Assembly (NCBI GenBank): GCA_003175695.1
Contig: PSRA01000058.1
Coordinates: 1-64,000, forward strand
Source: Bacteroidota bacterium
GTDB taxonomy: Bacteria > Bacteroidota > Bacteroidia > Chitinophagales > Chitinophagaceae
Length of the DNA: 64,000 nt
Reading direction: 5' to 3'
Position 1 is the first letter of the stretch, and every line of letters begins with the position of its first letter. Position numbers and translations under genes: made by a program. Positions 1-64,000 of this stretch are shown here, in pieces. Below the pieces are notes generated by a model. That model did no database searches, was not told the DNA's origin, and saw only the letters and a list, made by a program, of their open reading frames with translations.

Positions 1-129
1 TTTGAATGGGGCTCAGGATTTGGCGATCGATTCGGCCTGATATATGTAGATTTCAAAACACAGAAACGAATCCCAAAACTAAGTGCCTCCTTATTTAAAG
101 AAATGGCTAAACATAATATGGTAATGTAA
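1..129 (+). CDS. C-terminal end of a GH1 family beta-glucosidase (partial, truncated by window start)
   Basis: Frame 1 reads FEWGSGFGDRFGLIYVDFKTQKRIPKLSASLFKEMAKHNMVM* ; 'NFEWaeGy..RFGLvyVDy.TqkRtpKdSa.w' is the typical GH1 C-terminal motif. Not in the supplied ORF track. Confidence 0.85.
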   Translation, partial: FEWGSGFGDRFGLIYVDFKTQKRIPKLSASLFKEMAKHNMVM

Positions 130-136
130 TTCGCAG

Positions 137-583
137 TCAGTTATTGTCTCCACTTTCAGGACTGAGCAAACGATCAAGTTTATCAAAAGTTGAACGCCAC
201 CCTATTGCATAATCATGTGCTGATTTATCTCCTACATGCGCATGCTCGAATTGCATTCGTGTGAATTGGTTTGCAGGTGTGAAAATCAAAGTGACAAATG
301 ATTCAATGCCCGGCTCATTTTTCCATTCCCACGTAAAAGTCAGCTTATTAAATTTCTGCACTTCAACATAAGAGCCACTACAGGTGAATTCAGTTCCGTC
401 ACTATTTCTGAAGGTGATTTCAAATTTACCTCCTGGTCGAACATCAAGATTTGCTTTTATTCCTTTGCCTTTAGGATCTGAACCAAACCAGTATAAGACA
501 AGATCAGCATCAGTCCAGGCGTCCCATACTTTATTTACAGGCGCATGAATTAGTCTGTCAATATTTATTGTATCGCTGCTCAA
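137..583 (-). CDS. SRPBCC / AHSA1 family protein
   Basis: 148 aa; INIDRLIHAPVNKVWDAWTDADLVLYWFG...GGKFEITFRNSDG typical AHSA1 pattern. Confidence 0.85.
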   Translation of the reverse strand: MSSDTINIDRLIHAPVNKVWDAWTDADLVLYWFGSDPKGKGIKANLDVRPGGKFEITFRNSDGTEFTCSGSYVEVQKFNKLTFTWEWKNEPGIESFVTLIFTPANQFTRMQFEHAHVGDKSAHDYAIGWRSTFDKLDRLLSPESGDNN

Positions 584-680
584 TTTAAGTTTTCAAATCT
601 AAAGATTAATCTTCTGTTTCACGCAACGTCTCCCCATAAGCGACCTGATGTTTCGCTTGAAACAACTTGAGGCAAAGGAA

Positions 681-729
681 ACGCAAAGGCGCAAAGGGTA
701 GCAGCGTGTTGCCCTTTGCGCCTTTGCGT
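681..729. repeat. Perfect 18-bp-stem hairpin (acgcaaaggcgcaaaggg / ccctttgcgcctttgcgt, 13-nt loop) between hemN and SRPBCC genes
   Basis: Arms 681-698 and 712-729 are exact reverse complements. Confidence 0.9.
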
Positions 730-736
730 GAAATTT

Positions 737-2104
737 TCATATCGCCTTACTGAACACCTTCATTTCTGCTTCACTTCGGTTTAGGTAAAGATCAAAAGCA
801 CTACAAACATTCCTAATAAAATAATGACCCTGTGAAGTAAGTTTTACTCCCTGGTCATTCCATTCTATCAGACCATCTAATTCGAGTTCTGACAACCTAG
901 GAAAAACCTGCGACTTCAAAGTAGGGATGTCACCTTCATAGAATTGGGTTTCTCCTTTGCAGCTGATGTCAAGGATATATTTTCTGAAACTACTATCCTG
1001 AGTGGTTAACACATATCCTTTTTGAATGGCGAGTGAGCCAGCATTAACCGCCGAATAATAATCATGTAATGCTTTTTTGTTCTGGGCAAATCCTTCGCCC
1101 ATGTCGCTGATCGCCGAAACGCCTAAACCAAGCAAATGACCAGCATTCTGAGAGGTATAACCCATGAAATTGCGATGAAGTCTTCCTTCTTTTCGCGCTG
1201 CAAATAAATTGTCAGAGGGAAGAGCAAAATGATCCATACCAATATCAGCGTATCCATTTTGAGAAAGCAATTCCTTTCCTTTTAAATACAACTGAAGTTT
1301 TGCTTCAGGATCGGGTAGATCGGATTCATCAAAGAGGCGTTGTGCTTTACTTGTCCACGGCACATGAGCATAACTATAAAATGCGATACGATCTGGTTTT
1401 AGTAATAGCACCTTATTGATTGTCGCTTCCATGGTCTCGACTGTTTGCAAAGGAAGACCATAGATGAGATCATAATTCACTGAACTAAATCCCACCTTTC
1501 TCGCATTTTCAGTACAAGACTTCAGATTTTCAAAAGGTTGAATTCTGTTTATTACCCGCTGCACAGTTGGATCGAGGTCCTGAACGCCGTAACTAATTCG
1601 CCGGAATCCCATCGAGTGAAGCATCTCCAGGTGCTGAAGGGTGGTGTTATTGGGATGCCCCTCTATGCTAAATTCATGATGGGGAGAAATTTTGACGTCC
1701 TTTAAAATGAAAACCAGGAGTCTTTGCAGGTTATTTGGTGAAAAGAAAGTTGGTGTCCCACCGCCCAAATGTATTTCTTTGATGAACGGAGTTTGATTCA
1801 TTATTTTACGATACGTCAACCATTCCTTTTCAATAGCTTCGAGGTATTCTTCTTCAACGCTGTGATTGGTTGTGATTTTCTTGTTGCAACCGCAATAAGT
1901 ACAAAGTGATTCGCAAAAAGGAAGATGGATGTACAAAGAAAGTCCCACCTGATCCTGCTCTGCAAATTTCTTTTTAAGAATTGATATCCATGTTTGATCA
2001 TCCAACTGATCTTTCCAAAAAGGAACAGTCGGATAGCTTGTATATCTCGGAACAGGCCGATTATACTTTCTGATCAGCATGGAATTGACTACTTCGCCAT
2101 CCAT
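737..2104 (-). CDS. hemN: Oxygen-independent coproporphyrinogen III oxidase (radical SAM)
   Basis: 455 aa; RYTSYPTVPFW, YIHLPFCESLCTYCGCNK radical SAM cluster, EIHLGGGTPTFF. Confidence 0.95.
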   Translation of the reverse strand: MDGEVVNSMLIRKYNRPVPRYTSYPTVPFWKDQLDDQTWISILKKKFAEQDQVGLSLYIHLPFCESLCTYCGCNKKITTNHSVEEEYLEAIEKEWLTYRKIMNQTPFIKEIHLGGGTPTFFSPNNLQRLLVFILKDVKISPHHEFSIEGHPNNTTLQHLEMLHSMGFRRISYGVQDLDPTVQRVINRIQPFENLKSCTENARKVGFSSVNYDLIYGLPLQTVETMEATINKVLLLKPDRIAFYSYAHVPWTSKAQRLFDESDLPDPEAKLQLYLKGKELLSQNGYADIGMDHFALPSDNLFAARKEGRLHRNFMGYTSQNAGHLLGLGVSAISDMGEGFAQNKKALHDYYSAVNAGSLAIQKGYVLTTQDSSFRKYILDISCKGETQFYEGDIPTLKSQVFPRLSELELDGLIEWNDQGVKLTSQGHYFIRNVCSAFDLYLNRSEAEMKVFSKAI

Positions 2105-2160
2105 GGTCCGAAATTAGAAGTCTTGGGAGTGCCGGAAGATGATTTTGATTAAACCGAAGG

Positions 2161-2174
2161 TTGATAATTGTCAA
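2161..2174. promoter_or_regulatory. Candidate FNR/CRP-like operator TTGAT-AATT-GTCAA upstream of hemN
   Basis: Perfect 5-4-5 FNR-type spacing; 56 nt upstream of the hemN ORF start. Confidence 0.6.
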
Positions 2175-2274
2175 TCGACATGAGGTTAAATCAGATAAGC
2201 TAAAACTTTGCCTACTTTTGCGTCTTTGATTGATATCCATTACTCACGTCTCAAACTCTTTTCTGAAGTCGCAG

Positions 2275-4644
2275 CTACTCCGAGCGAAGGCTCTTCGCTG
2301 GATTAGCAATGGCTGCTTTGATTGCCTGGTAACTCACCGTCATCAAAGAAATACCAATAGCCAACAGGCCCGACGCAACGAATACCAGCAAACTAATATT
2401 GATCCTGTAACTATAACTTTCCAGCCATTTATGCATGGCAAACCAGGCTATCGGGGATGCAATCAGGATCGAAATAATAACCAGCTTCACAAAATCTTTC
2501 GACAATAAGGCAGTGATATTAGTTACTGACGCTCCCAGCACTTTCCGGACACCGATCTCTTTGATTCTTGCCTCAGCCATATATGTCGCCAGCCCGAATA
2601 AACCAAGACAAGAAATAAATATAGTAAGACCGGCAAAGAGGCCGGCTAAGATACCCGTGCGCTTTTCGTCCTCAAACTTCGTAGCATAATCCTGGTCAAC
2701 GAATTTGTACTCGAAAAGATATATGGGATCATATTTCTTAATAATCGCTTCAATAGCTTTTAGATTTTGCCCAGTAGCATTCTTATCATTCAGCTTAATC
2801 TGAATGATATTAAACCAACTCTTAGGCCCATAAATAATCATCGGTTTGATAGGATCATAGGGAGATTCCAAAATAAAATCCTTTACGACACCAACTACAT
2901 GCCACTGCTGACCATTGTCTTTTACAAGCTGCCCAACTGGATTGGTAAACTTCATCACCTTCAATGCAGATTCATTTAGTATGATGGCAAGTGAGTCGGT
3001 GGGATATTTGTGGATATCGATATCGCGGCCTGCTATAAACTTCAACCCCGCGGTTTTGCCGAGATCTCCATCCTCGTTATACCTTCTGAAATCAGTTTTA
3101 TCATTCGGGTCTTTTCCCTCCCACTCCTGGCCCCAGCCATCACTCCAGCTCTCAGTCAGCGGCGCACTGGTTTTTGTTACCGAAGTTGCAATGGCCGACT
3201 GTAAAAGATCGTTTCTTACAAGCGGGTAATTTTTGTCAAGGTCATCACTGAGGTAGATGTAGATAAGGCTGTTCCTGTCGTAACCCGATTGCCTGTCCTT
3301 AGCATATTCAATTTGCTGCTTTACTATAATGGTACAAATGATCAATAAAATGGCGAATGTGAATTGTAACACCACCAAAACCTTTCTTGGTGTTACCAAT
3401 GCATTTGCCTTTTTGAATGTTCCTTTCAACACTTTCACTGGTTGAAATGACGAGAGGAAGAAGGCTGGATAACTTCCAGCCAAAAAACCAGTTACGATAA
3501 CAAAAGCGATCGCCGCGAGCCAAAAAAGTGGATTTGCAAATGGAATGTACAGGCTTTTCTCAGTGAGCTGATTAAAGGCAGGCAGACTGAACTGCACTAA
3601 GATGATGGCTATCATTCCCGCCAGGAAAGAAAGTAAAATGGATTCGCCAATGAATTGGCTTATTAGGGAAAACCTTTGTGCACCAACAACTTTTCTGATC
3701 CCAACTTCTTTAGCGCGTTTTTCACTTCTCGCCGTACTAAGATTCATGAAGTTGATACACGCTATCAACAAAATAAATGCAGCTATAATGCCGAATAGTC
3801 TTACAAAAGTTATTCTCCCACCGCCGGTTTCAAATCCATTTTGAAAATTGGAGTAAAGGCGCCAGCGGCTGATCGGATACAGGAACATTTGCCAGTTATC
3901 TTTCTTCGCTTCATCGTCATATTTCTGTTTCAATACTCTCATTTTTGGCTCAACAGCAGCCAGGTTCACATTAGGCTTCAGCAAAACGTAGGTCCGTGTG
4001 CTATTATTTTCCCAATTATCATCATCCGGGCCGAGTTTCCTCAGATAGCTCCATGGCAGCAGGCACTCAAAATCAAATCGTGTGTTGTTAGGAATGTCTT
4101 TCAGAATTCCTGTTACTCTGAAATTATCTTTGTTCCGAATATTGATGACCTTTCCCATCGCATCTTCCTTCCCAAAAAGTTTGGTAGCTAACTTCTTAGT
4201 AATTACAATCGAATAAGTCTCTTTTAAAGCAGTCTTTGGATCACCTTTGACCATCGGAAAACTGAACATTTGCAAAAAATTGGAGTCAACATGATTCCCG
4301 CGAATCATTAGCCTCTTGTCTCCAATAATGAACAAGAACACGTTATTCCAATTTACCCTGGTGGCCTGTTCTACTTCGGGAAGGTCTTTTTCGACGGTGC
4401 GGGCAAGAATTTTTGGAGTAGTGTTCCAGCTCATCAGTTTCCCGTCAACTATTGCCCGATTCCATGCTTCATAGATCCTGGCTTTCTTTTCGTGAAACTG
4501 GTCATAACTCACTTCATTTTGGATCCATAATAAAATAATAATAGCGCTGGCCATTCCAATGGCGAGACCAATGATATTAATTGCGTAGAAACCCTTGCTT
4601 CCCCAAAAATTTCTGAAGGCGACTTTGAAGAAATTCTTAAACAT
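2275..4644 (-). CDS. ABC transporter permease, MacB_PCD/FtsX type
   Basis: 789 aa; two FtsX segments with 'RSEKRAKEVGIRKVVGAQR' and 'RIKEIGVRKVLGASV'. Confidence 0.9.
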   Translation of the reverse strand: MFKNFFKVAFRNFWGSKGFYAINIIGLAIGMASAIIILLWIQNEVSYDQFHEKKARIYEAWNRAIVDGKLMSWNTTPKILARTVEKDLPEVEQATRVNWNNVFLFIIGDKRLMIRGNHVDSNFLQMFSFPMVKGDPKTALKETYSIVITKKLATKLFGKEDAMGKVINIRNKDNFRVTGILKDIPNNTRFDFECLLPWSYLRKLGPDDDNWENNSTRTYVLLKPNVNLAAVEPKMRVLKQKYDDEAKKDNWQMFLYPISRWRLYSNFQNGFETGGGRITFVRLFGIIAAFILLIACINFMNLSTARSEKRAKEVGIRKVVGAQRFSLISQFIGESILLSFLAGMIAIILVQFSLPAFNQLTEKSLYIPFANPLFWLAAIAFVIVTGFLAGSYPAFFLSSFQPVKVLKGTFKKANALVTPRKVLVVLQFTFAILLIICTIIVKQQIEYAKDRQSGYDRNSLIYIYLSDDLDKNYPLVRNDLLQSAIATSVTKTSAPLTESWSDGWGQEWEGKDPNDKTDFRRYNEDGDLGKTAGLKFIAGRDIDIHKYPTDSLAIILNESALKVMKFTNPVGQLVKDNGQQWHVVGVVKDFILESPYDPIKPMIIYGPKSWFNIIQIKLNDKNATGQNLKAIEAIIKKYDPIYLFEYKFVDQDYATKFEDEKRTGILAGLFAGLTIFISCLGLFGLATYMAEARIKEIGVRKVLGASVTNITALLSKDFVKLVIISILIASPIAWFAMHKWLESYSYRINISLLVFVASGLLAIGISLMTVSYQAIKAAIANPAKSLRSE

Positions 4645-5241
4645 GTTGTTGAATTATAGTGTTGGCTGTAGAACTAAAGTCACATGGAATGTGAGAAATG
4701 TTGCTTTTGTCGAAAAACTTTACCAAAGGTAGCGTCGCCGGTTTAGACCCGACCAGCCCATTGGTCACAAAACAACACAAAAGTTACTCGGAGGGCACAA
4801 GGTTATTCCTTGTGGCCAAACAAATAAGCCTTTCATTTGCAATAGAATAAGCGGGTTATTCCAAGGCATCCCTCAACCCGATTTCTTCGTAATACGACGA
4901 TGGGGAGAAATAAAAGGTTTCAATCTAACAATCCCCCACTTCTCGAACATCAAGTGTAGCGCCTCGTTTGTCCGGTCTATTCTTGGCTTAGAAGTTGTTT
5001 ATTTTCTGTCATGTTCGCATGTTCAGAAAAAATATTGAACATGTGTATTTAGCAAGAGCTAATAATTGACTAACGAAGCTTAATAAAGTTGGGGAAAAAA
5101 ATCCTCGAAATCCGAATCCGATCTTCGCAAGTTTCCGGTTGAAATAAAATTTCTAACAGCCAATTTTTATTCGGCTAGTCATTGTTGAACGTTGCCCTGT
5201 TCTAATTGACCACTCAACCTTCTAAATAGTTAACGATTCAA

Positions 5242-8200
5242 ATGAAAGGCACTTTCATCGCCGTGTTTCTTTTATTGGAGTTCATCGCACTTTCAACCTG
5301 TTTGGATTTATGCGCCCAGGATGCCCCAACTAAACTGGAGGTCAATAAGAATAATTTTTCCTCTTTCACTAAACAATATTTGAACCGCGGAAAAATATGG
5401 ATGGCCAGGAATAAAAATTACATAAGTCATCCTGATGCCAGGTTTGGCGACAAATACATGCCCAACAAAAACGCCGTTGAAATATTTGCGAAAAGAACTA
5501 TTGATTCAAAGTATTATATCAATAGTGATACTCCTTCAATTTTTTATATTCAGAAGTCTTCTAGTCCCATGCATTTCAGAAGAAATGGACAATGGATAAC
5601 CATTGACCCAAGACTAAACCCTAAAGGGCAGTCACTATATGAAGCTTCTAGGCAGGAACATCCTCTAGGCTTTGATTTGAAAAGAAAATCCTCTTATATA
5701 ATCACTTCGGAAGGAAAAACATTTTTTAATAATTGGAAGTTGTATGGGGAAAATGACGGAAAAGAAACCTTATTAGCCAATGCTGATTGGACAAATTATA
5801 CTGTCGGGGATGATGGCATCACCATCAAAAATATATTCCCTGGAATTGACGCTGATATGAAAGTCTCCAGGGGCTCAATTAAAACCAGTTTTATAGTTCG
5901 CGTAAATAAATTCTCAAACTATGGTACACTTTTATTTCGTGATTCTTTCACTGGAGGTAAACCAGGGACCTTCACATTTTCAAATGGCCTCCGGGGCAAG
6001 GGGCTGGCCTCAGCTGCTGATTACAGCGTTGGTACGAAGAAAGTTCTTCATATACAGCAAGGCATCATGTACCTGGAAAAAAAACCATCTTCGGCTTTCC
6101 AAAACGTTCCTTACATTCTTGACCATAACAAATTAACCCTGTCCATCAATGCTGATTATTTAAACACCCAGCTGACTTCTGGAAATCTCATCATCGACCC
6201 ACTGGTCCAGGATGTTGGTACGTTGGGCAAAGACAAGATCAACGGTTCGCATTTCAATAATGATTGCAGTTTTACCAAATCCTGTAATTACACGGTGAAT
6301 GTACCTCCTCCGGCTGGGGCAACATTGACTGATGCATTGTTTTCGTTTGGTATTGTTTCTAATGCCCCCTGCACGGGGCAGGATGGAGCTTTTTCGTTTG
6401 CAGTTAATGGCAATTGCATGTCTCATCTTTGGGTAGGCACCAACCAGGGACCAGGAACAGAAACTTTTTCCACTCAAAGTATGATGCTGAATAACGGAGG
6501 AAGTGTTGCCGGCTGTTTTCCAACACCAGGCATGCGCAATTGCACTAATCCGGAAAATATTCCCTTTAATTTTTATTTTTATCGCACTTGTCATGGCGAA
6601 GACGGCTGCAATGGCGATTGCATTGGGGCCGCTCAGGATTTAACGATTACGCTGGTAGGAAGGACCCTTGATTCAGCTTCCATCAAAGCATCGAACGATA
6701 ATTTCTGCGGTGGTACCCCTGTGACGTTAACCGCAAGCGGCTATTACGGCGTTCCTCCTTACACGTTTAATTGGGTTGGATTAAATCAAAATAAAGGCAG
6801 TGTCCAAGTCAGTCCTGCGGCAAATACCACGTACTCTGTCCAAATTAGTGATGCGTGCGGCAGCCCTCCCATTACACAATCAATCAGTGTCCATGTTCTT
6901 CCCGCACCACCCACACCAGCACTCACATCAAACAGCCCGGTATGCGCTGGGGGCCAACTTGTTTTATCAGTTCCCCAGATACAAGGAACAACTTACACAA
7001 TCAAAAACTCGGCAAATGGTTTAGGAGGTCAATACACAAGTTCGGCTGTGTTTAACAATGTGACTGCAGCATACGCTGGAACATGGACTGCAGTCGCAAC
7101 TGATGCCAATGGCTGTACATCTAACGTGGCAAGCACAAACGTTGTAGTAAATTCAAGTATTTCTCCAAAAGTGAGCATCAGTGCTACTACTACCAGAATT
7201 TGCACAGGTGGTCAAGTCACCTTCACTGCAACAGCTGCCAACGGAGGAAATTCCGTCAATTATCAATGGCAATTAAACGGTCAAAATGTAGGTACTAACA
7301 GCCCTCAATATACGGGCAATAACTTCGCTAACAATGATGCTGTGAGTTGTATCGTGACAGCTAACAATCCTTGCGCCAGCGGGTCTGCCACATCAAATGT
7401 CATTGTGTTAAGTGTAAGTCCACAAGTTTCACCAACATTTGCCGCCATAGGCCCGTTATGCCAAAATTCCACGGCACCGCCATTGCCACCTACTTCGCAG
7501 GAAGGAATCCACGGAACGTGGAATCCGGCGTCCATCAACACTTCCCGGGTTGGAACCGCTGTTTATACGTTTACTCCCGCTTCAGGGGATTGTTCTTTGC
7601 CAATTCCTTTGAGCATTACCATCGTTACCTCTGTTACGCCAACGTTTCCAAACCTGACGGATTCGATTTGCCAGAATTCGACTGCACCGCAATTACCCGG
7701 CACTTCTGCGGAAGGAATCACCGGAACCTGGAACCCGTCTTCGATTAGCACATCAAATGTGGGCAAATCCACTTACACCTTTACTCCTACAGATGGCCAG
7801 TGTGGCGTACCAGCAAAAATTGATATAGTAGTCGGGCCGCCTCCGGAATTGAATATGGGTCCGGATTTGAATATAACAGTCGGGACCAGTACTCATTTGG
7901 ACATCACTGTCACAGGTGACATTGTCTCATATCAATGGAGTCCATCCATCGGTTTGAGTGATCCTACCATTAAGGATCCTATCGCAAGCCCGACTATAAC
8001 GACAGTTTACACACTGAATGTTACTGACGCCAATCATTGTGAGGCGAGTGGTAAGATTAAGATTACTGTGTCCGGGGGTGCGTCGAAGATTTCGATACCT
8101 AATGCCTTTTCACCAAATGGCGATGGCGTTAATGACACGTGGGTAATCACTAACCTCTCAAATTTTCCCGGGGCAACCGTAGACGTATTTAATAGATATG

Positions 8201-8349
8201 GTCAGGCTGTTTTTCATTCAGAAAATAATAACAAAGCCTGGGACGGAACCTACAATGGCAAGCCGGTTCCGATGGGAACTTATTATTATATAATCGATTT
8301 AAAGGATAATGAAAAGAAAATAGCTGGATCTGTTACAGTGTTCAAGTAA
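5242..8349 (+). CDS. Large secreted protein with Ig-like/PKD-type repeats and gliding motility-associated C-terminal domain (T9SS substrate type B CTD)
   Basis: 1035 aa; N-terminal signal; C-term 'IPNAFSPNGDGVNDTWVI...VDVFNRYGQAVFHS...WDGTYNGKPVPMGTYYYIIDL'. Confidence 0.9.
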   Translation: MKGTFIAVFLLLEFIALSTCLDLCAQDAPTKLEVNKNNFSSFTKQYLNRGKIWMARNKNYISHPDARFGDKYMPNKNAVEIFAKRTIDSKYYINSDTPSIFYIQKSSSPMHFRRNGQWITIDPRLNPKGQSLYEASRQEHPLGFDLKRKSSYIITSEGKTFFNNWKLYGENDGKETLLANADWTNYTVGDDGITIKNIFPGIDADMKVSRGSIKTSFIVRVNKFSNYGTLLFRDSFTGGKPGTFTFSNGLRGKGLASAADYSVGTKKVLHIQQGIMYLEKKPSSAFQNVPYILDHNKLTLSINADYLNTQLTSGNLIIDPLVQDVGTLGKDKINGSHFNNDCSFTKSCNYTVNVPPPAGATLTDALFSFGIVSNAPCTGQDGAFSFAVNGNCMSHLWVGTNQGPGTETFSTQSMMLNNGGSVAGCFPTPGMRNCTNPENIPFNFYFYRTCHGEDGCNGDCIGAAQDLTITLVGRTLDSASIKASNDNFCGGTPVTLTASGYYGVPPYTFNWVGLNQNKGSVQVSPAANTTYSVQISDACGSPPITQSISVHVLPAPPTPALTSNSPVCAGGQLVLSVPQIQGTTYTIKNSANGLGGQYTSSAVFNNVTAAYAGTWTAVATDANGCTSNVASTNVVVNSSISPKVSISATTTRICTGGQVTFTATAANGGNSVNYQWQLNGQNVGTNSPQYTGNNFANNDAVSCIVTANNPCASGSATSNVIVLSVSPQVSPTFAAIGPLCQNSTAPPLPPTSQEGIHGTWNPASINTSRVGTAVYTFTPASGDCSLPIPLSITIVTSVTPTFPNLTDSICQNSTAPQLPGTSAEGITGTWNPSSISTSNVGKSTYTFTPTDGQCGVPAKIDIVVGPPPELNMGPDLNITVGTSTHLDITVTGDIVSYQWSPSIGLSDPTIKDPIASPTITTVYTLNVTDANHCEASGKIKITVSGGASKISIPNAFSPNGDGVNDTWVITNLSNFPGATVDVFNRYGQAVFHSENNNKAWDGTYNGKPVPMGTYYYIIDLKDNEKKIAGSVTVFK
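7432..7845 (+). repeat. Two tandem ~69-aa protein repeats (PTF..I..LCQNSTAPxLPxTSxEGIxGTWNPxSI.TS.VGxxxYTFTP..GxC)
   Basis: Translated repeat units starting at 7432 and 7639 align throughout. Confidence 0.8.
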
Positions 8350-8366
8350 CTCGTGATTTCAGAATT

Positions 8367-9410
8367 ATGAATTTGAGAAAGAAAATTGTGATCAGTTGTG
8401 TGAGCGTTTTAATATTGAGCAGAGCAGCTGCCCAGCAACAACCCTATTATACGCAATACATCTTAAATAATTTCATTTTAAATCCCGCCCTGGCGGGAAT
8501 AGAAAATTATTGGGACTTCAAAGCAAGTTATCGTAACCAATGGGTCGGACTCGATGGTGCTCCCACCACTCTTTACCTCACTGCGCATGCGCCTATCGGA
8601 AAGACTGCCTATGATAGAGAAAATCCCACTACTGTCCCCGATCTGCAGGCGAAGAATTCAGGTGCTAAGCAATTTTGGATGGAATACACAGCGCCACCCG
8701 CTCATCATGGCGTTGGATTTACCATTCTCAATGATAAAACGGGCCCGCTTAGCCGAATCGCCGCTTACGGATCTTATGCATACCATCTTCCTGTAGGCGT
8801 GAAAACAAGTCTGAGTTTCGGTGTTTCATTTGGTGTGCAGGAAGTAAATGTCGATATCTCGGCCGTAAATTTTGGACAATACAATCCTGTCGATCCGGCG
8901 GCATTAAGCAGTGGTTACCTTAATAAACTGCAACCTGACATGAATGCAGGCCTCTGGTTGTCGAATAAGGATTTTTTTGTGGGGTTATCTGCTCAACAAA
9001 TTATTCCTGTACCCATTAACACCCCCACGCATTCTACGACGGCAGACACGGTAACTCTGCTCAAGGGAAAACTTATTCCACATACGTTTTTAACTGCAGG
9101 ATACAAATACCTGGTAAATGAAGACATCAGCATATTGCCATCAGTTATGTTAAGGTATGTCCAACCTTTACCACTAGGTTTTGACTTGAATGTCAAAGTT
9201 CAATATCAGGATTTATTGTGGGTGGGAGTTTCGTATCGCCTTAGTGAAGGATATGCTGCCATGTTGGGAGTCAATATCAACAGCACTTTTAACCTCGGCT
9301 ACTCCTATGATTTTACGACAGGCCAACTGAATACCGTAAGCAGGGGAACTCATGAAATTGTACTTGGATTCTTGTGGAGAAGGAAAAATAACGAACCATA
9401 TGGAAAGTAA
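8367..9410 (+). CDS. PorP/SprF family type IX secretion system membrane protein
   Basis: 347 aa; 'QQQPYYTQYILNNFILNPALAGIENYWDFKASYRNQWVGLDGAPTT'. Confidence 0.92.
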   Translation: MNLRKKIVISCVSVLILSRAAAQQQPYYTQYILNNFILNPALAGIENYWDFKASYRNQWVGLDGAPTTLYLTAHAPIGKTAYDRENPTTVPDLQAKNSGAKQFWMEYTAPPAHHGVGFTILNDKTGPLSRIAAYGSYAYHLPVGVKTSLSFGVSFGVQEVNVDISAVNFGQYNPVDPAALSSGYLNKLQPDMNAGLWLSNKDFFVGLSAQQIIPVPINTPTHSTTADTVTLLKGKLIPHTFLTAGYKYLVNEDISILPSVMLRYVQPLPLGFDLNVKVQYQDLLWVGVSYRLSEGYAAMLGVNINSTFNLGYSYDFTTGQLNTVSRGTHEIVLGFLWRRKNNEPYGK

Positions 9411-9585
9411 GTGTATTAGCTACAATTATTTTCTGTGGCAGATGATTTGTATATAACAAAAGGGAAGAGCAAACTAAAGATGACAATCATGCTGAATTAA
9501 AGCACGAGCAAATGCAATGGATTGTAAGGTGCATAACTTTATGCGAAATGTTTTGACGTATAGCACCGCTAAACAAAATTATTTT

Positions 9586-10275
9586 ATGAAGCCTTCATAC
9601 ACTTTTTCTTTAATTCTGCTCTTTCTATTTCTTGTCTCTGGAGCAGACAGGCTTTACGCCAATTGGAATAATGAATCCAAAAGGAATTTGTCAGGTGTCG
9701 GCAGGCTTGAATTTCCTGGGTGCAGATTGATGAAGGACACCGTTCAGCCCGCTTCAGAAGAGTTACCTGGTAAAGCTTCGAGAGAGGAATTTAAAAGAAG
9801 AGCACTGGCCAAGATCAAGGAATTTCAAAACTGTTTATATATTCTTTGCGACAAAAAAGCGGGTGTCGAAGCACAGGACAATGCGGTGGACCAGGCCGCC
9901 GGTTTATTTGTTGATGGGGCCATCATAGAAGTTTCTTCCATTCACAGCGATACCAAAAAACATCTGAAAGTGCGTGATTTCCTGGAAAAATTAAGGAACC
10001 TTCGATATGAGCGGATTCAAATCACTTTTTCTCATGTCGACTATGTTAGCAATATCAGAAAAGGAGCCGATGGCAAATATTATGGTGTTGTGAGTTTTGA
10101 GCAAACATTCCGCGCTTTTGCTGATGGGCGCTTGGTGTATGAGGATGAAACAAAAAAAACAACGGAAGTCCAGTTGATTGTATATGAAAGAAATTATCGT
10201 GGCAATGCCATCCAGGAATGGGATGTGATGTTGTCTGACGTGGAGGTATTAGGCACAAAGACACCCAAACAGTAA
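9586..10275 (+). CDS. Hypothetical exported protein
   Basis: ORF 9517..10275; signal-like start MKPSYTFSLILLFLFLVSG at 9586. Confidence 0.6.
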   Translation: MKPSYTFSLILLFLFLVSGADRLYANWNNESKRNLSGVGRLEFPGCRLMKDTVQPASEELPGKASREEFKRRALAKIKEFQNCLYILCDKKAGVEAQDNAVDQAAGLFVDGAIIEVSSIHSDTKKHLKVRDFLEKLRNLRYERIQITFSHVDYVSNIRKGADGKYYGVVSFEQTFRAFADGRLVYEDETKKTTEVQLIVYERNYRGNAIQEWDVMLSDVEVLGTKTPKQ

Positions 10276-10288
10276 TTGCACTTCAAAT

Positions 10289-11149
10289 ATGACGAAATCT
10301 TGGATTTTAAATTTTTGTATTCTTTTTTCCTGTTGCATTAGTCAGCGGCAACTTTTCGGCCAGGTATATTCGGATAATGATGCTGCCAAGGAAAAACATT
10401 TTATTTACGAGGTAAAGGAAATTGATGAATTTTTTGAAAGGTTCAATGACGATCCAGGCTCATTCATCAGAGTCGCTTTAAAAATTTACCGCAGTAAAAT
10501 TCATGTTGACAGGCAACGTTTGATCAAGAGCCTGTTCAATTATGAAGGCAAGGCCTGGGATCCGGGCATTATCAACAAATTTGTAGGAGAAGTGACCGAT
10601 AAGAAAAGCCCTTTGTACCTGGATTTTTATGGAGATGATTGGTATGCTGAAGTCGAGTGTAAATTCAAGTACAATTCTTCTTCTATCGTAATTCCTATAA
10701 TTATGAAAATTGAGATGGCCCAGAACAAAGGATCAAAGTGGATGGTTGTTGCTGTGGATTCGAGCAAATTGAAATCAACTACGATATTAACAGAGATGAA
10801 TCCCAGCAGGATCAAGACAAAATGCATTAGCCCGACAAGCCATGCCACGAATTTTGTTTCCTTGAAGCGAGCTTTTGCGGATAAAGAGAACCTGTCGAAT
10901 TATTTCGAAAATGCCAATTTTAAAAGATCCAGCATGCAGGAGTTTTATAATGCCATCTTGACTAACCAAATTGAATTTTTATATGTTATCAAAATAAGAT
11001 ATCATTTCCTGCTCGGCGATAAATGGATTTTCACTGTAGAAGATTTTACGAGAGAAGAGCTTAATTCAGGGTGGCTGATAAATTCAATGGAGGAGGTTAC
11101 ATCTGAAGAAATGGCAAGCTATAGAAACAAATTGTTAAACGGCAAATAA
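10289..11149 (+). CDS. Hypothetical exported protein
   Basis: 286 aa with signal-like N-terminus, co-oriented between PorP/SprF and TPR genes. Confidence 0.6.
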   Translation: MTKSWILNFCILFSCCISQRQLFGQVYSDNDAAKEKHFIYEVKEIDEFFERFNDDPGSFIRVALKIYRSKIHVDRQRLIKSLFNYEGKAWDPGIINKFVGEVTDKKSPLYLDFYGDDWYAEVECKFKYNSSSIVIPIIMKIEMAQNKGSKWMVVAVDSSKLKSTTILTEMNPSRIKTKCISPTSHATNFVSLKRAFADKENLSNYFENANFKRSSMQEFYNAILTNQIEFLYVIKIRYHFLLGDKWIFTVEDFTREELNSGWLINSMEEVTSEEMASYRNKLLNGK

Positions 11150-11178
11150 TGATTTGGCCCGGTTAAACGATGATTTGA

Positions 11179-13053
11179 ATGTACAAAGTCATTCTTTTAT
11201 ATTTTGAATTCGTTTGTTTAGTTCATTTCTGCTATGCCCAGGATACGCTTACTACAAATGACGTAAGAGTTATCAAGGCAATATCGGAAAATACAATTGC
11301 AAGGCACTTTAATGTGCTGCTGAACACGATTGCTTATACAGGTGCTGAGAATGCAGATATAAAGGAAATGATCAACCAAAGTTTTGAAGACAGTAGTCAA
11401 AAGATCTTTCTCAATAAACAAATCTCCATTGCTGATGACATCAGCGATCCCGGCTACTCAAGTAAATCCGGGTCCCCTGAACTCTCTGCCCTCCAATACC
11501 TGAATGCTTTTAATACATTTTATGCAAAGAGTGATACCAATTCAGTCTTCTTCACTAATATCAAATCATCTCAGGTCAAAAAAGGCAAAAAGAACCTATA
11601 TATAAACGTTTACTTTACTTCTTATTTTAGAAATAAATGCCTTTCAAATCCAGCTACACCTTATAAGCCATCAAAAAGAGTGGCTGAGATATATATAAAA
11701 AAAAGTAACAACAATAAATGGACGCTGTACATCTCAAGAATCAGCTTCTTCAGCGCTGCTGATACTGTTAGCGATCATCTGGACAATGTTGTCATAGTGA
11801 ATCCCAAAAAGCAAGCTGGCCCTTCCGAATTTGCCGAATCTGCTAACAAGCCACAGGATCAGGAGAACGCAGCCATAAGATCCAACCAGTATGCGGATCA
11901 GGCTCGTTTGGAAGAAAAGAAAAGAAATTATCAATCTGCCATTAATCTATATTCAAAGGCCATAGATCTCGTTCCGGTAAAGAAAGATCTTTATCAACCT
12001 CACATACGAGAACTTACCAATTCTTTAAGAATAATTTCAGACTTGGATGAACAATTCAAGGCCGGATATTATAGGTCAGTCATTAGGGCCTACTCAGATT
12101 ACCTTAAAAAACCTAAATCAAACACCGATCAAGCCAATTCAGACTATTACCTGGGAAGAGGGAAATGTTATGACAAAATGGGTCAGCTGACAAAGTCCTA
12201 TAATGAACAGGTGAGGGATTATGGCGATGCTCTTCAAGACTACACGAAATCTTTTGAATACGATAATGACAACCTGGAAACCATCCGCACAAGGGCCGAC
12301 CTCTATAGAAGAATGAATAAAAATATAGAAGCAATAACTGAATTCAAAACATACCTGGCCAGAGATCCATCTGATATAACCATTTATGAAGCCATGTCGG
12401 ACGTGCATATGATCAGTGGAAACTCTGGCCAGGCCTTTAAAGATATTGATGTCGCATTAACACAAGAGAACTTCGATCTTGCTAAAAAATCAAGACTCTA
12501 TGTAGACAAAGGGATCTTGTATATAAGAGTGAAGGATTATTCTTCCGCCGAGAATAGTTTTAACCGCGCAATTAGTTTGGATAGCACCAATGCATTTGCA
12601 TTTTATTACAGGGGTATTGGGAGAATAAAAGCGAACAAAGTGCAAAGTGCAGCCAGTGATTTTAATTCCGCTCTTAAAAAGGGGCTGGATTCGACAAGCA
12701 TAAACTATCCATTGTCCGTGGAAAATGAAGGGCAATTCACTTCTGCTCATCTCAGCGAAGTACCAAATTCTATTAACTATAAAATTGGCAATATTTACCT
12801 GAACGCTGGCAAATATGATTCTGCCTATACTTACCTGGCCAGGTCATACCAAAGTGATCCTGCCAATGGATATATTTTATACAGCATGGCTAGTTGTATC
12901 TACCTGAAAGGAAATACGGACGAGTCCTTAAAGTGGTTTGAGAGATCATTTAAGACAAATGCATTGGAACGAAGTTTTGTTGAAAACGACAAGCTATTGC
13001 GACCCCTGCAGGAAGAAAAGAGGTTTAAGGACCTAAAGAAAAAGTACCTGTGA
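11179..13053 (+). CDS. TPR-repeat protein, exported
   Basis: 624 aa; multiple TPR-like units e.g. YQSAINLYSKAIDLVP, YSSAENSFNRAISLDSTNAFAFYYRG. Confidence 0.8.
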   Translation: MYKVILLYFEFVCLVHFCYAQDTLTTNDVRVIKAISENTIARHFNVLLNTIAYTGAENADIKEMINQSFEDSSQKIFLNKQISIADDISDPGYSSKSGSPELSALQYLNAFNTFYAKSDTNSVFFTNIKSSQVKKGKKNLYINVYFTSYFRNKCLSNPATPYKPSKRVAEIYIKKSNNNKWTLYISRISFFSAADTVSDHLDNVVIVNPKKQAGPSEFAESANKPQDQENAAIRSNQYADQARLEEKKRNYQSAINLYSKAIDLVPVKKDLYQPHIRELTNSLRIISDLDEQFKAGYYRSVIRAYSDYLKKPKSNTDQANSDYYLGRGKCYDKMGQLTKSYNEQVRDYGDALQDYTKSFEYDNDNLETIRTRADLYRRMNKNIEAITEFKTYLARDPSDITIYEAMSDVHMISGNSGQAFKDIDVALTQENFDLAKKSRLYVDKGILYIRVKDYSSAENSFNRAISLDSTNAFAFYYRGIGRIKANKVQSAASDFNSALKKGLDSTSINYPLSVENEGQFTSAHLSEVPNSINYKIGNIYLNAGKYDSAYTYLARSYQSDPANGYILYSMASCIYLKGNTDESLKWFERSFKTNALERSFVENDKLLRPLQEEKRFKDLKKKYL

Positions 13054-13197
13054 TGGAAAGCTTTTTTGATGGATTTAAGGGCAGGGCCGGAACTGGCGAA
13101 TGTTAAATCTGGATTAATCGACCTGTAATCGACTTTGCAAAGCCTTAACGGTGGAGCAGCTGGCTTAGCTTTTGCGTAATATAATTTTGTATAAGGA

Positions 13198-14607
13198 ATG
13201 AGTCCGGATAGCATATATTATTTATTTGAGTCTGGCCGAAAACGGAAACAAGAAGATTACATCTGGCCAATTCCCGGGAAAGCAACCGTGAATGACAGGG
13301 TTTTCATTGTTTGTGACGGAACGGGAAGCTTTGATGGCGGCGAGATCGCCAGTAAACTGATCTGTGAATTCATGGCAGCCAAAGTAATGAGGTTCCCTGA
13401 ATACAGGATGTCGGAAGAATTGATCAATAACTTATTAACGGAAGCCAGGGACCGATTGATCAGTTATGCTCGTGAATACAGACTTGATACCGATATGGCG
13501 ACCACCTTTTCGATGCTCATTCTTTATGATCAAAAGGTGTTTATGACCTGGTTTGGAGATAGTCGGATCTACCACCTCCGCAATGGAGAGATTCTATTTA
13601 GAACCAAAAATGACTACCAGATAAATGAACTGGTGCAGGAAGGTGAGAAAACCACCGCCATCGTTCACAGTCAACCGGATAACTCATTTTTGCACGCAAT
13701 CACGGCCGATAGTTCGCCCATCTATGCAGAAACAAAATGGATTGAGGATGTTCGCAATGGTGATTATTTTTTAGTTTGCAGCAAAGGCCTCTTGGAAAAC
13801 GTGTCTGATGAGGATATCAAATCTTTACTGAGCCAAACCAATCCGGAACAAATCGACCCCGTTGATTCGCTCAAACAAATGTCCATTGAAAAGACGCAGG
13901 ACAATTATTCGATGTATCTTATAAGAGTTAACCTCAAAGAACCCAAAAAAGTAGCCAATTTTGGAATCCCTCCAGACGAGAAGAAGGGGGGATTCATATT
14001 GCCGAGGTTTGTTCTTGCTTTGACCGTTATTGGAGCCTTACTCATCTTTTTTTATTTCCGAAAAAAACGAAATGAAGACTCCTCAATAAAATACACAAGT
14101 CAACCCACTCAACCTGTTTCAGCCCCAAGGCTAGATAGTGTTACCCGTGCGATCATCACTTCGGAGCCGCAGGAAACGGTCCCCATGGTAACCGACCCGG
14201 TGAAAAGCTATAGTAAAGGTGATGGTAATTCAAAGCCACCGCCCACAGTTAAAGTTGACAGCACCATACGCGCACAAGCGCCAAGAAATGAAGATGTAAC
14301 AGATAAAAGTGTGGAAGAGACTGAAAAAGAGATGCCTGCCGTTGTCAGTGCCAAAAAGCTGTCGGGCCAATTCTTGATCAAGTTTACGACGGATGAGTCA
14401 TGTACCCTTAGAATTGCTAATATGGATACAGAGGAAGTGATCGATTGGGATCTGTCGGGCAGTGATATCGAAAAAATCTATTTAAAGCCGGGTAATTATT
14501 CCATTGTTGCAACCAGTGTAAATGATGGAACGAAAGCAAAAACTTATCATTTTGATGTAAAACCCCGGGATGCGAACAAAACGCAAAATATTCATATTAC
14601 TTTTTGA
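13198..14607 (+). CDS. PP2C-family protein phosphatase with one TM helix and C-terminal extension
   Basis: 469 aa; KQEDY, VFIVCDGTGSFDGGEIAS, TTFSMLILYDQKVFMTWFGDSRIYHLRNG; TM segment LPRFVLALTVIGALLIFFYF. Confidence 0.85.
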   Translation: MSPDSIYYLFESGRKRKQEDYIWPIPGKATVNDRVFIVCDGTGSFDGGEIASKLICEFMAAKVMRFPEYRMSEELINNLLTEARDRLISYAREYRLDTDMATTFSMLILYDQKVFMTWFGDSRIYHLRNGEILFRTKNDYQINELVQEGEKTTAIVHSQPDNSFLHAITADSSPIYAETKWIEDVRNGDYFLVCSKGLLENVSDEDIKSLLSQTNPEQIDPVDSLKQMSIEKTQDNYSMYLIRVNLKEPKKVANFGIPPDEKKGGFILPRFVLALTVIGALLIFFYFRKKRNEDSSIKYTSQPTQPVSAPRLDSVTRAIITSEPQETVPMVTDPVKSYSKGDGNSKPPPTVKVDSTIRAQAPRNEDVTDKSVEETEKEMPAVVSAKKLSGQFLIKFTTDESCTLRIANMDTEEVIDWDLSGSDIEKIYLKPGNYSIVATSVNDGTKAKTYHFDVKPRDANKTQNIHITF

Positions 14608-14636
14608 TTCGGTAGTTTACAAAACAAGAGCGGCGG

Positions 14637-14678
14637 ACCAGAGCGGAGAGCCATCTAACCTGTGCCCTGCGCTCTGGT
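14637..14678. repeat. Intergenic hairpin, 'gcggagagc' family copy
   Basis: ACCAGAGCG (14637-14645) / CGCTCTGGT (14670-14678); loop contains ATCTAACCTG. Confidence 0.7.
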
Positions 14679-14711
14679 GCCCACTTTCACTTGTCCCTTT
14701 GCGTGAAAAAA

Positions 14712-15296
14712 TCAATCTTGCTTTATAAATTCTCCATCGGCCTTGATCGCTATTTCGTCACTAACTGCCGCCGTGGGCGTATTTGCTCCAATATTAAAAT
14801 CCAATCTTTTCAAGGTTCCAGTGAGCTTAAAACCTGCATCCTTTTTCTTATTCATAGGATGGTCGATCGTACCACGATATAAGAGGTCCATGGTTACTGG
14901 TTTGGTAACCCCGTGCATCGTGAGGTCACCTGTAAGTAGGAATTTATTTGGCCCATTCGGCCTTATTGATGTGCTTTTGAATGTAATTTTTGGAAAGTTT
15001 GCCACATCAAAAAAATGAGGGCTCTTTAAATCGTTATCGCGCATATCGACTTCCGTACTGATAGATGTTGCATCAGCGGATAGCTCAAAGACAGCATCAC
15101 TAAAATCCGGCTTTGTGGTAGTGATAGTTACATCGAAATTCTTAAACAATCCATCAACATCCGAGACCAAAAGGTGCGTGGCCGTGAAAGTCAGCTTCGA
15201 ATGTGCTTTATCATTCTTCCATGTGGTAGTCTGTGCAAATGCAGAGGCCTGCAGGATTAAAAACCCCGCAAATAATAATTTTTTCATCTTGATCAT
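14712..15296 (-). CDS. YceI family protein
   Basis: 194 aa; TTTWKNDKAHSKLTFTATHLLVSDVDGLFKNFDV. Confidence 0.92.
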   Translation of the reverse strand: MIKMKKLLFAGFLILQASAFAQTTTWKNDKAHSKLTFTATHLLVSDVDGLFKNFDVTITTTKPDFSDAVFELSADATSISTEVDMRDNDLKSPHFFDVANFPKITFKSTSIRPNGPNKFLLTGDLTMHGVTKPVTMDLLYRGTIDHPMNKKKDAGFKLTGTLKRLDFNIGANTPTAAVSDEIAIKADGEFIKQD

Positions 15297-15447
15297 TGTT
15301 TTAGACGTTATGAATGGGTCAGGTAGCCACTGCTTCGTTGCTTTTTGGAAGGCTACCGAACATCAAAACTAAAACACATGAGTTGGACAAACGTTGACCT
15401 GGATCAAGAAATAGTCGAATTTACTTTTCGGATGCGGGGAAAGTAAT

Positions 15448-15504
15448 AGCGGAGGAAGAGGGCGGAAAGCGCTTAACCTACGCTCTTCGCCTTGTTCCTC
15501 CGCT
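15448..15504. repeat. Intergenic hairpin, 'gcggagagc' family copy
   Basis: AGCGGAGGAA (15448-15457) / TTCCTCCGCT (15495-15504); inner GGCGGAAAGCG..CGCTCTTCGCC with loop CTTAACCTA. Confidence 0.8.
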
Positions 15505-15531
15505 CTTAATACGTTTTACGAGGCTTCGTTT

Positions 15532-15963
15532 CTACCTCATAGCAGTGGCGGGGCTGATCATTGTGTGAACGGCGCTGATCCTATTGATGGGAAAGCCACC
15601 GCTCCTGGCGTGTGCGATAAGGGCGTTAGTATCAGTTGCACTATATACGCAATAGATCTTATCATCAGTGACATAACTGTGCATCCACTTGATGCCAGAC
15701 ATAGTCTTAAGTACTCCGCAGGACTTTTCGGAGATCGTCTGTAAATCCTGGGGCGAAAGTTTTCCTGCCCCGGGGATCTCACGCTCGATAATGTACACCT
15801 GCATATTGCCATTGTCGCTGATAATCTTGTTGGGATCATTCGCCTTTTGCCTTTCGTTGCACGCTGAAATAAACAGGCCCAAAAAAAGACCTATAGCTAA
15901 AACGAGTAATACTAAATCTTGCTTTTTCATGTGTTTATTTTTTAGAAGTGGAAAACAAAACAA
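15532..15963 (-). CDS. DUF4242-like protein
   Basis: YIIEREIPGAGKLSPQDLQTISEKSCGVLKTMSGIKWMHSYVTDDKIYCVYSATDTNALIAHARSGGFPINRISAV. Confidence 0.75.
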   Translation of the reverse strand: MFCFPLLKNKHMKKQDLVLLVLAIGLFLGLFISACNERQKANDPNKIISDNGNMQVYIIEREIPGAGKLSPQDLQTISEKSCGVLKTMSGIKWMHSYVTDDKIYCVYSATDTNALIAHARSGGFPINRISAVHTMISPATAMR

Positions 15964-16228
15964 CTGATTACAATGTGAAAGTATATCCCAGGCAGAGCCA
16001 AAAAAATAGCCATTTGACTATCGGCAGCTCTTTGTTTTTCTTCGGTTTAATCTGATCAGGAAAATTTTGAGCGCGCCGTTTGTTTAAAGGTGGCCCGCAT
16101 CATAACACCGGCGGATTAAAGCCAACTAAAGGGATACTCTTTTTAAGAAAGGTTCATCCAGTAGTTTTTCTCCATTTTGCTGAGTAACTTTAAGTTCAAC
16201 GTTTCACTTTGTCGGATATACATGGTAT

Positions 16229-19200
16229 ATGAAGATGGAGACCAACAAACCCTTTTCTTGTAAAAAAGTAAGCTTTGGCTTTGCATTCTTATTATTGCTG
16301 TTGCCGGTTGCTCTTTTTGCCCAAAAAAGACTGCTGTTCGAAAATTATACCTCTTTGCAAGGCCTGTCCCAAAATACCTGCTTCACCATTTCGCAGGACA
16401 ACAATGGTTTTATGTGGTTTGGGACGCAGGACGGCCTAAACCGCTACGATGGACGAAGATTTAAGATATATTCACAGCAGAATGAAATTGGCAAGAACCT
16501 TCCTGGCAACATCATCTCCACTCTTTTCTTTGATGATAACAAAAAATTACTTTGGATAGGAACTATCGCCGGTGCCTGCATTTACGATCCTAAAAAGGAT
16601 TCACTTCTGAATATTTCCGAGTACTTTCCTTTTGCTTCGGAACTGCAGCATATTCCAATAAAAAAAATAATATCATTCAAACAAGATGAATATTGGATCG
16701 TCACATTTAATAATGGTCTCGTGTACCTTAACACGCAACGTTTAACCCTGTCCACATTTTTAACCGATGAAGAAAGTAAAGCAAACGTCACCAGCATTGT
16801 ATTTCATGAGGGAAAGATGTACGTGTCACTTTTATATACAATTTTTACCTTATTGCCGTCGGGATCGTCATATAGCCTGGAGCCGTTTCATCCTGACTAT
16901 CCTTTTCCCCAGATACGCGAATTGTATTCCTACAACAATGCTTTGTGGATCGGAACCATGGTGGCTGGCTGTTACTACATTAAAAACCCGGTGGAGCAAA
17001 AGGAAAATATAATTGCTTCTAAAGCAGTTCCGGGAGGCATTGCCGGATTTACCCAAGACAAAAATTTTCTTTGGATAGGTACGAGAGGCAGCGGAATCTA
17101 TAGGTACGATCCAAAATCCAATAAGGCAGATAGTGCAGTACATGATCAGTATGACCCTACATCGCCTTGCTCAAACTATGCACTTTCTGTGTTTACCGAC
17201 CGGCAGGGAATTATCTGGAGTGGCTATTATGGTGGAATTGCCAAATATGATCCTTTGCGTTTTCAATTCCGCAATATAGATGAGAACTCTTCCCTCAATG
17301 GTTCCCTTACTGATCGTGTGATCGTAAAAATTTACCAAAGCCCTAACGGAGATAATTTCATTGGCACACTCAACCAGGGAATTATGAAGTGGAACAGAAT
17401 TAATAATTTGTTTACTCACTATCCCGGCACCGAAAAACTCAACTCCGCTCCCAATGTGATTTATGACATTACAGAAGACAACAATGGAAGAATCTGGGCG
17501 GCGAGCTGCGGTGGCTTAATGCAGGTGGAACGAAACTCAAAAAACGTATCCTATTATTCGGAAAAGAAATTGCCGGAACTAAACAAACTGTATGCACTGA
17601 TCAAGCTGAAGAAGGCAGACAGCCTTTTAATCGCTTCTGAAAATGGCCTTCGCTTTTTCTCATTGAAGGATAAGAAATGGCATAAACTTCCTGAAAACAT
17701 GAAAGTGACAACTTTCATGGGTGGCCTCTACGTTTATACGGGTCGGTTTATCTACGAAGATGATAGTAACAAGTTATGGATATGCACAGAAGGATCAGGC
17801 CTGATGCATTATGACTACTTACATAGTGAATTTGCTCCCGTCGAACCGGTAAACAAGATTTCTCTCTTTATTCGTCATCTTTTTGCTGATGGCAATTTCT
17901 TCTGGCTTTCGACTGACAATGGAATTGTCATTTATGACTGGAGGCAAAACAAAGTGATAAGGCATATTCTTGTTAATGAGAATGGATCTAACGTTTGTTA
18001 CGCTGTGCAAAAAGATGGAAATGGATTTTATTGGGTCAGCACCAACCTCGGCTTATGTAAATTGAGTGCGCAATATGAAATCGTTCAAAAATACAATACA
18101 GGTAATGGCCTGTCATTTTTGGAATTCAACACAGCTTGTACATTAAAAGATACAAGTGGTGATTTATACTTCGGTGGCATGGGAGGCATAACTCATTTTA
18201 ACCCCGGAAATTTGAAACAAAATAAGTTTAGTCCGGTTCCTCTTATTACGGGGATCAACGTAAACGACAGACCCTGGCCTTTGCATACAAATCCGGATTT
18301 AATAAGTTCCCTGGATTTTGATCACAATCAGAATTTTCTTACTATTCAATTTGCGGTTAACAATTTTTCCAATGAAGCCAATAATCAATTCAGTTATCGA
18401 CTAAAAGAACTCAACTCGAATTGGAGTGCACCAGCTGGTATGAATATGGCGAGCTTTACCAGTCTGCCTCCCGGCAATTATACATTTGAATTGCGCGCTG
18501 CCAACAGCGATGGCATTTGGGACAATGAGATAAAAACGATTGCCATCGCGATTCACCCTGCCTGGTGGCAAACCTGGCTTTTTAAAATTTCTGCCATCGG
18601 TTTACTCATCGGAGTCACGGCGTTTTTTATCAGTAGAAGAATTAAAAATATCCGCAGGGAAGAGGCGCTGAAGCAACAATTCGCAGAAATCGAAATAAAG
18701 GGATTGCACGCACAAATGAATCCCCATTTTATTTTCAATTGCCTGAATAGTATCAAAGAAATGATCTGGGAGGAAGATAAGCAAAATGCGAGCCGTTACC
18801 TGAGCAAGTTCGCTCAATTAATAAGAACCAGTCTCGAACAATCCCGTCAGACATTTATCAGCATTAGACAGTGTATTGATCACTTGCAACAATATCTTGA
18901 AATGGAAAAATTGAGGTTCGAAGATTTTTCCTATTGTATTGATGTTGATGAAGGCCTGAATATCGATGAGGCATTTATCGCCCCCATGCTTATACAGCCG
19001 CTGGTAGAAAATGCAATCTGGCATGGCCTTCGCAGCAAAGAAAAAGACCGGAAATTGAATATTCGATTTTATAAAAAAGAAAACCAGCTGGTTTGCGAAA
19101 TTGAAGACAATGGTGTCGGCATTCGCCATACCATGAATAATAAGCAACACTCCCTAACAGCCCATCGCTCAGTAAGTATTCTGAATATCCAGGAAAGGCT

Positions 19201-19315
19201 GACTTTGCTCAATGAAAAATATAAAATGAATTGCTCGTTAAAAATCAATGATAAATCAGACCTGCCTGAAAAAACAGGCAGCGGCACGCTGGCTGTCGTG
19301 CAATTAAGTAATTAG
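16229..19315 (+). CDS. Sensor histidine kinase: two-component-regulator propeller + Y_Y_Y + LytS-type His_kinase/HATPase
   Basis: 1028 aa; 'GLSQNTCFTISQDNNGFMWFGTQDGLNRYDG', 'GLHAQMNPHFIFNCLNSIKEMI', HATPase LVENAIWHGL. Confidence 0.92.
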   Translation: MKMETNKPFSCKKVSFGFAFLLLLLPVALFAQKRLLFENYTSLQGLSQNTCFTISQDNNGFMWFGTQDGLNRYDGRRFKIYSQQNEIGKNLPGNIISTLFFDDNKKLLWIGTIAGACIYDPKKDSLLNISEYFPFASELQHIPIKKIISFKQDEYWIVTFNNGLVYLNTQRLTLSTFLTDEESKANVTSIVFHEGKMYVSLLYTIFTLLPSGSSYSLEPFHPDYPFPQIRELYSYNNALWIGTMVAGCYYIKNPVEQKENIIASKAVPGGIAGFTQDKNFLWIGTRGSGIYRYDPKSNKADSAVHDQYDPTSPCSNYALSVFTDRQGIIWSGYYGGIAKYDPLRFQFRNIDENSSLNGSLTDRVIVKIYQSPNGDNFIGTLNQGIMKWNRINNLFTHYPGTEKLNSAPNVIYDITEDNNGRIWAASCGGLMQVERNSKNVSYYSEKKLPELNKLYALIKLKKADSLLIASENGLRFFSLKDKKWHKLPENMKVTTFMGGLYVYTGRFIYEDDSNKLWICTEGSGLMHYDYLHSEFAPVEPVNKISLFIRHLFADGNFFWLSTDNGIVIYDWRQNKVIRHILVNENGSNVCYAVQKDGNGFYWVSTNLGLCKLSAQYEIVQKYNTGNGLSFLEFNTACTLKDTSGDLYFGGMGGITHFNPGNLKQNKFSPVPLITGINVNDRPWPLHTNPDLISSLDFDHNQNFLTIQFAVNNFSNEANNQFSYRLKELNSNWSAPAGMNMASFTSLPPGNYTFELRAANSDGIWDNEIKTIAIAIHPAWWQTWLFKISAIGLLIGVTAFFISRRIKNIRREEALKQQFAEIEIKGLHAQMNPHFIFNCLNSIKEMIWEEDKQNASRYLSKFAQLIRTSLEQSRQTFISIRQCIDHLQQYLEMEKLRFEDFSYCIDVDEGLNIDEAFIAPMLIQPLVENAIWHGLRSKEKDRKLNIRFYKKENQLVCEIEDNGVGIRHTMNNKQHSLTAHRSVSILNIQERLTLLNEKYKMNCSLKINDKSDLPEKTGSGTLAVVQLSN

Positions 19316-19331
19316 ACTTCAAATAAGAATT

Positions 19332-20093
19332 ATGATACGCACCATTCTGGTTGATGATGAACCCAGGGGATTAAACACTCTAAATAAATTACTAACGGAA
19401 TATTGTCCCGAATTATTCGTCGTCGCCGGTTGCACAGATACTGAATCAGCGAAAGAAAAGATTCTGTCGCTTGATCCACAACTGGCTTTCCTGGATATCT
19501 CCCTGCCAGAAAAGACCAGCTTTGACCTGCTCTCCGAACTTGGCAATATTAATTTCGAAATCATATTTGTGACTGCCCACAACCAATATGCTGTTCAGGC
19601 TTTTCATTTCAGCGCCATCGACTATTTGATGAAGCCTATTGACGAAGACCTCCTCGTAAATGCGGTAAAGAAAGCTGTAAAAAGAATTGAGGGAAATGCT
19701 ACCAACCATGATATTTCAACATTCCTGCACAATGTCAGCAAGGCGCAGGCGCCGCAGGAAATGAAATTGTGCATTCCTTCTCTGAAAGGGTTTCAGGTGG
19801 TGGAACTAAAAGATATCCTTTTTTGTGAAGCTTCCGGCAGCTATACCAATTTCTATTTCGACAATAAGAGTTCTATTTGCACTGCGAAACCAATACACGA
19901 GTATGAAGGTCTATTGCAGGACGCAGGATTTGTCAGGATTCACAAATCATTTCTCGTAAACCTGCGACACATAAAAGAATATCTCAGGGGTGAAGGCGGC
20001 TCCGTAATTCTTTCAAATGGAAAAGAATTGGAGGTCAGCAGGAGAAAGAAGGAGTCCTTTATTGAAAGTATGAAAGAGTTTTATAAATTTTAA
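19332..20093 (+). CDS. LytTR-family response regulator
   Basis: 253 aa; REC (VDDEPRG..AFLDISLPEKTSFDLL..FVTAHNQYAVQAFHFSAIDYLMKP) + LytTR (SGSYTNFYF...RIHKSFLVNLRHI). Confidence 0.93.
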   Translation: MIRTILVDDEPRGLNTLNKLLTEYCPELFVVAGCTDTESAKEKILSLDPQLAFLDISLPEKTSFDLLSELGNINFEIIFVTAHNQYAVQAFHFSAIDYLMKPIDEDLLVNAVKKAVKRIEGNATNHDISTFLHNVSKAQAPQEMKLCIPSLKGFQVVELKDILFCEASGSYTNFYFDNKSSICTAKPIHEYEGLLQDAGFVRIHKSFLVNLRHIKEYLRGEGGSVILSNGKELEVSRRKKESFIESMKEFYKF

Positions 20094-20167
20094 ATTTAAA
20101 AGGGAATTTGTTCAACCGGTTAAACTGTTTCCGAAACCATGCATCGAATTTCTTATCTTGCCGAATA

Positions 20168-20734
20168 ATGAACGTCAAGATTCCCGTTAACAAAAAAAGA
20201 TTTCCCCATTCGCTTATTATAAGCATCGTTCTGACGATAATTGGTGCATTTTTTATCAAGGGACTCCTAAAAAGCGACTCTGAAAATGCGGGATATTTAT
20301 CATATTGGATCTTAGCCATCCCACTGTATTATTTTTTCCTTTCTTTTCCGGATTACCTGAAAACTGTTTTTGACAGAAACGCAGCCTTAACAATTTCTGA
20401 TACAGATATAAAAGTCAACCTGAGTATTTTTTCCTGCGGCAGAATTGACCGTGATGACGTACGGGATGTTCAGGTTATTAAAAGGCATAACAATGAATTT
20501 CTCGTCATTAAATTATTTAATAACAATAAATATTTAAGTGCTAGTACTTCATTCAAGAGTCCCACCCAAAACAGCTTTATCAAAAAATTTGGAAGCCCTG
20601 TCGTAATCTCACAAAAGCATGTGAATTATGATCTCCACACGATAAAGGATATCATCCTGGATGGGAAAAACAATGATATAAATAAGGATTATCAAATTAG
20701 GCATTACAAAGTCTCCAGGTCATTCCGGCCTTAG
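20168..20734 (+). CDS. Hypothetical membrane protein
   Basis: Likely ATG at 20168; two hydrophobic segments then PH-like soluble part. Confidence 0.55.
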   Translation: MNVKIPVNKKRFPHSLIISIVLTIIGAFFIKGLLKSDSENAGYLSYWILAIPLYYFFLSFPDYLKTVFDRNAALTISDTDIKVNLSIFSCGRIDRDDVRDVQVIKRHNNEFLVIKLFNNNKYLSASTSFKSPTQNSFIKKFGSPVVISQKHVNYDLHTIKDIILDGKNNDINKDYQIRHYKVSRSFRP

Positions 20735-20754
20735 ACTCTTTTTAAGAGTCAAGG

Positions 20755-23166
20755 CTATTCACTGCGAAGGGTCTTCACCGGATTTTTTAATGCAGCTTTT
20801 ATCGATTGAAAACTTACAGTAGCTATCGTAATGAAGATAATTGTCGCTGCAGTTAAGGCGAATACACTTACAGAAATGATAATTCGGTAAGCAAAGTGTT
20901 GGAGCCAGGTATTCATAATCAACCAACCGATTGGAAATGAAATGACCAGGGAAAGCAGCGCCAGTTTCATAAAGTCTTTCGAAAGCATGAAAGTAACATC
21001 TTTCACTGAAGCGCCCACGACTTTGCGGATGCCAATTTCTTTTTGACGCTTTTGAGCCATAAAGGCAGCAAGGCCAAACAGGCCAAGACAGGAAATGATC
21101 ATGGCGATTCCTGCAGCATATCTTGATAGCACCGCTACTCTTTGTTCTGAAGCATACATTGCCTGATAATCTTCATCAAAAAATCGGTAATCCAATGGAA
21201 GGCCGTCGTTAAAATTCCTGTAGAATTTCTCGATTCTGGCGATCGTTTCTTTTTCCGATCCTGCTTTGATTTTTATCAATACCGTCGGATTTCGCGTACT
21301 ATATTCCATAAATGCAGGCCCGACCCTTTTATACAAAGATTGAAAATTAAAATCTTTCGCAACCCCTATAATTTGTTTCTTATGGCCCCATAGTGACACT
21401 GTTTTCCCTAGCGGGTTCTTCAAACCCATGGCAGCTATAGCTGATTCATTAAAGATGACAGACAAGCTATCCGACGAAAATTTGCTCGAGAAAGAACGTC
21501 CGTCTGCCATTTGAATGCCCAGTAAATTCAAGTAATCGTAATCACCACTCACTCCAAAATAATCAATATGTAAATTAGGATCTTACCCGTCCCAATCGAT
21601 GCCGCCTCCACCGTGCCCCACTTTGCCCAAAAGATCTCCGTTCATCGTTGTCGCATTCTTGACGCCCGGTATATTTTTTACATCATTTAAAAATGTCTCC
21701 TCCTGATCAAGCAATCTCCCTTCCACAGAAAACCGAATAATATTTTCCCTGTCATAACCCAGATTTTTTGTTTGGACGAGTTTCATTTGCTGGTATACAA
21801 TCAGGACGGCAATGATCAATACGGCAGAAATGGTGAATTGAAAAACAACCAATCCTTTCCTGATAAACGATGCGCCCGCAGAAGCAACCAGTTTACCTTT
21901 AAGTGCCGAGACTGGTTTGAAATTTGAAAGATAGATGGCGGGGTATAATCCGGCAATTATTCCAGTGAAGATGGGGAAGCCGAAAGCAAAAAGTATCAGA
22001 TTGGCGCTAATAGTCAACAATAATTCCTTGCCTGTAATTTGACTGAAGGCAGGAAGCAATAAGTAAGCAATCGTAATGGCGAGAGTCATGGCAAAATACG
22101 AAAGCATTATGGATTCAGCCATGTATTGAAACACAAGTGAAGTTCGCGAAGCGCCGATCACTTTACGAACACCCACTTCTCTCATTCTGCCGGCAGCCTT
22201 CACTGTTGAAAGGTTTATAAAATTGATACAAGCAATCAGCAAAATAAAAATAGCAATGACGGAAAGCAGCCGCACATATTCAATTCTTCCTCCCGCCCGC
22301 TTACCATTGACATAATTATTATTTAAATAACCATCGGAATAACGCTGCGCTACTAACTTACCTTCGTATTTAACCAAATCCGCGCCAGGATAAGCCGATT
22401 TGATTTTTTGAATTGTAAAATCTTTTATTCTATTGTTGAGCGCCGCAATATCAACTCCGGGCCTCAATACGATATAAGTCGATACCATGTTGCTCCCCCA
22501 AAAAGTAACGTCGCCCATGGTTCCGGCAAATTTCCGGGCATAGAAGTCAAAAGGAATTAGCATGTCGAATTGCATGGTCGCATTGGCCGGAGGTGCTTTA
22601 AAGACTCCCGCAACATTAAAAGGGCCACTCAAATCGATATCTCCAGCTTCATAATTCCAAAAAACAATTTTTCCAACAACGTTCATGCTGTTGAATAATT
22701 TCAGAGCAAGATTGTCTGATAAATAAATGCCTTTGACGCCTGAAACATTTTTGTAATTGCCACTAACAAGCGGGTAAGAAAACACGCGGAAAAAATCTTT
22801 TCCGGCAAATTGATGCTTTATTTTAATGCGCTTTTCATTATATGAAAGCACACTCGGATGCCCATCCTTATGTACCTGCACTGCAAATTCTATTTCAGGA
22901 ATAGCATTTTTCATTTCATCTGCCAATAAACCCTGGGTAATTTCATTGGTTTCGATTGAACCATCCACATTGGTATTATTCTTAAATACCTGATACAGAC
23001 GATTGTCATTAACGTTAAATTTATCAACCTTCAGTTCATCGTTTACCCACAAATAAATTAATAATATGCAGGCAAGTCCCGTTGACAATCCTAATAGATT
23101 GAGAGCCGCAAATTGTTTTTGTTTGAGGAGATTGCGGAGGGCGATTCTGAAGTTGTTCTTAAACAT
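20755..23166 (-). pseudogene. ABC transporter permease (MacB/FtsX type) interrupted by an in-frame TAA at 21583-21585
   Basis: ORFs 21583..23166 and 20755..21552 are in the same frame and separated only by TAA; readthrough gives ..IDWDG*DPNLHIDYFGVSGDYDYLNLLGIQMADGRSF.. Confidence 0.85.
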
Positions 23167-23494
23167 GCCAGTAATCTTATTTTAATTTGCTGGATTGTCA
23201 ACTCTTCGATTTTCAAGATACCTCCACCAAAAGCCGCCAAAGAAATGCCAGGCAGAAATCGACCTGTTAAGCAGCCTCTTGTGTTGGCAGGATAGTCAAA
23301 TACGTCCGGTTTTGATACAGTTAATGTCCATTTGTGAGATGAAATTGCAGTCGTCGACACTTAATAAAAAGATCTCCATAAATTTACTTATTGAATATCG
23401 TCACAAAACGTTAATACCAATTGCTTTCGAAAATTGAATCATCCTTATCTTAATCGTTGACGATAAATTGATTTATGATGTGAAAAATCAGATT

Positions 23495-24145
23495 ATGGAA
23501 AGCAAAAGTCTTAAATTGAAAGTTTCTCCCGCCATCGGTTCGGTATCGGCCGAATGCATTTCCACTTCCAAAAGCAAATATATTATGACGTTAGCTCATG
23601 GAGCCGGTGCCGGAATGAATCATTCATTCTTGACCAGACTCAGTGATCTTTTGTCTGAAGAAGGGATTGCAACGCTCCGGTTTAATTTTCCATTTACTGA
23701 GAATAAGAAAGGAAGACCGGACTTACCGGCTGTTGCCCACCAAACTGTTGAAGCAGCTATTTCGAAAGCAAAAGAATTGTTTCCTTCTCTTCCCCTGTTT
23801 GCTTCAGGCAAATCATTCGGAGGTCGAATGACATCGCAATATTTATCGTCTCATCCGGAAAGCCCGGTCAAAGGAATAGTTTTTTATGGCTTTCCGCTCC
23901 ATCCGCCCGGAAAGCCATCCGTAGAGAGAGGTGAGCATTTGAAGGCAATAAAAATCCCGATGCTTTTCTTACAAGGCACCAGGGACCAATTTGCTGAATG
24001 GAACTTAATAGAATCTACCAGCTCCTCTCTCGACAAAGCGACTTTAGTGCCTATCGAGGGCGCTAACCATGCATATAAAGCAGGAAAAAAGGATTTGTTG
24101 CCTGAGCTGGCAACTGCAACGTTAAAGTGGATTAGCAATTTGTAG
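23495..24145 (+). CDS. Alpha/beta hydrolase (dienelactone-hydrolase-like/TEX30 type)
   Basis: TLAHGAGAGMNHSFLTRLSDLL, FASGKSFGGRMTSQYLS, LQGTRDQFAEW. Confidence 0.85.
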   Translation: MESKSLKLKVSPAIGSVSAECISTSKSKYIMTLAHGAGAGMNHSFLTRLSDLLSEEGIATLRFNFPFTENKKGRPDLPAVAHQTVEAAISKAKELFPSLPLFASGKSFGGRMTSQYLSSHPESPVKGIVFYGFPLHPPGKPSVERGEHLKAIKIPMLFLQGTRDQFAEWNLIESTSSSLDKATLVPIEGANHAYKAGKKDLLPELATATLKWISNL

Positions 24146-24153
24146 AATCGTTA

Positions 24154-24810
24154 TTACTTCTTCTTCTGCATAAATCCCTGCTTTTCCAATTCTTCCACCA
24201 AAGCCTTTGTATAAAGCTCGCTTGACTTTTCGAGCTCCTGCGGATTCACCACCTTCGTTTGCATGGATACCAGGAGATCTTCTGTGCTTGCATCGTATAA
24301 ATTACTTTCAAGGTAATAAGTGTGCTCAGTAGTGTAATAGCCGGGAGTATACACCGCAGCACTGTTGTAATAATAGGCGCCAAATGTTCCATAGTAACCA
24401 TAATAAGGATATGGCGAGTATAATGTACTGGAAGGAGTATAATGTGTTTCTGACTTTACATCCATCAGCACCACAATAAAAATCGCATCGCAGCCTAATT
24501 TTCTAATATTTTGCAGCACCAGATCTTTTGGCGGAAGGTTTTCTTTGGTGCGGACAGGTCCGAATACATAATAACTCTTTTCGGATGGAATTCCCTTTTT
24601 CGCGGCTGCATCAGCAAGGTCATTCTCCATAACTGATTTCGCCAATTCGTCCTGGGTCATCACATTGATGAATACTTTTTTTACTTTTCTTTGACCTGGT
24701 TGTACTTTTTCTTTGTTCACATATGTTCCGATGACCGTTGCTTTGGTAGATGGGCCACATGAAAAGCAAATCACCGATAGAGAAAGGAGTAATGATGTAA
24801 TTGTTCGCAT
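24154..24810 (-). CDS. Putative lipoprotein with Tyr-rich segment
   Basis: 218 aa; lipobox-like SVICFSCGPS; YSPYPYYGYYGTFGAYYYNS. Confidence 0.6.
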   Translation of the reverse strand: MRTITSLLLSLSVICFSCGPSTKATVIGTYVNKEKVQPGQRKVKKVFINVMTQDELAKSVMENDLADAAAKKGIPSEKSYYVFGPVRTKENLPPKDLVLQNIRKLGCDAIFIVVLMDVKSETHYTPSSTLYSPYPYYGYYGTFGAYYYNSAAVYTPGYYTTEHTYYLESNLYDASTEDLLVSMQTKVVNPQELEKSSELYTKALVEELEKQGFMQKKK

Positions 24811-25114
24811 GGGCGTAAGTTACAAAGCAGTTCATATATTAATGGCAATTGTTTACGGTTAAACGCGCGATGAACCTATAGACGAAAAAGGTCAAATCAG
24901 AAACTTCCAACGTGTAGCTATGCACACCTATATGTCTATGTCGTAGAAAAGCTGACTCTCACACAAAACCAATAAAATTTCGGGCAGACAATCTGAATCA
25001 ATAACAAACAATCTATGTATCAAATCCGAACGATTTCGTATCCTATTTATCTCTTAACTCTATAAGTCTCAATCAGTCATCAACATGGCATAGTATTAGA
25101 ACTAAAAAATCCCT

Positions 25115-27499
25115 ATGCTAAAAAACTATCTCCTGCTTGCGTTTAAGAATTTCAGAAAACAGAAACTGTTTTCACTCATCAACATCCTTGGACTAACTGT
25201 AGGCATTACCTGCTGCCTCATGATTTTCCTTTTCATCACCAATGAATTCAGCTATGATAAATTCCATAAGAATGGGAAAGACATCTATCGCATTTACCGA
25301 ACGGCTAACACCAATGGTGAATTGAGAAATATCCCATGGGTTTCCCCGCCTTATGCACGCGCATTGGCCATCGATTATCCGGATGCAGTAAAAGCCGTCA
25401 CGCGCGTTCAACCAGACAATGACCTCGTCACTTACAACAATATTTCCTTTAACGAACAAAAAATATATCTGGTCGATAGCAATTTCTTTAGCTTCTTTAG
25501 TTTTCATCTTTTAAAAGGCGACCCCTTAACCGTTTTTAAAGATCCTTTGAGCATAGTGATGACTGAATCCGCTGCGAAGAAATATTTTGGAAAGGAAGAT
25601 CCCATTGGAAAAGTGGTGGATTTTAATAAGAAAATGCGATTAAAGGTGACCGGCATAGCAAAAGATATTCCTTCCAATTCGCATCTGGACTTTGACATGG
25701 TGGTGCCTTTGTCCAATTGGAAAGATGACTATTGGATGAACCAATGGCCTAACAATGGCCTTTTCACCTACCTGAGTTTGAGTCCTTCAGTGAAACCGGA
25801 AACGCTGCAAAAGCAATTCTCTCATTTCATGGACAAATATTTAGGGGAATTCTACCGCAAAGCCGGTTTCAAAATGGACCTCATCATGAAACCACTGGAA
25901 GGAATTTATTTTGAAGGAGAAAATCCTTTCGACAACGTAAAGCATGGAAGTAAAAGAATGGTGTATATTTTTATGAGTATCGCTGTGCTAATTCTGATTA
26001 TTGCCTGCATTAATTTCATGAATCTCGCTACGGCCCGCGCCACTGACCGCTCAAAAGAAGTGGGTCTCAGAAAAGTTATGGGTGCAGTGCGCAAAGAATT
26101 AGCCTGGCAATTCATATTTGAATCGCTGTTATTTTCACTCACGGCAACCGTGCTGTCGGTATTATTACTCCAGGCTGTGATGCCGGCATATAGCCGTTTT
26201 CTAGGTTATAAACTACCGACATATTGGTCCAATCCTATATTCTATATTTTTTTAGTTGGCGTTATTCTCGTGGTAGGCATGCTGGCCGGAAGTTACCCTG
26301 CCTTATTACTTTCGTCATTCTCCCCAATTGAATCACTAAGAGGAAAACTAAAGTTGGGAAAACGTGGCGCGTCTTTCCGGAAGGCGTTGGTAGTTTTTCA
26401 GTTTGGAATTTCTGTTTTGCTAATCGTCAGCGTCTCTGTTGTAATGATACAGATGCATTTTGTACAAACGACTGATCTTGGTTTCAATAAGGAACAATCC
26501 ATGATCGTTAAACTGGATAATGGCAAAATTTGGGACAACAAAATACAATTCAAGAACCAGGTGTCCGAAATCCCCGACGTATCGAGCGTATCATTAATGA
26601 CAGGCGAACCCGGAGGCTTTCACGACACCTATAGTTTCGAAGCTCAAAGTAAGCCAGGTGAAAAACTAATGTTGAATACAGAATTTGCCGATTTCGAATA
26701 TGTAAAAGCTCTGGGACTGAAAATGATTGCCGGCAGAGATTTTTCAGCTTCCTTTCCGACCGATTCAACTAATGCGGTAATCATTAACCGGGCTGCAGCC
26801 AAATTGCTTGGTTATGAACCTAAGGAAGCAGTAGGCAAATGGATAAAAAATGTTTCCGGAGACAGTTTACGAAGAACAATTGTTGGGGTCGTGGAAGATT
26901 ATCATTATGCGTCCCTGAGGCAGGTTATAGGGCCTTTGGTTATCTCTACAAAAAAAGATGACAGAAGATTAGCCCTGATCAAACTAAACACAGCGCATCT
27001 GCCCGGAACCATTGATCGCATAAAGAGAATTTACGCTGCCAATGCACCTGATTTTCCATTTGAATATACGTTCCTCGATGAAAAATTCGATGTTTTGTAC
27101 AAATCAGAAATTAAGCAGGAATCTTTACTAAGCATTTTCTCCGCCATTGCGATTTGTATTGCCTGCCTGGGATTATTCGGCCTTGCATCTTATACGGCTC
27201 TGAAACGAACAAAAGAAATTGGCGTAAGGAAAGTGCTGGGATCTTCTGTCGAGAATATCGTGTTGCTTCTCTCGAAAGATCTCTTGAAACCGGTGTTGTT
27301 GGGGACTATTATTGCTGTTCCTGCCGGATACCTAGTCATGCAAAACTGGTTGCAGAATTTCGCTTATCGTACAAGCATACCTTGGTGGCTTTTTGCTGTC
27401 GCTGCCTTGATTGCAGTTTCGATTGCATTAATAACGGTAAGCCTTCAGGCTGTACAAGCGGCTTTGGCAAATCCGGTGAAGTCGTTGAGAGTGGAATGA
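25115..27499 (+). CDS. ABC transporter permease, MacB_PCD/FtsX type
   Basis: 794 aa; paralogous to 2275..4644 and 20755..23166. Confidence 0.9.
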   Translation: MLKNYLLLAFKNFRKQKLFSLINILGLTVGITCCLMIFLFITNEFSYDKFHKNGKDIYRIYRTANTNGELRNIPWVSPPYARALAIDYPDAVKAVTRVQPDNDLVTYNNISFNEQKIYLVDSNFFSFFSFHLLKGDPLTVFKDPLSIVMTESAAKKYFGKEDPIGKVVDFNKKMRLKVTGIAKDIPSNSHLDFDMVVPLSNWKDDYWMNQWPNNGLFTYLSLSPSVKPETLQKQFSHFMDKYLGEFYRKAGFKMDLIMKPLEGIYFEGENPFDNVKHGSKRMVYIFMSIAVLILIIACINFMNLATARATDRSKEVGLRKVMGAVRKELAWQFIFESLLFSLTATVLSVLLLQAVMPAYSRFLGYKLPTYWSNPIFYIFLVGVILVVGMLAGSYPALLLSSFSPIESLRGKLKLGKRGASFRKALVVFQFGISVLLIVSVSVVMIQMHFVQTTDLGFNKEQSMIVKLDNGKIWDNKIQFKNQVSEIPDVSSVSLMTGEPGGFHDTYSFEAQSKPGEKLMLNTEFADFEYVKALGLKMIAGRDFSASFPTDSTNAVIINRAAAKLLGYEPKEAVGKWIKNVSGDSLRRTIVGVVEDYHYASLRQVIGPLVISTKKDDRRLALIKLNTAHLPGTIDRIKRIYAANAPDFPFEYTFLDEKFDVLYKSEIKQESLLSIFSAIAICIACLGLFGLASYTALKRTKEIGVRKVLGSSVENIVLLLSKDLLKPVLLGTIIAVPAGYLVMQNWLQNFAYRTSIPWWLFAVAALIAVSIALITVSLQAVQAALANPVKSLRVE

Positions 27500-27512
27500 T
27501 ATCACCAAAAGA

Positions 27513-27602
27513 GTTGACGGTTGGCGGTTGACAGCCTTTAGTAGTTCTACCTGGTTCTAATTAAGAAACTTAGTATAAAGACTGTCCACTGACAACTGTC
27601 TA
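27513..27602. repeat. Tandem heptamers GTTGACG-GTTGGCG-GTTGACA with inverted arm CTGTCCA-CTGACAA-CTGTCTA
   Basis: Direct 7-mers at 27513-27533; inverted 7-mers at 27582-27602. Confidence 0.75.
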
Positions 27603-27757
27603 CACTATTACTTGAAAACTTTACCATTGCAGGTATCGAAATCTTCCTGGTTCTGAAGTAAAACTGTACAATACAAGGAGGATCAAAATAAAATACCAGA
27701 TGAAAACCAGCAGGTTTGCAAATGGCTTAGGAAAATATTTAAGCAACCATTGATACA

Positions 27758-28870
27758 TTAGCTGAATAATTGTCTAAATTCTATACTTACCGCCGGGATA
27801 TTCTCTGTCCCTATTAATATACAACTGAAGGCAAACGCATGAAACACCCATATTCTTCCAAACCATTTGCCAAAAGGATGATGATTGATGAACTGAGAAA
27901 ATGCTGGCATTGCCTTTCTTGTCCTGACTGTGACCAGGATCAGAAGCGCCTGTAATGCTCCCCACAACACATATCGAATCGATATCTCATGCCAAAGAGC
28001 CAGAACAAGCATCGATGCGATGAGTGCAAACCAACGCTGCCTGGACAATGCTGCTAATGGGTAAAATACATAATCCCGACACCAGCTCGACAAAGATATA
28101 TGCCAACGTTGCCAGAAGTCTTGCATATTCGTGGCCAGAAAAGGGGAATTAAAATTTTCCATCACACGGATTCCCCAGACGAGTCCCATGCCAATTGCCA
28201 GGTCTGAAAAGCCTGCAAATTGAAAATATGCATTGCCAGTGAATGAAACTGTCTGCAGGTAAATCTTCAACAAATTTGAATCAGCCTGCGCCGCAAGTTG
28301 AGTAAGTTTAGCAGCGAAAATAAAATTGCCTAAAAAGTTGATCTTGACCAACCCATACAGCAAACGCTCCAATCCCTCTGAGAACATGTAAGGATCCCAT
28401 TTATATCTTCTGAGGCTACGCTGAAATTCCGGCATCCTGTGTATTGGACCTATGAGCATGACCGGTAGAAAGAGTAAATATTCAAGATATTCTAGGAAAG
28501 CTGGTTTTTTCATCCCCGATTTATAGCATTCAAAGGCAACATGCACCTGGCGGAAGGCATAATATGACAATCCCAGGGGAATAATCCAATGATTGACCTT
28601 GTATCCGGCTTTGTATACGAAAAGTGGGAGAATTGGGAGAACAATCGTAAGGAATACACCCAATTTTCTAAATCTGAAATAATTATTCTTCCAAATCAAC
28701 CATTGCAGAAATGCCACTAGCAGCATAATCAGAACCGAAAGCGGTGCAAACCATCCAAGAACTACCAGCGTAGTCAACATCATAATTTTTGGCCGCCAAT
28801 AATTTGGCAATTGCCACACCAATGGAGAACTTATCAGCACCAACGCTAAGAAAATCAATTGTAACTTCAT
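27758..28870 (-). CDS. MBOAT family O-acyltransferase (DltB/AlgI-like)
   Basis: 'PIHRMPEFQRSLRRYKWDPYMFSEGLERLLYGLVK...GLVWGIRVMENFNSPFLATNMQDFWQRWHISLSSWCRDYVFYPLA...ALWHEISIRYVLWGALQA'; ATG at 28870 gives ATGA overlap with the upstream gene. Confidence 0.92.
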   Translation of the reverse strand: MKLQLIFLALVLISSPLVWQLPNYWRPKIMMLTTLVVLGWFAPLSVLIMLLVAFLQWLIWKNNYFRFRKLGVFLTIVLPILPLFVYKAGYKVNHWIIPLGLSYYAFRQVHVAFECYKSGMKKPAFLEYLEYLLFLPVMLIGPIHRMPEFQRSLRRYKWDPYMFSEGLERLLYGLVKINFLGNFIFAAKLTQLAAQADSNLLKIYLQTVSFTGNAYFQFAGFSDLAIGMGLVWGIRVMENFNSPFLATNMQDFWQRWHISLSSWCRDYVFYPLAALSRQRWFALIASMLVLALWHEISIRYVLWGALQALLILVTVRTRKAMPAFSQFINHHPFGKWFGRIWVFHAFAFSCILIGTENIPAVSIEFRQLFS

Positions 28871-29715
28871 AATGATTTTAATTGAAGGGCAACTTCTCTG
28901 CAAAAAGAATTTGTAAAGAACCTGCTGCCTTTAAGACTCATATGAGTCCGATCACAAAAGAATGTGGAATCAAGATCCAGTTTGTTGTTAAAATATTCCA
29001 GTTTTATCTTTTGCCTCAGGTAGCGCAAATTGGTATTGAATGCACTTGTATCCGCTCTGTGCCATTTTTTAAATTCCTCTGATTTTTCGATGGGGAAATT
29101 GACAAACAGGAAATGGGTCCCTTTTGACTGCCACGCGGCCGCAAGTTCTCGGAAGGAAGAAATATCCGTGGAATCTATCAAACCATTTCTTAATTGTTCC
29201 ACGGTTTTATTGGACACTATCACATTTGGGCGTCTGTCCGGAGAGTATGATTGGTACGCTGAATCCGGATTGATCAACATTCGAAACAGATAGAGATATT
29301 CATTTAAAAATGTTTCATTCAAGGCACGATATGATAACATGTTGGCTTCAACTACAACAATATCCGGTCGTAATTGATCCAATAATTTCATGTTGTCGGC
29401 GAAATTTGACAATGTGCCTCCACGCTTAAATAACTTTACCAGAACTATTGGCTTGCCTGAAATTTCCTTAACTCTTGATTCTATTTTTTCGCTGCTATCC
29501 AGTCCACACTCAACCAGCGAGGTGCCAATGACCAGCACAATGGGTCTGTCTTTGGCGTTAGCGAATTTCCCGGCTACGTACCTGGACTTTGATTCAAAAT
29601 CATATTTAGTTTGCGATCGCTCAAGATGGTTAAGGAGCGGTATCATCAAAAGAACGGCTACAGGCAGGAAAAACCAAATGGCGAGCGGTGGAAATATTTT
29701 CTGGAAATTATCCAT
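28867..29715 (-). CDS. SGNH/DltD-like membrane-anchored protein
   Basis: 282 aa; N-terminal TM, 'PIVLVIGTSLVECGLDSSEKI' GTS motif, C-term 'FFCDRTHMSLKGSRFFTNSF' (D..H). Confidence 0.75.
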   Translation of the reverse strand: MDNFQKIFPPLAIWFFLPVAVLLMIPLLNHLERSQTKYDFESKSRYVAGKFANAKDRPIVLVIGTSLVECGLDSSEKIESRVKEISGKPIVLVKLFKRGGTLSNFADNMKLLDQLRPDIVVVEANMLSYRALNETFLNEYLYLFRMLINPDSAYQSYSPDRRPNVIVSNKTVEQLRNGLIDSTDISSFRELAAAWQSKGTHFLFVNFPIEKSEEFKKWHRADTSAFNTNLRYLRQKIKLEYFNNKLDLDSTFFCDRTHMSLKGSRFFTNSFCREVALQLKSL

Positions 29716-31522
29716 GCTTTTCTTTAATCAGTTCAGTTGCTCTGCGGAGGCTGTTCATCGTGATGACTTCGGCCGTACTGAACCGGATTCTGAAATGATG
29801 TTCAAGAGAAGTTATAAAACTAAGATGTGCCAAAGAATCCCAGCCTCCGACAGTTTGCGATGTATCCTGGATGGAAAGTTTCCAGGCCGGAATCTGGAAT
29901 GACTCTGCCGCTATTTTCAAAACATCTTCGGCCAATTGTCCGTTTACTGGATTTGGCTTCAGCGTTTCCTTTGATAACTGATCTTTCAAGGCATTTAATT
30001 GTACTTTACCAGATACTCCTTTTGGCAAAGCGTCAACTATATATATTCTCGCAGGGACTTTTTTCTCTTCGAGGAATTGGCGGCAGTGCTCCACAATTTC
30101 AAGGCTTGTAGCAGCATGCGCAGATTTTAACACGACAGCAGCAACAAGTTTTTCTCCGAAGACTTCATCAGGCATACCAAGAACGCAGGATTCGGATATA
30201 GCCGGATGCTTTAGCAGGCATTCAGTAACCTCCTCTGGCTGAATATTGATTCCGCCGCAAATAACCAGGTTTTTCTTTCGCCCTTTAATAAGAACAAATC
30301 CGTTCTCATCTTGTAAAGCCAGGTCCCCGGTATAAAACCATGCGTCGTTTATTGCTTCGGTGGTTCTTATCGGATCATCCCAATAATTTTTCATGATATG
30401 CTCACCATTCAAACATAATTCTCCAATTTCTCCCTTTCCAACATCCACTCCTGTTTCATTTATGATTCGAATATTGCAATCGACTGGTTTACCAACTGTA
30501 TATTTTCGATATGTGCCAGGAAAGGGGCCGCAAAACAAACTTCCGGCTACTGTTTCTGTAAGTCCATAAATATTGCAGACCCCAACTTTGAAGATCGACT
30601 CAAATTGATCCCAAACTGGGGCATCCAAATGCGCAGAAACTGAGAGAATTGCTTTGAATTCGGGATACTGAAAACTGTCTTCGTAGTTATCTGAAAACTG
30701 AGTGAACAGGTTCAGCATAGCGGGCACAGCAAAAAAATGAGTGATGCTATTCGCAAAACAATAGTCGAGTAAAAACGGGATCTTTTCAATTGTAAAGCGA
30801 AATGGATTATGCCACGTGCACCCCACATAGGCAGATAATAATGGGCCCTGGATGCATCCGTCCGCATGGCACAACATAAGTTGGTTTAACAAGGCACTGT
30901 CAGGATTCAGATCATAGACCTTTTTCAAAGTAGCTAAATGTGCAGCCAAATTTCCGTGCGTAATAGCAACTCCCTTTGAATCGGCTGTGGTGCCCGAAGT
31001 AAAAATTATATATGCATATACGCTAGAAGGACGCGATTCAGGAATAGATGCCGCCGGGTTTGCTTTCTCAAGCAGAGAAAGATAATCATTGGAAGGTTGC
31101 TCTGTTTTTTGTTTTTGAAGAAATTTTGAAAGGATGCCTCCAGTAGACGCCGCATTTTTCCGATAAGACAAAACAGTAGTGGATTCGGTTGATAAAATCT
31201 TCCAATTTTCCAATGCGGTAATATCTGCAATCAGGCATTTCGGAGAAGTGCGCCTCAGGATGCTCGCGGCTCTCGGTTCTTTCGACTCCGGGTCAGCTAT
31301 CACAGCAGTTATACCGTTTGCCAAAGCAGCAAGAAAAAGAGCGCTCATTTCACTTTCATCAGAAACCGCCAGCATAATCCGATCTCCCTGGCGGATGTTG
31401 AGCGATTCAAAAAGTCCCGAAATTTTTTTGATCTTTTCCTGCAGCCATTGATAGGAATAGCTTTTATTTTCAGTCTGAAGGAAAATTTTTGTGGACGATT
31501 GAGAAAAGAGGTTTTGCAGCAT
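29708..31522 (-). CDS. AMP-dependent ligase (adenylation domain) fused to C-terminal acyl/peptidyl carrier domain
   Basis: 604 aa; 'YIIFTSGTTADSKGVAITHGNL', 'NIYGLTETVAG', 'YTGDLALQDENGFVLIKGRKKNLVICGGINIQP', carrier 'GGWDSLAHLSFITSLEHHF'. Confidence 0.92.
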   Translation of the reverse strand: MLQNLFSQSSTKIFLQTENKSYSYQWLQEKIKKISGLFESLNIRQGDRIMLAVSDESEMSALFLAALANGITAVIADPESKEPRAASILRRTSPKCLIADITALENWKILSTESTTVLSYRKNAASTGGILSKFLQKQKTEQPSNDYLSLLEKANPAASIPESRPSSVYAYIIFTSGTTADSKGVAITHGNLAAHLATLKKVYDLNPDSALLNQLMLCHADGCIQGPLLSAYVGCTWHNPFRFTIEKIPFLLDYCFANSITHFFAVPAMLNLFTQFSDNYEDSFQYPEFKAILSVSAHLDAPVWDQFESIFKVGVCNIYGLTETVAGSLFCGPFPGTYRKYTVGKPVDCNIRIINETGVDVGKGEIGELCLNGEHIMKNYWDDPIRTTEAINDAWFYTGDLALQDENGFVLIKGRKKNLVICGGINIQPEEVTECLLKHPAISESCVLGMPDEVFGEKLVAAVVLKSAHAATSLEIVEHCRQFLEEKKVPARIYIVDALPKGVSGKVQLNALKDQLSKETLKPNPVNGQLAEDVLKIAAESFQIPAWKLSIQDTSQTVGGWDSLAHLSFITSLEHHFRIRFSTAEVITMNSLRRATELIKEKHG

Positions 31523-31531
31523 AAATTAGAT

Positions 31532-34357
31532 TCATTTTATCACCTGAGAATAATTCTCAAGCAACTGTTTTCGTAATACTTTGTTGTGATTTCCCCGCGG
31601 AATCTGGTCCACAGTTTCAATTCTTGCAGGTACTGCGTAAGAGCCAATATTTTCAATCAATTTCCTCCTGATATCCAGCACTACATCTTTTGAGTTTTCA
31701 ATTTGCGAAGGAATAATAAATATGATGATCGATTCTTTTTCCTCATGCATGGCACATACTGCCCAATCAGATAATTCAGGAATTTGTTCCATCACCTCCT
31801 CTATTGCAGCGAGTTCGATCCTTTGACCTGAAGGCAATTTGACGACGTCAGAAATCCTTCCGTAAAGGCTAATACTTCCATCTTGATTTTGCATGGCGAT
31901 ATCCTTTGTATGAAACCATCCGTTTACGAGGCTGGCCTTAGTGGCTTTTTCGTTTTGGAAATATCCGGCAAAAACGCCAGCACCATATATGCAAAGCTCT
32001 CCTCTGGTACCAGGGGCAGCGTCATTTCCATTTTCATCAATGATCCTTATCAAACAGTCGACGGGAACACCAATACTTCTTTCATCGGATGATTGAAAGC
32101 CGGGGGGTTCCGCTATGCAAATACCTGTTGTTTCCGAAAGTCCATAATAATTTTGCAGGTGATTGCCGGTTTGTTGCTGCCATTTCAATCTAGTATCGCG
32201 TGACAGTTGGTTGCCAGTTGATAATGCCAGTCTAACATGACTTAAGGGAGAAAATTTTTCCTGTCTCTTCTCAACAACCAACAATTGCTTGAAAAAAAGT
32301 GGATTAGCTGTTAGAATTGTCACTCTTTCTCTGGCAATTGTTTCAAAATGCGAATGAATGTCTGCTCCCTTTGAAGGAATAATGCAACACGCGCCCGATT
32401 CTGCGATAGCAACAGTGGCATGTCTTAAGCCACTCATGCTCTCCAAACCTCCTAATGCGAAATACCGATCTTTTGTTTCCCATTGATAAGTTTCCGTCAT
32501 GGCCCGACCCGAGTGAATTAATTTCTCATGTGAGACGGGAATTCCTTTCGGGTCATCGGTTGATCCGGTTGTCCAAAGTATCACAGCAACATCTTCAGGA
32601 TCGGGATTTTGACAATATTTCGGACTACTACTTTTTTCATTGTTGCACGAGAAAGTCAACCATGAGTCAAAAGAGTATTCAGATTGATAGGCTGGATCAA
32701 AAGGACTATCGAACATAATTTCTTTCAGGAAAGGCAGGTCATCAATCGCATCAAATCGTGAGGGATCGACAAACGCCATGGAAGGTTTGACCAAATGGAT
32801 GTAATTCCGGATCTGTCGGTCCGATTCCTTTGGAGAAACAGGAACGATGATCATTCCAAGACTAACGGCAGCCCAAAAGAGCAGTATCAATTCAGGTTGC
32901 ATTTCTCCACAGACGAATATCTTGTCTCCCTTGCGCAAACCTTCGCTCAATAAGGCTTTTTTCAGAAGTTCGATTATTTCATCAGCTTGTGAGAATGTGA
33001 GTGATTCTTCTTCTGTTTTAGTGAGAAGTTGTTCGGAATAAGATAAAACTGCATCCTTCCAAAAAGATGACAGATTTTTTTCCTTCTTTTCTAACACATA
33101 TTTCTGATGACCTAATAATGTTTGTAGCCTAAATCCGGCTTCATCGACTGGTACCACCTGCGCCAGCTCAAGATCGAAAGCAGTCTCCAGGATTCTCTGC
33201 ATACCTGTTTTCGAAATACCCGTTTTCTCCCTTATTTCTTTCAACGTATATCCATGCCTGGCCCAATACAAAACTTCAATCAGGCCTCTGTCAATTTTTT
33301 GTCCAATGCTGGTTTTGATAATGTTCAGATAAACCTGGTGTCTTTCCAGCAGCTCATCAATGAGCGGCCCATACAGACTGGTGTTATAAGAAATTGTAAG
33401 TTCAATTTCATCTGCGCTGAGTAGAGGATTCTGCAGTAAATACATATTTTCCCAGTCCTGTTCATGGCCGCGCCACGGTTCCAGGAAAACTTCTTTTTTG
33501 CCAGGCAGCCAGGCAACACATGAATTATAATCTGTATGATTGGGCTCTGAAACCAATGGTTTTTTCTTTTCCGCGCCATGGTCATTCCAGTAAAATGTTG
33601 AAGGTTCGGAGAGAATGTAACCACATCTTCCTGTAATCTGTTCAAGTTGGGCGAACAAGAACGCATATTCCTTACCGTGAAGTTGTCTCATGCCCCTTTC
33701 AAAGAACGGCTCTGGTTTACTATTGGTAAGATGAACATGCGGAAAAATGATTGGTGCCGAAGCCCTGGCTATACGATGCAGATCGGCGAGAAGTTCAGGT
33801 TGATGAAATTGGTGAAGCAAATCCATTCCGACGATAGCAGCTGCCATTCCATTCTCGAATGGCAGGGGTCTCATGAAATCAGCGAAAACAACGGTATGAT
33901 TTTGTCGTCTTTCAGGCGACATCCAATAATCGAAACCTTTATATCCCAGGATGTCCTTGTCTCCTTCCCATACAGTGATAATCTTTTGTTCCGGGAACCA
34001 CCCCGCCAGCATGCTTGCCATCCAACCGCTTCGGTCCCAAAGATTAAGTATGGTATCAACAGGTTGCAGTTGTTCCCTGATATAATTAACGAAAGGAAAT
34101 AGAGCTTTGAACGCCTCATTGAACGGTTGATAGCAGGCATAAAGATCCAGCATGGGGTGCCTTCCTTTTTGGCGGAGGAATCGTTTGTATTTAGACTTAT
34201 TTCTTAAAAGATTATCCTGCAGCTCCGCCAGTTCCTCCTTATGATGATCCGGAAGTATTAAGTCCTTTTTATTCCCAAAATGCAAGTGGCCGATATAGGG
34301 ATAGGAATAACATTGTTGAGGTATAGCTTTCCACCCAGCTTGTTCCATGACAATCAA
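31532..34357 (-). CDS. Multidomain protein: N-terminal methyltransferase-like region, central HTH-like segment, C-terminal AMP-dependent adenylation domain
   Basis: 941 aa; 'ILNLWDRSGWMASMLAGWFPEQKIITVWEGD...FADFMRPLPFENGMAAAIVGMDLLHQFHQPELLADLHRIARASAPIIFPHVH'; 'YTLKEIREKTGISKTGMQRILETAFDL'; 'VILWTTGSTDDPKGIPVSHEKL', 'NYYGLSETTGI', 'WFHTKDIAMQNQDGSISLYGRISDVVKLPSGQRI'. Confidence 0.85.
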   Translation of the reverse strand: MIVMEQAGWKAIPQQCYSYPYIGHLHFGNKKDLILPDHHKEELAELQDNLLRNKSKYKRFLRQKGRHPMLDLYACYQPFNEAFKALFPFVNYIREQLQPVDTILNLWDRSGWMASMLAGWFPEQKIITVWEGDKDILGYKGFDYWMSPERRQNHTVVFADFMRPLPFENGMAAAIVGMDLLHQFHQPELLADLHRIARASAPIIFPHVHLTNSKPEPFFERGMRQLHGKEYAFLFAQLEQITGRCGYILSEPSTFYWNDHGAEKKKPLVSEPNHTDYNSCVAWLPGKKEVFLEPWRGHEQDWENMYLLQNPLLSADEIELTISYNTSLYGPLIDELLERHQVYLNIIKTSIGQKIDRGLIEVLYWARHGYTLKEIREKTGISKTGMQRILETAFDLELAQVVPVDEAGFRLQTLLGHQKYVLEKKEKNLSSFWKDAVLSYSEQLLTKTEEESLTFSQADEIIELLKKALLSEGLRKGDKIFVCGEMQPELILLFWAAVSLGMIIVPVSPKESDRQIRNYIHLVKPSMAFVDPSRFDAIDDLPFLKEIMFDSPFDPAYQSEYSFDSWLTFSCNNEKSSSPKYCQNPDPEDVAVILWTTGSTDDPKGIPVSHEKLIHSGRAMTETYQWETKDRYFALGGLESMSGLRHATVAIAESGACCIIPSKGADIHSHFETIARERVTILTANPLFFKQLLVVEKRQEKFSPLSHVRLALSTGNQLSRDTRLKWQQQTGNHLQNYYGLSETTGICIAEPPGFQSSDERSIGVPVDCLIRIIDENGNDAAPGTRGELCIYGAGVFAGYFQNEKATKASLVNGWFHTKDIAMQNQDGSISLYGRISDVVKLPSGQRIELAAIEEVMEQIPELSDWAVCAMHEEKESIIIFIIPSQIENSKDVVLDIRRKLIENIGSYAVPARIETVDQIPRGNHNKVLRKQLLENYSQVIK

Positions 34358-34510
34358 TTATATCTGTTGTTAAAGTATCAGGAAATCGAAAATTCAACGA
34401 GGAAATTGGATTAGGCTGGCAACAAATAAAGAGGTCAAAATCAGTAAGTGAGAATAAAAATATAAAGAAAAAGTGGAGTTTGCAAGGGGGTCAGAGAAAG
34501 GTCAATCAAA

Positions 34511-34543
34511 GGGCGGAGAGCGTCTCAGCCTCGCTCTCCGCCC
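34511..34543. repeat. Intergenic hairpin, perfect 12-bp stem, 'gcggagagc' family copy
   Basis: GGGCGGAGAGCG (34511-34522) TCTCAGCCT CGCTCTCCGCCC (34532-34543). Confidence 0.85.
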
Positions 34544-34567
34544 CTGTTTAGCCGATCTTCCCAGTAG

Positions 34568-36652
34568 TCATTTCTTCATAGAACTCAAACTTGCTACCGC
34601 CTTTTTCATGTTTATCCCTGTTCCCAACACCGGCCTGAATATATCTCCCAGGTCACGTAAGCGCTGCACCGCGTTGTGAATCGTGAAATCCTGGATCGAC
34701 AGCCCCTTTTTAACCTCCTTCCATTGTAAAGGCATGGATACCGGTGCTCCTGGCTTTGGGCGTAAGGAATATGCGCAAGCCAGCGTAGCCTGTGGCCGGT
34801 TCTGCAAGAAATCAATATAGATTTTTCGTTTGCGCCTGGACGTTTGCCGTTCTATGCTTGTGAATTCAGGCAATTCTTCGTGAACGAGGGTCGCAATCAA
34901 TCGCCCGAATTCCCTGGAATCTTCATAAGCATATTTTGCACCGAGTGGGATATAAATATGTAATCCTGTTGAACCTGAAGTTTTGCAATAAGAAGGTATA
35001 GACGCGTCGTCCAAAACGCGATGAACGACTCGAGCCGTTTCTATCACCTGGCTAAAATCATTATTGTCGGGATCTAGATCGATGATGCACCAATCTGGAT
35101 TATCAGGTTTGCTAACACGGCTGCTCCAGGGATTGATTTCAATACATCCTAATGAAGCCATATACAGTAAACTGGCCTCATCAGTGGGGACAAGAAAATT
35201 TTTGTCCTCGTTATCTGTTTCGCTGTGATAAGGAAATGTCGCAACCCACCCAGGAACTTTTCCAGTTACGTTCTTTTGATAAAAACTTGCACCAAGTATA
35301 CCATTTGGAAAGCGGTTCAGAGATTGTGGACGATCTTTAATATAAGGAAGAATGAAGGGGGCGACCTGGTAATAATAATTCAACATATCACGCTTCGAAA
35401 TTTTCTCTTTTGGCCAATAGATCTTGTTCAGGTTACTGAATTTGAGGGAGTGGCCATTGACGATCCTTTGTTGGGTTGCTTCGGTGGGATTTAGGAAAGT
35501 TTGTCGATCCTGCTGAGTGTTGGGTTTGATCATTTTTTCCCTGCTCAAAAAATCTTTTTCTCCAATTATATTTTCCGGATGAACCACCCTTTCACTTTTG
35601 ACTTCCTTGGGCGACTTATCTTCTCGCAAACCTTCAAAAGAAGGATGACGCATCACACCGTCGCTTGTGATTTCTGCATAGGAAACTTCACATACAATTT
35701 CAGGTTTGAGCCAATATACATCGGCCGGAGGTGGATTGGGTCTGAATCGTGAAGGTTTATTGACATCGGGTTTTATTTCAAACGGACATTTTTTCGAAAG
35801 CAATGGGGCAAATTTCTCCAAAAGTTTTTTTTGCAACCCCGTAGAAAATCCGGTGCCGACTTTGCCAATGTATTGAAGGACTTTGCCATTGTAAACTCCG
35901 ACTAACAATGAACTAAATCCTTTATTAGTGCCTTCATTAATTGTGTACCCGCCAATCACCACTTCCTGGCGTTTACTTATTTTTATTTTTAGCCAATCTT
36001 TTGATCGAATACCAGGCAAATAGATGGAAGAGTCCTTTTTAGCCATAATTCCTTCGAGGCCGTGAGTCTCGGCAGCACGAAAAAATTCATTGTAATCATT
36101 TTCAAATGCGTGGCTGATGAGGACCTGCGCCGTGGGTCTTAAAACTTTCCTTAAGATATTTCTTCGTGCATTCAAAGGCGCATCAGTCAGTTGATAGCCC
36201 TCGTACCAAAGAATATCGAACACATAATATTGCAAGACTCCATCTGCTTCACTCCTCCAATTTTGCAAATCGCCGAAATTGGATACACCATTTTTTCCTG
36301 CCACAATAATTTCGCCATCTAGAATCGCATTCAAAGAGGTCTTTTGTAACGCATTTTGAATTGGATAAAATTTGTCTCCGAACTCTTTATTATTTCTCGA
36401 CTTGATTTTTACATTACCATTAAGAAGATAGGCAATTGCCCGGTAACCATCCCATTTTACCTCGTAAGTCCATCCTTTTTCATCAAAGGGCTTATCAATT
36501 AGAGTCGCCAGCATGGGCGGAATTAACTTAGGAAACGCAACCCTTTTGGATCCAGCGGGCAATTTTATCTTTTTAATATGTCCATGCTTTTTATGGTGAC
36601 CCTCTTTGTGGCTCTTTCTTTTATCTCCTGGTTTGGTTTTAACTAACACCAT
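34568..36652 (-). CDS. ligD: ATP-dependent DNA ligase LigD, ligase + polymerase domains (no phosphoesterase domain)
   Basis: 694 aa; 'YEVKWDGYRAIAYL' ligase motif; C-term 'LNKIYWPKEKISKRDMLNYYYQVAPFILPYIKDRPQSLNRFPNG...DLDPDNNDF'. Confidence 0.92.
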   Translation of the reverse strand: MVLVKTKPGDKRKSHKEGHHKKHGHIKKIKLPAGSKRVAFPKLIPPMLATLIDKPFDEKGWTYEVKWDGYRAIAYLLNGNVKIKSRNNKEFGDKFYPIQNALQKTSLNAILDGEIIVAGKNGVSNFGDLQNWRSEADGVLQYYVFDILWYEGYQLTDAPLNARRNILRKVLRPTAQVLISHAFENDYNEFFRAAETHGLEGIMAKKDSSIYLPGIRSKDWLKIKISKRQEVVIGGYTINEGTNKGFSSLLVGVYNGKVLQYIGKVGTGFSTGLQKKLLEKFAPLLSKKCPFEIKPDVNKPSRFRPNPPPADVYWLKPEIVCEVSYAEITSDGVMRHPSFEGLREDKSPKEVKSERVVHPENIIGEKDFLSREKMIKPNTQQDRQTFLNPTEATQQRIVNGHSLKFSNLNKIYWPKEKISKRDMLNYYYQVAPFILPYIKDRPQSLNRFPNGILGASFYQKNVTGKVPGWVATFPYHSETDNEDKNFLVPTDEASLLYMASLGCIEINPWSSRVSKPDNPDWCIIDLDPDNNDFSQVIETARVVHRVLDDASIPSYCKTSGSTGLHIYIPLGAKYAYEDSREFGRLIATLVHEELPEFTSIERQTSRRKRKIYIDFLQNRPQATLACAYSLRPKPGAPVSMPLQWKEVKKGLSIQDFTIHNAVQRLRDLGDIFRPVLGTGINMKKAVASLSSMKK

Positions 36653-36892
36653 GTCGAAGTTAATTTCTTACCCTACTACAGACCATCCAAATCCAGGCCA
36701 ATCGAAGATCGGGTTCTCTTTTTGGTGAGTTTATAAGAAATTTGCCATACCGCGACTCATTTGCATGGATGATTGTTTTTGCTTTGGTGAGCAGATTGAT
36801 CGAGTCGCCCGGATTTCAAATTCGAATAAATTTCGGAGGCATATGTTCATCCGGATAGTCACAAAAATGTATTTTAATAAAATTCAAAATTT

Positions 36893-37303
36893 ATGAGCGT
36901 CTCAAAAAATCAATCGACAATTTTTCCTAAAGGAGAGCCCGCCCCCGCCGACTATTTTGTCGGTAAAGCATGGGTAAAATTCCTGGTCCAGAGTGATGAC
37001 ACATTTAACACATCAATCGGAAATGTCGTATTCGAGCCAGGAGCAAGAAACAATTGGCATAAACACGGCGGGGGACAGATACTCATTGTTACGGATGGAG
37101 AAGGCTATTACCAGGAAAAGGGAAAGCCCATTCAAATAATTAGAAAGGGCGACGTCATCAAAATTTTGCCAGGAGTAAAACATTGGCATGGCGCTTCACG
37201 CGACCACGAGATGACGCATATTGCAGTGAACACCAACACGCAAAAAGGAATCGTGGAATGGCTGGAACAGGTTACCGACGAAGAATATAATGCGCTAAAA
37301 TAA
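36893..37303 (+). CDS. Cupin domain protein
   Basis: NVVFEPGARNNWHKHGGGQILIVTDGEGYYQEKGKPIQIIRKGDVIKILPGVKHWHGAS. Confidence 0.92.
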   Translation: MSVSKNQSTIFPKGEPAPADYFVGKAWVKFLVQSDDTFNTSIGNVVFEPGARNNWHKHGGGQILIVTDGEGYYQEKGKPIQIIRKGDVIKILPGVKHWHGASRDHEMTHIAVNTNTQKGIVEWLEQVTDEEYNALK

Positions 37304-37370
37304 TTGATCAATCCAATTACTTCCAACTCTAGCGATTTCGACCCGATTTGACTAATTAAATTGTTTAAGA

Positions 37371-37781
37371 ATGAATGTCAGCATCTTAAAAAGAAAATGT
37401 TTTTTATTTCCTGGCAGCGTTTTATTAACGATCATGTTTATGGGAAATGTTTCAGCGCAAGAGAAATCGCACTATATGCGAATCGCAAAAATTGTTGTAG
37501 ACTCCGCTCAACTGGAAAACTATAAGTCAGCCTTGAGAGAAGGTATGTCCGCTGCCGTGAGTAACGAGCCGGGCGTTCTTAGTTTGTACGCCGTGTTTGA
37601 CAAGCAGCATCCTACCCATATTACAATCTTTGAGACCTATGCAGATGTGAATGCTTACCAGTCTCATATCCAGACTCCGCATTTCAAAAAATATAAAAGC
37701 ACAGTGGAGCAGATGGTAAAATCCCTTGAATTGACGGATGTGATTCCAATTGCGCTTGAAGGAAAGAAAGAGGCTAAATAA
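37371..37781 (+). CDS. Exported antibiotic biosynthesis monooxygenase (ABM)-domain protein
   Basis: MRIAKIVVDSAQLENYKSALREGMSAAVSNEPGVLSLYAVFDKQHPTHITIFETYADVNAYQSHIQTPHFKKY. Confidence 0.85.
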   Translation: MNVSILKRKCFLFPGSVLLTIMFMGNVSAQEKSHYMRIAKIVVDSAQLENYKSALREGMSAAVSNEPGVLSLYAVFDKQHPTHITIFETYADVNAYQSHIQTPHFKKYKSTVEQMVKSLELTDVIPIALEGKKEAK

Positions 37782-37783
37782 AA

Positions 37784-37850
37784 GTAAGAGCGGAGAAACA
37801 ATGCGTAGAGCTGAGGGCAGTCGCGCACCGCTCTATTCTTCTGCTCTTAC
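37784..37850. repeat. Intergenic hairpin (GTAAGAGC / GCTCTTAC outer arms)
   Basis: 37784-37791 and 37843-37850 exact reverse complements. Confidence 0.65.
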
Positions 37851-37865
37851 GGTGCGAGGAGCCTT

Positions 37866-38918
37866 CTATGGTAAAGCAGCCCATGCAAGTCCATCCGGCC
37901 CCCCACCTACATCGATATGACCAATCACCTCCAATGTTTTCAAATCAATAATAGCAACATAATTATCAGGGGTACAGGCAACAAAAACGCGCGATCCATT
38001 CGGATCCATTAAAATTCCCGCTGCACCATGACCGATAGTAAGTTTCTTTTTTTCTGTATGTGATTGTACGTCGTAGACCGATAGATCTCCTGACCCAAGT
38101 CGCGTGATAAATGCCAGCTTTCCATCTAGTGTAAATTTTAAACGATTAGCACCAGTAACTTTTGCGTCAATTTTAGATGTCATTTTTCTCGCATTCAAAT
38201 CAACGATGTATATCGATCCATCTTCGCTCGCTGCCGTCCACAGTTCATTTCCATCAGGCGTTACATCAAAACCTTCAGAGCCTCTGCCCACTGGCACAAT
38301 GGTTTGCGTCCAATCCTCTCTAGGCTTAGCATTTGGCGGGGCCATTCTTCCTGGTTGAATGAGCGTGTCTACAAAAATGCTGACGGTGCCCGAAGAAACA
38401 TTGGTTGTATAAATCCGTTTACCTTCCGGTCCGACATAAATCATATGCGTTCTGTCCTGACCCGTTCCCATACTCCAGTCAATCTTGCCAGTGCCGGGGT
38501 CATAACAACCGAAAGATTTCGATCCCTCCGCCGTAAACCAGGCTTTGCCGTTTACAAAAGTCAACCCGTGAGGGCCTAGTAGTGGTCGCGTATCTACATT
38601 GATCAGGAGTTTTTGCGCGACCAGGTCAATAATATTTATTTCATGCAAAGTTCCTCCGCCATAAATAGAAACATAGGCTGTCTTTCCGTCTGCAGATGCA
38701 ATGACTTCATGTGGATCCTGACCAACTGGAACTTTGGCCAGCACTTTAAACGTTTTGGGGTCCACTATGGCAAGTGTGTGATCAGTTTTTGAAAGAGCAA
38801 GCAAAGATGAACGTGATGAAGATTGCGCGCTGCAATTAGAGGTTGTGAAGAAGAGGAAGTTCAGTAATACGAAGGCAAATATTTGCAATCCTGACATGTG
38901 ACGACTAAATTTTTTCAT
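37866..38918 (-). CDS. YVTN/beta-propeller repeat protein
   Basis: KTDHTLAIVDPKTFKVLAKVPVGQDPHEVIASADGKTAYVSIYG repeats. Confidence 0.88.
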   Translation of the reverse strand: MKKFSRHMSGLQIFAFVLLNFLFFTTSNCSAQSSSRSSLLALSKTDHTLAIVDPKTFKVLAKVPVGQDPHEVIASADGKTAYVSIYGGGTLHEINIIDLVAQKLLINVDTRPLLGPHGLTFVNGKAWFTAEGSKSFGCYDPGTGKIDWSMGTGQDRTHMIYVGPEGKRIYTTNVSSGTVSIFVDTLIQPGRMAPPNAKPREDWTQTIVPVGRGSEGFDVTPDGNELWTAASEDGSIYIVDLNARKMTSKIDAKVTGANRLKFTLDGKLAFITRLGSGDLSVYDVQSHTEKKKLTIGHGAAGILMDPNGSRVFVACTPDNYVAIIDLKTLEVIGHIDVGGGPDGLAWAALP

Positions 38919-38962
38919 AGCCCATGTTTTTGATGATACAAACTTATTGTATTTCCAAAAGA

Positions 38963-38983
38963 GTTGACAGTGGACAGTTGTCC
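38963..38983. repeat. GTTGACA-type heptamer repeat
   Basis: gttgaca gtggaca gttgtcc, preceded by CCAAAAGA as at 27513. Confidence 0.65.
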
Positions 38984-39114
38984 GCTGACAACCGTTTGTG
39001 CGAGGTTAGTGAAGTGTAAAGGGCCAGACTATTAATAGAAACTGACAACTATCAGCCTTTGGCGTGAAACTTAATTGGATGATCTTTGCATCAAACAAAG
39101 GGAAGGTAACTGCA

Positions 39115-39414
<300 letters not shown>

Positions 39415-39420
39415 AAGGGT

Positions 39421-39482
39421 GAGAGCGGGAGAACAGAGTGGAGAGCGTCTAACCTTCACTCTCCGCTCTGTCTCTCGCTCTC
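39421..39482. repeat. Intergenic hairpin, 'gcggagagc' family copy
   Basis: GAGAGCG (39421-39427)/CGCTCTC (39476-39482); inner CAGAGTGGAGAG (39434-39445)/CTCTCCGCTCTG (39459-39470). Confidence 0.8.
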
Positions 39483-39603
39483 TGGTAATATGCTGCAAAA
39501 AAAAGGCGCGATAGACATCGCACCCGTGCTAAAATCCAATATCCTATGAAAAACATATTAATAATTACAAATCATGTTCCGGACTAGGTCTATTTCAACT
39601 CCC

Positions 39604-39867
39604 TTACGCCAGATGTGGAAAACTATCTGGGGTATTTTTACCTCTACGAATTCTAATCTCATTAATAATGAGATTGAGGTCATAACAGTAAGCATCGAGT
39701 TCCCTGTCATCCAGTCCACTACAAAGCAAGGCGGTGAAGTTCTTAGTTTCAGAGATCAGTATTTCCATTAAAGTTTTCTCATCCAATTCATCTAAATGTA
39801 AATACTCTAACATTTTTGCAACATTTTCAATAAACAAAGGACAAAATCTGTTCCGGTTTTTCTCCAC
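39604..39867 (-). CDS. Small hypothetical protein
   Basis: 87 aa ORF immediately downstream of the CoA-transferase gene; no family recognised. Confidence 0.35.
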   Translation of the reverse strand: MEKNRNRFCPLFIENVAKMLEYLHLDELDEKTLMEILISETKNFTALLCSGLDDRELDAYCYDLNLIINEIRIRRGKNTPDSFPHLA

Positions 39868-39892
39868 GAAATGGGAGTCTTTCGTGGAATTT

Positions 39893-41209
39893 TCACCTCA
39901 ATTGGATTTGACTATCATATTCGGATTTTTCTGACACGACCGCAGTTGATTTACTAAGCTTAAAAGCAGCCTCGGATAATTTTTCCTTATGGGCAGGGTG
40001 TGCAATATCAATCAATGCCTTCGCCCTGTCCTGTAGGCTCTTCCCGTACAAATTGGCAATGCCATATTCTGTGACTACGTACTGCACATGAGCGCGTGTA
40101 GTAACAACGCCAGCACCCGGACGAAGAATCGGTACGATTTTGCTCTCGCCTCTTGTCGTTGTTGACGGCATTGCGATGATAGGCTTACCTCCTTTGGACA
40201 AACTCGCTCCCCTCATGAAATCCATTTGACCCCCCACTCCGGAATATATTTTAGGTCCTATGGAATCTGCGCAGATTTGGCCTGTGAGATCCACCTCAAT
40301 TGCGCTATTGATAGCTGTTACTTTAGGATTTTGACGAATGACATGCGTATCATTTACATACGCAATATCCAGCATTTCAACGATTGGGTTATTGTGCACA
40401 AAATCATACAGTCTCCGCGTTCCCAACATAAAACTCGAAACAATTTTATTTCTTCTCTTTGATTTCAATTCTCCAGTGATCACGCCTGCCTGGACCAGGT
40501 CAATAATTCCATCAGAAAACATTTCCGTGTGGATGCCCAACTTTTTATGAGAGCCCAACATACTTAGCACGGCATTTGGTATCTTCCCGATCCCCATTTG
40601 TAAAGTTGCTCCATCTTCTATCAGTGAGGCAACATGAGCTGCCATTTGAATGGTAAGACTATCCGGCTTTTCAATTCTTGCTTCGAGAATCGGATCATTC
40701 ACTTCTACCATGGAAGTTATCCTGCTGGAATGAATGAAGGCATCTCCAAATGTCCTTGGCATATTAGGATTCACTTGCGCAATAATACATTTTGCATTTT
40801 CCAATACTGCCGGTGCAATGTCAACAGAAGTACCTAATGAGCAATAACCATGTTCATCAGGTGGCGATACATGTATCAGCGCATAGTCGATATTGATATA
40901 TTTTTTTCTGAATAACGCCGGGATTTCACTCAAGAAAACAGGTATATAATCCGCCCTGCCTTCCTGCACGGCCTTCCGAATATTGCCGCCAACAAAGAAA
41001 CAATTGACCTTAAATACATCTGCATACTTTAATTCCGCATAGGGAGCAGCACCTTCGGTATGCATCTGGTAAATCGTGATGCTGTGTAATTCATTGGCTC
41101 TTTCAACCAATCCTTTGATTAATTGCTGAGGAGCTGCTGCGGCAGTCTGAATAAAAATACTTGACTGTGGCTTTATGAATTTGATAGCATCTTGTAAAGT
41201 CGTATACAT
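39893..41209 (-). CDS. Acetyl-CoA hydrolase/transferase family protein
   Basis: 438 aa; 'GIHTEMFSDGIIDLVQAGVITGELK', 'SGVGGQMDFMRGASLSKGGKPIIAMPSTT', 'VVTEYGIANLYGKSL'. Confidence 0.92.
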   Translation of the reverse strand: MYTTLQDAIKFIKPQSSIFIQTAAAAPQQLIKGLVERANELHSITIYQMHTEGAAPYAELKYADVFKVNCFFVGGNIRKAVQEGRADYIPVFLSEIPALFRKKYINIDYALIHVSPPDEHGYCSLGTSVDIAPAVLENAKCIIAQVNPNMPRTFGDAFIHSSRITSMVEVNDPILEARIEKPDSLTIQMAAHVASLIEDGATLQMGIGKIPNAVLSMLGSHKKLGIHTEMFSDGIIDLVQAGVITGELKSKRRNKIVSSFMLGTRRLYDFVHNNPIVEMLDIAYVNDTHVIRQNPKVTAINSAIEVDLTGQICADSIGPKIYSGVGGQMDFMRGASLSKGGKPIIAMPSTTTRGESKIVPILRPGAGVVTTRAHVQYVVTEYGIANLYGKSLQDRAKALIDIAHPAHKEKLSEAAFKLSKSTAVVSEKSEYDSQIQLR

Positions 41210-41248
41210 GAAATAGTGTTTTTGTGATCACTCACTCTTCTTTAACCG

Positions 41249-41338
41249 CAGGAGGGCGCAGAGAACACGCCGAAACGAGGAGGTATAACTATGATTTAAT
41301 ATGCCTCCTCGTTTCACTGCGTCCTCCGCGCCCTCCTG
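41249..41338. repeat. Long nested inverted repeat (cruciform-type)
   Basis: CAGGAGGGCGC (41249-41259)/GCGCCCTCCTG (41328-41338); GAAACGAGGAGG (41272-41283)/CCTCCTCGTTTC (41304-41315). Confidence 0.9.
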
Positions 41339-41393
41339 AAGTTAAAAAAACGATTGTACGGTGATCAAACATAATATTTAAGAGGCGCACGAT

Positions 41394-42218
41394 TTAAGCG
41401 AAATGTGCTATAAACACAGGACTGACATGCTCGCGAATAACCTGATCAACAAAACTGGGCCTAAAAACATTCGAAGCCATCGATCTTGAATATGACCCCG
41501 AAATGAGCATTACATTTTTCTTTTCTTCGAGCCACGCATTAAAATATTTCTTTGGATCGAAATGCAATTTGGATGCTGCGAGGCTGTTAAAATGCACTCT
41601 TGCATATTCTTCCAACAATTCTTTGTCCGGAATTTCGTCTGACCCTTCTTCTTTTACATACACAAACTCTGCCGGAAGATCCGTCAACGCAGGAAATAAA
41701 TAGGTGAATTGTTTCAATGCAAATATGGTTTCAGACTTGGCATCGTAGCCAATAGCAAGACGCTCCACTTCGTCAAAATTGTCAGGCACTATGACAACCG
41801 GGGCTTCCGTTTCACGAAGCGCTTCCTGCATGAAAAAGCTGGGATGATCCTTCAGCATTTCGGATGAAAATAACGAAGAACCTACTACAACCAGGTCCGC
41901 AAAGCGGCTTTCCTTCTTGAAAAAGTCGCGATCCCATCCTTCGGATTTCTCATGAATATGATATTTGATCCTTGCCAACTTGCAGGAGTCTGCAAATTGC
42001 TCTTTGCTTTTTTCAACCAGCGTATCTTCTTCTTCTTTCAATCTGACGTATGGTTGCGCAATTGGCGTGAAAGTGACAGGAATCAGCTCTCCAAAATCGA
42101 CCGGGGTAAAGAATATTCCTTTTACAAATAAGGGTTCTTCAGCTCGCATAAGCTTGATGAATTGAAAAGCTCCCGCGGAGAAATTATCGCCATCACATAG
42201 AAAAAGTATTTTTTTCAT
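41394..42218 (-). CDS. Universal stress protein, UspA family
   Basis: 274 aa; two Usp-like halves; 'ADLVVVGSSLFSSEML', 'MLISGSYSRSMASNVFRPSFVDQVI'. Confidence 0.8.
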   Translation of the reverse strand: MKKILFLCDGDNFSAGAFQFIKLMRAEEPLFVKGIFFTPVDFGELIPVTFTPIAQPYVRLKEEEDTLVEKSKEQFADSCKLARIKYHIHEKSEGWDRDFFKKESRFADLVVVGSSLFSSEMLKDHPSFFMQEALRETEAPVVIVPDNFDEVERLAIGYDAKSETIFALKQFTYLFPALTDLPAEFVYVKEEGSDEIPDKELLEEYARVHFNSLAASKLHFDPKKYFNAWLEEKKNVMLISGSYSRSMASNVFRPSFVDQVIREHVSPVFIAHFA

Positions 42219-42346
42219 ATAGAATCGATTTTGACAACTGTAAAATTAGTTCAGGTTTGGGGATAGACGGATGATTATTTTCAACTTGGGAAATGATAAT
42301 AGTCAAGACCGAGGTAGTAGCAAAGCGATGCTAAAACGTAAATTTT

Positions 42347-44875
42347 GTGAACTTTGGAGAATCTATTGCGGGAATGAATACTATTCAAAATACACAACGG
42401 CGCACAGGGCTGCTTCAAGCCGAGCTTGCTCCCCTGCAAAAACAATTTGGCAAGAACCAATTCAGTCTAAAACATTCCCTGGGCCCACTGAGGATTTTTT
42501 GGGAAATCATAAGGGAGCCCATGTTCATTATGCTGGGGGTTGCCTGTGCCCTCTACTTCATCCTGGGCCAGTCGAACGAAGGATTCCTAATGCTGGCTGC
42601 GATCCTTTTCGTTGCTGCGATCTCAGTTTTTCAGGAAATCAGGAGTTCCAGGGCACTTGCCGCTTTGGAACAATTGACAGAACCTTCGGTTATTGTAATC
42701 CGGGATGGGAAAGAACAATCCATTGCTTCTGAAGATCTATTGCCGGGCGATCTCATAGTAATCGAAGAAGGAAGCAGGGTACCGGCCGACGCAAAAATCG
42801 TCGAATCAAATGATTTTACTGTCAATGAATCCATACTAACAGGAGAGTCGATACCGGTTGAAAAAAATGAAAAAGAAGGGTTTAATGCCATCTTTCAGGG
42901 GACGACGATCAATACGGGAAAGTGCTTTGCAATTGTAACGGCAACAGGCAATCGAACCCGACTGGGTCAACTGGGAAAGTCAATCAGCACAATAGAATCA
43001 CCGAGGACACTTTTGCAAACTCAGATCGCGGGATTTGTAAAAACAATGGCAATAATTGGCTTCAGCGCTTTTGGTCTTATCTGGTTTCTTAACTATTTGC
43101 ATAGCAGAGATATTTTTCAAAGCCTCCTGTTAGGCCTTACAATTGCGATGTCTGCCCTTCCTGAGGAAATACCAGTTGCCTTCTCGTCTTTTATGGCTCT
43201 TGGCGCATGGCGCATGGCAAAGCTTGGGATTATTACGAAGCAACCAATGACAATTGAAAATCTTGGCGCTGTCAGTGTGATTTGTCTTGATAAGACTGGC
43301 ACAATAACGGAAAATAAAATGACGGTCAGGGCCATTTACGATTTTGAAACGGGTCAGACAGAGTATCTTGAAAATAACCATTCATTGAACCATCCGGTGC
43401 TCTTATGGCATTCGCGACTTGCAAGCGAAATGGCTCCGTTCGATTCCATGGAAAAAGCTATTGCCGAGGCATTCGATGGAAAATATGATGAAAAGGTTTA
43501 TCCAAAATTGAACATGGTTCACGAATATCCCCTCGAGGGAATTCCGCCCATGATGACTCACGTTTATCGTAATGGCAAATCAGATCTCGTCGTAGCCAAA
43601 GGAGCGCCGGAAAGAATTTTAAAAACCTGCAAATTAAGTGGCCATGAGAAGCATAAGGCAATGTTAGCCGCGCGTGACATGGCTAAGCAGGGTTTGAGAG
43701 TGCTGGGTATTTGTAGCACCGTCGACCACACTGGTGACTTTCCTGATTCGCAAGACAATTTTAATTGGAAATTCGAAGGATTCATTGGGTTGCAGGATCC
43801 ACCAAAAAAAAATGTCAAGGCTGTATTTAAGAAATGGTACGATGCAGGAATCAGAATCAAATTAGTGACAGGGGATTACGCTGAAACTTCCATGAATATT
43901 GCGAACCAGGCGGGAATAAAGAATTCAGATCATTCTATTTCAGGAGACCAGTTGATGATGGAATCGGACGAATCGATTCAGTCGATATCGAAAGACACAA
44001 ACATTTATGTTCGAATGTTCCCTGAGGCAAAACTTAAATTGATCAATGCATTGAAATCGCAGGATGAAATTGTGGCTATGACAGGGGACGGAGTTAATGA
44101 TGGTCCGGCACTCAAATCAGCGCATATCGGTTTGGCAATGGGCAATAAAGGCACCGAGATTGCCAAAGAATCAGCAGATTTGATCATTACGGATGACAAC
44201 CTGGATAAAATTACAGAAGCAATATTTCAGGGAAGGAAGATCTTTGATAATCTCAAAAAAGCAATCAGGTATATTATTTCAATCCATATTCCCATTATTC
44301 TTACGGCTTCATTACCCCTGATCCTTGCCTGGAAATATCCGAATATCTTTACACCTATTCACATCATCTTCCTTGAATTGATTATGGGTCCAACCTGTTC
44401 TATTTTTTATGAAAGAGAACCGGTGGAAAGATCAGTGATGCATTTACCCCCGAGGTCAAGAAATCAGAATATTTTTTCACTGAGAGAGCTCACGGTCAGC
44501 TTCATTCAGGGACTTATAATAGCAGGAGGACTGCTTTCCCTTTATTATTATTTCATGGAAAGGGATTTTACAATTGAGTCGGTAAGAGCGATTGTGTTTA
44601 TCACATTAATCCTGAGCAATGTCTGGCTTACTTTTGTCAACAGGTCATTTGTCGAAACCTTCAACAAAACTATATTGTACAAAAATTCATTAGCACCGCT
44701 CGTCATTTTATTATCAGCTCTATTTCTGATAGCTATTCTTCTTATCAGACCATTTCGGGAGCTATTTCAACTGGCGCCAATCAACCTTTCCCAATTCACG
44801 ACCTGCTTGGTAGTTAGTCTAATTTGTACCGGATGGTTTGAACTATACAAAGCGTTAAAGAAAGCTTTTACATAA
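42347..44875 (+). CDS. Cation-translocating P-type ATPase (PacL-like)
   Basis: 842 aa; ILTGESIPVEK, CLDKTGTITENKM, MTGDGVNDGPALK. Confidence 0.92.
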   Translation: MNFGESIAGMNTIQNTQRRTGLLQAELAPLQKQFGKNQFSLKHSLGPLRIFWEIIREPMFIMLGVACALYFILGQSNEGFLMLAAILFVAAISVFQEIRSSRALAALEQLTEPSVIVIRDGKEQSIASEDLLPGDLIVIEEGSRVPADAKIVESNDFTVNESILTGESIPVEKNEKEGFNAIFQGTTINTGKCFAIVTATGNRTRLGQLGKSISTIESPRTLLQTQIAGFVKTMAIIGFSAFGLIWFLNYLHSRDIFQSLLLGLTIAMSALPEEIPVAFSSFMALGAWRMAKLGIITKQPMTIENLGAVSVICLDKTGTITENKMTVRAIYDFETGQTEYLENNHSLNHPVLLWHSRLASEMAPFDSMEKAIAEAFDGKYDEKVYPKLNMVHEYPLEGIPPMMTHVYRNGKSDLVVAKGAPERILKTCKLSGHEKHKAMLAARDMAKQGLRVLGICSTVDHTGDFPDSQDNFNWKFEGFIGLQDPPKKNVKAVFKKWYDAGIRIKLVTGDYAETSMNIANQAGIKNSDHSISGDQLMMESDESIQSISKDTNIYVRMFPEAKLKLINALKSQDEIVAMTGDGVNDGPALKSAHIGLAMGNKGTEIAKESADLIITDDNLDKITEAIFQGRKIFDNLKKAIRYIISIHIPIILTASLPLILAWKYPNIFTPIHIIFLELIMGPTCSIFYEREPVERSVMHLPPRSRNQNIFSLRELTVSFIQGLIIAGGLLSLYYYFMERDFTIESVRAIVFITLILSNVWLTFVNRSFVETFNKTILYKNSLAPLVILLSALFLIAILLIRPFRELFQLAPINLSQFTTCLVVSLICTGWFELYKALKKAFT

Positions 44876-45722
44876 TCGTATAATCAGATGTTTGATGAAG
44901 TAATTGTGGTGGAATAGCGAGTACTGGTATTTTCATATGTGTTGCTATTCTGCTTGAATGCTTTTCACTGAAGAGATCCAACAATCCATGCTCTTTCGGG
45001 ATGATAATCAGGAGATCCAAATTGTGAAGCTGGCAGAACTCGCGCAATCCTTCAGAAATGTTTTCATTTTTAACATAATAAAATTTTGGTTTGAAGCCAC
45101 TCAATTGGTTCGCCAGCGAAATGGGCTCAGATGCTTCTTCTGAGATTGCTTTGTTTATATTCTTGCTTACGTGAACTACATGCAAAGTAGCGTTAAACGC
45201 ACTCATATGACGGCGAACGCTTTCGACAGGTTCTTCTTTTACATGATTGAGATCAGTTGCAAGGCCAATATTTTTGAATCCGTTAAAAAGGCAGCCTTCA
45301 GGTATGATAAGAATGGGGTAGTGAGAGTGCCGCAATGCAAAGAGTGCGTGGCTTCCAGCCAGGAATCTTTCAAAATTTCTGCCGGATCGTATACCCATGA
45401 CAATTGAAAAGGGTTTATATTTTTCTGCGATAACTTCTATCTGGTAATCGACCGTGCCTTCCAGCACATCAGCGGCTATCGAAATCGAATGGTTCACGCG
45501 ATTAGCCAATTCCCCGGCCACATTTTCCAGGTCGTGTTGCGCAAGGCTCACCATCTCTTCATAGGTCTGTTCAGAAACGGCTGCCTCTGCTACTGCCGCA
45601 GGAAATTGCACTACGTTGACGAGGATGAGATTCGCTTCAATGGAAGCGGCTAAAGCAGCAGCATACCGCGCTGCATTTAAAGATGATTCAGAAAAATCTA
45701 CGGATGATATAATTGTGCTCAT
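44868..45722 (-). CDS. Universal stress protein, UspA family
   Basis: 284 aa; TIISSVDFSESSLNAARYAAALAASIEANLILVNVV, FSIVMGIRSGRNFERFLAGSHALFALRHSHYPILIIPEG. Confidence 0.88.
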   Translation of the reverse strand: MSTIISSVDFSESSLNAARYAAALAASIEANLILVNVVQFPAAVAEAAVSEQTYEEMVSLAQHDLENVAGELANRVNHSISIAADVLEGTVDYQIEVIAEKYKPFSIVMGIRSGRNFERFLAGSHALFALRHSHYPILIIPEGCLFNGFKNIGLATDLNHVKEEPVESVRRHMSAFNATLHVVHVSKNINKAISEEASEPISLANQLSGFKPKFYYVKNENISEGLREFCQLHNLDLLIIIPKEHGLLDLFSEKHSSRIATHMKIPVLAIPPQLLHQTSDYTIM

Positions 45723-45794
45723 ATTAAATTATTTTAGCTATTAAAATTACTTTTAATAGACGGCCGATGGGGATGACAGTAGTTCTGCCCGAGT

Positions 45795-45808
45795 TTGATT
45801 TTAATCAG
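45795..45808. promoter_or_regulatory. Candidate FNR/CRP-like operator TTGAT-TTTA-ATCAG between divergent UspA and histidine kinase genes
   Basis: 9/10 match to TTGAT-N4-ATCAA. Confidence 0.6.
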
Positions 45809-45888
45809 GCTGCAGTTTTGTAAACTATACATTAATTTCAGCATGTGACCGATATACAATTATTATTGAAGCAAAAGATATTCAGCAT

Positions 45889-47160
45889 ATGAAAAGATTG
45901 TTCCGATCAACAGAATCTGATTATCATCAGGTGAATGCCCTTTTTGAGAACGCTACAGAAGGAATTGTTTTGACCAATGGAGAAGGCAACATCGTCCTAA
46001 TTAATCCCTCCGCTTTAAAGCTATTTCACTACGAACTCAAAGATGTACTTGGAATGCCCATTGAAACTTTGATTCCAACGAGATTTCATTCTGCGCATTC
46101 GAATTACCGGAAGGATTTTTATCAGCATCCATCTAACAGGGCGATGGGCCACGGACGCGAACTCTATGCAAGAACAAAAGACGGGTCTGAATTTCCCGTC
46201 GAAGTCAGCTTGAGTTATTATAGCCACCAGAAGGAATTATTTGTTATAGCATTTATAGTTGATATTACCTTGAGGAAGGAATCAGAAAAAGCAATGTTGA
46301 ATCAAAAGAAGAAGCTGGAGGCTATCACGGAGGATATGAGAAAGCTGAATTTTGAATTGGAAACAAAAGTTGAGCAGCGTACATTGATCCTTCGCGAAGC
46401 TTTGCAGGAACTGGAGAAATCCCAAAAAGAATTAAATGAAGCGCTTAACAAAGAAAAAGAACTGAATGAAATCAAATCCCGATTCGTATCCATGGCTTCC
46501 CACGAATTCAGAACACCATTGAGTACTATTCTCTCCTCCGCAGCTCTAATTTCAAAATATACTAAATCAGAAGACCAGGAAAAACGCGATAAGCACACTA
46601 AACGAATCAGAGATTCCGTGAAGCATTTAAATGAACTATTAGAGGATTTTCTTTCTTTGGGCAAATTGGAGGAAGGAAGGATCAATGCGCACGGAGGAGA
46701 TTTTAGTATTTCAGAATTTGCCGATGAAACGGTTGACGAAATGAAAACAATCCTGAAAGACAGACAACAAATTCATCTCAATTGTTCAGGTGCCGACCAT
46801 TTTGTTTCAGACAAACGACTGTTAAAGAATATTCTTATCAACTTGATCAGCAATTCAGTAAAGTTTTCTCCAGAGCGAGGGGGAATCTGGCTTTCAATGG
46901 AAAATCATGATGAGGAATTGGAGATAATAGTTAGGGATGAAGGTGTTGGCATTTCTGAATCGGACCAGCAACATTTATTCAGTAGCTTTTTCCGCGGTGC
47001 AAACGCAAACAATGTGGAAGGAACAGGCCTGGGTTTACATATCGTTAAAAGGTATATCGAACTTTTGCATGGTAATATTGAACTACAAAGTCAGTTGCAT
47101 AAAGGCACAACTATTACCATGAAAATTCCGGCTCTGCCTTCAGAGGATCAGCGATGCTGA
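45889..47160 (+). CDS. PAS-domain sensor histidine kinase
   Basis: 423 aa; PAS 'LFENATEGIVLTNGEGNIVLINPSALKLF', H-box SMASHEFRTPLSTI, HATPase NLISNSVKFSP, GTGLGLHIVKRYIEL. Confidence 0.93.
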   Translation: MKRLFRSTESDYHQVNALFENATEGIVLTNGEGNIVLINPSALKLFHYELKDVLGMPIETLIPTRFHSAHSNYRKDFYQHPSNRAMGHGRELYARTKDGSEFPVEVSLSYYSHQKELFVIAFIVDITLRKESEKAMLNQKKKLEAITEDMRKLNFELETKVEQRTLILREALQELEKSQKELNEALNKEKELNEIKSRFVSMASHEFRTPLSTILSSAALISKYTKSEDQEKRDKHTKRIRDSVKHLNELLEDFLSLGKLEEGRINAHGGDFSISEFADETVDEMKTILKDRQQIHLNCSGADHFVSDKRLLKNILINLISNSVKFSPERGGIWLSMENHDEELEIIVRDEGVGISESDQQHLFSSFFRGANANNVEGTGLGLHIVKRYIELLHGNIELQSQLHKGTTITMKIPALPSEDQRC

Positions 47161-47900
47161 AGTAATTCTTGTTCCATCTTTATTGCTTTAGGAAAAAGTA
47201 TATTATTCTCCAGGTGTAAATGCTGGATCAGATCGTTATCAATTTCTTCCAACGTGAGCAAATTCACTTTGTGACTTGTGCATGCATTGGCTGGACTTTC
47301 ATAGTTGTTCGTCAATTCACGGATGCGATTCAAAGACCTCACAATAACCTCATGTTCATGCGTCCTCATGTCTTCGACAGGTTTGCTCAGTGTCCTGACC
47401 AGGAGACTGGCATAAGATTCCCTATTTTCATAGGCGTGCTCAATCTGTTTGATGTAAGGAAAAATCACTTCTTCTTCCTGCGCGATATGAACCAACATTT
47501 CATTGGCAAGGCTGCAAAAAATATCAGTGAGTTCCAGCAGGTAACCGTATTTCTTTTGATGCCCTTTCGTAAATGACTTCAATGATTCCATGGCTTCAGG
47601 AAGTATTGCCCTAAGGTAATCGTGATGAATGTGAACTATATAATCAGCAAGGAAACCAAGGCCCCATTTATCGAACCTCAGCATATTGGATACTGTTAAA
47701 TTCTGAGTAACCCTTTCCAGATCATCTTTAACTGCGTCAGCATCAATACCGCGAATGTTACACGCGGCTTCTAAAGGCAGTTTGGCCCCACAACAAAAGT
47801 CTATCCCATACTTACGGAAAACGGAAGCCGTCCGATAATCCCTGTTTACAATATCTGGAATATATGACTGTTTTTCAATATGGTTAAGCTGATAAATCAT
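47148..47900 (-). CDS. ric: Iron-sulfur cluster repair di-iron protein (RIC/ScdA/YtfE family)
   Basis: MIYQLNHIEKQSYIPDIVNRDYRTASVFRKYGIDFCCGAKLPLEAAC + hemerythrin-like HHDYLRAILPEAME, HIAQEEEVIFPYI, HLHLENNILFPKA; ORF track extends the N-terminus to 48077. Confidence 0.93.
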   Translation of the reverse strand: MIYQLNHIEKQSYIPDIVNRDYRTASVFRKYGIDFCCGAKLPLEAACNIRGIDADAVKDDLERVTQNLTVSNMLRFDKWGLGFLADYIVHIHHDYLRAILPEAMESLKSFTKGHQKKYGYLLELTDIFCSLANEMLVHIAQEEEVIFPYIKQIEHAYENRESYASLLVRTLSKPVEDMRTHEHEVIVRSLNRIRELTNNYESPANACTSHKVNLLTLEEIDNDLIQHLHLENNILFPKAIKMEQELLQHR

Positions 47901-47955
47901 GATTTTCGAATTGATCGGTTCTGAATTGAAATTAAGGTTAGCCTGCAGTGTCTCG

Positions 47956-47973
47956 ACATGATTTTGATCATGT
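47956..47973. promoter_or_regulatory. Candidate FNR/CRP-like operator ACATGAT-TTTG-ATCATGT upstream of ric
   Basis: Perfect 7-4-7 inverted repeat with TGAT-N4-ATCA core, 55 nt upstream of the ATG at 47900. Confidence 0.65.
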
Positions 47974-48073
47974 ACTGTTATGATTAACTTCAATCGGATT
48001 GAATTCACATGAAAATCACCCTCCTGCACCTCATGGTACATTCGGCCAAGGCGTCTTTGTTTAAAGCGAGCTA

Positions 48074-48297
48074 TCACGCATTTTCACCCGTATGGTCTTT
48101 CTTGCTCGTATTAATACCTAATAGTTTGTAGGGAGGACAAACGCCAACCAGCGTAGTAACCATAAAAATAGTGGCGAGTCCAAGCAGCACGAAACCTCCT
48201 ATTCCTCTCGCAATCCCTGAAAAAAATACGACGAGAAAAATGAGTACCAGGGTGAGCCGGGTGCCTTTTATCGGTTAAACCAATGTTCTTTTTCTTA
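48074..48297 (-). pseudogene. DUF2892 (YgaP-like inner membrane) protein remnant with frameshift(s)
   Basis: Minus strand KNIGLTDK / GTRLTLVLIFLVVFFSGIARGIGGFVLLGLATIFMVTTLVGVCPPYKLLGINTSKKDHTGENA*; the two parts lie in different frames with TAA between (48275-48277). Confidence 0.7.
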
Positions 48298-48340
48298 CAC
48301 TATTTTTATACAAATATTGGAAGAAAGCCTTTTTAGATAA

Positions 48341-48354
48341 ATGACTCAGATCAT
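48341..48354. promoter_or_regulatory. Candidate FNR/CRP-like operator ATGAC-TCAG-ATCAT upstream of the DUF2892 remnant / REC-CRP gene
   Basis: TGAY-N4-RTCA core. Confidence 0.5.
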
Positions 48355-48502
48355 AGATAAGAATGATTGCCCCAGAAGGAATTTAGTCCGATGATTACAG
48401 TCAATGCCACTCTTGACCCCGATCAGGAGACAGATCAAAGGAAATTTGATAATATTGTGTTTAACTGGGTGATTTTAATAACTTTCAATATAAGTTCCCT
48501 CT

Positions 48503-49561
48503 ATGCGTTCAATATTGATTATTGATGACCACGATGAAATTCGTGAAAACATCGCCGAAATTCTTGATTTAGCAGGATATAAAACTTTCACTGCCGAAAA
48601 TGGTAAAAAAGGAGTGGAAGCGGCCATAAAACAAAAGCCGGATCTGATCGTCTGTGACGTCATGATGCCAGAATTGGATGGATATGGTGTCCTTCACCTG
48701 CTCAAGAAAAATTCATTGACAGAAAATATCCCATTTATCTTTCTAACTGCTAAAACCGAGAGATCAGATTTCAGGAAAGGTATGGGCATGGGTGCTGACG
48801 ATTACATTACAAAGCCTTTTGAGGACACAGAATTACTTGACGCAATTGAAATGAGATTAAAGAAATATGATATCCTGCATTCGCAATATCCTTCCAATGA
48901 AAAAGGCGCGACTGAAATGATAGACGATCTTCGAAAGTCAGGATTGTTCAAAATGGAAATGGACAATTATGAATCAATGGAATATCAGAAAAAAACATCT
49001 CTCTATAGTGAAGGGAAAAGGCCCAAATTTTTATTTTATTTGAAATCCGGAAAGGTGAAATCTTTCCGCTTACACCAGGATGGCAAAGAATATATTACCA
49101 ACCTTTATTCTGTGGGAGATTTCATTGGATATATGCCAATACTGGAAAACAAATCTTATGAAGACACCGCAGAAGCAATTGAAAAATCTGAAATAGTCAT
49201 AATACCGAGGGAAGAATTTACCGACCTGGTGTTTAACGACATGACAATAGCTACCAAATTCATAAAGCTCGTATCCCAAAATGTGAAGGAAAAAGAACAG
49301 CGCTTACTTGAACTGGCTTATGGTTCGCTAAGGAAAAGAGTAGCCCGGGCACTAAGCGATATTTACTCAAAATTCAATAGTAGCGGTGAAAAATCGACTG
49401 CAATTGATATCTCTAGAGAAGACATTGCGCAATATGTAGGAACTGCTACTGAATCATTGATCAGGACGCTTAGCGATTTTAAGACAGAAAAGATCATAGA
49501 AATTAAGGATGGGAAGATTCATATAAATAATATCGAAAAACTTACGAACCTTCCCTATTAA
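48503..49561 (+). CDS. Response regulator receiver domain fused to CRP/FNR-family cNMP-binding-like and HTH domains
   Basis: 352 aa; REC 'ILIIDDHDEIRENIAEILDLAGY...DLIVCDVMMPELDGYGVL...FLTAKTERSDFRKGMGMGADDYITKPFE'; CRP 'KFLFYLKSGKVKSFRLHQDGKEYITNLYSVGDFIG'; HTH 'ISREDIAQYVGTATESLIRTLSDFK'. Confidence 0.93.
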   Translation: MRSILIIDDHDEIRENIAEILDLAGYKTFTAENGKKGVEAAIKQKPDLIVCDVMMPELDGYGVLHLLKKNSLTENIPFIFLTAKTERSDFRKGMGMGADDYITKPFEDTELLDAIEMRLKKYDILHSQYPSNEKGATEMIDDLRKSGLFKMEMDNYESMEYQKKTSLYSEGKRPKFLFYLKSGKVKSFRLHQDGKEYITNLYSVGDFIGYMPILENKSYEDTAEAIEKSEIVIIPREEFTDLVFNDMTIATKFIKLVSQNVKEKEQRLLELAYGSLRKRVARALSDIYSKFNSSGEKSTAIDISREDIAQYVGTATESLIRTLSDFKTEKIIEIKDGKIHINNIEKLTNLPY

Positions 49562-49567
49562 ACTCCA

Positions 49568-49987
49568 CTAGCATCCGAAAGGGACATCTTTAAAAATCAC
49601 AGGAATGGCAGTGAATCCGGGAGAGATCTCTCTTCCATGTTCGTTCTGATCCTTCAATGTTAGATGTCCGGTCTTGCTGGCATCCATCCAGAGATTGCCG
49701 CTTATTCTGCTTACCTGCGCAGATAATCCAAATTTCTTATAAAATGTATTTTCCAATTCGGAGACAGTTGTCTTGTCATTGATCTCCAATTCACCTTCAC
49801 AAAAGTCATTGTTGATTTCTCTCATCTTTACATCCGGACTAAAGCTGATACTTCTATCACCTACCAATTTGCTATGGTTACCTTTATTCTTAAAAAAAGT
49901 GATCCTTAGATAAGGATAGACACACGAAAATCTCCCTTGTACCGTCTGCACTTCATCTTCTTTCCCAATGTATATATGTGTGTTCAT
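49568..49987 (-). CDS. Uncharacterised protein, paralog of 59922..60332
   Basis: YPYLRITFFKN...FYKKFGLSAQVSRISGNLWMDASKTGHLTLKDQNEHGREIS; likely start MNTHIYIGKEDE at 49987. Confidence 0.7.
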   Translation of the reverse strand: MNTHIYIGKEDEVQTVQGRFSCVYPYLRITFFKNKGNHSKLVGDRSISFSPDVKMREINNDFCEGELEINDKTTVSELENTFYKKFGLSAQVSRISGNLWMDASKTGHLTLKDQNEHGREISPGFTAIPVIFKDVPFGC

Positions 49988-50157
49988 AAATGATAGAGTT
50001 AAGATTATTATTGATTGCAAAATACGGCTCCGCTAAAAAGGTAAAGTATGACTTGGGCTCTAATTAGATATGAGTTTTGTCATTTCAATTTTTGATTGCG
50101 GTTTCAATAGAAGCATGATACTTTGCGAATACTCTTTTAAGAAAATTTAACGATGGT

Positions 50158-50254
50158 GGGTCACAAAGAATACACGAAGCTTACATAGGAGGACACAACG
50201 TTGCGTCCTTTGTGTAACCTTCGTGTATTGTAAGATCTTTTTATGGTCTTTGTG
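50158..50254. repeat. Near-perfect palindrome centred on AACGTT with outer inverted arms
   Basis: AATACACGAAG (50169-50179)/CTTCGTGTATT (50219-50229), inner arms run to the centre with few mismatches; outer CACAAAGA (50162-50169)/TCTTTGTG (50247-50254). Confidence 0.85.
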
Positions 50255-50292
50255 CCCCCTATGGTAGAAAGCCTGGATAAAATTAACACCCC

Positions 50293-51366
50293 TTAAGCGA
50301 TGGTGATTTCTTTTTCCAAATAAATATCTTGTATTGCGTGCAGCAGTTTGATTCCTTCCTTCATTGGATGTTGGAAAGCCTTTCGTCCCGAAATCATTCC
50401 CATTCCTCCTGCCCTCTTATTTATTATGGCAGTCCTTACCGCATCCTTCAAATCATCTGCACCGGTTGACGCTCCTCCGGAATTGATCAGACCAATTCTT
50501 CCCATATAACAATTCAACACCTGGTAACGACACATGTCAATAGGATGGTTGGTGCTGAGTTGAGTATACATTCTTTCATCGAATTTTCCATAATCACCAT
50601 CATCGACATTCAAAGCAGGATATCCACCGTTGATTTCCGGGAGTTTTTGTTTGATCAAATCTGCCTGTACCGTAACGCCAAGGTAATTAGCCTGCCCCGT
50701 GAGATCGGCCGAAGCCTGATAATCAGTTCCATATTTCTTGAATCCGTTGTTCCGGAGATAGCACCAAAGCACAGTTGCCATTCCCAGACCGTGCGCTTCT
50801 TCAAAAACCCGGGACACATCAGTTATTTGACGTGATGATTCAGGTGAACCGAAATAAACAGTGGCTCCTATGGCAGCCGCGCCGAGATTCCATGCATCCC
50901 GGACTGAGCCAAAGAAAACCTGGTCAAATTTATTCGGGTACGTCAGCAATTCATTGTGATTGATTTTTGCAATAAAAGGAATTTTGTGCGCATATTTCCT
51001 GGAAACGATTGCCAAACCACCCATCGTCGTGGCGACTGCATTACAACCTCCTTCTATTGCCAACCTGATTATATTCTCGGGATCGAAATATATCGGATTA
51101 GGTGCAAACGCGGCTCCTGCACTATGCTCAACTCCCTGGTCCACCGGCAAAATGGAGAAATAACCTGAGGATGCCAGTCGCCCGTTCTTAAACATAGACG
51201 CAAGTGATTTCAGCGTTTGGCTATTGCGGTTAGATTGTGTGAACACTTCGTCTATAAACCTGGAAGAGGGTAAAGTAAGCAATTCCTTGTTTACGGTTGA
51301 ACAGGTATGATATAATAAGTCCTCTCCTTCTTCTCCCATTAATTGAATGATTACTGCCGGTTTCAT
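50293..51366 (-). CDS. fbaB: Class I fructose-bisphosphate aldolase (DhnA/FbaB type)
   Basis: 357 aa; '[50 protein letters not shown]', '[12 protein letters not shown]', '[19 protein letters not shown]'. Confidence 0.92.
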
Positions 51367-51530
51367 TTTGTTTACAATTTTATGTTATGCCCATGTCATT
51401 AGTGCTTTCCCACACAAAGTTCAAATTTTTACAATTAAAAGTATTTGACTTTTGATATAGAAAGAAATTGTTCTTTGCAACTTAATTTGAATGACCACAA
51501 CAGTTAATTAAATTCACACAAAATATAAGG

Positions 51531-54077
51531 ATGAGCCAGAACCCGGAATTAGACGATCCATCCAAATCTTACTATCAATCAGATGAAAACGCATTGCTCA
51601 GGCAATTAACCACCACGCCGGGTGGGCTTTCATCTGATGAAGCAAAGAAAAGATTGGATGAAATGGGCTATAATAAATTGAGTTCATCAAGAAAAGCCAG
51701 CGAGTGGCAGCTCTTTTTGAATCAAATAAAAAACCCCATCACGATCTTATTGATAGCATCGAGCATTCTTTCCTTTTTTCTGGGCGAAAAATCTGACTCT
51801 CTTATTATAGTTGTAATTATTCTCATAAGTGCCGGACTGGGTTTCTTTCAAGAAAAAGGGGCAGCCAATGCAGTTAGCAAATTACTGGAAATGGTGCGAG
51901 TAGAGACCAAGGTCTTGCGTGATGGCAAAGAAACATCTGTTCCTGTCGAGGAAATCGTCCCCGGAGATATTGTATTGCTTTCTGCAGGCAATATGGTTCC
52001 CGGCGATTGCAGGCTACTGGAGTCCAAAGATCTTTTTACCAATGAGGCAACATTAACCGGAGAAACTTTCCCGGTTGAAAAAATGCGTGGCGTATTGACA
52101 GCTGACACCCGAATTGCGGAGCGGAAGAACTCATTATTCATGGGCACGAATGTCGTCAGCGGTACTGGCAAAGTAGTTGTCGTCAATACAGGTACCCACA
52201 CAGAATTTGGCGCTATCTCTCAACATTTACGCCGAACGCAACCGGAGACCGAATTTGAAAAAGGCATCAGGCGCTTTGGTTATCTGCTGATGGAAATCAC
52301 TTTATTGCTTGTTTTTGTCATATTCTCCATAAATATTTTTTTACATAAACCAGTCCTTGATTCCTTTTTATTTTCACTTGCTATCGCAGTAGGGCTCACG
52401 CCACAACTATTACCCGCGATAATAAGCATTAACCTGTCAAAAGGAGCTTCGAATATGGCAAAGCTGAAAGTGATTGTGAAGAGATTATCATCCATAGAAA
52501 ACCTGGGCAGCATGGATATTCTTTGTTCAGACAAAACAGGAACTCTTACGGAAGGGAAAGTTAGCCTATATAAAGCTTTAGACTTTGGTGGCAATGAAAG
52601 TGAAGATGCATTTCGGCTGGCATATATAAACGCTTCTTTTGAAACGGGCTTTAACAATCCCATCGACGATGCCATACGCAATCATGCCAAAATACCAATG
52701 GAAAGTATTAAAAAAATAGATGAACTTCCCTACGATTTTGGCAGAAAATGTCTAAGTATTTTAATAGCGGAGGGAAACAATTTAATATCCATTACGAAAG
52801 GAGCATTTGAACAGATTGTGAGCAAATGCAGCGAGGTACAAGGTGAAGATGGGAATCTCAGCTCCATGGAAGATGTCAGAGCATCGCTAATAGAAAGATA
52901 CCAGCAATATAGCCAGGATGGATACAGGGTCCTTGGAATAGCCTCACGATCTTTTAATGGGGGTATTGAAAAGCTGACAAAGGCCGATGAATCTGGTTTG
53001 ATTTTTCAGGGTATGCTATTGTTTGTGGATCCTCCGAAAAGAGACGCAAAAGCCACCATAGATCAACTTCGCGATTTAGGTATTCGGCTAAAAATTATAA
53101 CCGGAGATAATCCTCTCGTGGCGGAGCATATAAGCAGACAAATTGGATTTAACAATCCTCGCATTTTATCCGGAAACCAAATTCGACAAATGGGAACCGA
53201 AGCATTGGTTTTGCAGGCAGCACAGACAGATATTTTTGCAGCAGTGGAACCCAATCAAAAAGAAAGTATCCTGATCGCATTGAAAAAATCTGGCCATGTC
53301 GTAGGATTTATTGGAGATGGCATCAATGATGCTCCGGCGCTTCACACGGCTGACGTAGGCATTTCTGTGAGTGGAGCAGTAGACGTTGCCAAAGAAGCAG
53401 CAGATATTGTTTTATTGGGAAACGACCTTCAGGTCCTAATCAACGGTGTGCGCGAAGGGAGAAAAACTTTTGCCAACACACTGAAATATATTTTCATGGC
53501 AACGAGCGCCAATTTTGGCAACATGTTCAGCATGGCAGGATCTTCCCTGTTTTTGAATTTTCTTCCACTTCTTCCCAAACAGGTTCTATTAACTAATCTA
53601 TTGACGGATATTCCTGAAATGACGATTGCAACCGATGAAGTTGATCCATCTTTTACCGCGCAACCGAGGAGAATGAATACTGATTTCATTAAAAGATTTA
53701 TGGTTGTGTTTGGCATCATAAGTTCAGTGTTTGATTATCTGACCTTTGGCGTTTTGCTTTTTGTATTGCACGCGGGAGTGGCCGAATTTAGAACCGGATG
53801 GCTGGTTGAATCGGTGGTATCTGCCTCCCTCATAGTTCTGATAGTCCGGACTTCGCTTCCATTCTTTCAAAGCAGGCCCGGCAAATATCTTTTAGGAGCT
53901 ACATTGTTTGTAATTTTCTTCACCATTGTTTTGCCTGTTACGCCACTGGCACATCTCCTTGGCCTTGTGCCATTACCTATTTCATTTTATGGGTGGTTGG
54001 GGATGATCGTCATCTTGTATGGAATTTCCGCAGAAATTGCAAAAAGATATTTTTACAAGAATGTAAAGAATCGATAA
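51531..54077 (+). CDS. mgtA: Magnesium-translocating P-type ATPase
   Basis: 848 aa; GLTPQLLPAIISINLSKGASNMAK, ILCSDKTGTLTEGKV, FIGDGINDAPALHTADVGISV. Confidence 0.92.
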   Translation: MSQNPELDDPSKSYYQSDENALLRQLTTTPGGLSSDEAKKRLDEMGYNKLSSSRKASEWQLFLNQIKNPITILLIASSILSFFLGEKSDSLIIVVIILISAGLGFFQEKGAANAVSKLLEMVRVETKVLRDGKETSVPVEEIVPGDIVLLSAGNMVPGDCRLLESKDLFTNEATLTGETFPVEKMRGVLTADTRIAERKNSLFMGTNVVSGTGKVVVVNTGTHTEFGAISQHLRRTQPETEFEKGIRRFGYLLMEITLLLVFVIFSINIFLHKPVLDSFLFSLAIAVGLTPQLLPAIISINLSKGASNMAKLKVIVKRLSSIENLGSMDILCSDKTGTLTEGKVSLYKALDFGGNESEDAFRLAYINASFETGFNNPIDDAIRNHAKIPMESIKKIDELPYDFGRKCLSILIAEGNNLISITKGAFEQIVSKCSEVQGEDGNLSSMEDVRASLIERYQQYSQDGYRVLGIASRSFNGGIEKLTKADESGLIFQGMLLFVDPPKRDAKATIDQLRDLGIRLKIITGDNPLVAEHISRQIGFNNPRILSGNQIRQMGTEALVLQAAQTDIFAAVEPNQKESILIALKKSGHVVGFIGDGINDAPALHTADVGISVSGAVDVAKEAADIVLLGNDLQVLINGVREGRKTFANTLKYIFMATSANFGNMFSMAGSSLFLNFLPLLPKQVLLTNLLTDIPEMTIATDEVDPSFTAQPRRMNTDFIKRFMVVFGIISSVFDYLTFGVLLFVLHAGVAEFRTGWLVESVVSASLIVLIVRTSLPFFQSRPGKYLLGATLFVIFFTIVLPVTPLAHLLGLVPLPISFYGWLGMIVILYGISAEIAKRYFYKNVKNR

Positions 54078-54239
54078 ACTATTCTTTGAAATGGAAGTCA
54101 ATCAACAATGAAATAATGTGGCCCCATTTGCAATCCATTTAATTTCAATGCGAAATCCTTTGAGATCAATCAATTTCGGAACTGACCCGTCTCATAGCCC
54201 CCTTTGACGATAGCTGTTACCTTCGGTTAAAATTATGAT

Positions 54240-55244
54240 ATGCCGGATGTGGTTACGATAACTTTTAATCCTTGTATCGATAAGACTCTTGCAGTGCATG
54301 AAATGTTGCCAGAGAAGAAAATGCATGCAAGAATGCCTACTTATGAACCTGGTGGCGGAGGTATAAATGTCGCGCGGGGAATCTATCGTCTCGGAGGATC
54401 TGTTTCGGCAGTTTACACGGCAGGTGGCTGTCATGGTAAGTTGCTTTCAGACTTACTGCATAAAGAACTCATCCCTGTAAATCCGATCCCGATTGAGAAA
54501 TTAACAAGGGAAAGTTGGGTGATATTGGATCAATCAACAGGCAAACAATACCGCATTGTGATGCCAGGTCCGCAGTTATCTGCGTCAGAATGGCAACAAT
54601 GTCTTGACCAGCTAGATTCAATCGAGGACGTAAAATTCATTGTTGTAAGCGGAAGTATGCCGGAGAATATGCCAGAAGATATTTATAATAACATTGGCAT
54701 AATTGCTGCACGCAAAAATGCAAAGGTAGTGGTCGATAGCTCGGGAGAAAGTCTCATCAATGCATTGAAATCATCAGTGTATTTGATCAAGCCGAGTCTG
54801 AGTGAATTAGCCTCTGTAATTGTGGCGCTGAATATTGATGGTTTTTCACTTACGGACGCTGCGCTTGAATTAATCAAAAGGAATTATTGTGAAGTGGTAG
54901 TAGTGTCCATGGGCGCAGGTGGGGCATGGCTGATAAGTGCCCACAAATCTGTCGAGATAAAAGCTCCGCATGTTAAGACCATGAGTACGGTGGGCGCGGG
55001 AGACAGCATGGTTGCAGGATTGATTTTTGGCCTGGTCAATGAAAAAACCCTTGAAGAAGCCGTTCGTTTTGGAGTTGCATGCGGATCTGCATGTACCCTG
55101 AATCCCGGAACTGCCTTGTTTAAGATATCAGATGCAGAAGAATTGTACTCTCAATTGAAAGAACGACTCCTGGACAGGGAAGGATTGGAACAACGGAATG
55201 GAAACAATGCAAAAATGGCACAAACTACTGATCTTAATCATTGA
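54240..55244 (+). CDS. PfkB-family (1-)phosphofructokinase
   Basis: 334 aa; 'VVTITFNPCIDKTLAV', 'EPGGGGINVARGIYRLGGSVSAVYTAGG', 'STVGAGDSMVAGLIFG'. Confidence 0.93.
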   Translation: MPDVVTITFNPCIDKTLAVHEMLPEKKMHARMPTYEPGGGGINVARGIYRLGGSVSAVYTAGGCHGKLLSDLLHKELIPVNPIPIEKLTRESWVILDQSTGKQYRIVMPGPQLSASEWQQCLDQLDSIEDVKFIVVSGSMPENMPEDIYNNIGIIAARKNAKVVVDSSGESLINALKSSVYLIKPSLSELASVIVALNIDGFSLTDAALELIKRNYCEVVVVSMGAGGAWLISAHKSVEIKAPHVKTMSTVGAGDSMVAGLIFGLVNEKTLEEAVRFGVACGSACTLNPGTALFKISDAEELYSQLKERLLDREGLEQRNGNNAKMAQTTDLNH

Positions 55245-55316
55245 GGTCTGAGAGAAACAAAATGGCCACTTTTTAAAATTGAGTTTTCACTATTTCATCA
55301 GCTAAAAAATAAAAAA

Positions 55317-55766
55317 ATGGAAAATCAACTTGTAACAAAATCGAAGCAGGGTTGGCCTTCCTTATTTGACAATAGAGGATGGCTTGACAAATTTTTCAAT
55401 TCGCCATTAGACGAATATTTCAATTTTAGTCGCGTTATCAATGTGCCGGCGGTCAACGTAAACGAAACCGATACTGGTTATTCTCTGACAATTGCGAGCC
55501 CGGGTCTCGAAAAGAAAGATTTCAAACTTCAGGTAGAAGATGGTGTGATGACGATCAGTGCAGAAAAAGAACAGAAAGAAGAAAAGAATGGCAAATACAA
55601 CAGGCGTGAATACAACTATTCCAGCTGGGCTCGTTCGTTTACATTACCTGATGATGCTGACGACACAAAAATTAAAGCCGAATACAAGAATGGTGAACTG
55701 AAAATTGATGTACCAAGGACAGAGAAGAAGACGAAAGAAAATGTGAAGAGCATTAACATCGTTTAA
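55317..55766 (+). CDS. Hsp20/alpha-crystallin family small heat shock protein
   Basis: 149 aa; 'PAVNVNETDTGYSLTIASPGLEKKDFKLQVEDGVMTISAEKEQ...YSSWARSFTLPDDADDTKIKAEYKNGELKIDVPR'. Confidence 0.96.
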   Translation: MENQLVTKSKQGWPSLFDNRGWLDKFFNSPLDEYFNFSRVINVPAVNVNETDTGYSLTIASPGLEKKDFKLQVEDGVMTISAEKEQKEEKNGKYNRREYNYSSWARSFTLPDDADDTKIKAEYKNGELKIDVPRTEKKTKENVKSINIV

Positions 55767-55787
55767 TGCTACCAGGCAACCATCAGG

Positions 55788-55822
55788 GAAAGCCCCTGGA
55801 CAACCGTTGGCCAGGGGCTTTC
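55788..55822 (+). terminator. Strong hairpin terminator after hsp20
   Basis: GAAAGCCCCTGG (55788-55799) - 11 nt - CCAGGGGCTTTC (55811-55822) followed by ATTTTAAATT. Confidence 0.85.
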
Positions 55823-55870
55823 ATTTTAAATTATATGCACGCAGCTCTTCGAAGACTTTCCCGCGCTTCT

Positions 55871-56878
55871 TCAATCCATAACTATTACGGCTGCACCCTG
55901 AATTTTTCCATTTCTCAATTTATCAATCGCTTCATTCGTATCGGGGAGTTTAAACAATTCCACTTGCGTTTTGACGGGAACCTGAACTGCCAAATTCAGG
56001 AATTCAGTTCCATCTTTTCTAGTCAGGTTAGCGACTGATCGGATTATTCTTTCTTCCCATAGAATCCGGTAAGGGAAAGAAGGAATATCACTCATGTGAA
56101 TGCCCCCGCAAACGAGCAGGCCACCTTTGTCCAGGTCTTCAAGCGCCTTAGGAACAAGACTCCCGGCCTGGGCAAAAATGATCGAAGCATCCAATGGTTC
56201 TGGTGGCCGTTCGGTAGAAGCACCAGCCCAGGAACACCCCAGTTGCAATGCAAATTGCTGGGTTTCATTGTCACCCGTCCTGGTAAAAGCAAACACTTTT
56301 TTCTTCTGGTAAACGGCGACCTGCGTGATAATATGGGCAGCTGCACCAAATCCGTAAATGCCGATCTTGTGTGCACTTGCATCGATCATTTTGTATGATC
56401 TGTACCCTATCAGACCCGCACAAAGCAAGGGAGCGCCCAAAGGATTCATATACACATCTGGCAGAGGAAAACAAAATCGTTGATCTGCGACTGTATATTC
56501 AGCAAAACCACCATCAATTGTATAACCAGTAAACCGGGCATTTACGCAAAGATTTTCCCGGTCATTTTTGCAGTAGTCGCAAATTCCACACGTAAACCCT
56601 AGCCAGGGAACGCCTACTTTGTCACCAACTTTCAAGATTGAGTTGCCTGCGCCCAAATCAACTACAGTTCCAATAATTTCGTGGCCTGGAACCAAAGGTA
56701 GTTTTGGGCTTTGCAGATCACCATCCAGAATATGAATATCGGTTCTGCATACTACACATGCTGATACTTTAATCAAAGCCTGACCTTTACCGGGTTGCGG
56801 TGCAGGTAAAGTTGAGTACTTGAGCGGTTGACCCGCTTTCTCAAAAATCATAGCCCGCATAGTAAGTCGAGTCGGCAT
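55871..56878 (-). CDS. Zinc-dependent alcohol dehydrogenase family protein
   Basis: 335 aa; 'CVVCRTDIHILDGDL', 'PGHEIIGTVVDLGAG', 'CGICDYCKNDRENLCVNARFTGYTIDGGFAEYTV', 'IGIYGFGAAAHI'. Confidence 0.94.
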   Translation of the reverse strand: MPTRLTMRAMIFEKAGQPLKYSTLPAPQPGKGQALIKVSACVVCRTDIHILDGDLQSPKLPLVPGHEIIGTVVDLGAGNSILKVGDKVGVPWLGFTCGICDYCKNDRENLCVNARFTGYTIDGGFAEYTVADQRFCFPLPDVYMNPLGAPLLCAGLIGYRSYKMIDASAHKIGIYGFGAAAHIITQVAVYQKKKVFAFTRTGDNETQQFALQLGCSWAGASTERPPEPLDASIIFAQAGSLVPKALEDLDKGGLLVCGGIHMSDIPSFPYRILWEERIIRSVANLTRKDGTEFLNLAVQVPVKTQVELFKLPDTNEAIDKLRNGKIQGAAVIVMD

Positions 56879-56894
56879 TTGCCAGGAGAATTAC

Positions 56895-57371
56895 TTACCC
56901 CAATCCAAGAAATGAAGGCAAAGTGCTTTTTTCAAAGCGACCTGTCTTCTTCGTTAGTTTTATCCTGAAAACAATCCCTTTAATCAACCCAATTTCTGTC
57001 GGCGCAAAAGGCCACTCCGGTGAAAGTTTGGTAGTATCACTCGTTATAAGGGGTAAAACCCTGGCATGCAACTTATCCAAACCCTCCTTTCTCTCTTTAT
57101 CTTTAGTAAGTTCTTCAAAATCGCCCCAACAGATTACACTTCGCCAATCGGCCATATCTTTTGTCGAATCCACCTCAAAACATACATTCGGATTTTTTCT
57201 CATCATGTGAATCTTCAAGCCCTCCTGCGTATGTGCATAAACGTAACTTCCGTCATAAGCGTAACTGATGGGAACCACATAAGTCATATTTTCAACATGG
57301 CAACCTATTCTGCCTATGATTTGTTCGTGAAGCACTAATTCAATTTCTCCGGAATTAAGTTCTCCAAACAT
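56895..57371 (-). CDS. Pyridoxamine 5'-phosphate oxidase family (FMN-binding split-barrel) protein
   Basis: LHEQIIGRIGCHVENMTYVVPISYAYDGSYVYAHTQEGLKIHMMRKNPNVCFEVD. Confidence 0.88.
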   Translation of the reverse strand: MFGELNSGEIELVLHEQIIGRIGCHVENMTYVVPISYAYDGSYVYAHTQEGLKIHMMRKNPNVCFEVDSTKDMADWRSVICWGDFEELTKDKERKEGLDKLHARVLPLITSDTTKLSPEWPFAPTEIGLIKGIVFRIKLTKKTGRFEKSTLPSFLGLG

Positions 57372-57416
57372 GATGTTAATTTTATACAAATGTAAGTGCA
57401 TTGCAGATCTTCCAAA

Positions 57417-57428
57417 TGATAATGATCA
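57417..57428. promoter_or_regulatory. Candidate FNR/CRP-like operator TGAT-AATG-ATCA upstream of the PPOX-ADH operon
   Basis: 45 nt upstream of the likely ATG at 57371. Confidence 0.6.
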
Positions 57429-57767
57429 GGAAATGAAATGACTTTCGGCTCGTCCAATTTTGGATTTTGGCCAGTCGGATGAATATCATCAGGTTGGATG
57501 AATACCAACGCTCATACCAATCTGCTTCCTTCCGTTGCACTTTCAAATTTGTTCAAATGGCCTAAGGATATCGGCAATGAAAAAAACGTCCACTGTCGTT
57601 TCATCTTTATATCTTCTGAAAACATTTGACAAATACCACTTACGATTCTGACTACCATCATTTACATGATCCAAATACAAGCATATTTTTAATTCGTCTT
57701 GCGAGAGACGATAGATAAAAAACAATTCAGATAGTACAAAAAGCACTGTCGCTCGAAATCTAAATTG

Positions 57768-57833
57768 CAATACTTCTGGCTGGTAAAGCAAACTTCTTGA
57801 AATTTCCATGCGACGGCGCATGCCACCAGATCG
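57768..57833 (-). pseudogene. ABC-transporter ATPase relic (signature motif region only)
   Basis: RSGGMRRRMEISRSLLYQPEVL matches the DrrA-type 'ySGGMRRRLEIARaLLhrPeVL' segment; no P-loop upstream and similarity stops after VL. Confidence 0.6.
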
Positions 57834-57834
57834 A

Positions 57835-57848
57835 ATGATCATTATCAA
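57835..57848. promoter_or_regulatory. Candidate FNR/CRP-like operator ATGAT-CATT-ATCAA upstream of the 57882 gene
   Basis: 9/10 match to TTGAT-N4-ATCAA. Confidence 0.55.
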
Positions 57849-57881
57849 TATTCCTCGTGTTCAACGTCATAACACCTGGAT

Positions 57882-58403
57882 ATGATCATGACTATCTTTA
57901 AACAAAAAATGAAATTCTTTCGCCTATTTATTATAATAATATTCGGAATCTTTGGGTCATTTCAACAAGCATCGTCACAAATTCGGCGGGAGGAAGAAAA
58001 AGACAGTGTCATTTGGAAAATGGCTGAGACTTTTACAAAATATTTTAACGAATCTGATACAGCCGGGATGAATCTCATTTTGTCGAATGATTTTATGATC
58101 CAATGGATGCATGAAAGTTTCTTAGGGAGGAAGAATCTATTTAAAGCAATGCTCGATACGGCGTTTCACCCTTCTTTCCAGTTTAAGCTGGTTCAGGATG
58201 CCAACACTGTGATCCTTTATTCGGATGATCATAGCGCAGTTTGTATCAACGCAAGCCTCATCTTACTCAATCCGGTTATGGCATCATCCCTTCAAAGCAA
58301 GAATGGATATGGAGAATGCATTATGTATTTCAAAGACGTATCTGGAAATTGGATGTTGAAAACTGTTCATCTTGACCTGCACTGTGGACTCTGCGGTTTC
58401 TAG
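57882..58403 (+). CDS. Exported SnoaL/NTF2-like (DUF4440-type) protein
   Basis: 173 aa; signal-like N-term; ETFTKYFNESDTAGMNLILSNDFMIQWMHESFLGRKNLFKAML. Confidence 0.55.
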   Translation: MIMTIFKQKMKFFRLFIIIIFGIFGSFQQASSQIRREEEKDSVIWKMAETFTKYFNESDTAGMNLILSNDFMIQWMHESFLGRKNLFKAMLDTAFHPSFQFKLVQDANTVILYSDDHSAVCINASLILLNPVMASSLQSKNGYGECIMYFKDVSGNWMLKTVHLDLHCGLCGF

Positions 58404-58685
58404 ATCGCCAACCTCGATTTTCGGAAGACTTAAAAAATTACTCAATTACTCCTTACTTTAACTCACAGCATTGATTTCGCTCAGCACACCACCATACCGA
58501 TTTTCATACAGAAAAAATCGTTATAAAAGAAGCGAAACAATTGAAAGGGTTGTTGATTGCCGCATTGTAACGGAAATGTATGTTAATCAAGGCAGGAAGG
58601 ATATCACTAAAACCTTCCTGTGGATCTGCACAAGAAATCTTGTAACTCGAAATTCGCGATCCTACTGTCATTCTAACAATACCAA

Positions 58686-59072
58686 TTATACCCCATTAAG
58701 GACCTGCAACAGAGATTCTTTGACTTTCGTTGCAAAAGTTTTAAGTTCTAAATTATCAATGCTGCGCACCATTTCTTCTGGGTTTGCAATTAATACCTCA
58801 ACATCTCCATCATCGTGTTCCTGCACAATAACATTGCACGGAAGAAAAATACCAACCTTGTCATCTTCTTCTAAAGCTTCATAGGCAAAGTGTGGATTGC
58901 AAGCGCCAAGAATCATGTAATTCCTGAAATCTATGGCCAATTTTTTCTTCAGCGTTTCTTTCATATTTATCGACGTAATTACTCCAAATCCTTCTTTTTT
59001 CAATTCTTCTGTCACCCTCTCAATCGCTTCTTTATAATCAAAACGGACTTTCTTACTGAAATAATATTCCAT
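58686..59072 (-). CDS. DUF302 family protein
   Basis: 128 aa; YYFSKKVRFDYKEAIERVTEELKKEGFGVITSINMKETLKKKL...YMILGACNPHFAYEALEEDDKVGIFLPCNVIVQE. Confidence 0.93.
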   Translation of the reverse strand: MEYYFSKKVRFDYKEAIERVTEELKKEGFGVITSINMKETLKKKLAIDFRNYMILGACNPHFAYEALEEDDKVGIFLPCNVIVQEHDDGDVEVLIANPEEMVRSIDNLELKTFATKVKESLLQVLNGV

Positions 59073-59267
59073 AACAAAAAATATAATTCAAAAATATTTG
59101 TGAGACTCTTGCCGATAACCATTTCTGCGAATGAATGACTTAACAATACTCCCTTAGTCTGCCTGTCAAGAAACTCAGCATCTTATCAAGAACTTGAAAC
59201 TCTACTACAACTTTCGCTTTGTTTCCATTCACTCATCCGCAGCCGTTCCAGTATCCTTTTGAAAAAT

Positions 59268-59750
59268 TTACGGCAACCTGACTTTAGAAGCCGTTCCTTC
59301 ATTTCGCTTGCTTGTAAAACTTCTATCACCTCCCAGAAGCTCAACATACTTCTTCACAATATTCAAGCCCAATCCGGTGCCGTGTAACCCTCCTACATTT
59401 AAAGCTCTGAAAAATTTTCCAAAAATGTTCTTCTGCTCTTCTTCGGGTATACCGATCCCTGCGTCTTTAACGGTTATGACCAAGTTATCGAAGCATTCGA
59501 TTGAAACCTGTATTGGCTTTTCTTCTCCCGAATATCTAATGGCATTTGAAAGAAGGTTGAGAAGAATATTCCTCAAAATTTTTTTGTCTTGTACTACCTG
59601 TTTTGCACCATCATAATGGAATTTCAGCCTCTCTCCAGGTTTAAGGGTCTGCATTACCTCTCCAATAATTTCCTGCGAAAATTCCTTGAGCTCAAAATCT
59701 TCTTTATTAACTGTTGTCTTTCCTTGCTCCAATTTTTCGAGCGAAAGAAA
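59268..59750 (-). pseudogene. Truncated sensor histidine kinase (HATPase domain only), paralog of 45889..47160
   Basis: Begins '*FLSLEKLEQGKT' = end of HisKA (cf. DFLSLGKLEEGR in 45889..47160), then complete HATPase with NLLSNAIRYS, GIGIPEEEQ, GTGLGLNIVKKYVEL. Confidence 0.8.
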
Positions 59751-59921
59751 TTATTTATCCGAATCCATTCCGGTAAGCATCTAAAATCTACGATTTTGTA
59801 ATATCATCTGTTATAAATAAATGGAGTCCAATAATGCCGGCAAGAATAATTTTTTCATTGGCCAAAATTTTTGAGTGATGAAGAAAGTCTTGACAGCTAT
59901 CAGCATTTCATTCACTAAAAA

Positions 59922-60332
59922 CTAAAGTCTTTTTTCAATATCGAATCTTATGTCCGTTCCATACTGATTTTCTTCCAATGACTTTCTTCCCAATTCATTT
60001 TGTTCTTCTAATACCAGCTCATCCGTTCCGGCCGTTTGGATCCATTCATCTCCCTGTCGCCTGAAGATCTGAATGTTCAAACCGAAATGTTTGAGAAATT
60101 CCTGTTCGACTGACCCTGTCTTGTGATAAGAATGAATTTCGATGACGCCGGGTAATTGCTTATTTCTTACTTCACCGATCTCGAGTTGCTGTGGCAATAT
60201 ATGTTTCAAGGATGTCGGTTCCTGCCAATTATGTGGTTCATCAAAAAATTCGATCTTAAGAAACGGAAAATGGTCAGAAAATTCTCTGCATATTTCGCCT
60301 ATTTTTTTGTTATCATTAATTTCAATGATCAT
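59922..60332 (-). CDS. Uncharacterised protein, paralog of 49568..49987
   Basis: FPFLKIEFFDE...FLKHFGLNIQIFRRQGDEWIQTAGTDELVLEEQNELGRKSLE. Confidence 0.7.
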   Translation of the reverse strand: MIIEINDNKKIGEICREFSDHFPFLKIEFFDEPHNWQEPTSLKHILPQQLEIGEVRNKQLPGVIEIHSYHKTGSVEQEFLKHFGLNIQIFRRQGDEWIQTAGTDELVLEEQNELGRKSLEENQYGTDIRFDIEKRL

Positions 60333-60667
60333 GATTCAGTTTTTAATATTACTCAAATAGCTCCTCGCCGGAGCCAATGTGGATTTCAAAAGGAGACCTC
60401 CTTGATTTAACCTCTCTGCGGTAGCTCAATTTCGCTGAATAAACTTCTGGTAAAGCATCGCCAGAAAAGCCATCAAGGCATCCCGAATCAAGTTCAATAA
60501 GAACACGCTAACTACCATTACACAAAACCATGCCACCAAAAAAGCGATTCGATATTTATTTGTATAATGTGGAGTCGGTCTCACTGGATTTTATTAAATC
60601 AATAGTTGATCAATTCTCACGATTAAGATTACACATAAACAAACTACTTCAATAATCGGACTCTTAA

Positions 60668-62068
60668 TCACACACCGAAAGGATAGGTTTCCGGAATTTC
60701 ATGCCCATCAGGGTTCAAATGAAGCGCATGCAAGGCTTTGGTTTCATCGAGGTGGATGAATGCATCATATCGCATGGGCAAAACGGTCGGAACATAATAT
60801 CCATATTTCTCATAAATTGAATTGTAAACCACTCCAACTGCCCGATGGCCGATATGGTTTTCCATCAAAGTGTTATTATCCACAAAGTCGTCCATCAATA
60901 ATAATTTGTTTTCCGGCCCTGCCTTGTGCAAAAGATGTTCCCAACTTCCTTCTCTTTCATTCGGTAACTGCATCGTAAGCATTTCTGACCCCCAACCTCT
61001 GCCCGCAACAACTGTACCTTTGTAGGAGCCAAACCCAACTAAGGCAACATCCATGTCGTGATATTTCAGCCTGGCGAGCTCACCGATATTATAAATGCCT
61101 TCAACAATCATATCCGTTGCTCTTGCATCTCCTACGTGTGTATTATGCGCCCACACAATCGCTTTTGAATTTGGGCCATGGAATGATAACAACCTGTCAA
61201 GCGTTTCTGCCATATGTTTGTCGCGGATATTCCAACTGTGAGGGCCTCCGGCAATCATGGCACGATAATACTTCTCGGCATTAACGGCAATGATAGCATT
61301 CTGTTCTGCGCTAAGAACATTCTCATGGTCGGTATTATAAGTCGGAAGTTTTCGATGAATTTCTTTTAATAAGTCAAGTACTGGTTGTTGACATAGTTCG
61401 GGAACAAATTGAGAAGCTCTTGCATAAGATGTCCCTTCGTCTTTATTGTAAGGTTCAAAACACTTGAACGCTTCTTCAGCAACTCTTAAAGCAGAAATAT
61501 CAGTCTTTTGGAGGTACTGCATGATGCTGTCCATGCTGTCCCATAGGCTATAGATATCCAGCCCGTAAAAACCTATCTTCCTATTTGCAGGCAATCCAAC
61601 ATTCCGTTTCTGCATCCAATCAGCCAGAGCCACCATCTCCCAATTAGCACACATCCATGTTGGCCAACGGTCAAATGCATGCAACAACTTGAAAGCACTC
61701 TTATGAAGAACATCATAACCCTTGATAAAACGATTGAGGAGGTAACAATCCGGCCAATCTCCTTCCACGGCTATGAAATTGAATCCCTTCCGCTCGATAA
61801 GATATTTGGAAATATGAGCCCGCCACATATAATATTCATGCGTGCCGTGACTTGCCTCCCCCAGCATGACAACCCTGGCATCCTGGATACGATCGAATAG
61901 CGGCTGCAAGCCAGCCTTGCTGCTTAAGGGATACGACCATTGCCTAATTGCATTTATTACGTCGGCTTCATCCAGTTCAGCATCTTTTGTGAAATAACGT
62001 CGCATAGCAAAATTCATGTACGTTCTAATTTCCTTCTTTACGCCTAATAGCCAAAAAACCTGCATCAA
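60668..62068 (-). CDS. Erythromycin esterase family protein
   Basis: 466 aa; 'VVMLGEASHGTHEYYMWRAHISKYLIERKGFNFIAVEGDWPDCYLLNRFI', 'WAHNTHVGDARATDM'; true start may be 62017 or 62005. Confidence 0.93.
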   Translation of the reverse strand: MMQVFWLLGVKKEIRTYMNFAMRRYFTKDAELDEADVINAIRQWSYPLSSKAGLQPLFDRIQDARVVMLGEASHGTHEYYMWRAHISKYLIERKGFNFIAVEGDWPDCYLLNRFIKGYDVLHKSAFKLLHAFDRWPTWMCANWEMVALADWMQKRNVGLPANRKIGFYGLDIYSLWDSMDSIMQYLQKTDISALRVAEEAFKCFEPYNKDEGTSYARASQFVPELCQQPVLDLLKEIHRKLPTYNTDHENVLSAEQNAIIAVNAEKYYRAMIAGGPHSWNIRDKHMAETLDRLLSFHGPNSKAIVWAHNTHVGDARATDMIVEGIYNIGELARLKYHDMDVALVGFGSYKGTVVAGRGWGSEMLTMQLPNEREGSWEHLLHKAGPENKLLLMDDFVDNNTLMENHIGHRAVGVVYNSIYEKYGYYVPTVLPMRYDAFIHLDETKALHALHLNPDGHEIPETYPFGV

Positions 62069-62117
62069 AAGAACTACATTATTTATTAAAAAAAAATGAG
62101 ATTAATTATGATAACAA

Positions 62118-62131
62118 TTGACGATTGTCAT
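62118..62131. promoter_or_regulatory. Candidate FNR/CRP-like operator TTGAC-GATT-GTCAT between erythromycin esterase and DUF892 genes
   Basis: 9/10 match to TTGAC-N4-GTCAA; 47 nt from the DUF892 ATG, 49 nt from the esterase ORF start. Confidence 0.6.
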
Positions 62132-62178
62132 TTCTTATGAATTCTTTAGAAAATAAATTCGTTTAGAAAATTGATTTT

Positions 62179-62700
62179 ATGAAAAGCAATATTTTGAGCA
62201 TAGCTACTTTGAATAATCTCCTCGATTACGATGCTCGCAAGTTTGTAATTACTGAAATGCAACTGAAGACGATATTGCCATCATGGATGCTGAAGGCAAA
62301 TTCCTCAGCATTAAGATCGGTATTGCAACGATATCTTGATTATGTTCAAAAACATGTCCATAGTCTGGATTTCTTCATAGAAGAAGAAAAGATCGGTTCG
62401 CTCAGCCTGATCAACAGAGTGATGAATGCTTTTATTGAAGAAACAGAAACAAAATTGACGAGTTGCGCGGATCGAGAAGTGAAAGACGCTTGCTTACTCG
62501 GCAGTGTTCAGGCCATCAATCACTTCAAAATAAGTATGTATGGAACAGCTGCCGCATTCGCCAGGGCATTGGGAAAGGAGAAAGCTGCCAATATTTTCAG
62601 GGAAGCAGAATCAGACGAGAAACAGATCGATGACCGGCTTTCGCGCCTTGCGGAACATGAAATAAATATCAAGGCAAAAAATCCAATTCTCTCAACATGA
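62179..62700 (+). CDS. DUF892 (YciF-like, ferritin-like) family protein
   Basis: LNNLLDYDARKFVITEMQLKTILPSWMLKANSSALRSVLQRYLDYVQKHV...REVKDACLLGSVQAINHFKISMYGTAAAFARALG. Confidence 0.8.
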   Translation: MKSNILSIATLNNLLDYDARKFVITEMQLKTILPSWMLKANSSALRSVLQRYLDYVQKHVHSLDFFIEEEKIGSLSLINRVMNAFIEETETKLTSCADREVKDACLLGSVQAINHFKISMYGTAAAFARALGKEKAANIFREAESDEKQIDDRLSRLAEHEINIKAKNPILST

Positions 62701-62713
62701 AAAGTTTAATTTA

Positions 62714-64000
62714 TGGATTATCGATTTGACAAAGAAGTAAATATCCCGGTCAAGAATGTCACATTAAAGGGTCACCTGACCGTTCCGACTGATGCAAGAG
62801 CGCTAATCATTTTTTCCCACGGCAGTGGAAGCAGCCGCATGAGTCCACGAAACCAGTTCGTTGCAAAAAAATTACAGGAGAGTCATTTTGGTACACTCTT
62901 ATTTGACCTGTTAACGCCATCAGAAGCCAGCCAATTTGAAAATCGACTCAATATTGATCTGCTGGCAAAAAGACTAGCTGAAGCAACCCAATGGGTGGAT
63001 AAAGTACCTGAAGCAAGAAATTGCACTATTGGATATTTTGGCGCCAGCACAGGAGCTGCTTCTGCCTTGAAAGTTGCTTCGACAAATCCGCGAATCCATG
63101 CCGTCGTATCCAGGGGTGGAAGACCGGACTTGGTGATGAATGAACTCCCCAATGTTCATGTCCCAACTTTATTAATTGTCGGAAGTCTGGACTATGATGT
63201 CCTGAACCTTAACAAACAAGCCTATTCACTCTTAGGCGGTGAAAAACGCATTGAAATCATAGAAGGAGCAACTCATCTTTTTGAAGAGAGAGATATGATG
63301 TCTCAGGTAACGAGGTCAGCCTCAGAATGGTTTGCAGAATATCTGCAAGCGGTATCAGAATTCGAAAAGCAGATTTCAGGCTTAACAAGAAATGATATGA
63401 AAGCAATATTCCATAACAGATTAGAAGCGGGCAAAATGCTCGCTGAAAAACTGAAAAAATACAAAAGTGAGGAAGGAGTAGTGCTTGCCGTACCGCGCGG
63501 AGGATTGCCGGTTGCCTACGCAGTTGCAAAGGAACTGGATTTTCCTGTGGAGATTGTGCTCACCAAAAAAATCGGCCATCCTGTGAATAAGGAATATGCC
63601 ATTGGAGCAGCGAGTCTGAGTGATTATTTTGTCATTCCACATGAAGATGTCTCAGATCTCTATATCGAAACAGAGGTTAAAAGGATTCGGAAAAGATTGA
63701 AGAAAATGTACGAATTATACATTGGCGGCAAAGAGCCGGAAAGTGTAGCGGGAAAAACCGTAATCGTAATTGATGACGGCATAGCAACCGGCAATACTTT
63801 GTTAGGAACGGTGCATTTATTAAGAAACGGTAACCCTGGCAAAATAATCATCGCTGCGCCGGTTGCGTCGCCCGCGGCTGTCAGGAAATTATCAAGAGTG
63901 GCCGATGATGTCGTAGTAAGAATTACACCAAAAGAATTTCATGGAGTTGGCGCTTTTTACAAAGATTTCAGGCAGGTTAGTGACGACGAAGTCTTATTCT
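62714..64000 (+). CDS. Dienelactone-hydrolase-like alpha/beta hydrolase fused to C-terminal phosphoribosyltransferase (runs off window)
   Basis: Open frame from ATG 62714 to the window end (missed by ORF track): ALIIFSHGSGSSRMSPRNQFVAKKL, CTIGYFGASTGAASAL, then GVVLAVPRGGLPVAYAVAKELDFPVEIVLTKKIGHPVNKEYAIGAAS and VIVIDDGIATGNTLL. Confidence 0.93.

Follow-up and report, generated by a model that had tools for sequence, protein, structure and literature searches.

In the Dlt pathway, DltC is the carrier for D-alanine, and the MBOAT protein DltB transfers the amino acid from it to an invariant tyrosine in the C-terminal FXYXXF motif of the microprotein DltX, from where it passes to a serine of DltD (PMC12148441). 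In PatA, the tyrosine of a shuttle motif carries the acyl group as in DltX, and according to the same 2025 mechanistic study of MBOAT-SGNH systems, non-Dlt acylation pathways have neither a DltX-like microprotein nor a carrier (PMC12148441). Dlt-like systems are also on record for Gram-negative bacteria. The dra locus of Bordetella pertussis, as far as it is described where cited in PMC9410548, is D-alanylating and has an unidentified outer-membrane acceptor, whereas the LPS of Vibrio cholerae receives glycine from Dlt-like enzymes (PMC3783018). Moreover, Klebsiella electrica plasmid NZ_CP041250.1 was found to carry a classical five-gene Dlt set with a 40-aa FEYQKF microprotein. Given these three precedents, a Dlt-like operon in a Gram-negative lineage, for which the original prediction had suggested novelty, is not new in itself.

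The window, a stretch of 64,000 nucleotides, belongs to a soil Bacteroidota bacterium and contains a cassette of five genes, all on the minus strand. These genes are likely to encode all parts of a Dlt-type trans-membrane acyl relay whose cargo is an acyl group different from D-alanine. Since the genome is 79% complete, unlinked partners of the cassette are possible. In a literature search largely without subscription journals, no publication on this cassette was found.

Organization of the locus

The cassette comprises the following genes, listed in the direction of transcription:

ORF1, 31532..34348, minus strand: 938 aa, methyltransferase-like and adenylation domains
ORF2, 29708..31522, minus strand: 604 aa, adenylation domain and carrier domain (GWDS serine), equivalent to DltA-DltC
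SGNH-fold protein, 28867..29715, minus strand: 282 aa, N-terminal membrane helix, equivalent to DltD/PatB
MBOAT, 27758..28870, minus strand: 370 aa, DltB-like
ORF5, 27621..27758, minus strand: 45-aa one-helix microprotein, putative DltX-like acyl shuttle

ORF1 and ORF2 are separated by 9 nt, ORF2 and the SGNH gene overlap by 8 nt (ATGGATAA), the SGNH and MBOAT genes overlap by 4 nt (ATGA), and the ATG of ORF5 shares bases with the MBOAT stop codon (TAATG). Because homologues start there, the ATG codons at 34348 and 28870 were assigned as the starts of ORF1 and the MBOAT gene, replacing a TTG at 34357 given earlier for ORF1 and the TTG at 28903 at which the mechanical MBOAT ORF begins.

On re-reading the sequence, the four minus-strand genes of the original prediction, with their 9-nt gap and their 8-nt and ATGA overlaps, were all found as described, but the fifth gene at 27621-27758 had been overlooked. 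Likewise, ORF1, described there as an adenylation protein, does contain an AMP-binding domain, but its N-terminal region of about 425 residues had gone unrecognised. The motifs assigned to the SGNH protein (GTS and D..H) and the carrier serine of ORF2 are present as G-x-S, D-x-x-H and GWDS, and the proposed fusion of DltA and DltC functions is borne out by the adenylation domain and GWDS carrier of ORF2.

A conserved microprotein with a putative shuttle motif

The product of ORF5, MYQWLLKYFPKPFANLLVFIWYFILILLVLYSFTSEPGRFRYLQW, has a single hydrophobic helix and GRFRYLQW as its C-terminus. The last six residues (F-R-Y-L-Q-W) closely resemble the FXYXXF motif with which DltX shuttles acyl groups, except that the last motif residue is Trp instead of Phe. 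A microprotein of 45-47 aa is encoded in each of the nine complete cassettes described below, directly 3' of the MBOAT gene or, where the MBOAT and SGNH genes are swapped (L081), of the SGNH gene, so that it is retained even in an altered gene order. Residues M1, A14, W21, Y22, L25, F40, Y42 and W45 are invariant across the nine proteins, and with them the C-terminal F-x-Y-x-x-W (9/9). When the window copy is compared with its three closest homologues, pS is 0.82-0.92 and pN 0.21-0.25, and third codon positions hold the largest share of the changes. ORF5 thus looks like a translated gene under purifying selection. Its interpretation as a spurious small ORF was rejected on account of the 9/9 conservation, a pN well below pS and the invariant motif. 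The Pfam DltX model matches neither the ORF5 microprotein nor any protein in the window's own genome, and shuttle genes of about 45 codons that Pfam does not recognise are easy to overlook.

The MBOAT and SGNH proteins

The MBOAT protein matches the Pfam MBOAT family with an E-value of 4.1e-25. Its nearest NCBIfam model is TIGR04091 DltB (163 bits, below the cut-off of 375), and DltB provides the sole matches in a PDB sequence search (128 bits, E 4e-36). DltB-type MBOATs were defined by a length of about 370-420 aa and the lack of a C-terminal shuttle motif, and the cassette MBOAT falls into this type: the MBOATs of the cassettes are DltB-sized (366-377 aa), share the invariant residues H257 and H294, and show no shuttle motif at their C-termini. 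A shuttle motif on the cassette MBOAT itself had been considered and was rejected on inspection of these C-termini. Among the AlgI-type MBOAT paralogs of the genus, all seven with readable ends finish in FIYFQF. By this contrast, the cassette follows the layout of Dlt, in which the motif resides on a protein other than the DltB-sized MBOAT, and such a division of labour speaks for the proposed relay.

For the SGNH protein, neither Pfam nor NCBIfam yielded a match, including a specific match to the DltD family, and a PDB sequence search returned nothing usable. Foldseek places it next to SGNH esterases and E. coli thioesterase I with a probability of 0.97-1.00, but with E-values of 3e-3 or weaker, so that the fold match is weak. 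G64, S66, D255 and H258, which form the GxS and DxxH motifs, are invariant in nine homologues with identities down to ~15%, and the Ser, Asp and His residues characteristic of DltD are hence present. Used as a query against 396 Bacteroidota genomes, the protein matched the window alone, because it diverges too fast.

Adenylation domains and nature of the acyl group

Both ORF2 (E 4.6e-59) and ORF1 (E 6.8e-59) match the Pfam AMP-binding family. On the DltA model, they score 95 and 107 bits, respectively, at a cut-off of 560, and the closest families of ORF2 are acyl-CoA ligases. The GWDS serine of the carrier domain fused to ORF2 is invariant in 9/9 cassettes, which provides the carrier component of a Dlt system. 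Of the two copies scanned with Pfam PP-binding, the Pedobacter orthologue reaches 22.1 bits (cut-off 20.8), whereas the window copy stays below.

In DltA of B. cereus, Asp197 contacts the amino group of D-alanine (PMC8972799). In an alignment of six cassettes and three DltA controls, which has a gap close to this position, the residue is Asp in 3/3 controls; ORF2 has Ala or Val there, and ORF1 has Met. In the same motifs of three later cassettes, ORF2 carries Ala, Val or Ser (Ser in L082) and ORF1 again Met. With low DltA scores and the Asp absent, neither ORF1 nor ORF2 resembles a D-alanine-specific DltA at the sequence level. Since both adenylation domains are devoid of the amino-group Asp, D-alanine is an unlikely substrate, and the transferred acyl group is probably a different one. 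An amino acid could still be used, since McyG, an exception to the Asp rule, has Val at this position yet takes L-Phe (PMC11253843).

The pocket motif H-x-D-G-x-x-Q-G-P of ORF2 is invariant in the nine cassettes and in a relative from Sulfitobacter, for which reason all of these proteins may use the same substrate. A DNA pattern for HADG-x-IQGP, which proved too strict, found only the window among 396 genomes. Assignment of a substrate by likeness to oxalate- or malonate-CoA ligases was dropped, as the candidate contact residues vary among cassettes.

ORF1 is composed of a methyltransferase-like domain (residues ~1-320), a helical, possibly winged-helix segment (~325-420) and an adenylation domain (~445-935), and has orthologues of 31-62% identity in the 8 other complete cassettes. 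In a Foldseek search against the PDB, the model of the N-terminal part, which has a pLDDT of only 52, matches class I SAM methyltransferases (best E 5e-8, probability 1.00), and the best structural matches of this low-confidence model include O-methyltransferases of the DnrK type. Pfam Methyltransf_11 remains subthreshold, and a PDB sequence search with the N-terminal part gave no match. The position of motif I reads WDRSGW (variants WDRSAY and WNRTGW) and thus lacks the canonical G-x-G, while an FPHVHL...HG stretch is conserved. On these grounds, the N-terminal domain may represent a diverged or re-purposed methyltransferase. For this domain, the genomes sampled from the order and the class yield strong matches only within cassettes or, in G538, at a contig edge; the other matches score near 20 bits and are probably due to chance.

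Distribution and conservation of the cassette

Eight further complete cassettes were found, all in Bacteroidota and spread over at least four families. The nine complete loci are the window, L015, L016, L063, L064, L039, L080, L081 and L082; L015 was counted although a contig end cuts the ORF1 start, and L014, which is cut inside the MBOAT gene, was not. A scan with the ORF1 N-terminal alignment covered 84,980 species, each represented by a single genome; it requires near-exact peptide patterns and misses distant copies, and it retrieved three Chitinophagaceae/Bacteroidetes MAGs and Pedobacter changchengzhani. With profile searches, two more complete cassettes came to light among 299 sampled genomes of the order and three among 375 of the class. 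The close relatives that share the cassette are Chitinophagaceae/Bacteroidetes MAGs, and gene overlaps in near relatives are identical to those of the window.

The original prediction had named a block that is not kept together in other genomes as evidence against itself. Nine genomes keep the block together, and its recurrence in eight genomes besides the window's own means that the four-gene arrangement is not due to chance. Flanking genes differ among all nine cassettes, which delimits the unit to the five genes. Neither glycan or lipid genes nor core biosynthesis genes (NRPS, PKS, terpene) were found beside the cassette at any of the nine loci. Among the four large proteins, pairwise identities co-vary with r values of 0.93-0.98, and those involving the microprotein with 0.67-0.75, although common descent of the genomes would alone yield part of these correlations. 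The sparse distribution suggests loss or horizontal transfer.

Proposed relay and alternative explanations

From the parts of the cassette, their conservation and the positions of their motifs, we infer a relay, its membrane topology and the nature of its acceptor. Judging by its domains and invariant residues, ORF2 would adenylate a carboxylic acid with ATP and load it onto its own carrier domain. ORF1 might make, modify or co-activate the acyl group in the cytoplasm, which is the weakest step of the scheme. The MBOAT would move the acyl group from the carrier to Tyr42 in the F-x-Y-x-x-W motif of the microprotein, a step derived from the experimentally shown mechanisms of DltX and PatA and from the strict conservation observed here. 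The membrane-anchored SGNH protein would then receive the acyl group on Ser66 and attach it as an ester to an acceptor in the periplasm, most likely a glycan or lipid of the envelope. Bacteroidota are not known to make teichoic acids, and none is expected as the acceptor.

Several observations count against the proposed relay, which is drawn from sequences and models: the cassette has two adenylation domains for a single carrier, its microprotein escapes the Pfam DltX model and ends in Trp, McyG shows that amino acids can be bound without the Asp, the alignment is gapped near that position, and the methyltransferase-like domain comes from a low-confidence model and lacks the G-x-G. Comparative evidence supports this class of mechanism well, with transfer predicted to run from the carrier through the MBOAT and the Tyr-shuttle to the SGNH protein. 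The Dlt-like relay of the original prediction is thereby supported, and the DltX-like microprotein adds further strength to it. We lean slightly towards a more specific version, in which an undescribed Gram-negative group of relays, fed by a carrier and built from an MBOAT, an SGNH protein and a microprotein, places a non-amino, possibly methylated acyl group on an envelope molecule.

A conventional Dlt system of Gram-negative bacteria, in which D-alanine or glycine is linked by an ester bond to an envelope component, like Bordetella dra as cited in PMC9410548, would have an identical parts list, including the DltX-like microprotein, and the Klebsiella electrica plasmid demonstrates that classical sets occur in Gram-negative bacteria. 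However, the low scores of ORF1 and ORF2 on the DltA model, the missing amino-group Asp in both proteins and the proximity of ORF2 to acyl-CoA ligases render this explanation unlikely. The adenylation domains also find their best, generic matches among acyl-CoA ligases, as would be expected if they activated fatty acids for lipid metabolism and the neighbouring MBOAT-SGNH pair were unrelated and used acyl-CoA; the carrier domain of ORF2 itself, the fixed five-gene unit in nine genomes, the correlated divergence and the overlapping genes make such a coincidence very improbable.

The same relay might instead serve a secreted small molecule or lipid, as in natural-product tailoring, rather than an envelope polymer. 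Fusions of methyltransferase and adenylation domains are a typical feature of natural-product pathways, and the absence of glycan genes beside all nine cassettes fits such an acceptor. Yet NRPS, PKS and terpene core genes are likewise absent, and MBOAT-SGNH pairs of known function target envelope or extracellular polymers (PMC12148441), so that a small-molecule acceptor appears improbable. The preferred reading is a relay that would serve the envelope, and from the cassette a new surface modification is predicted for Bacteroidota. If the version with a non-amino acyl group is true, DltX-like shuttle microproteins extend beyond D-alanylation.

Comparison with known systems

Comparison with the Dlt pathway (DltX-DltA-DltB-DltC-DltD) reveals the same set of components, namely adenylation and carrier functions, a DltB-like MBOAT, an SGNH protein and a microprotein with an F-x-Y-x-x-aromatic motif; DltX of Enterococcus casseliflavus even has the same length as the window's microprotein (45 aa). 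In contrast to Dlt, the cassette has fused DltA and DltC equivalents, lacks the amino-group Asp and contains the additional ORF1. Furthermore, its microprotein is unmatched by Pfam DltX and ends in Trp, and its SGNH protein is without a family match. Bordetella dra, by the published description cited in PMC9410548, likewise represents a Dlt-like relay in a Gram-negative bacterium. In the Klebsiella electrica set, unlike in the cassette, DltA and DltC are separate proteins, DltA retains the Asp and ORF1 is missing.

PatA-PatB and AlgI-type O-acetyltransferases share the route from the MBOAT via a shuttle Tyr to the Ser of an SGNH protein (PMC12148441). They use acetyl-CoA as the donor and carry the motif on the MBOAT, whereas the cassette would draw on a carrier as the donor and use a shuttle protein of its own. 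A plasmid of Sulfitobacter pontiacus (NZ_CP049347.1) encodes a fusion of adenylation and carrier domains that resembles ORF2 (32% identity) and contains HADG-x-IQGP, together with an SGNH protein, an MBOAT and a one-helix microprotein that lacks annotation and ends in IIYIDLQEAQ. Unlike the cassette, this locus has no ORF1; it is preceded by a sugar-acetyltransferase-like gene. Another ~1.7 kb upstream lies a glycosyltransferase gene, which gives a weak hint, from one locus, at a glycan acceptor. A plasmid search with the Sulfitobacter ORF2 made no second locus of this type evident.

Compared with the non-Dlt pathways of the 2025 study, the cassette carries both the microprotein and the carrier, with adenylation domains unlike DltA. 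This hints at the separate-shuttle architecture being a general module by which acyl groups bound to a carrier are exported. By its sequence, the cassette is set apart from the known Gram-negative Dlt-like systems by its predicted adenylation chemistry, the fusion in ORF2, the presence of ORF1 and a putative shuttle microprotein in an apparently non-D-alanine-specific system.

Conserved residues and gene order

Invariant histidines mark one segment of ORF1, the cassette's methyltransferase-like/adenylation protein:

window 33650-33810: conserved stretch in the methyltransferase-like domain (about residues 180-230)

The conserved pattern is FPHVHL-x-N...P-x-P-(F/Y/W)-F-x-R-G...HG, and these histidines could have a metal-binding or catalytic role. 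In L081, a complete Bacteroidota cassette, two genes are exchanged, and given this order the microprotein start overlaps the SGNH stop:

L081 9547-11811: MBOAT-SGNH-microprotein, replacing SGNH-MBOAT-microprotein

Elsewhere in the window, a PorP/SprF-like gene follows the gene of a secreted protein:

window 5242-9410, plus strand: large secreted protein, gliding/type IX-type C-terminus

Plasmid-borne loci

L056 4502-8554: classical five-gene Dlt set of an enterobacterium (Klebsiella electrica plasmid NZ_CP041250.1)
L066 3205-8482: dltABCD (Lactobacillus helsingborgensis plasmid NZ_CP084385.1)
L052 3372-7194, plus strand: ORF2-like adenylation-carrier fusion, SGNH, MBOAT and microprotein (Sulfitobacter pontiacus plasmid NZ_CP049347.1)

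One member of the Klebsiella set, a FEYQKF protein of 40 aa, has no annotation beyond "hypothetical"; an Enterobacter cloacae plasmid carries a similar MBOAT (match H9). In Lactobacillus, DltD is long (752 aa), a lanthionine synthetase gene lies fairly close to dltABCD, and no DltX ORF was seen within 330 bases upstream of dltA. The unannotated Sulfitobacter microprotein (about 7035-7194) ends in IIYIDLQEAQ; in contrast to the window cassette, this locus lacks ORF1.
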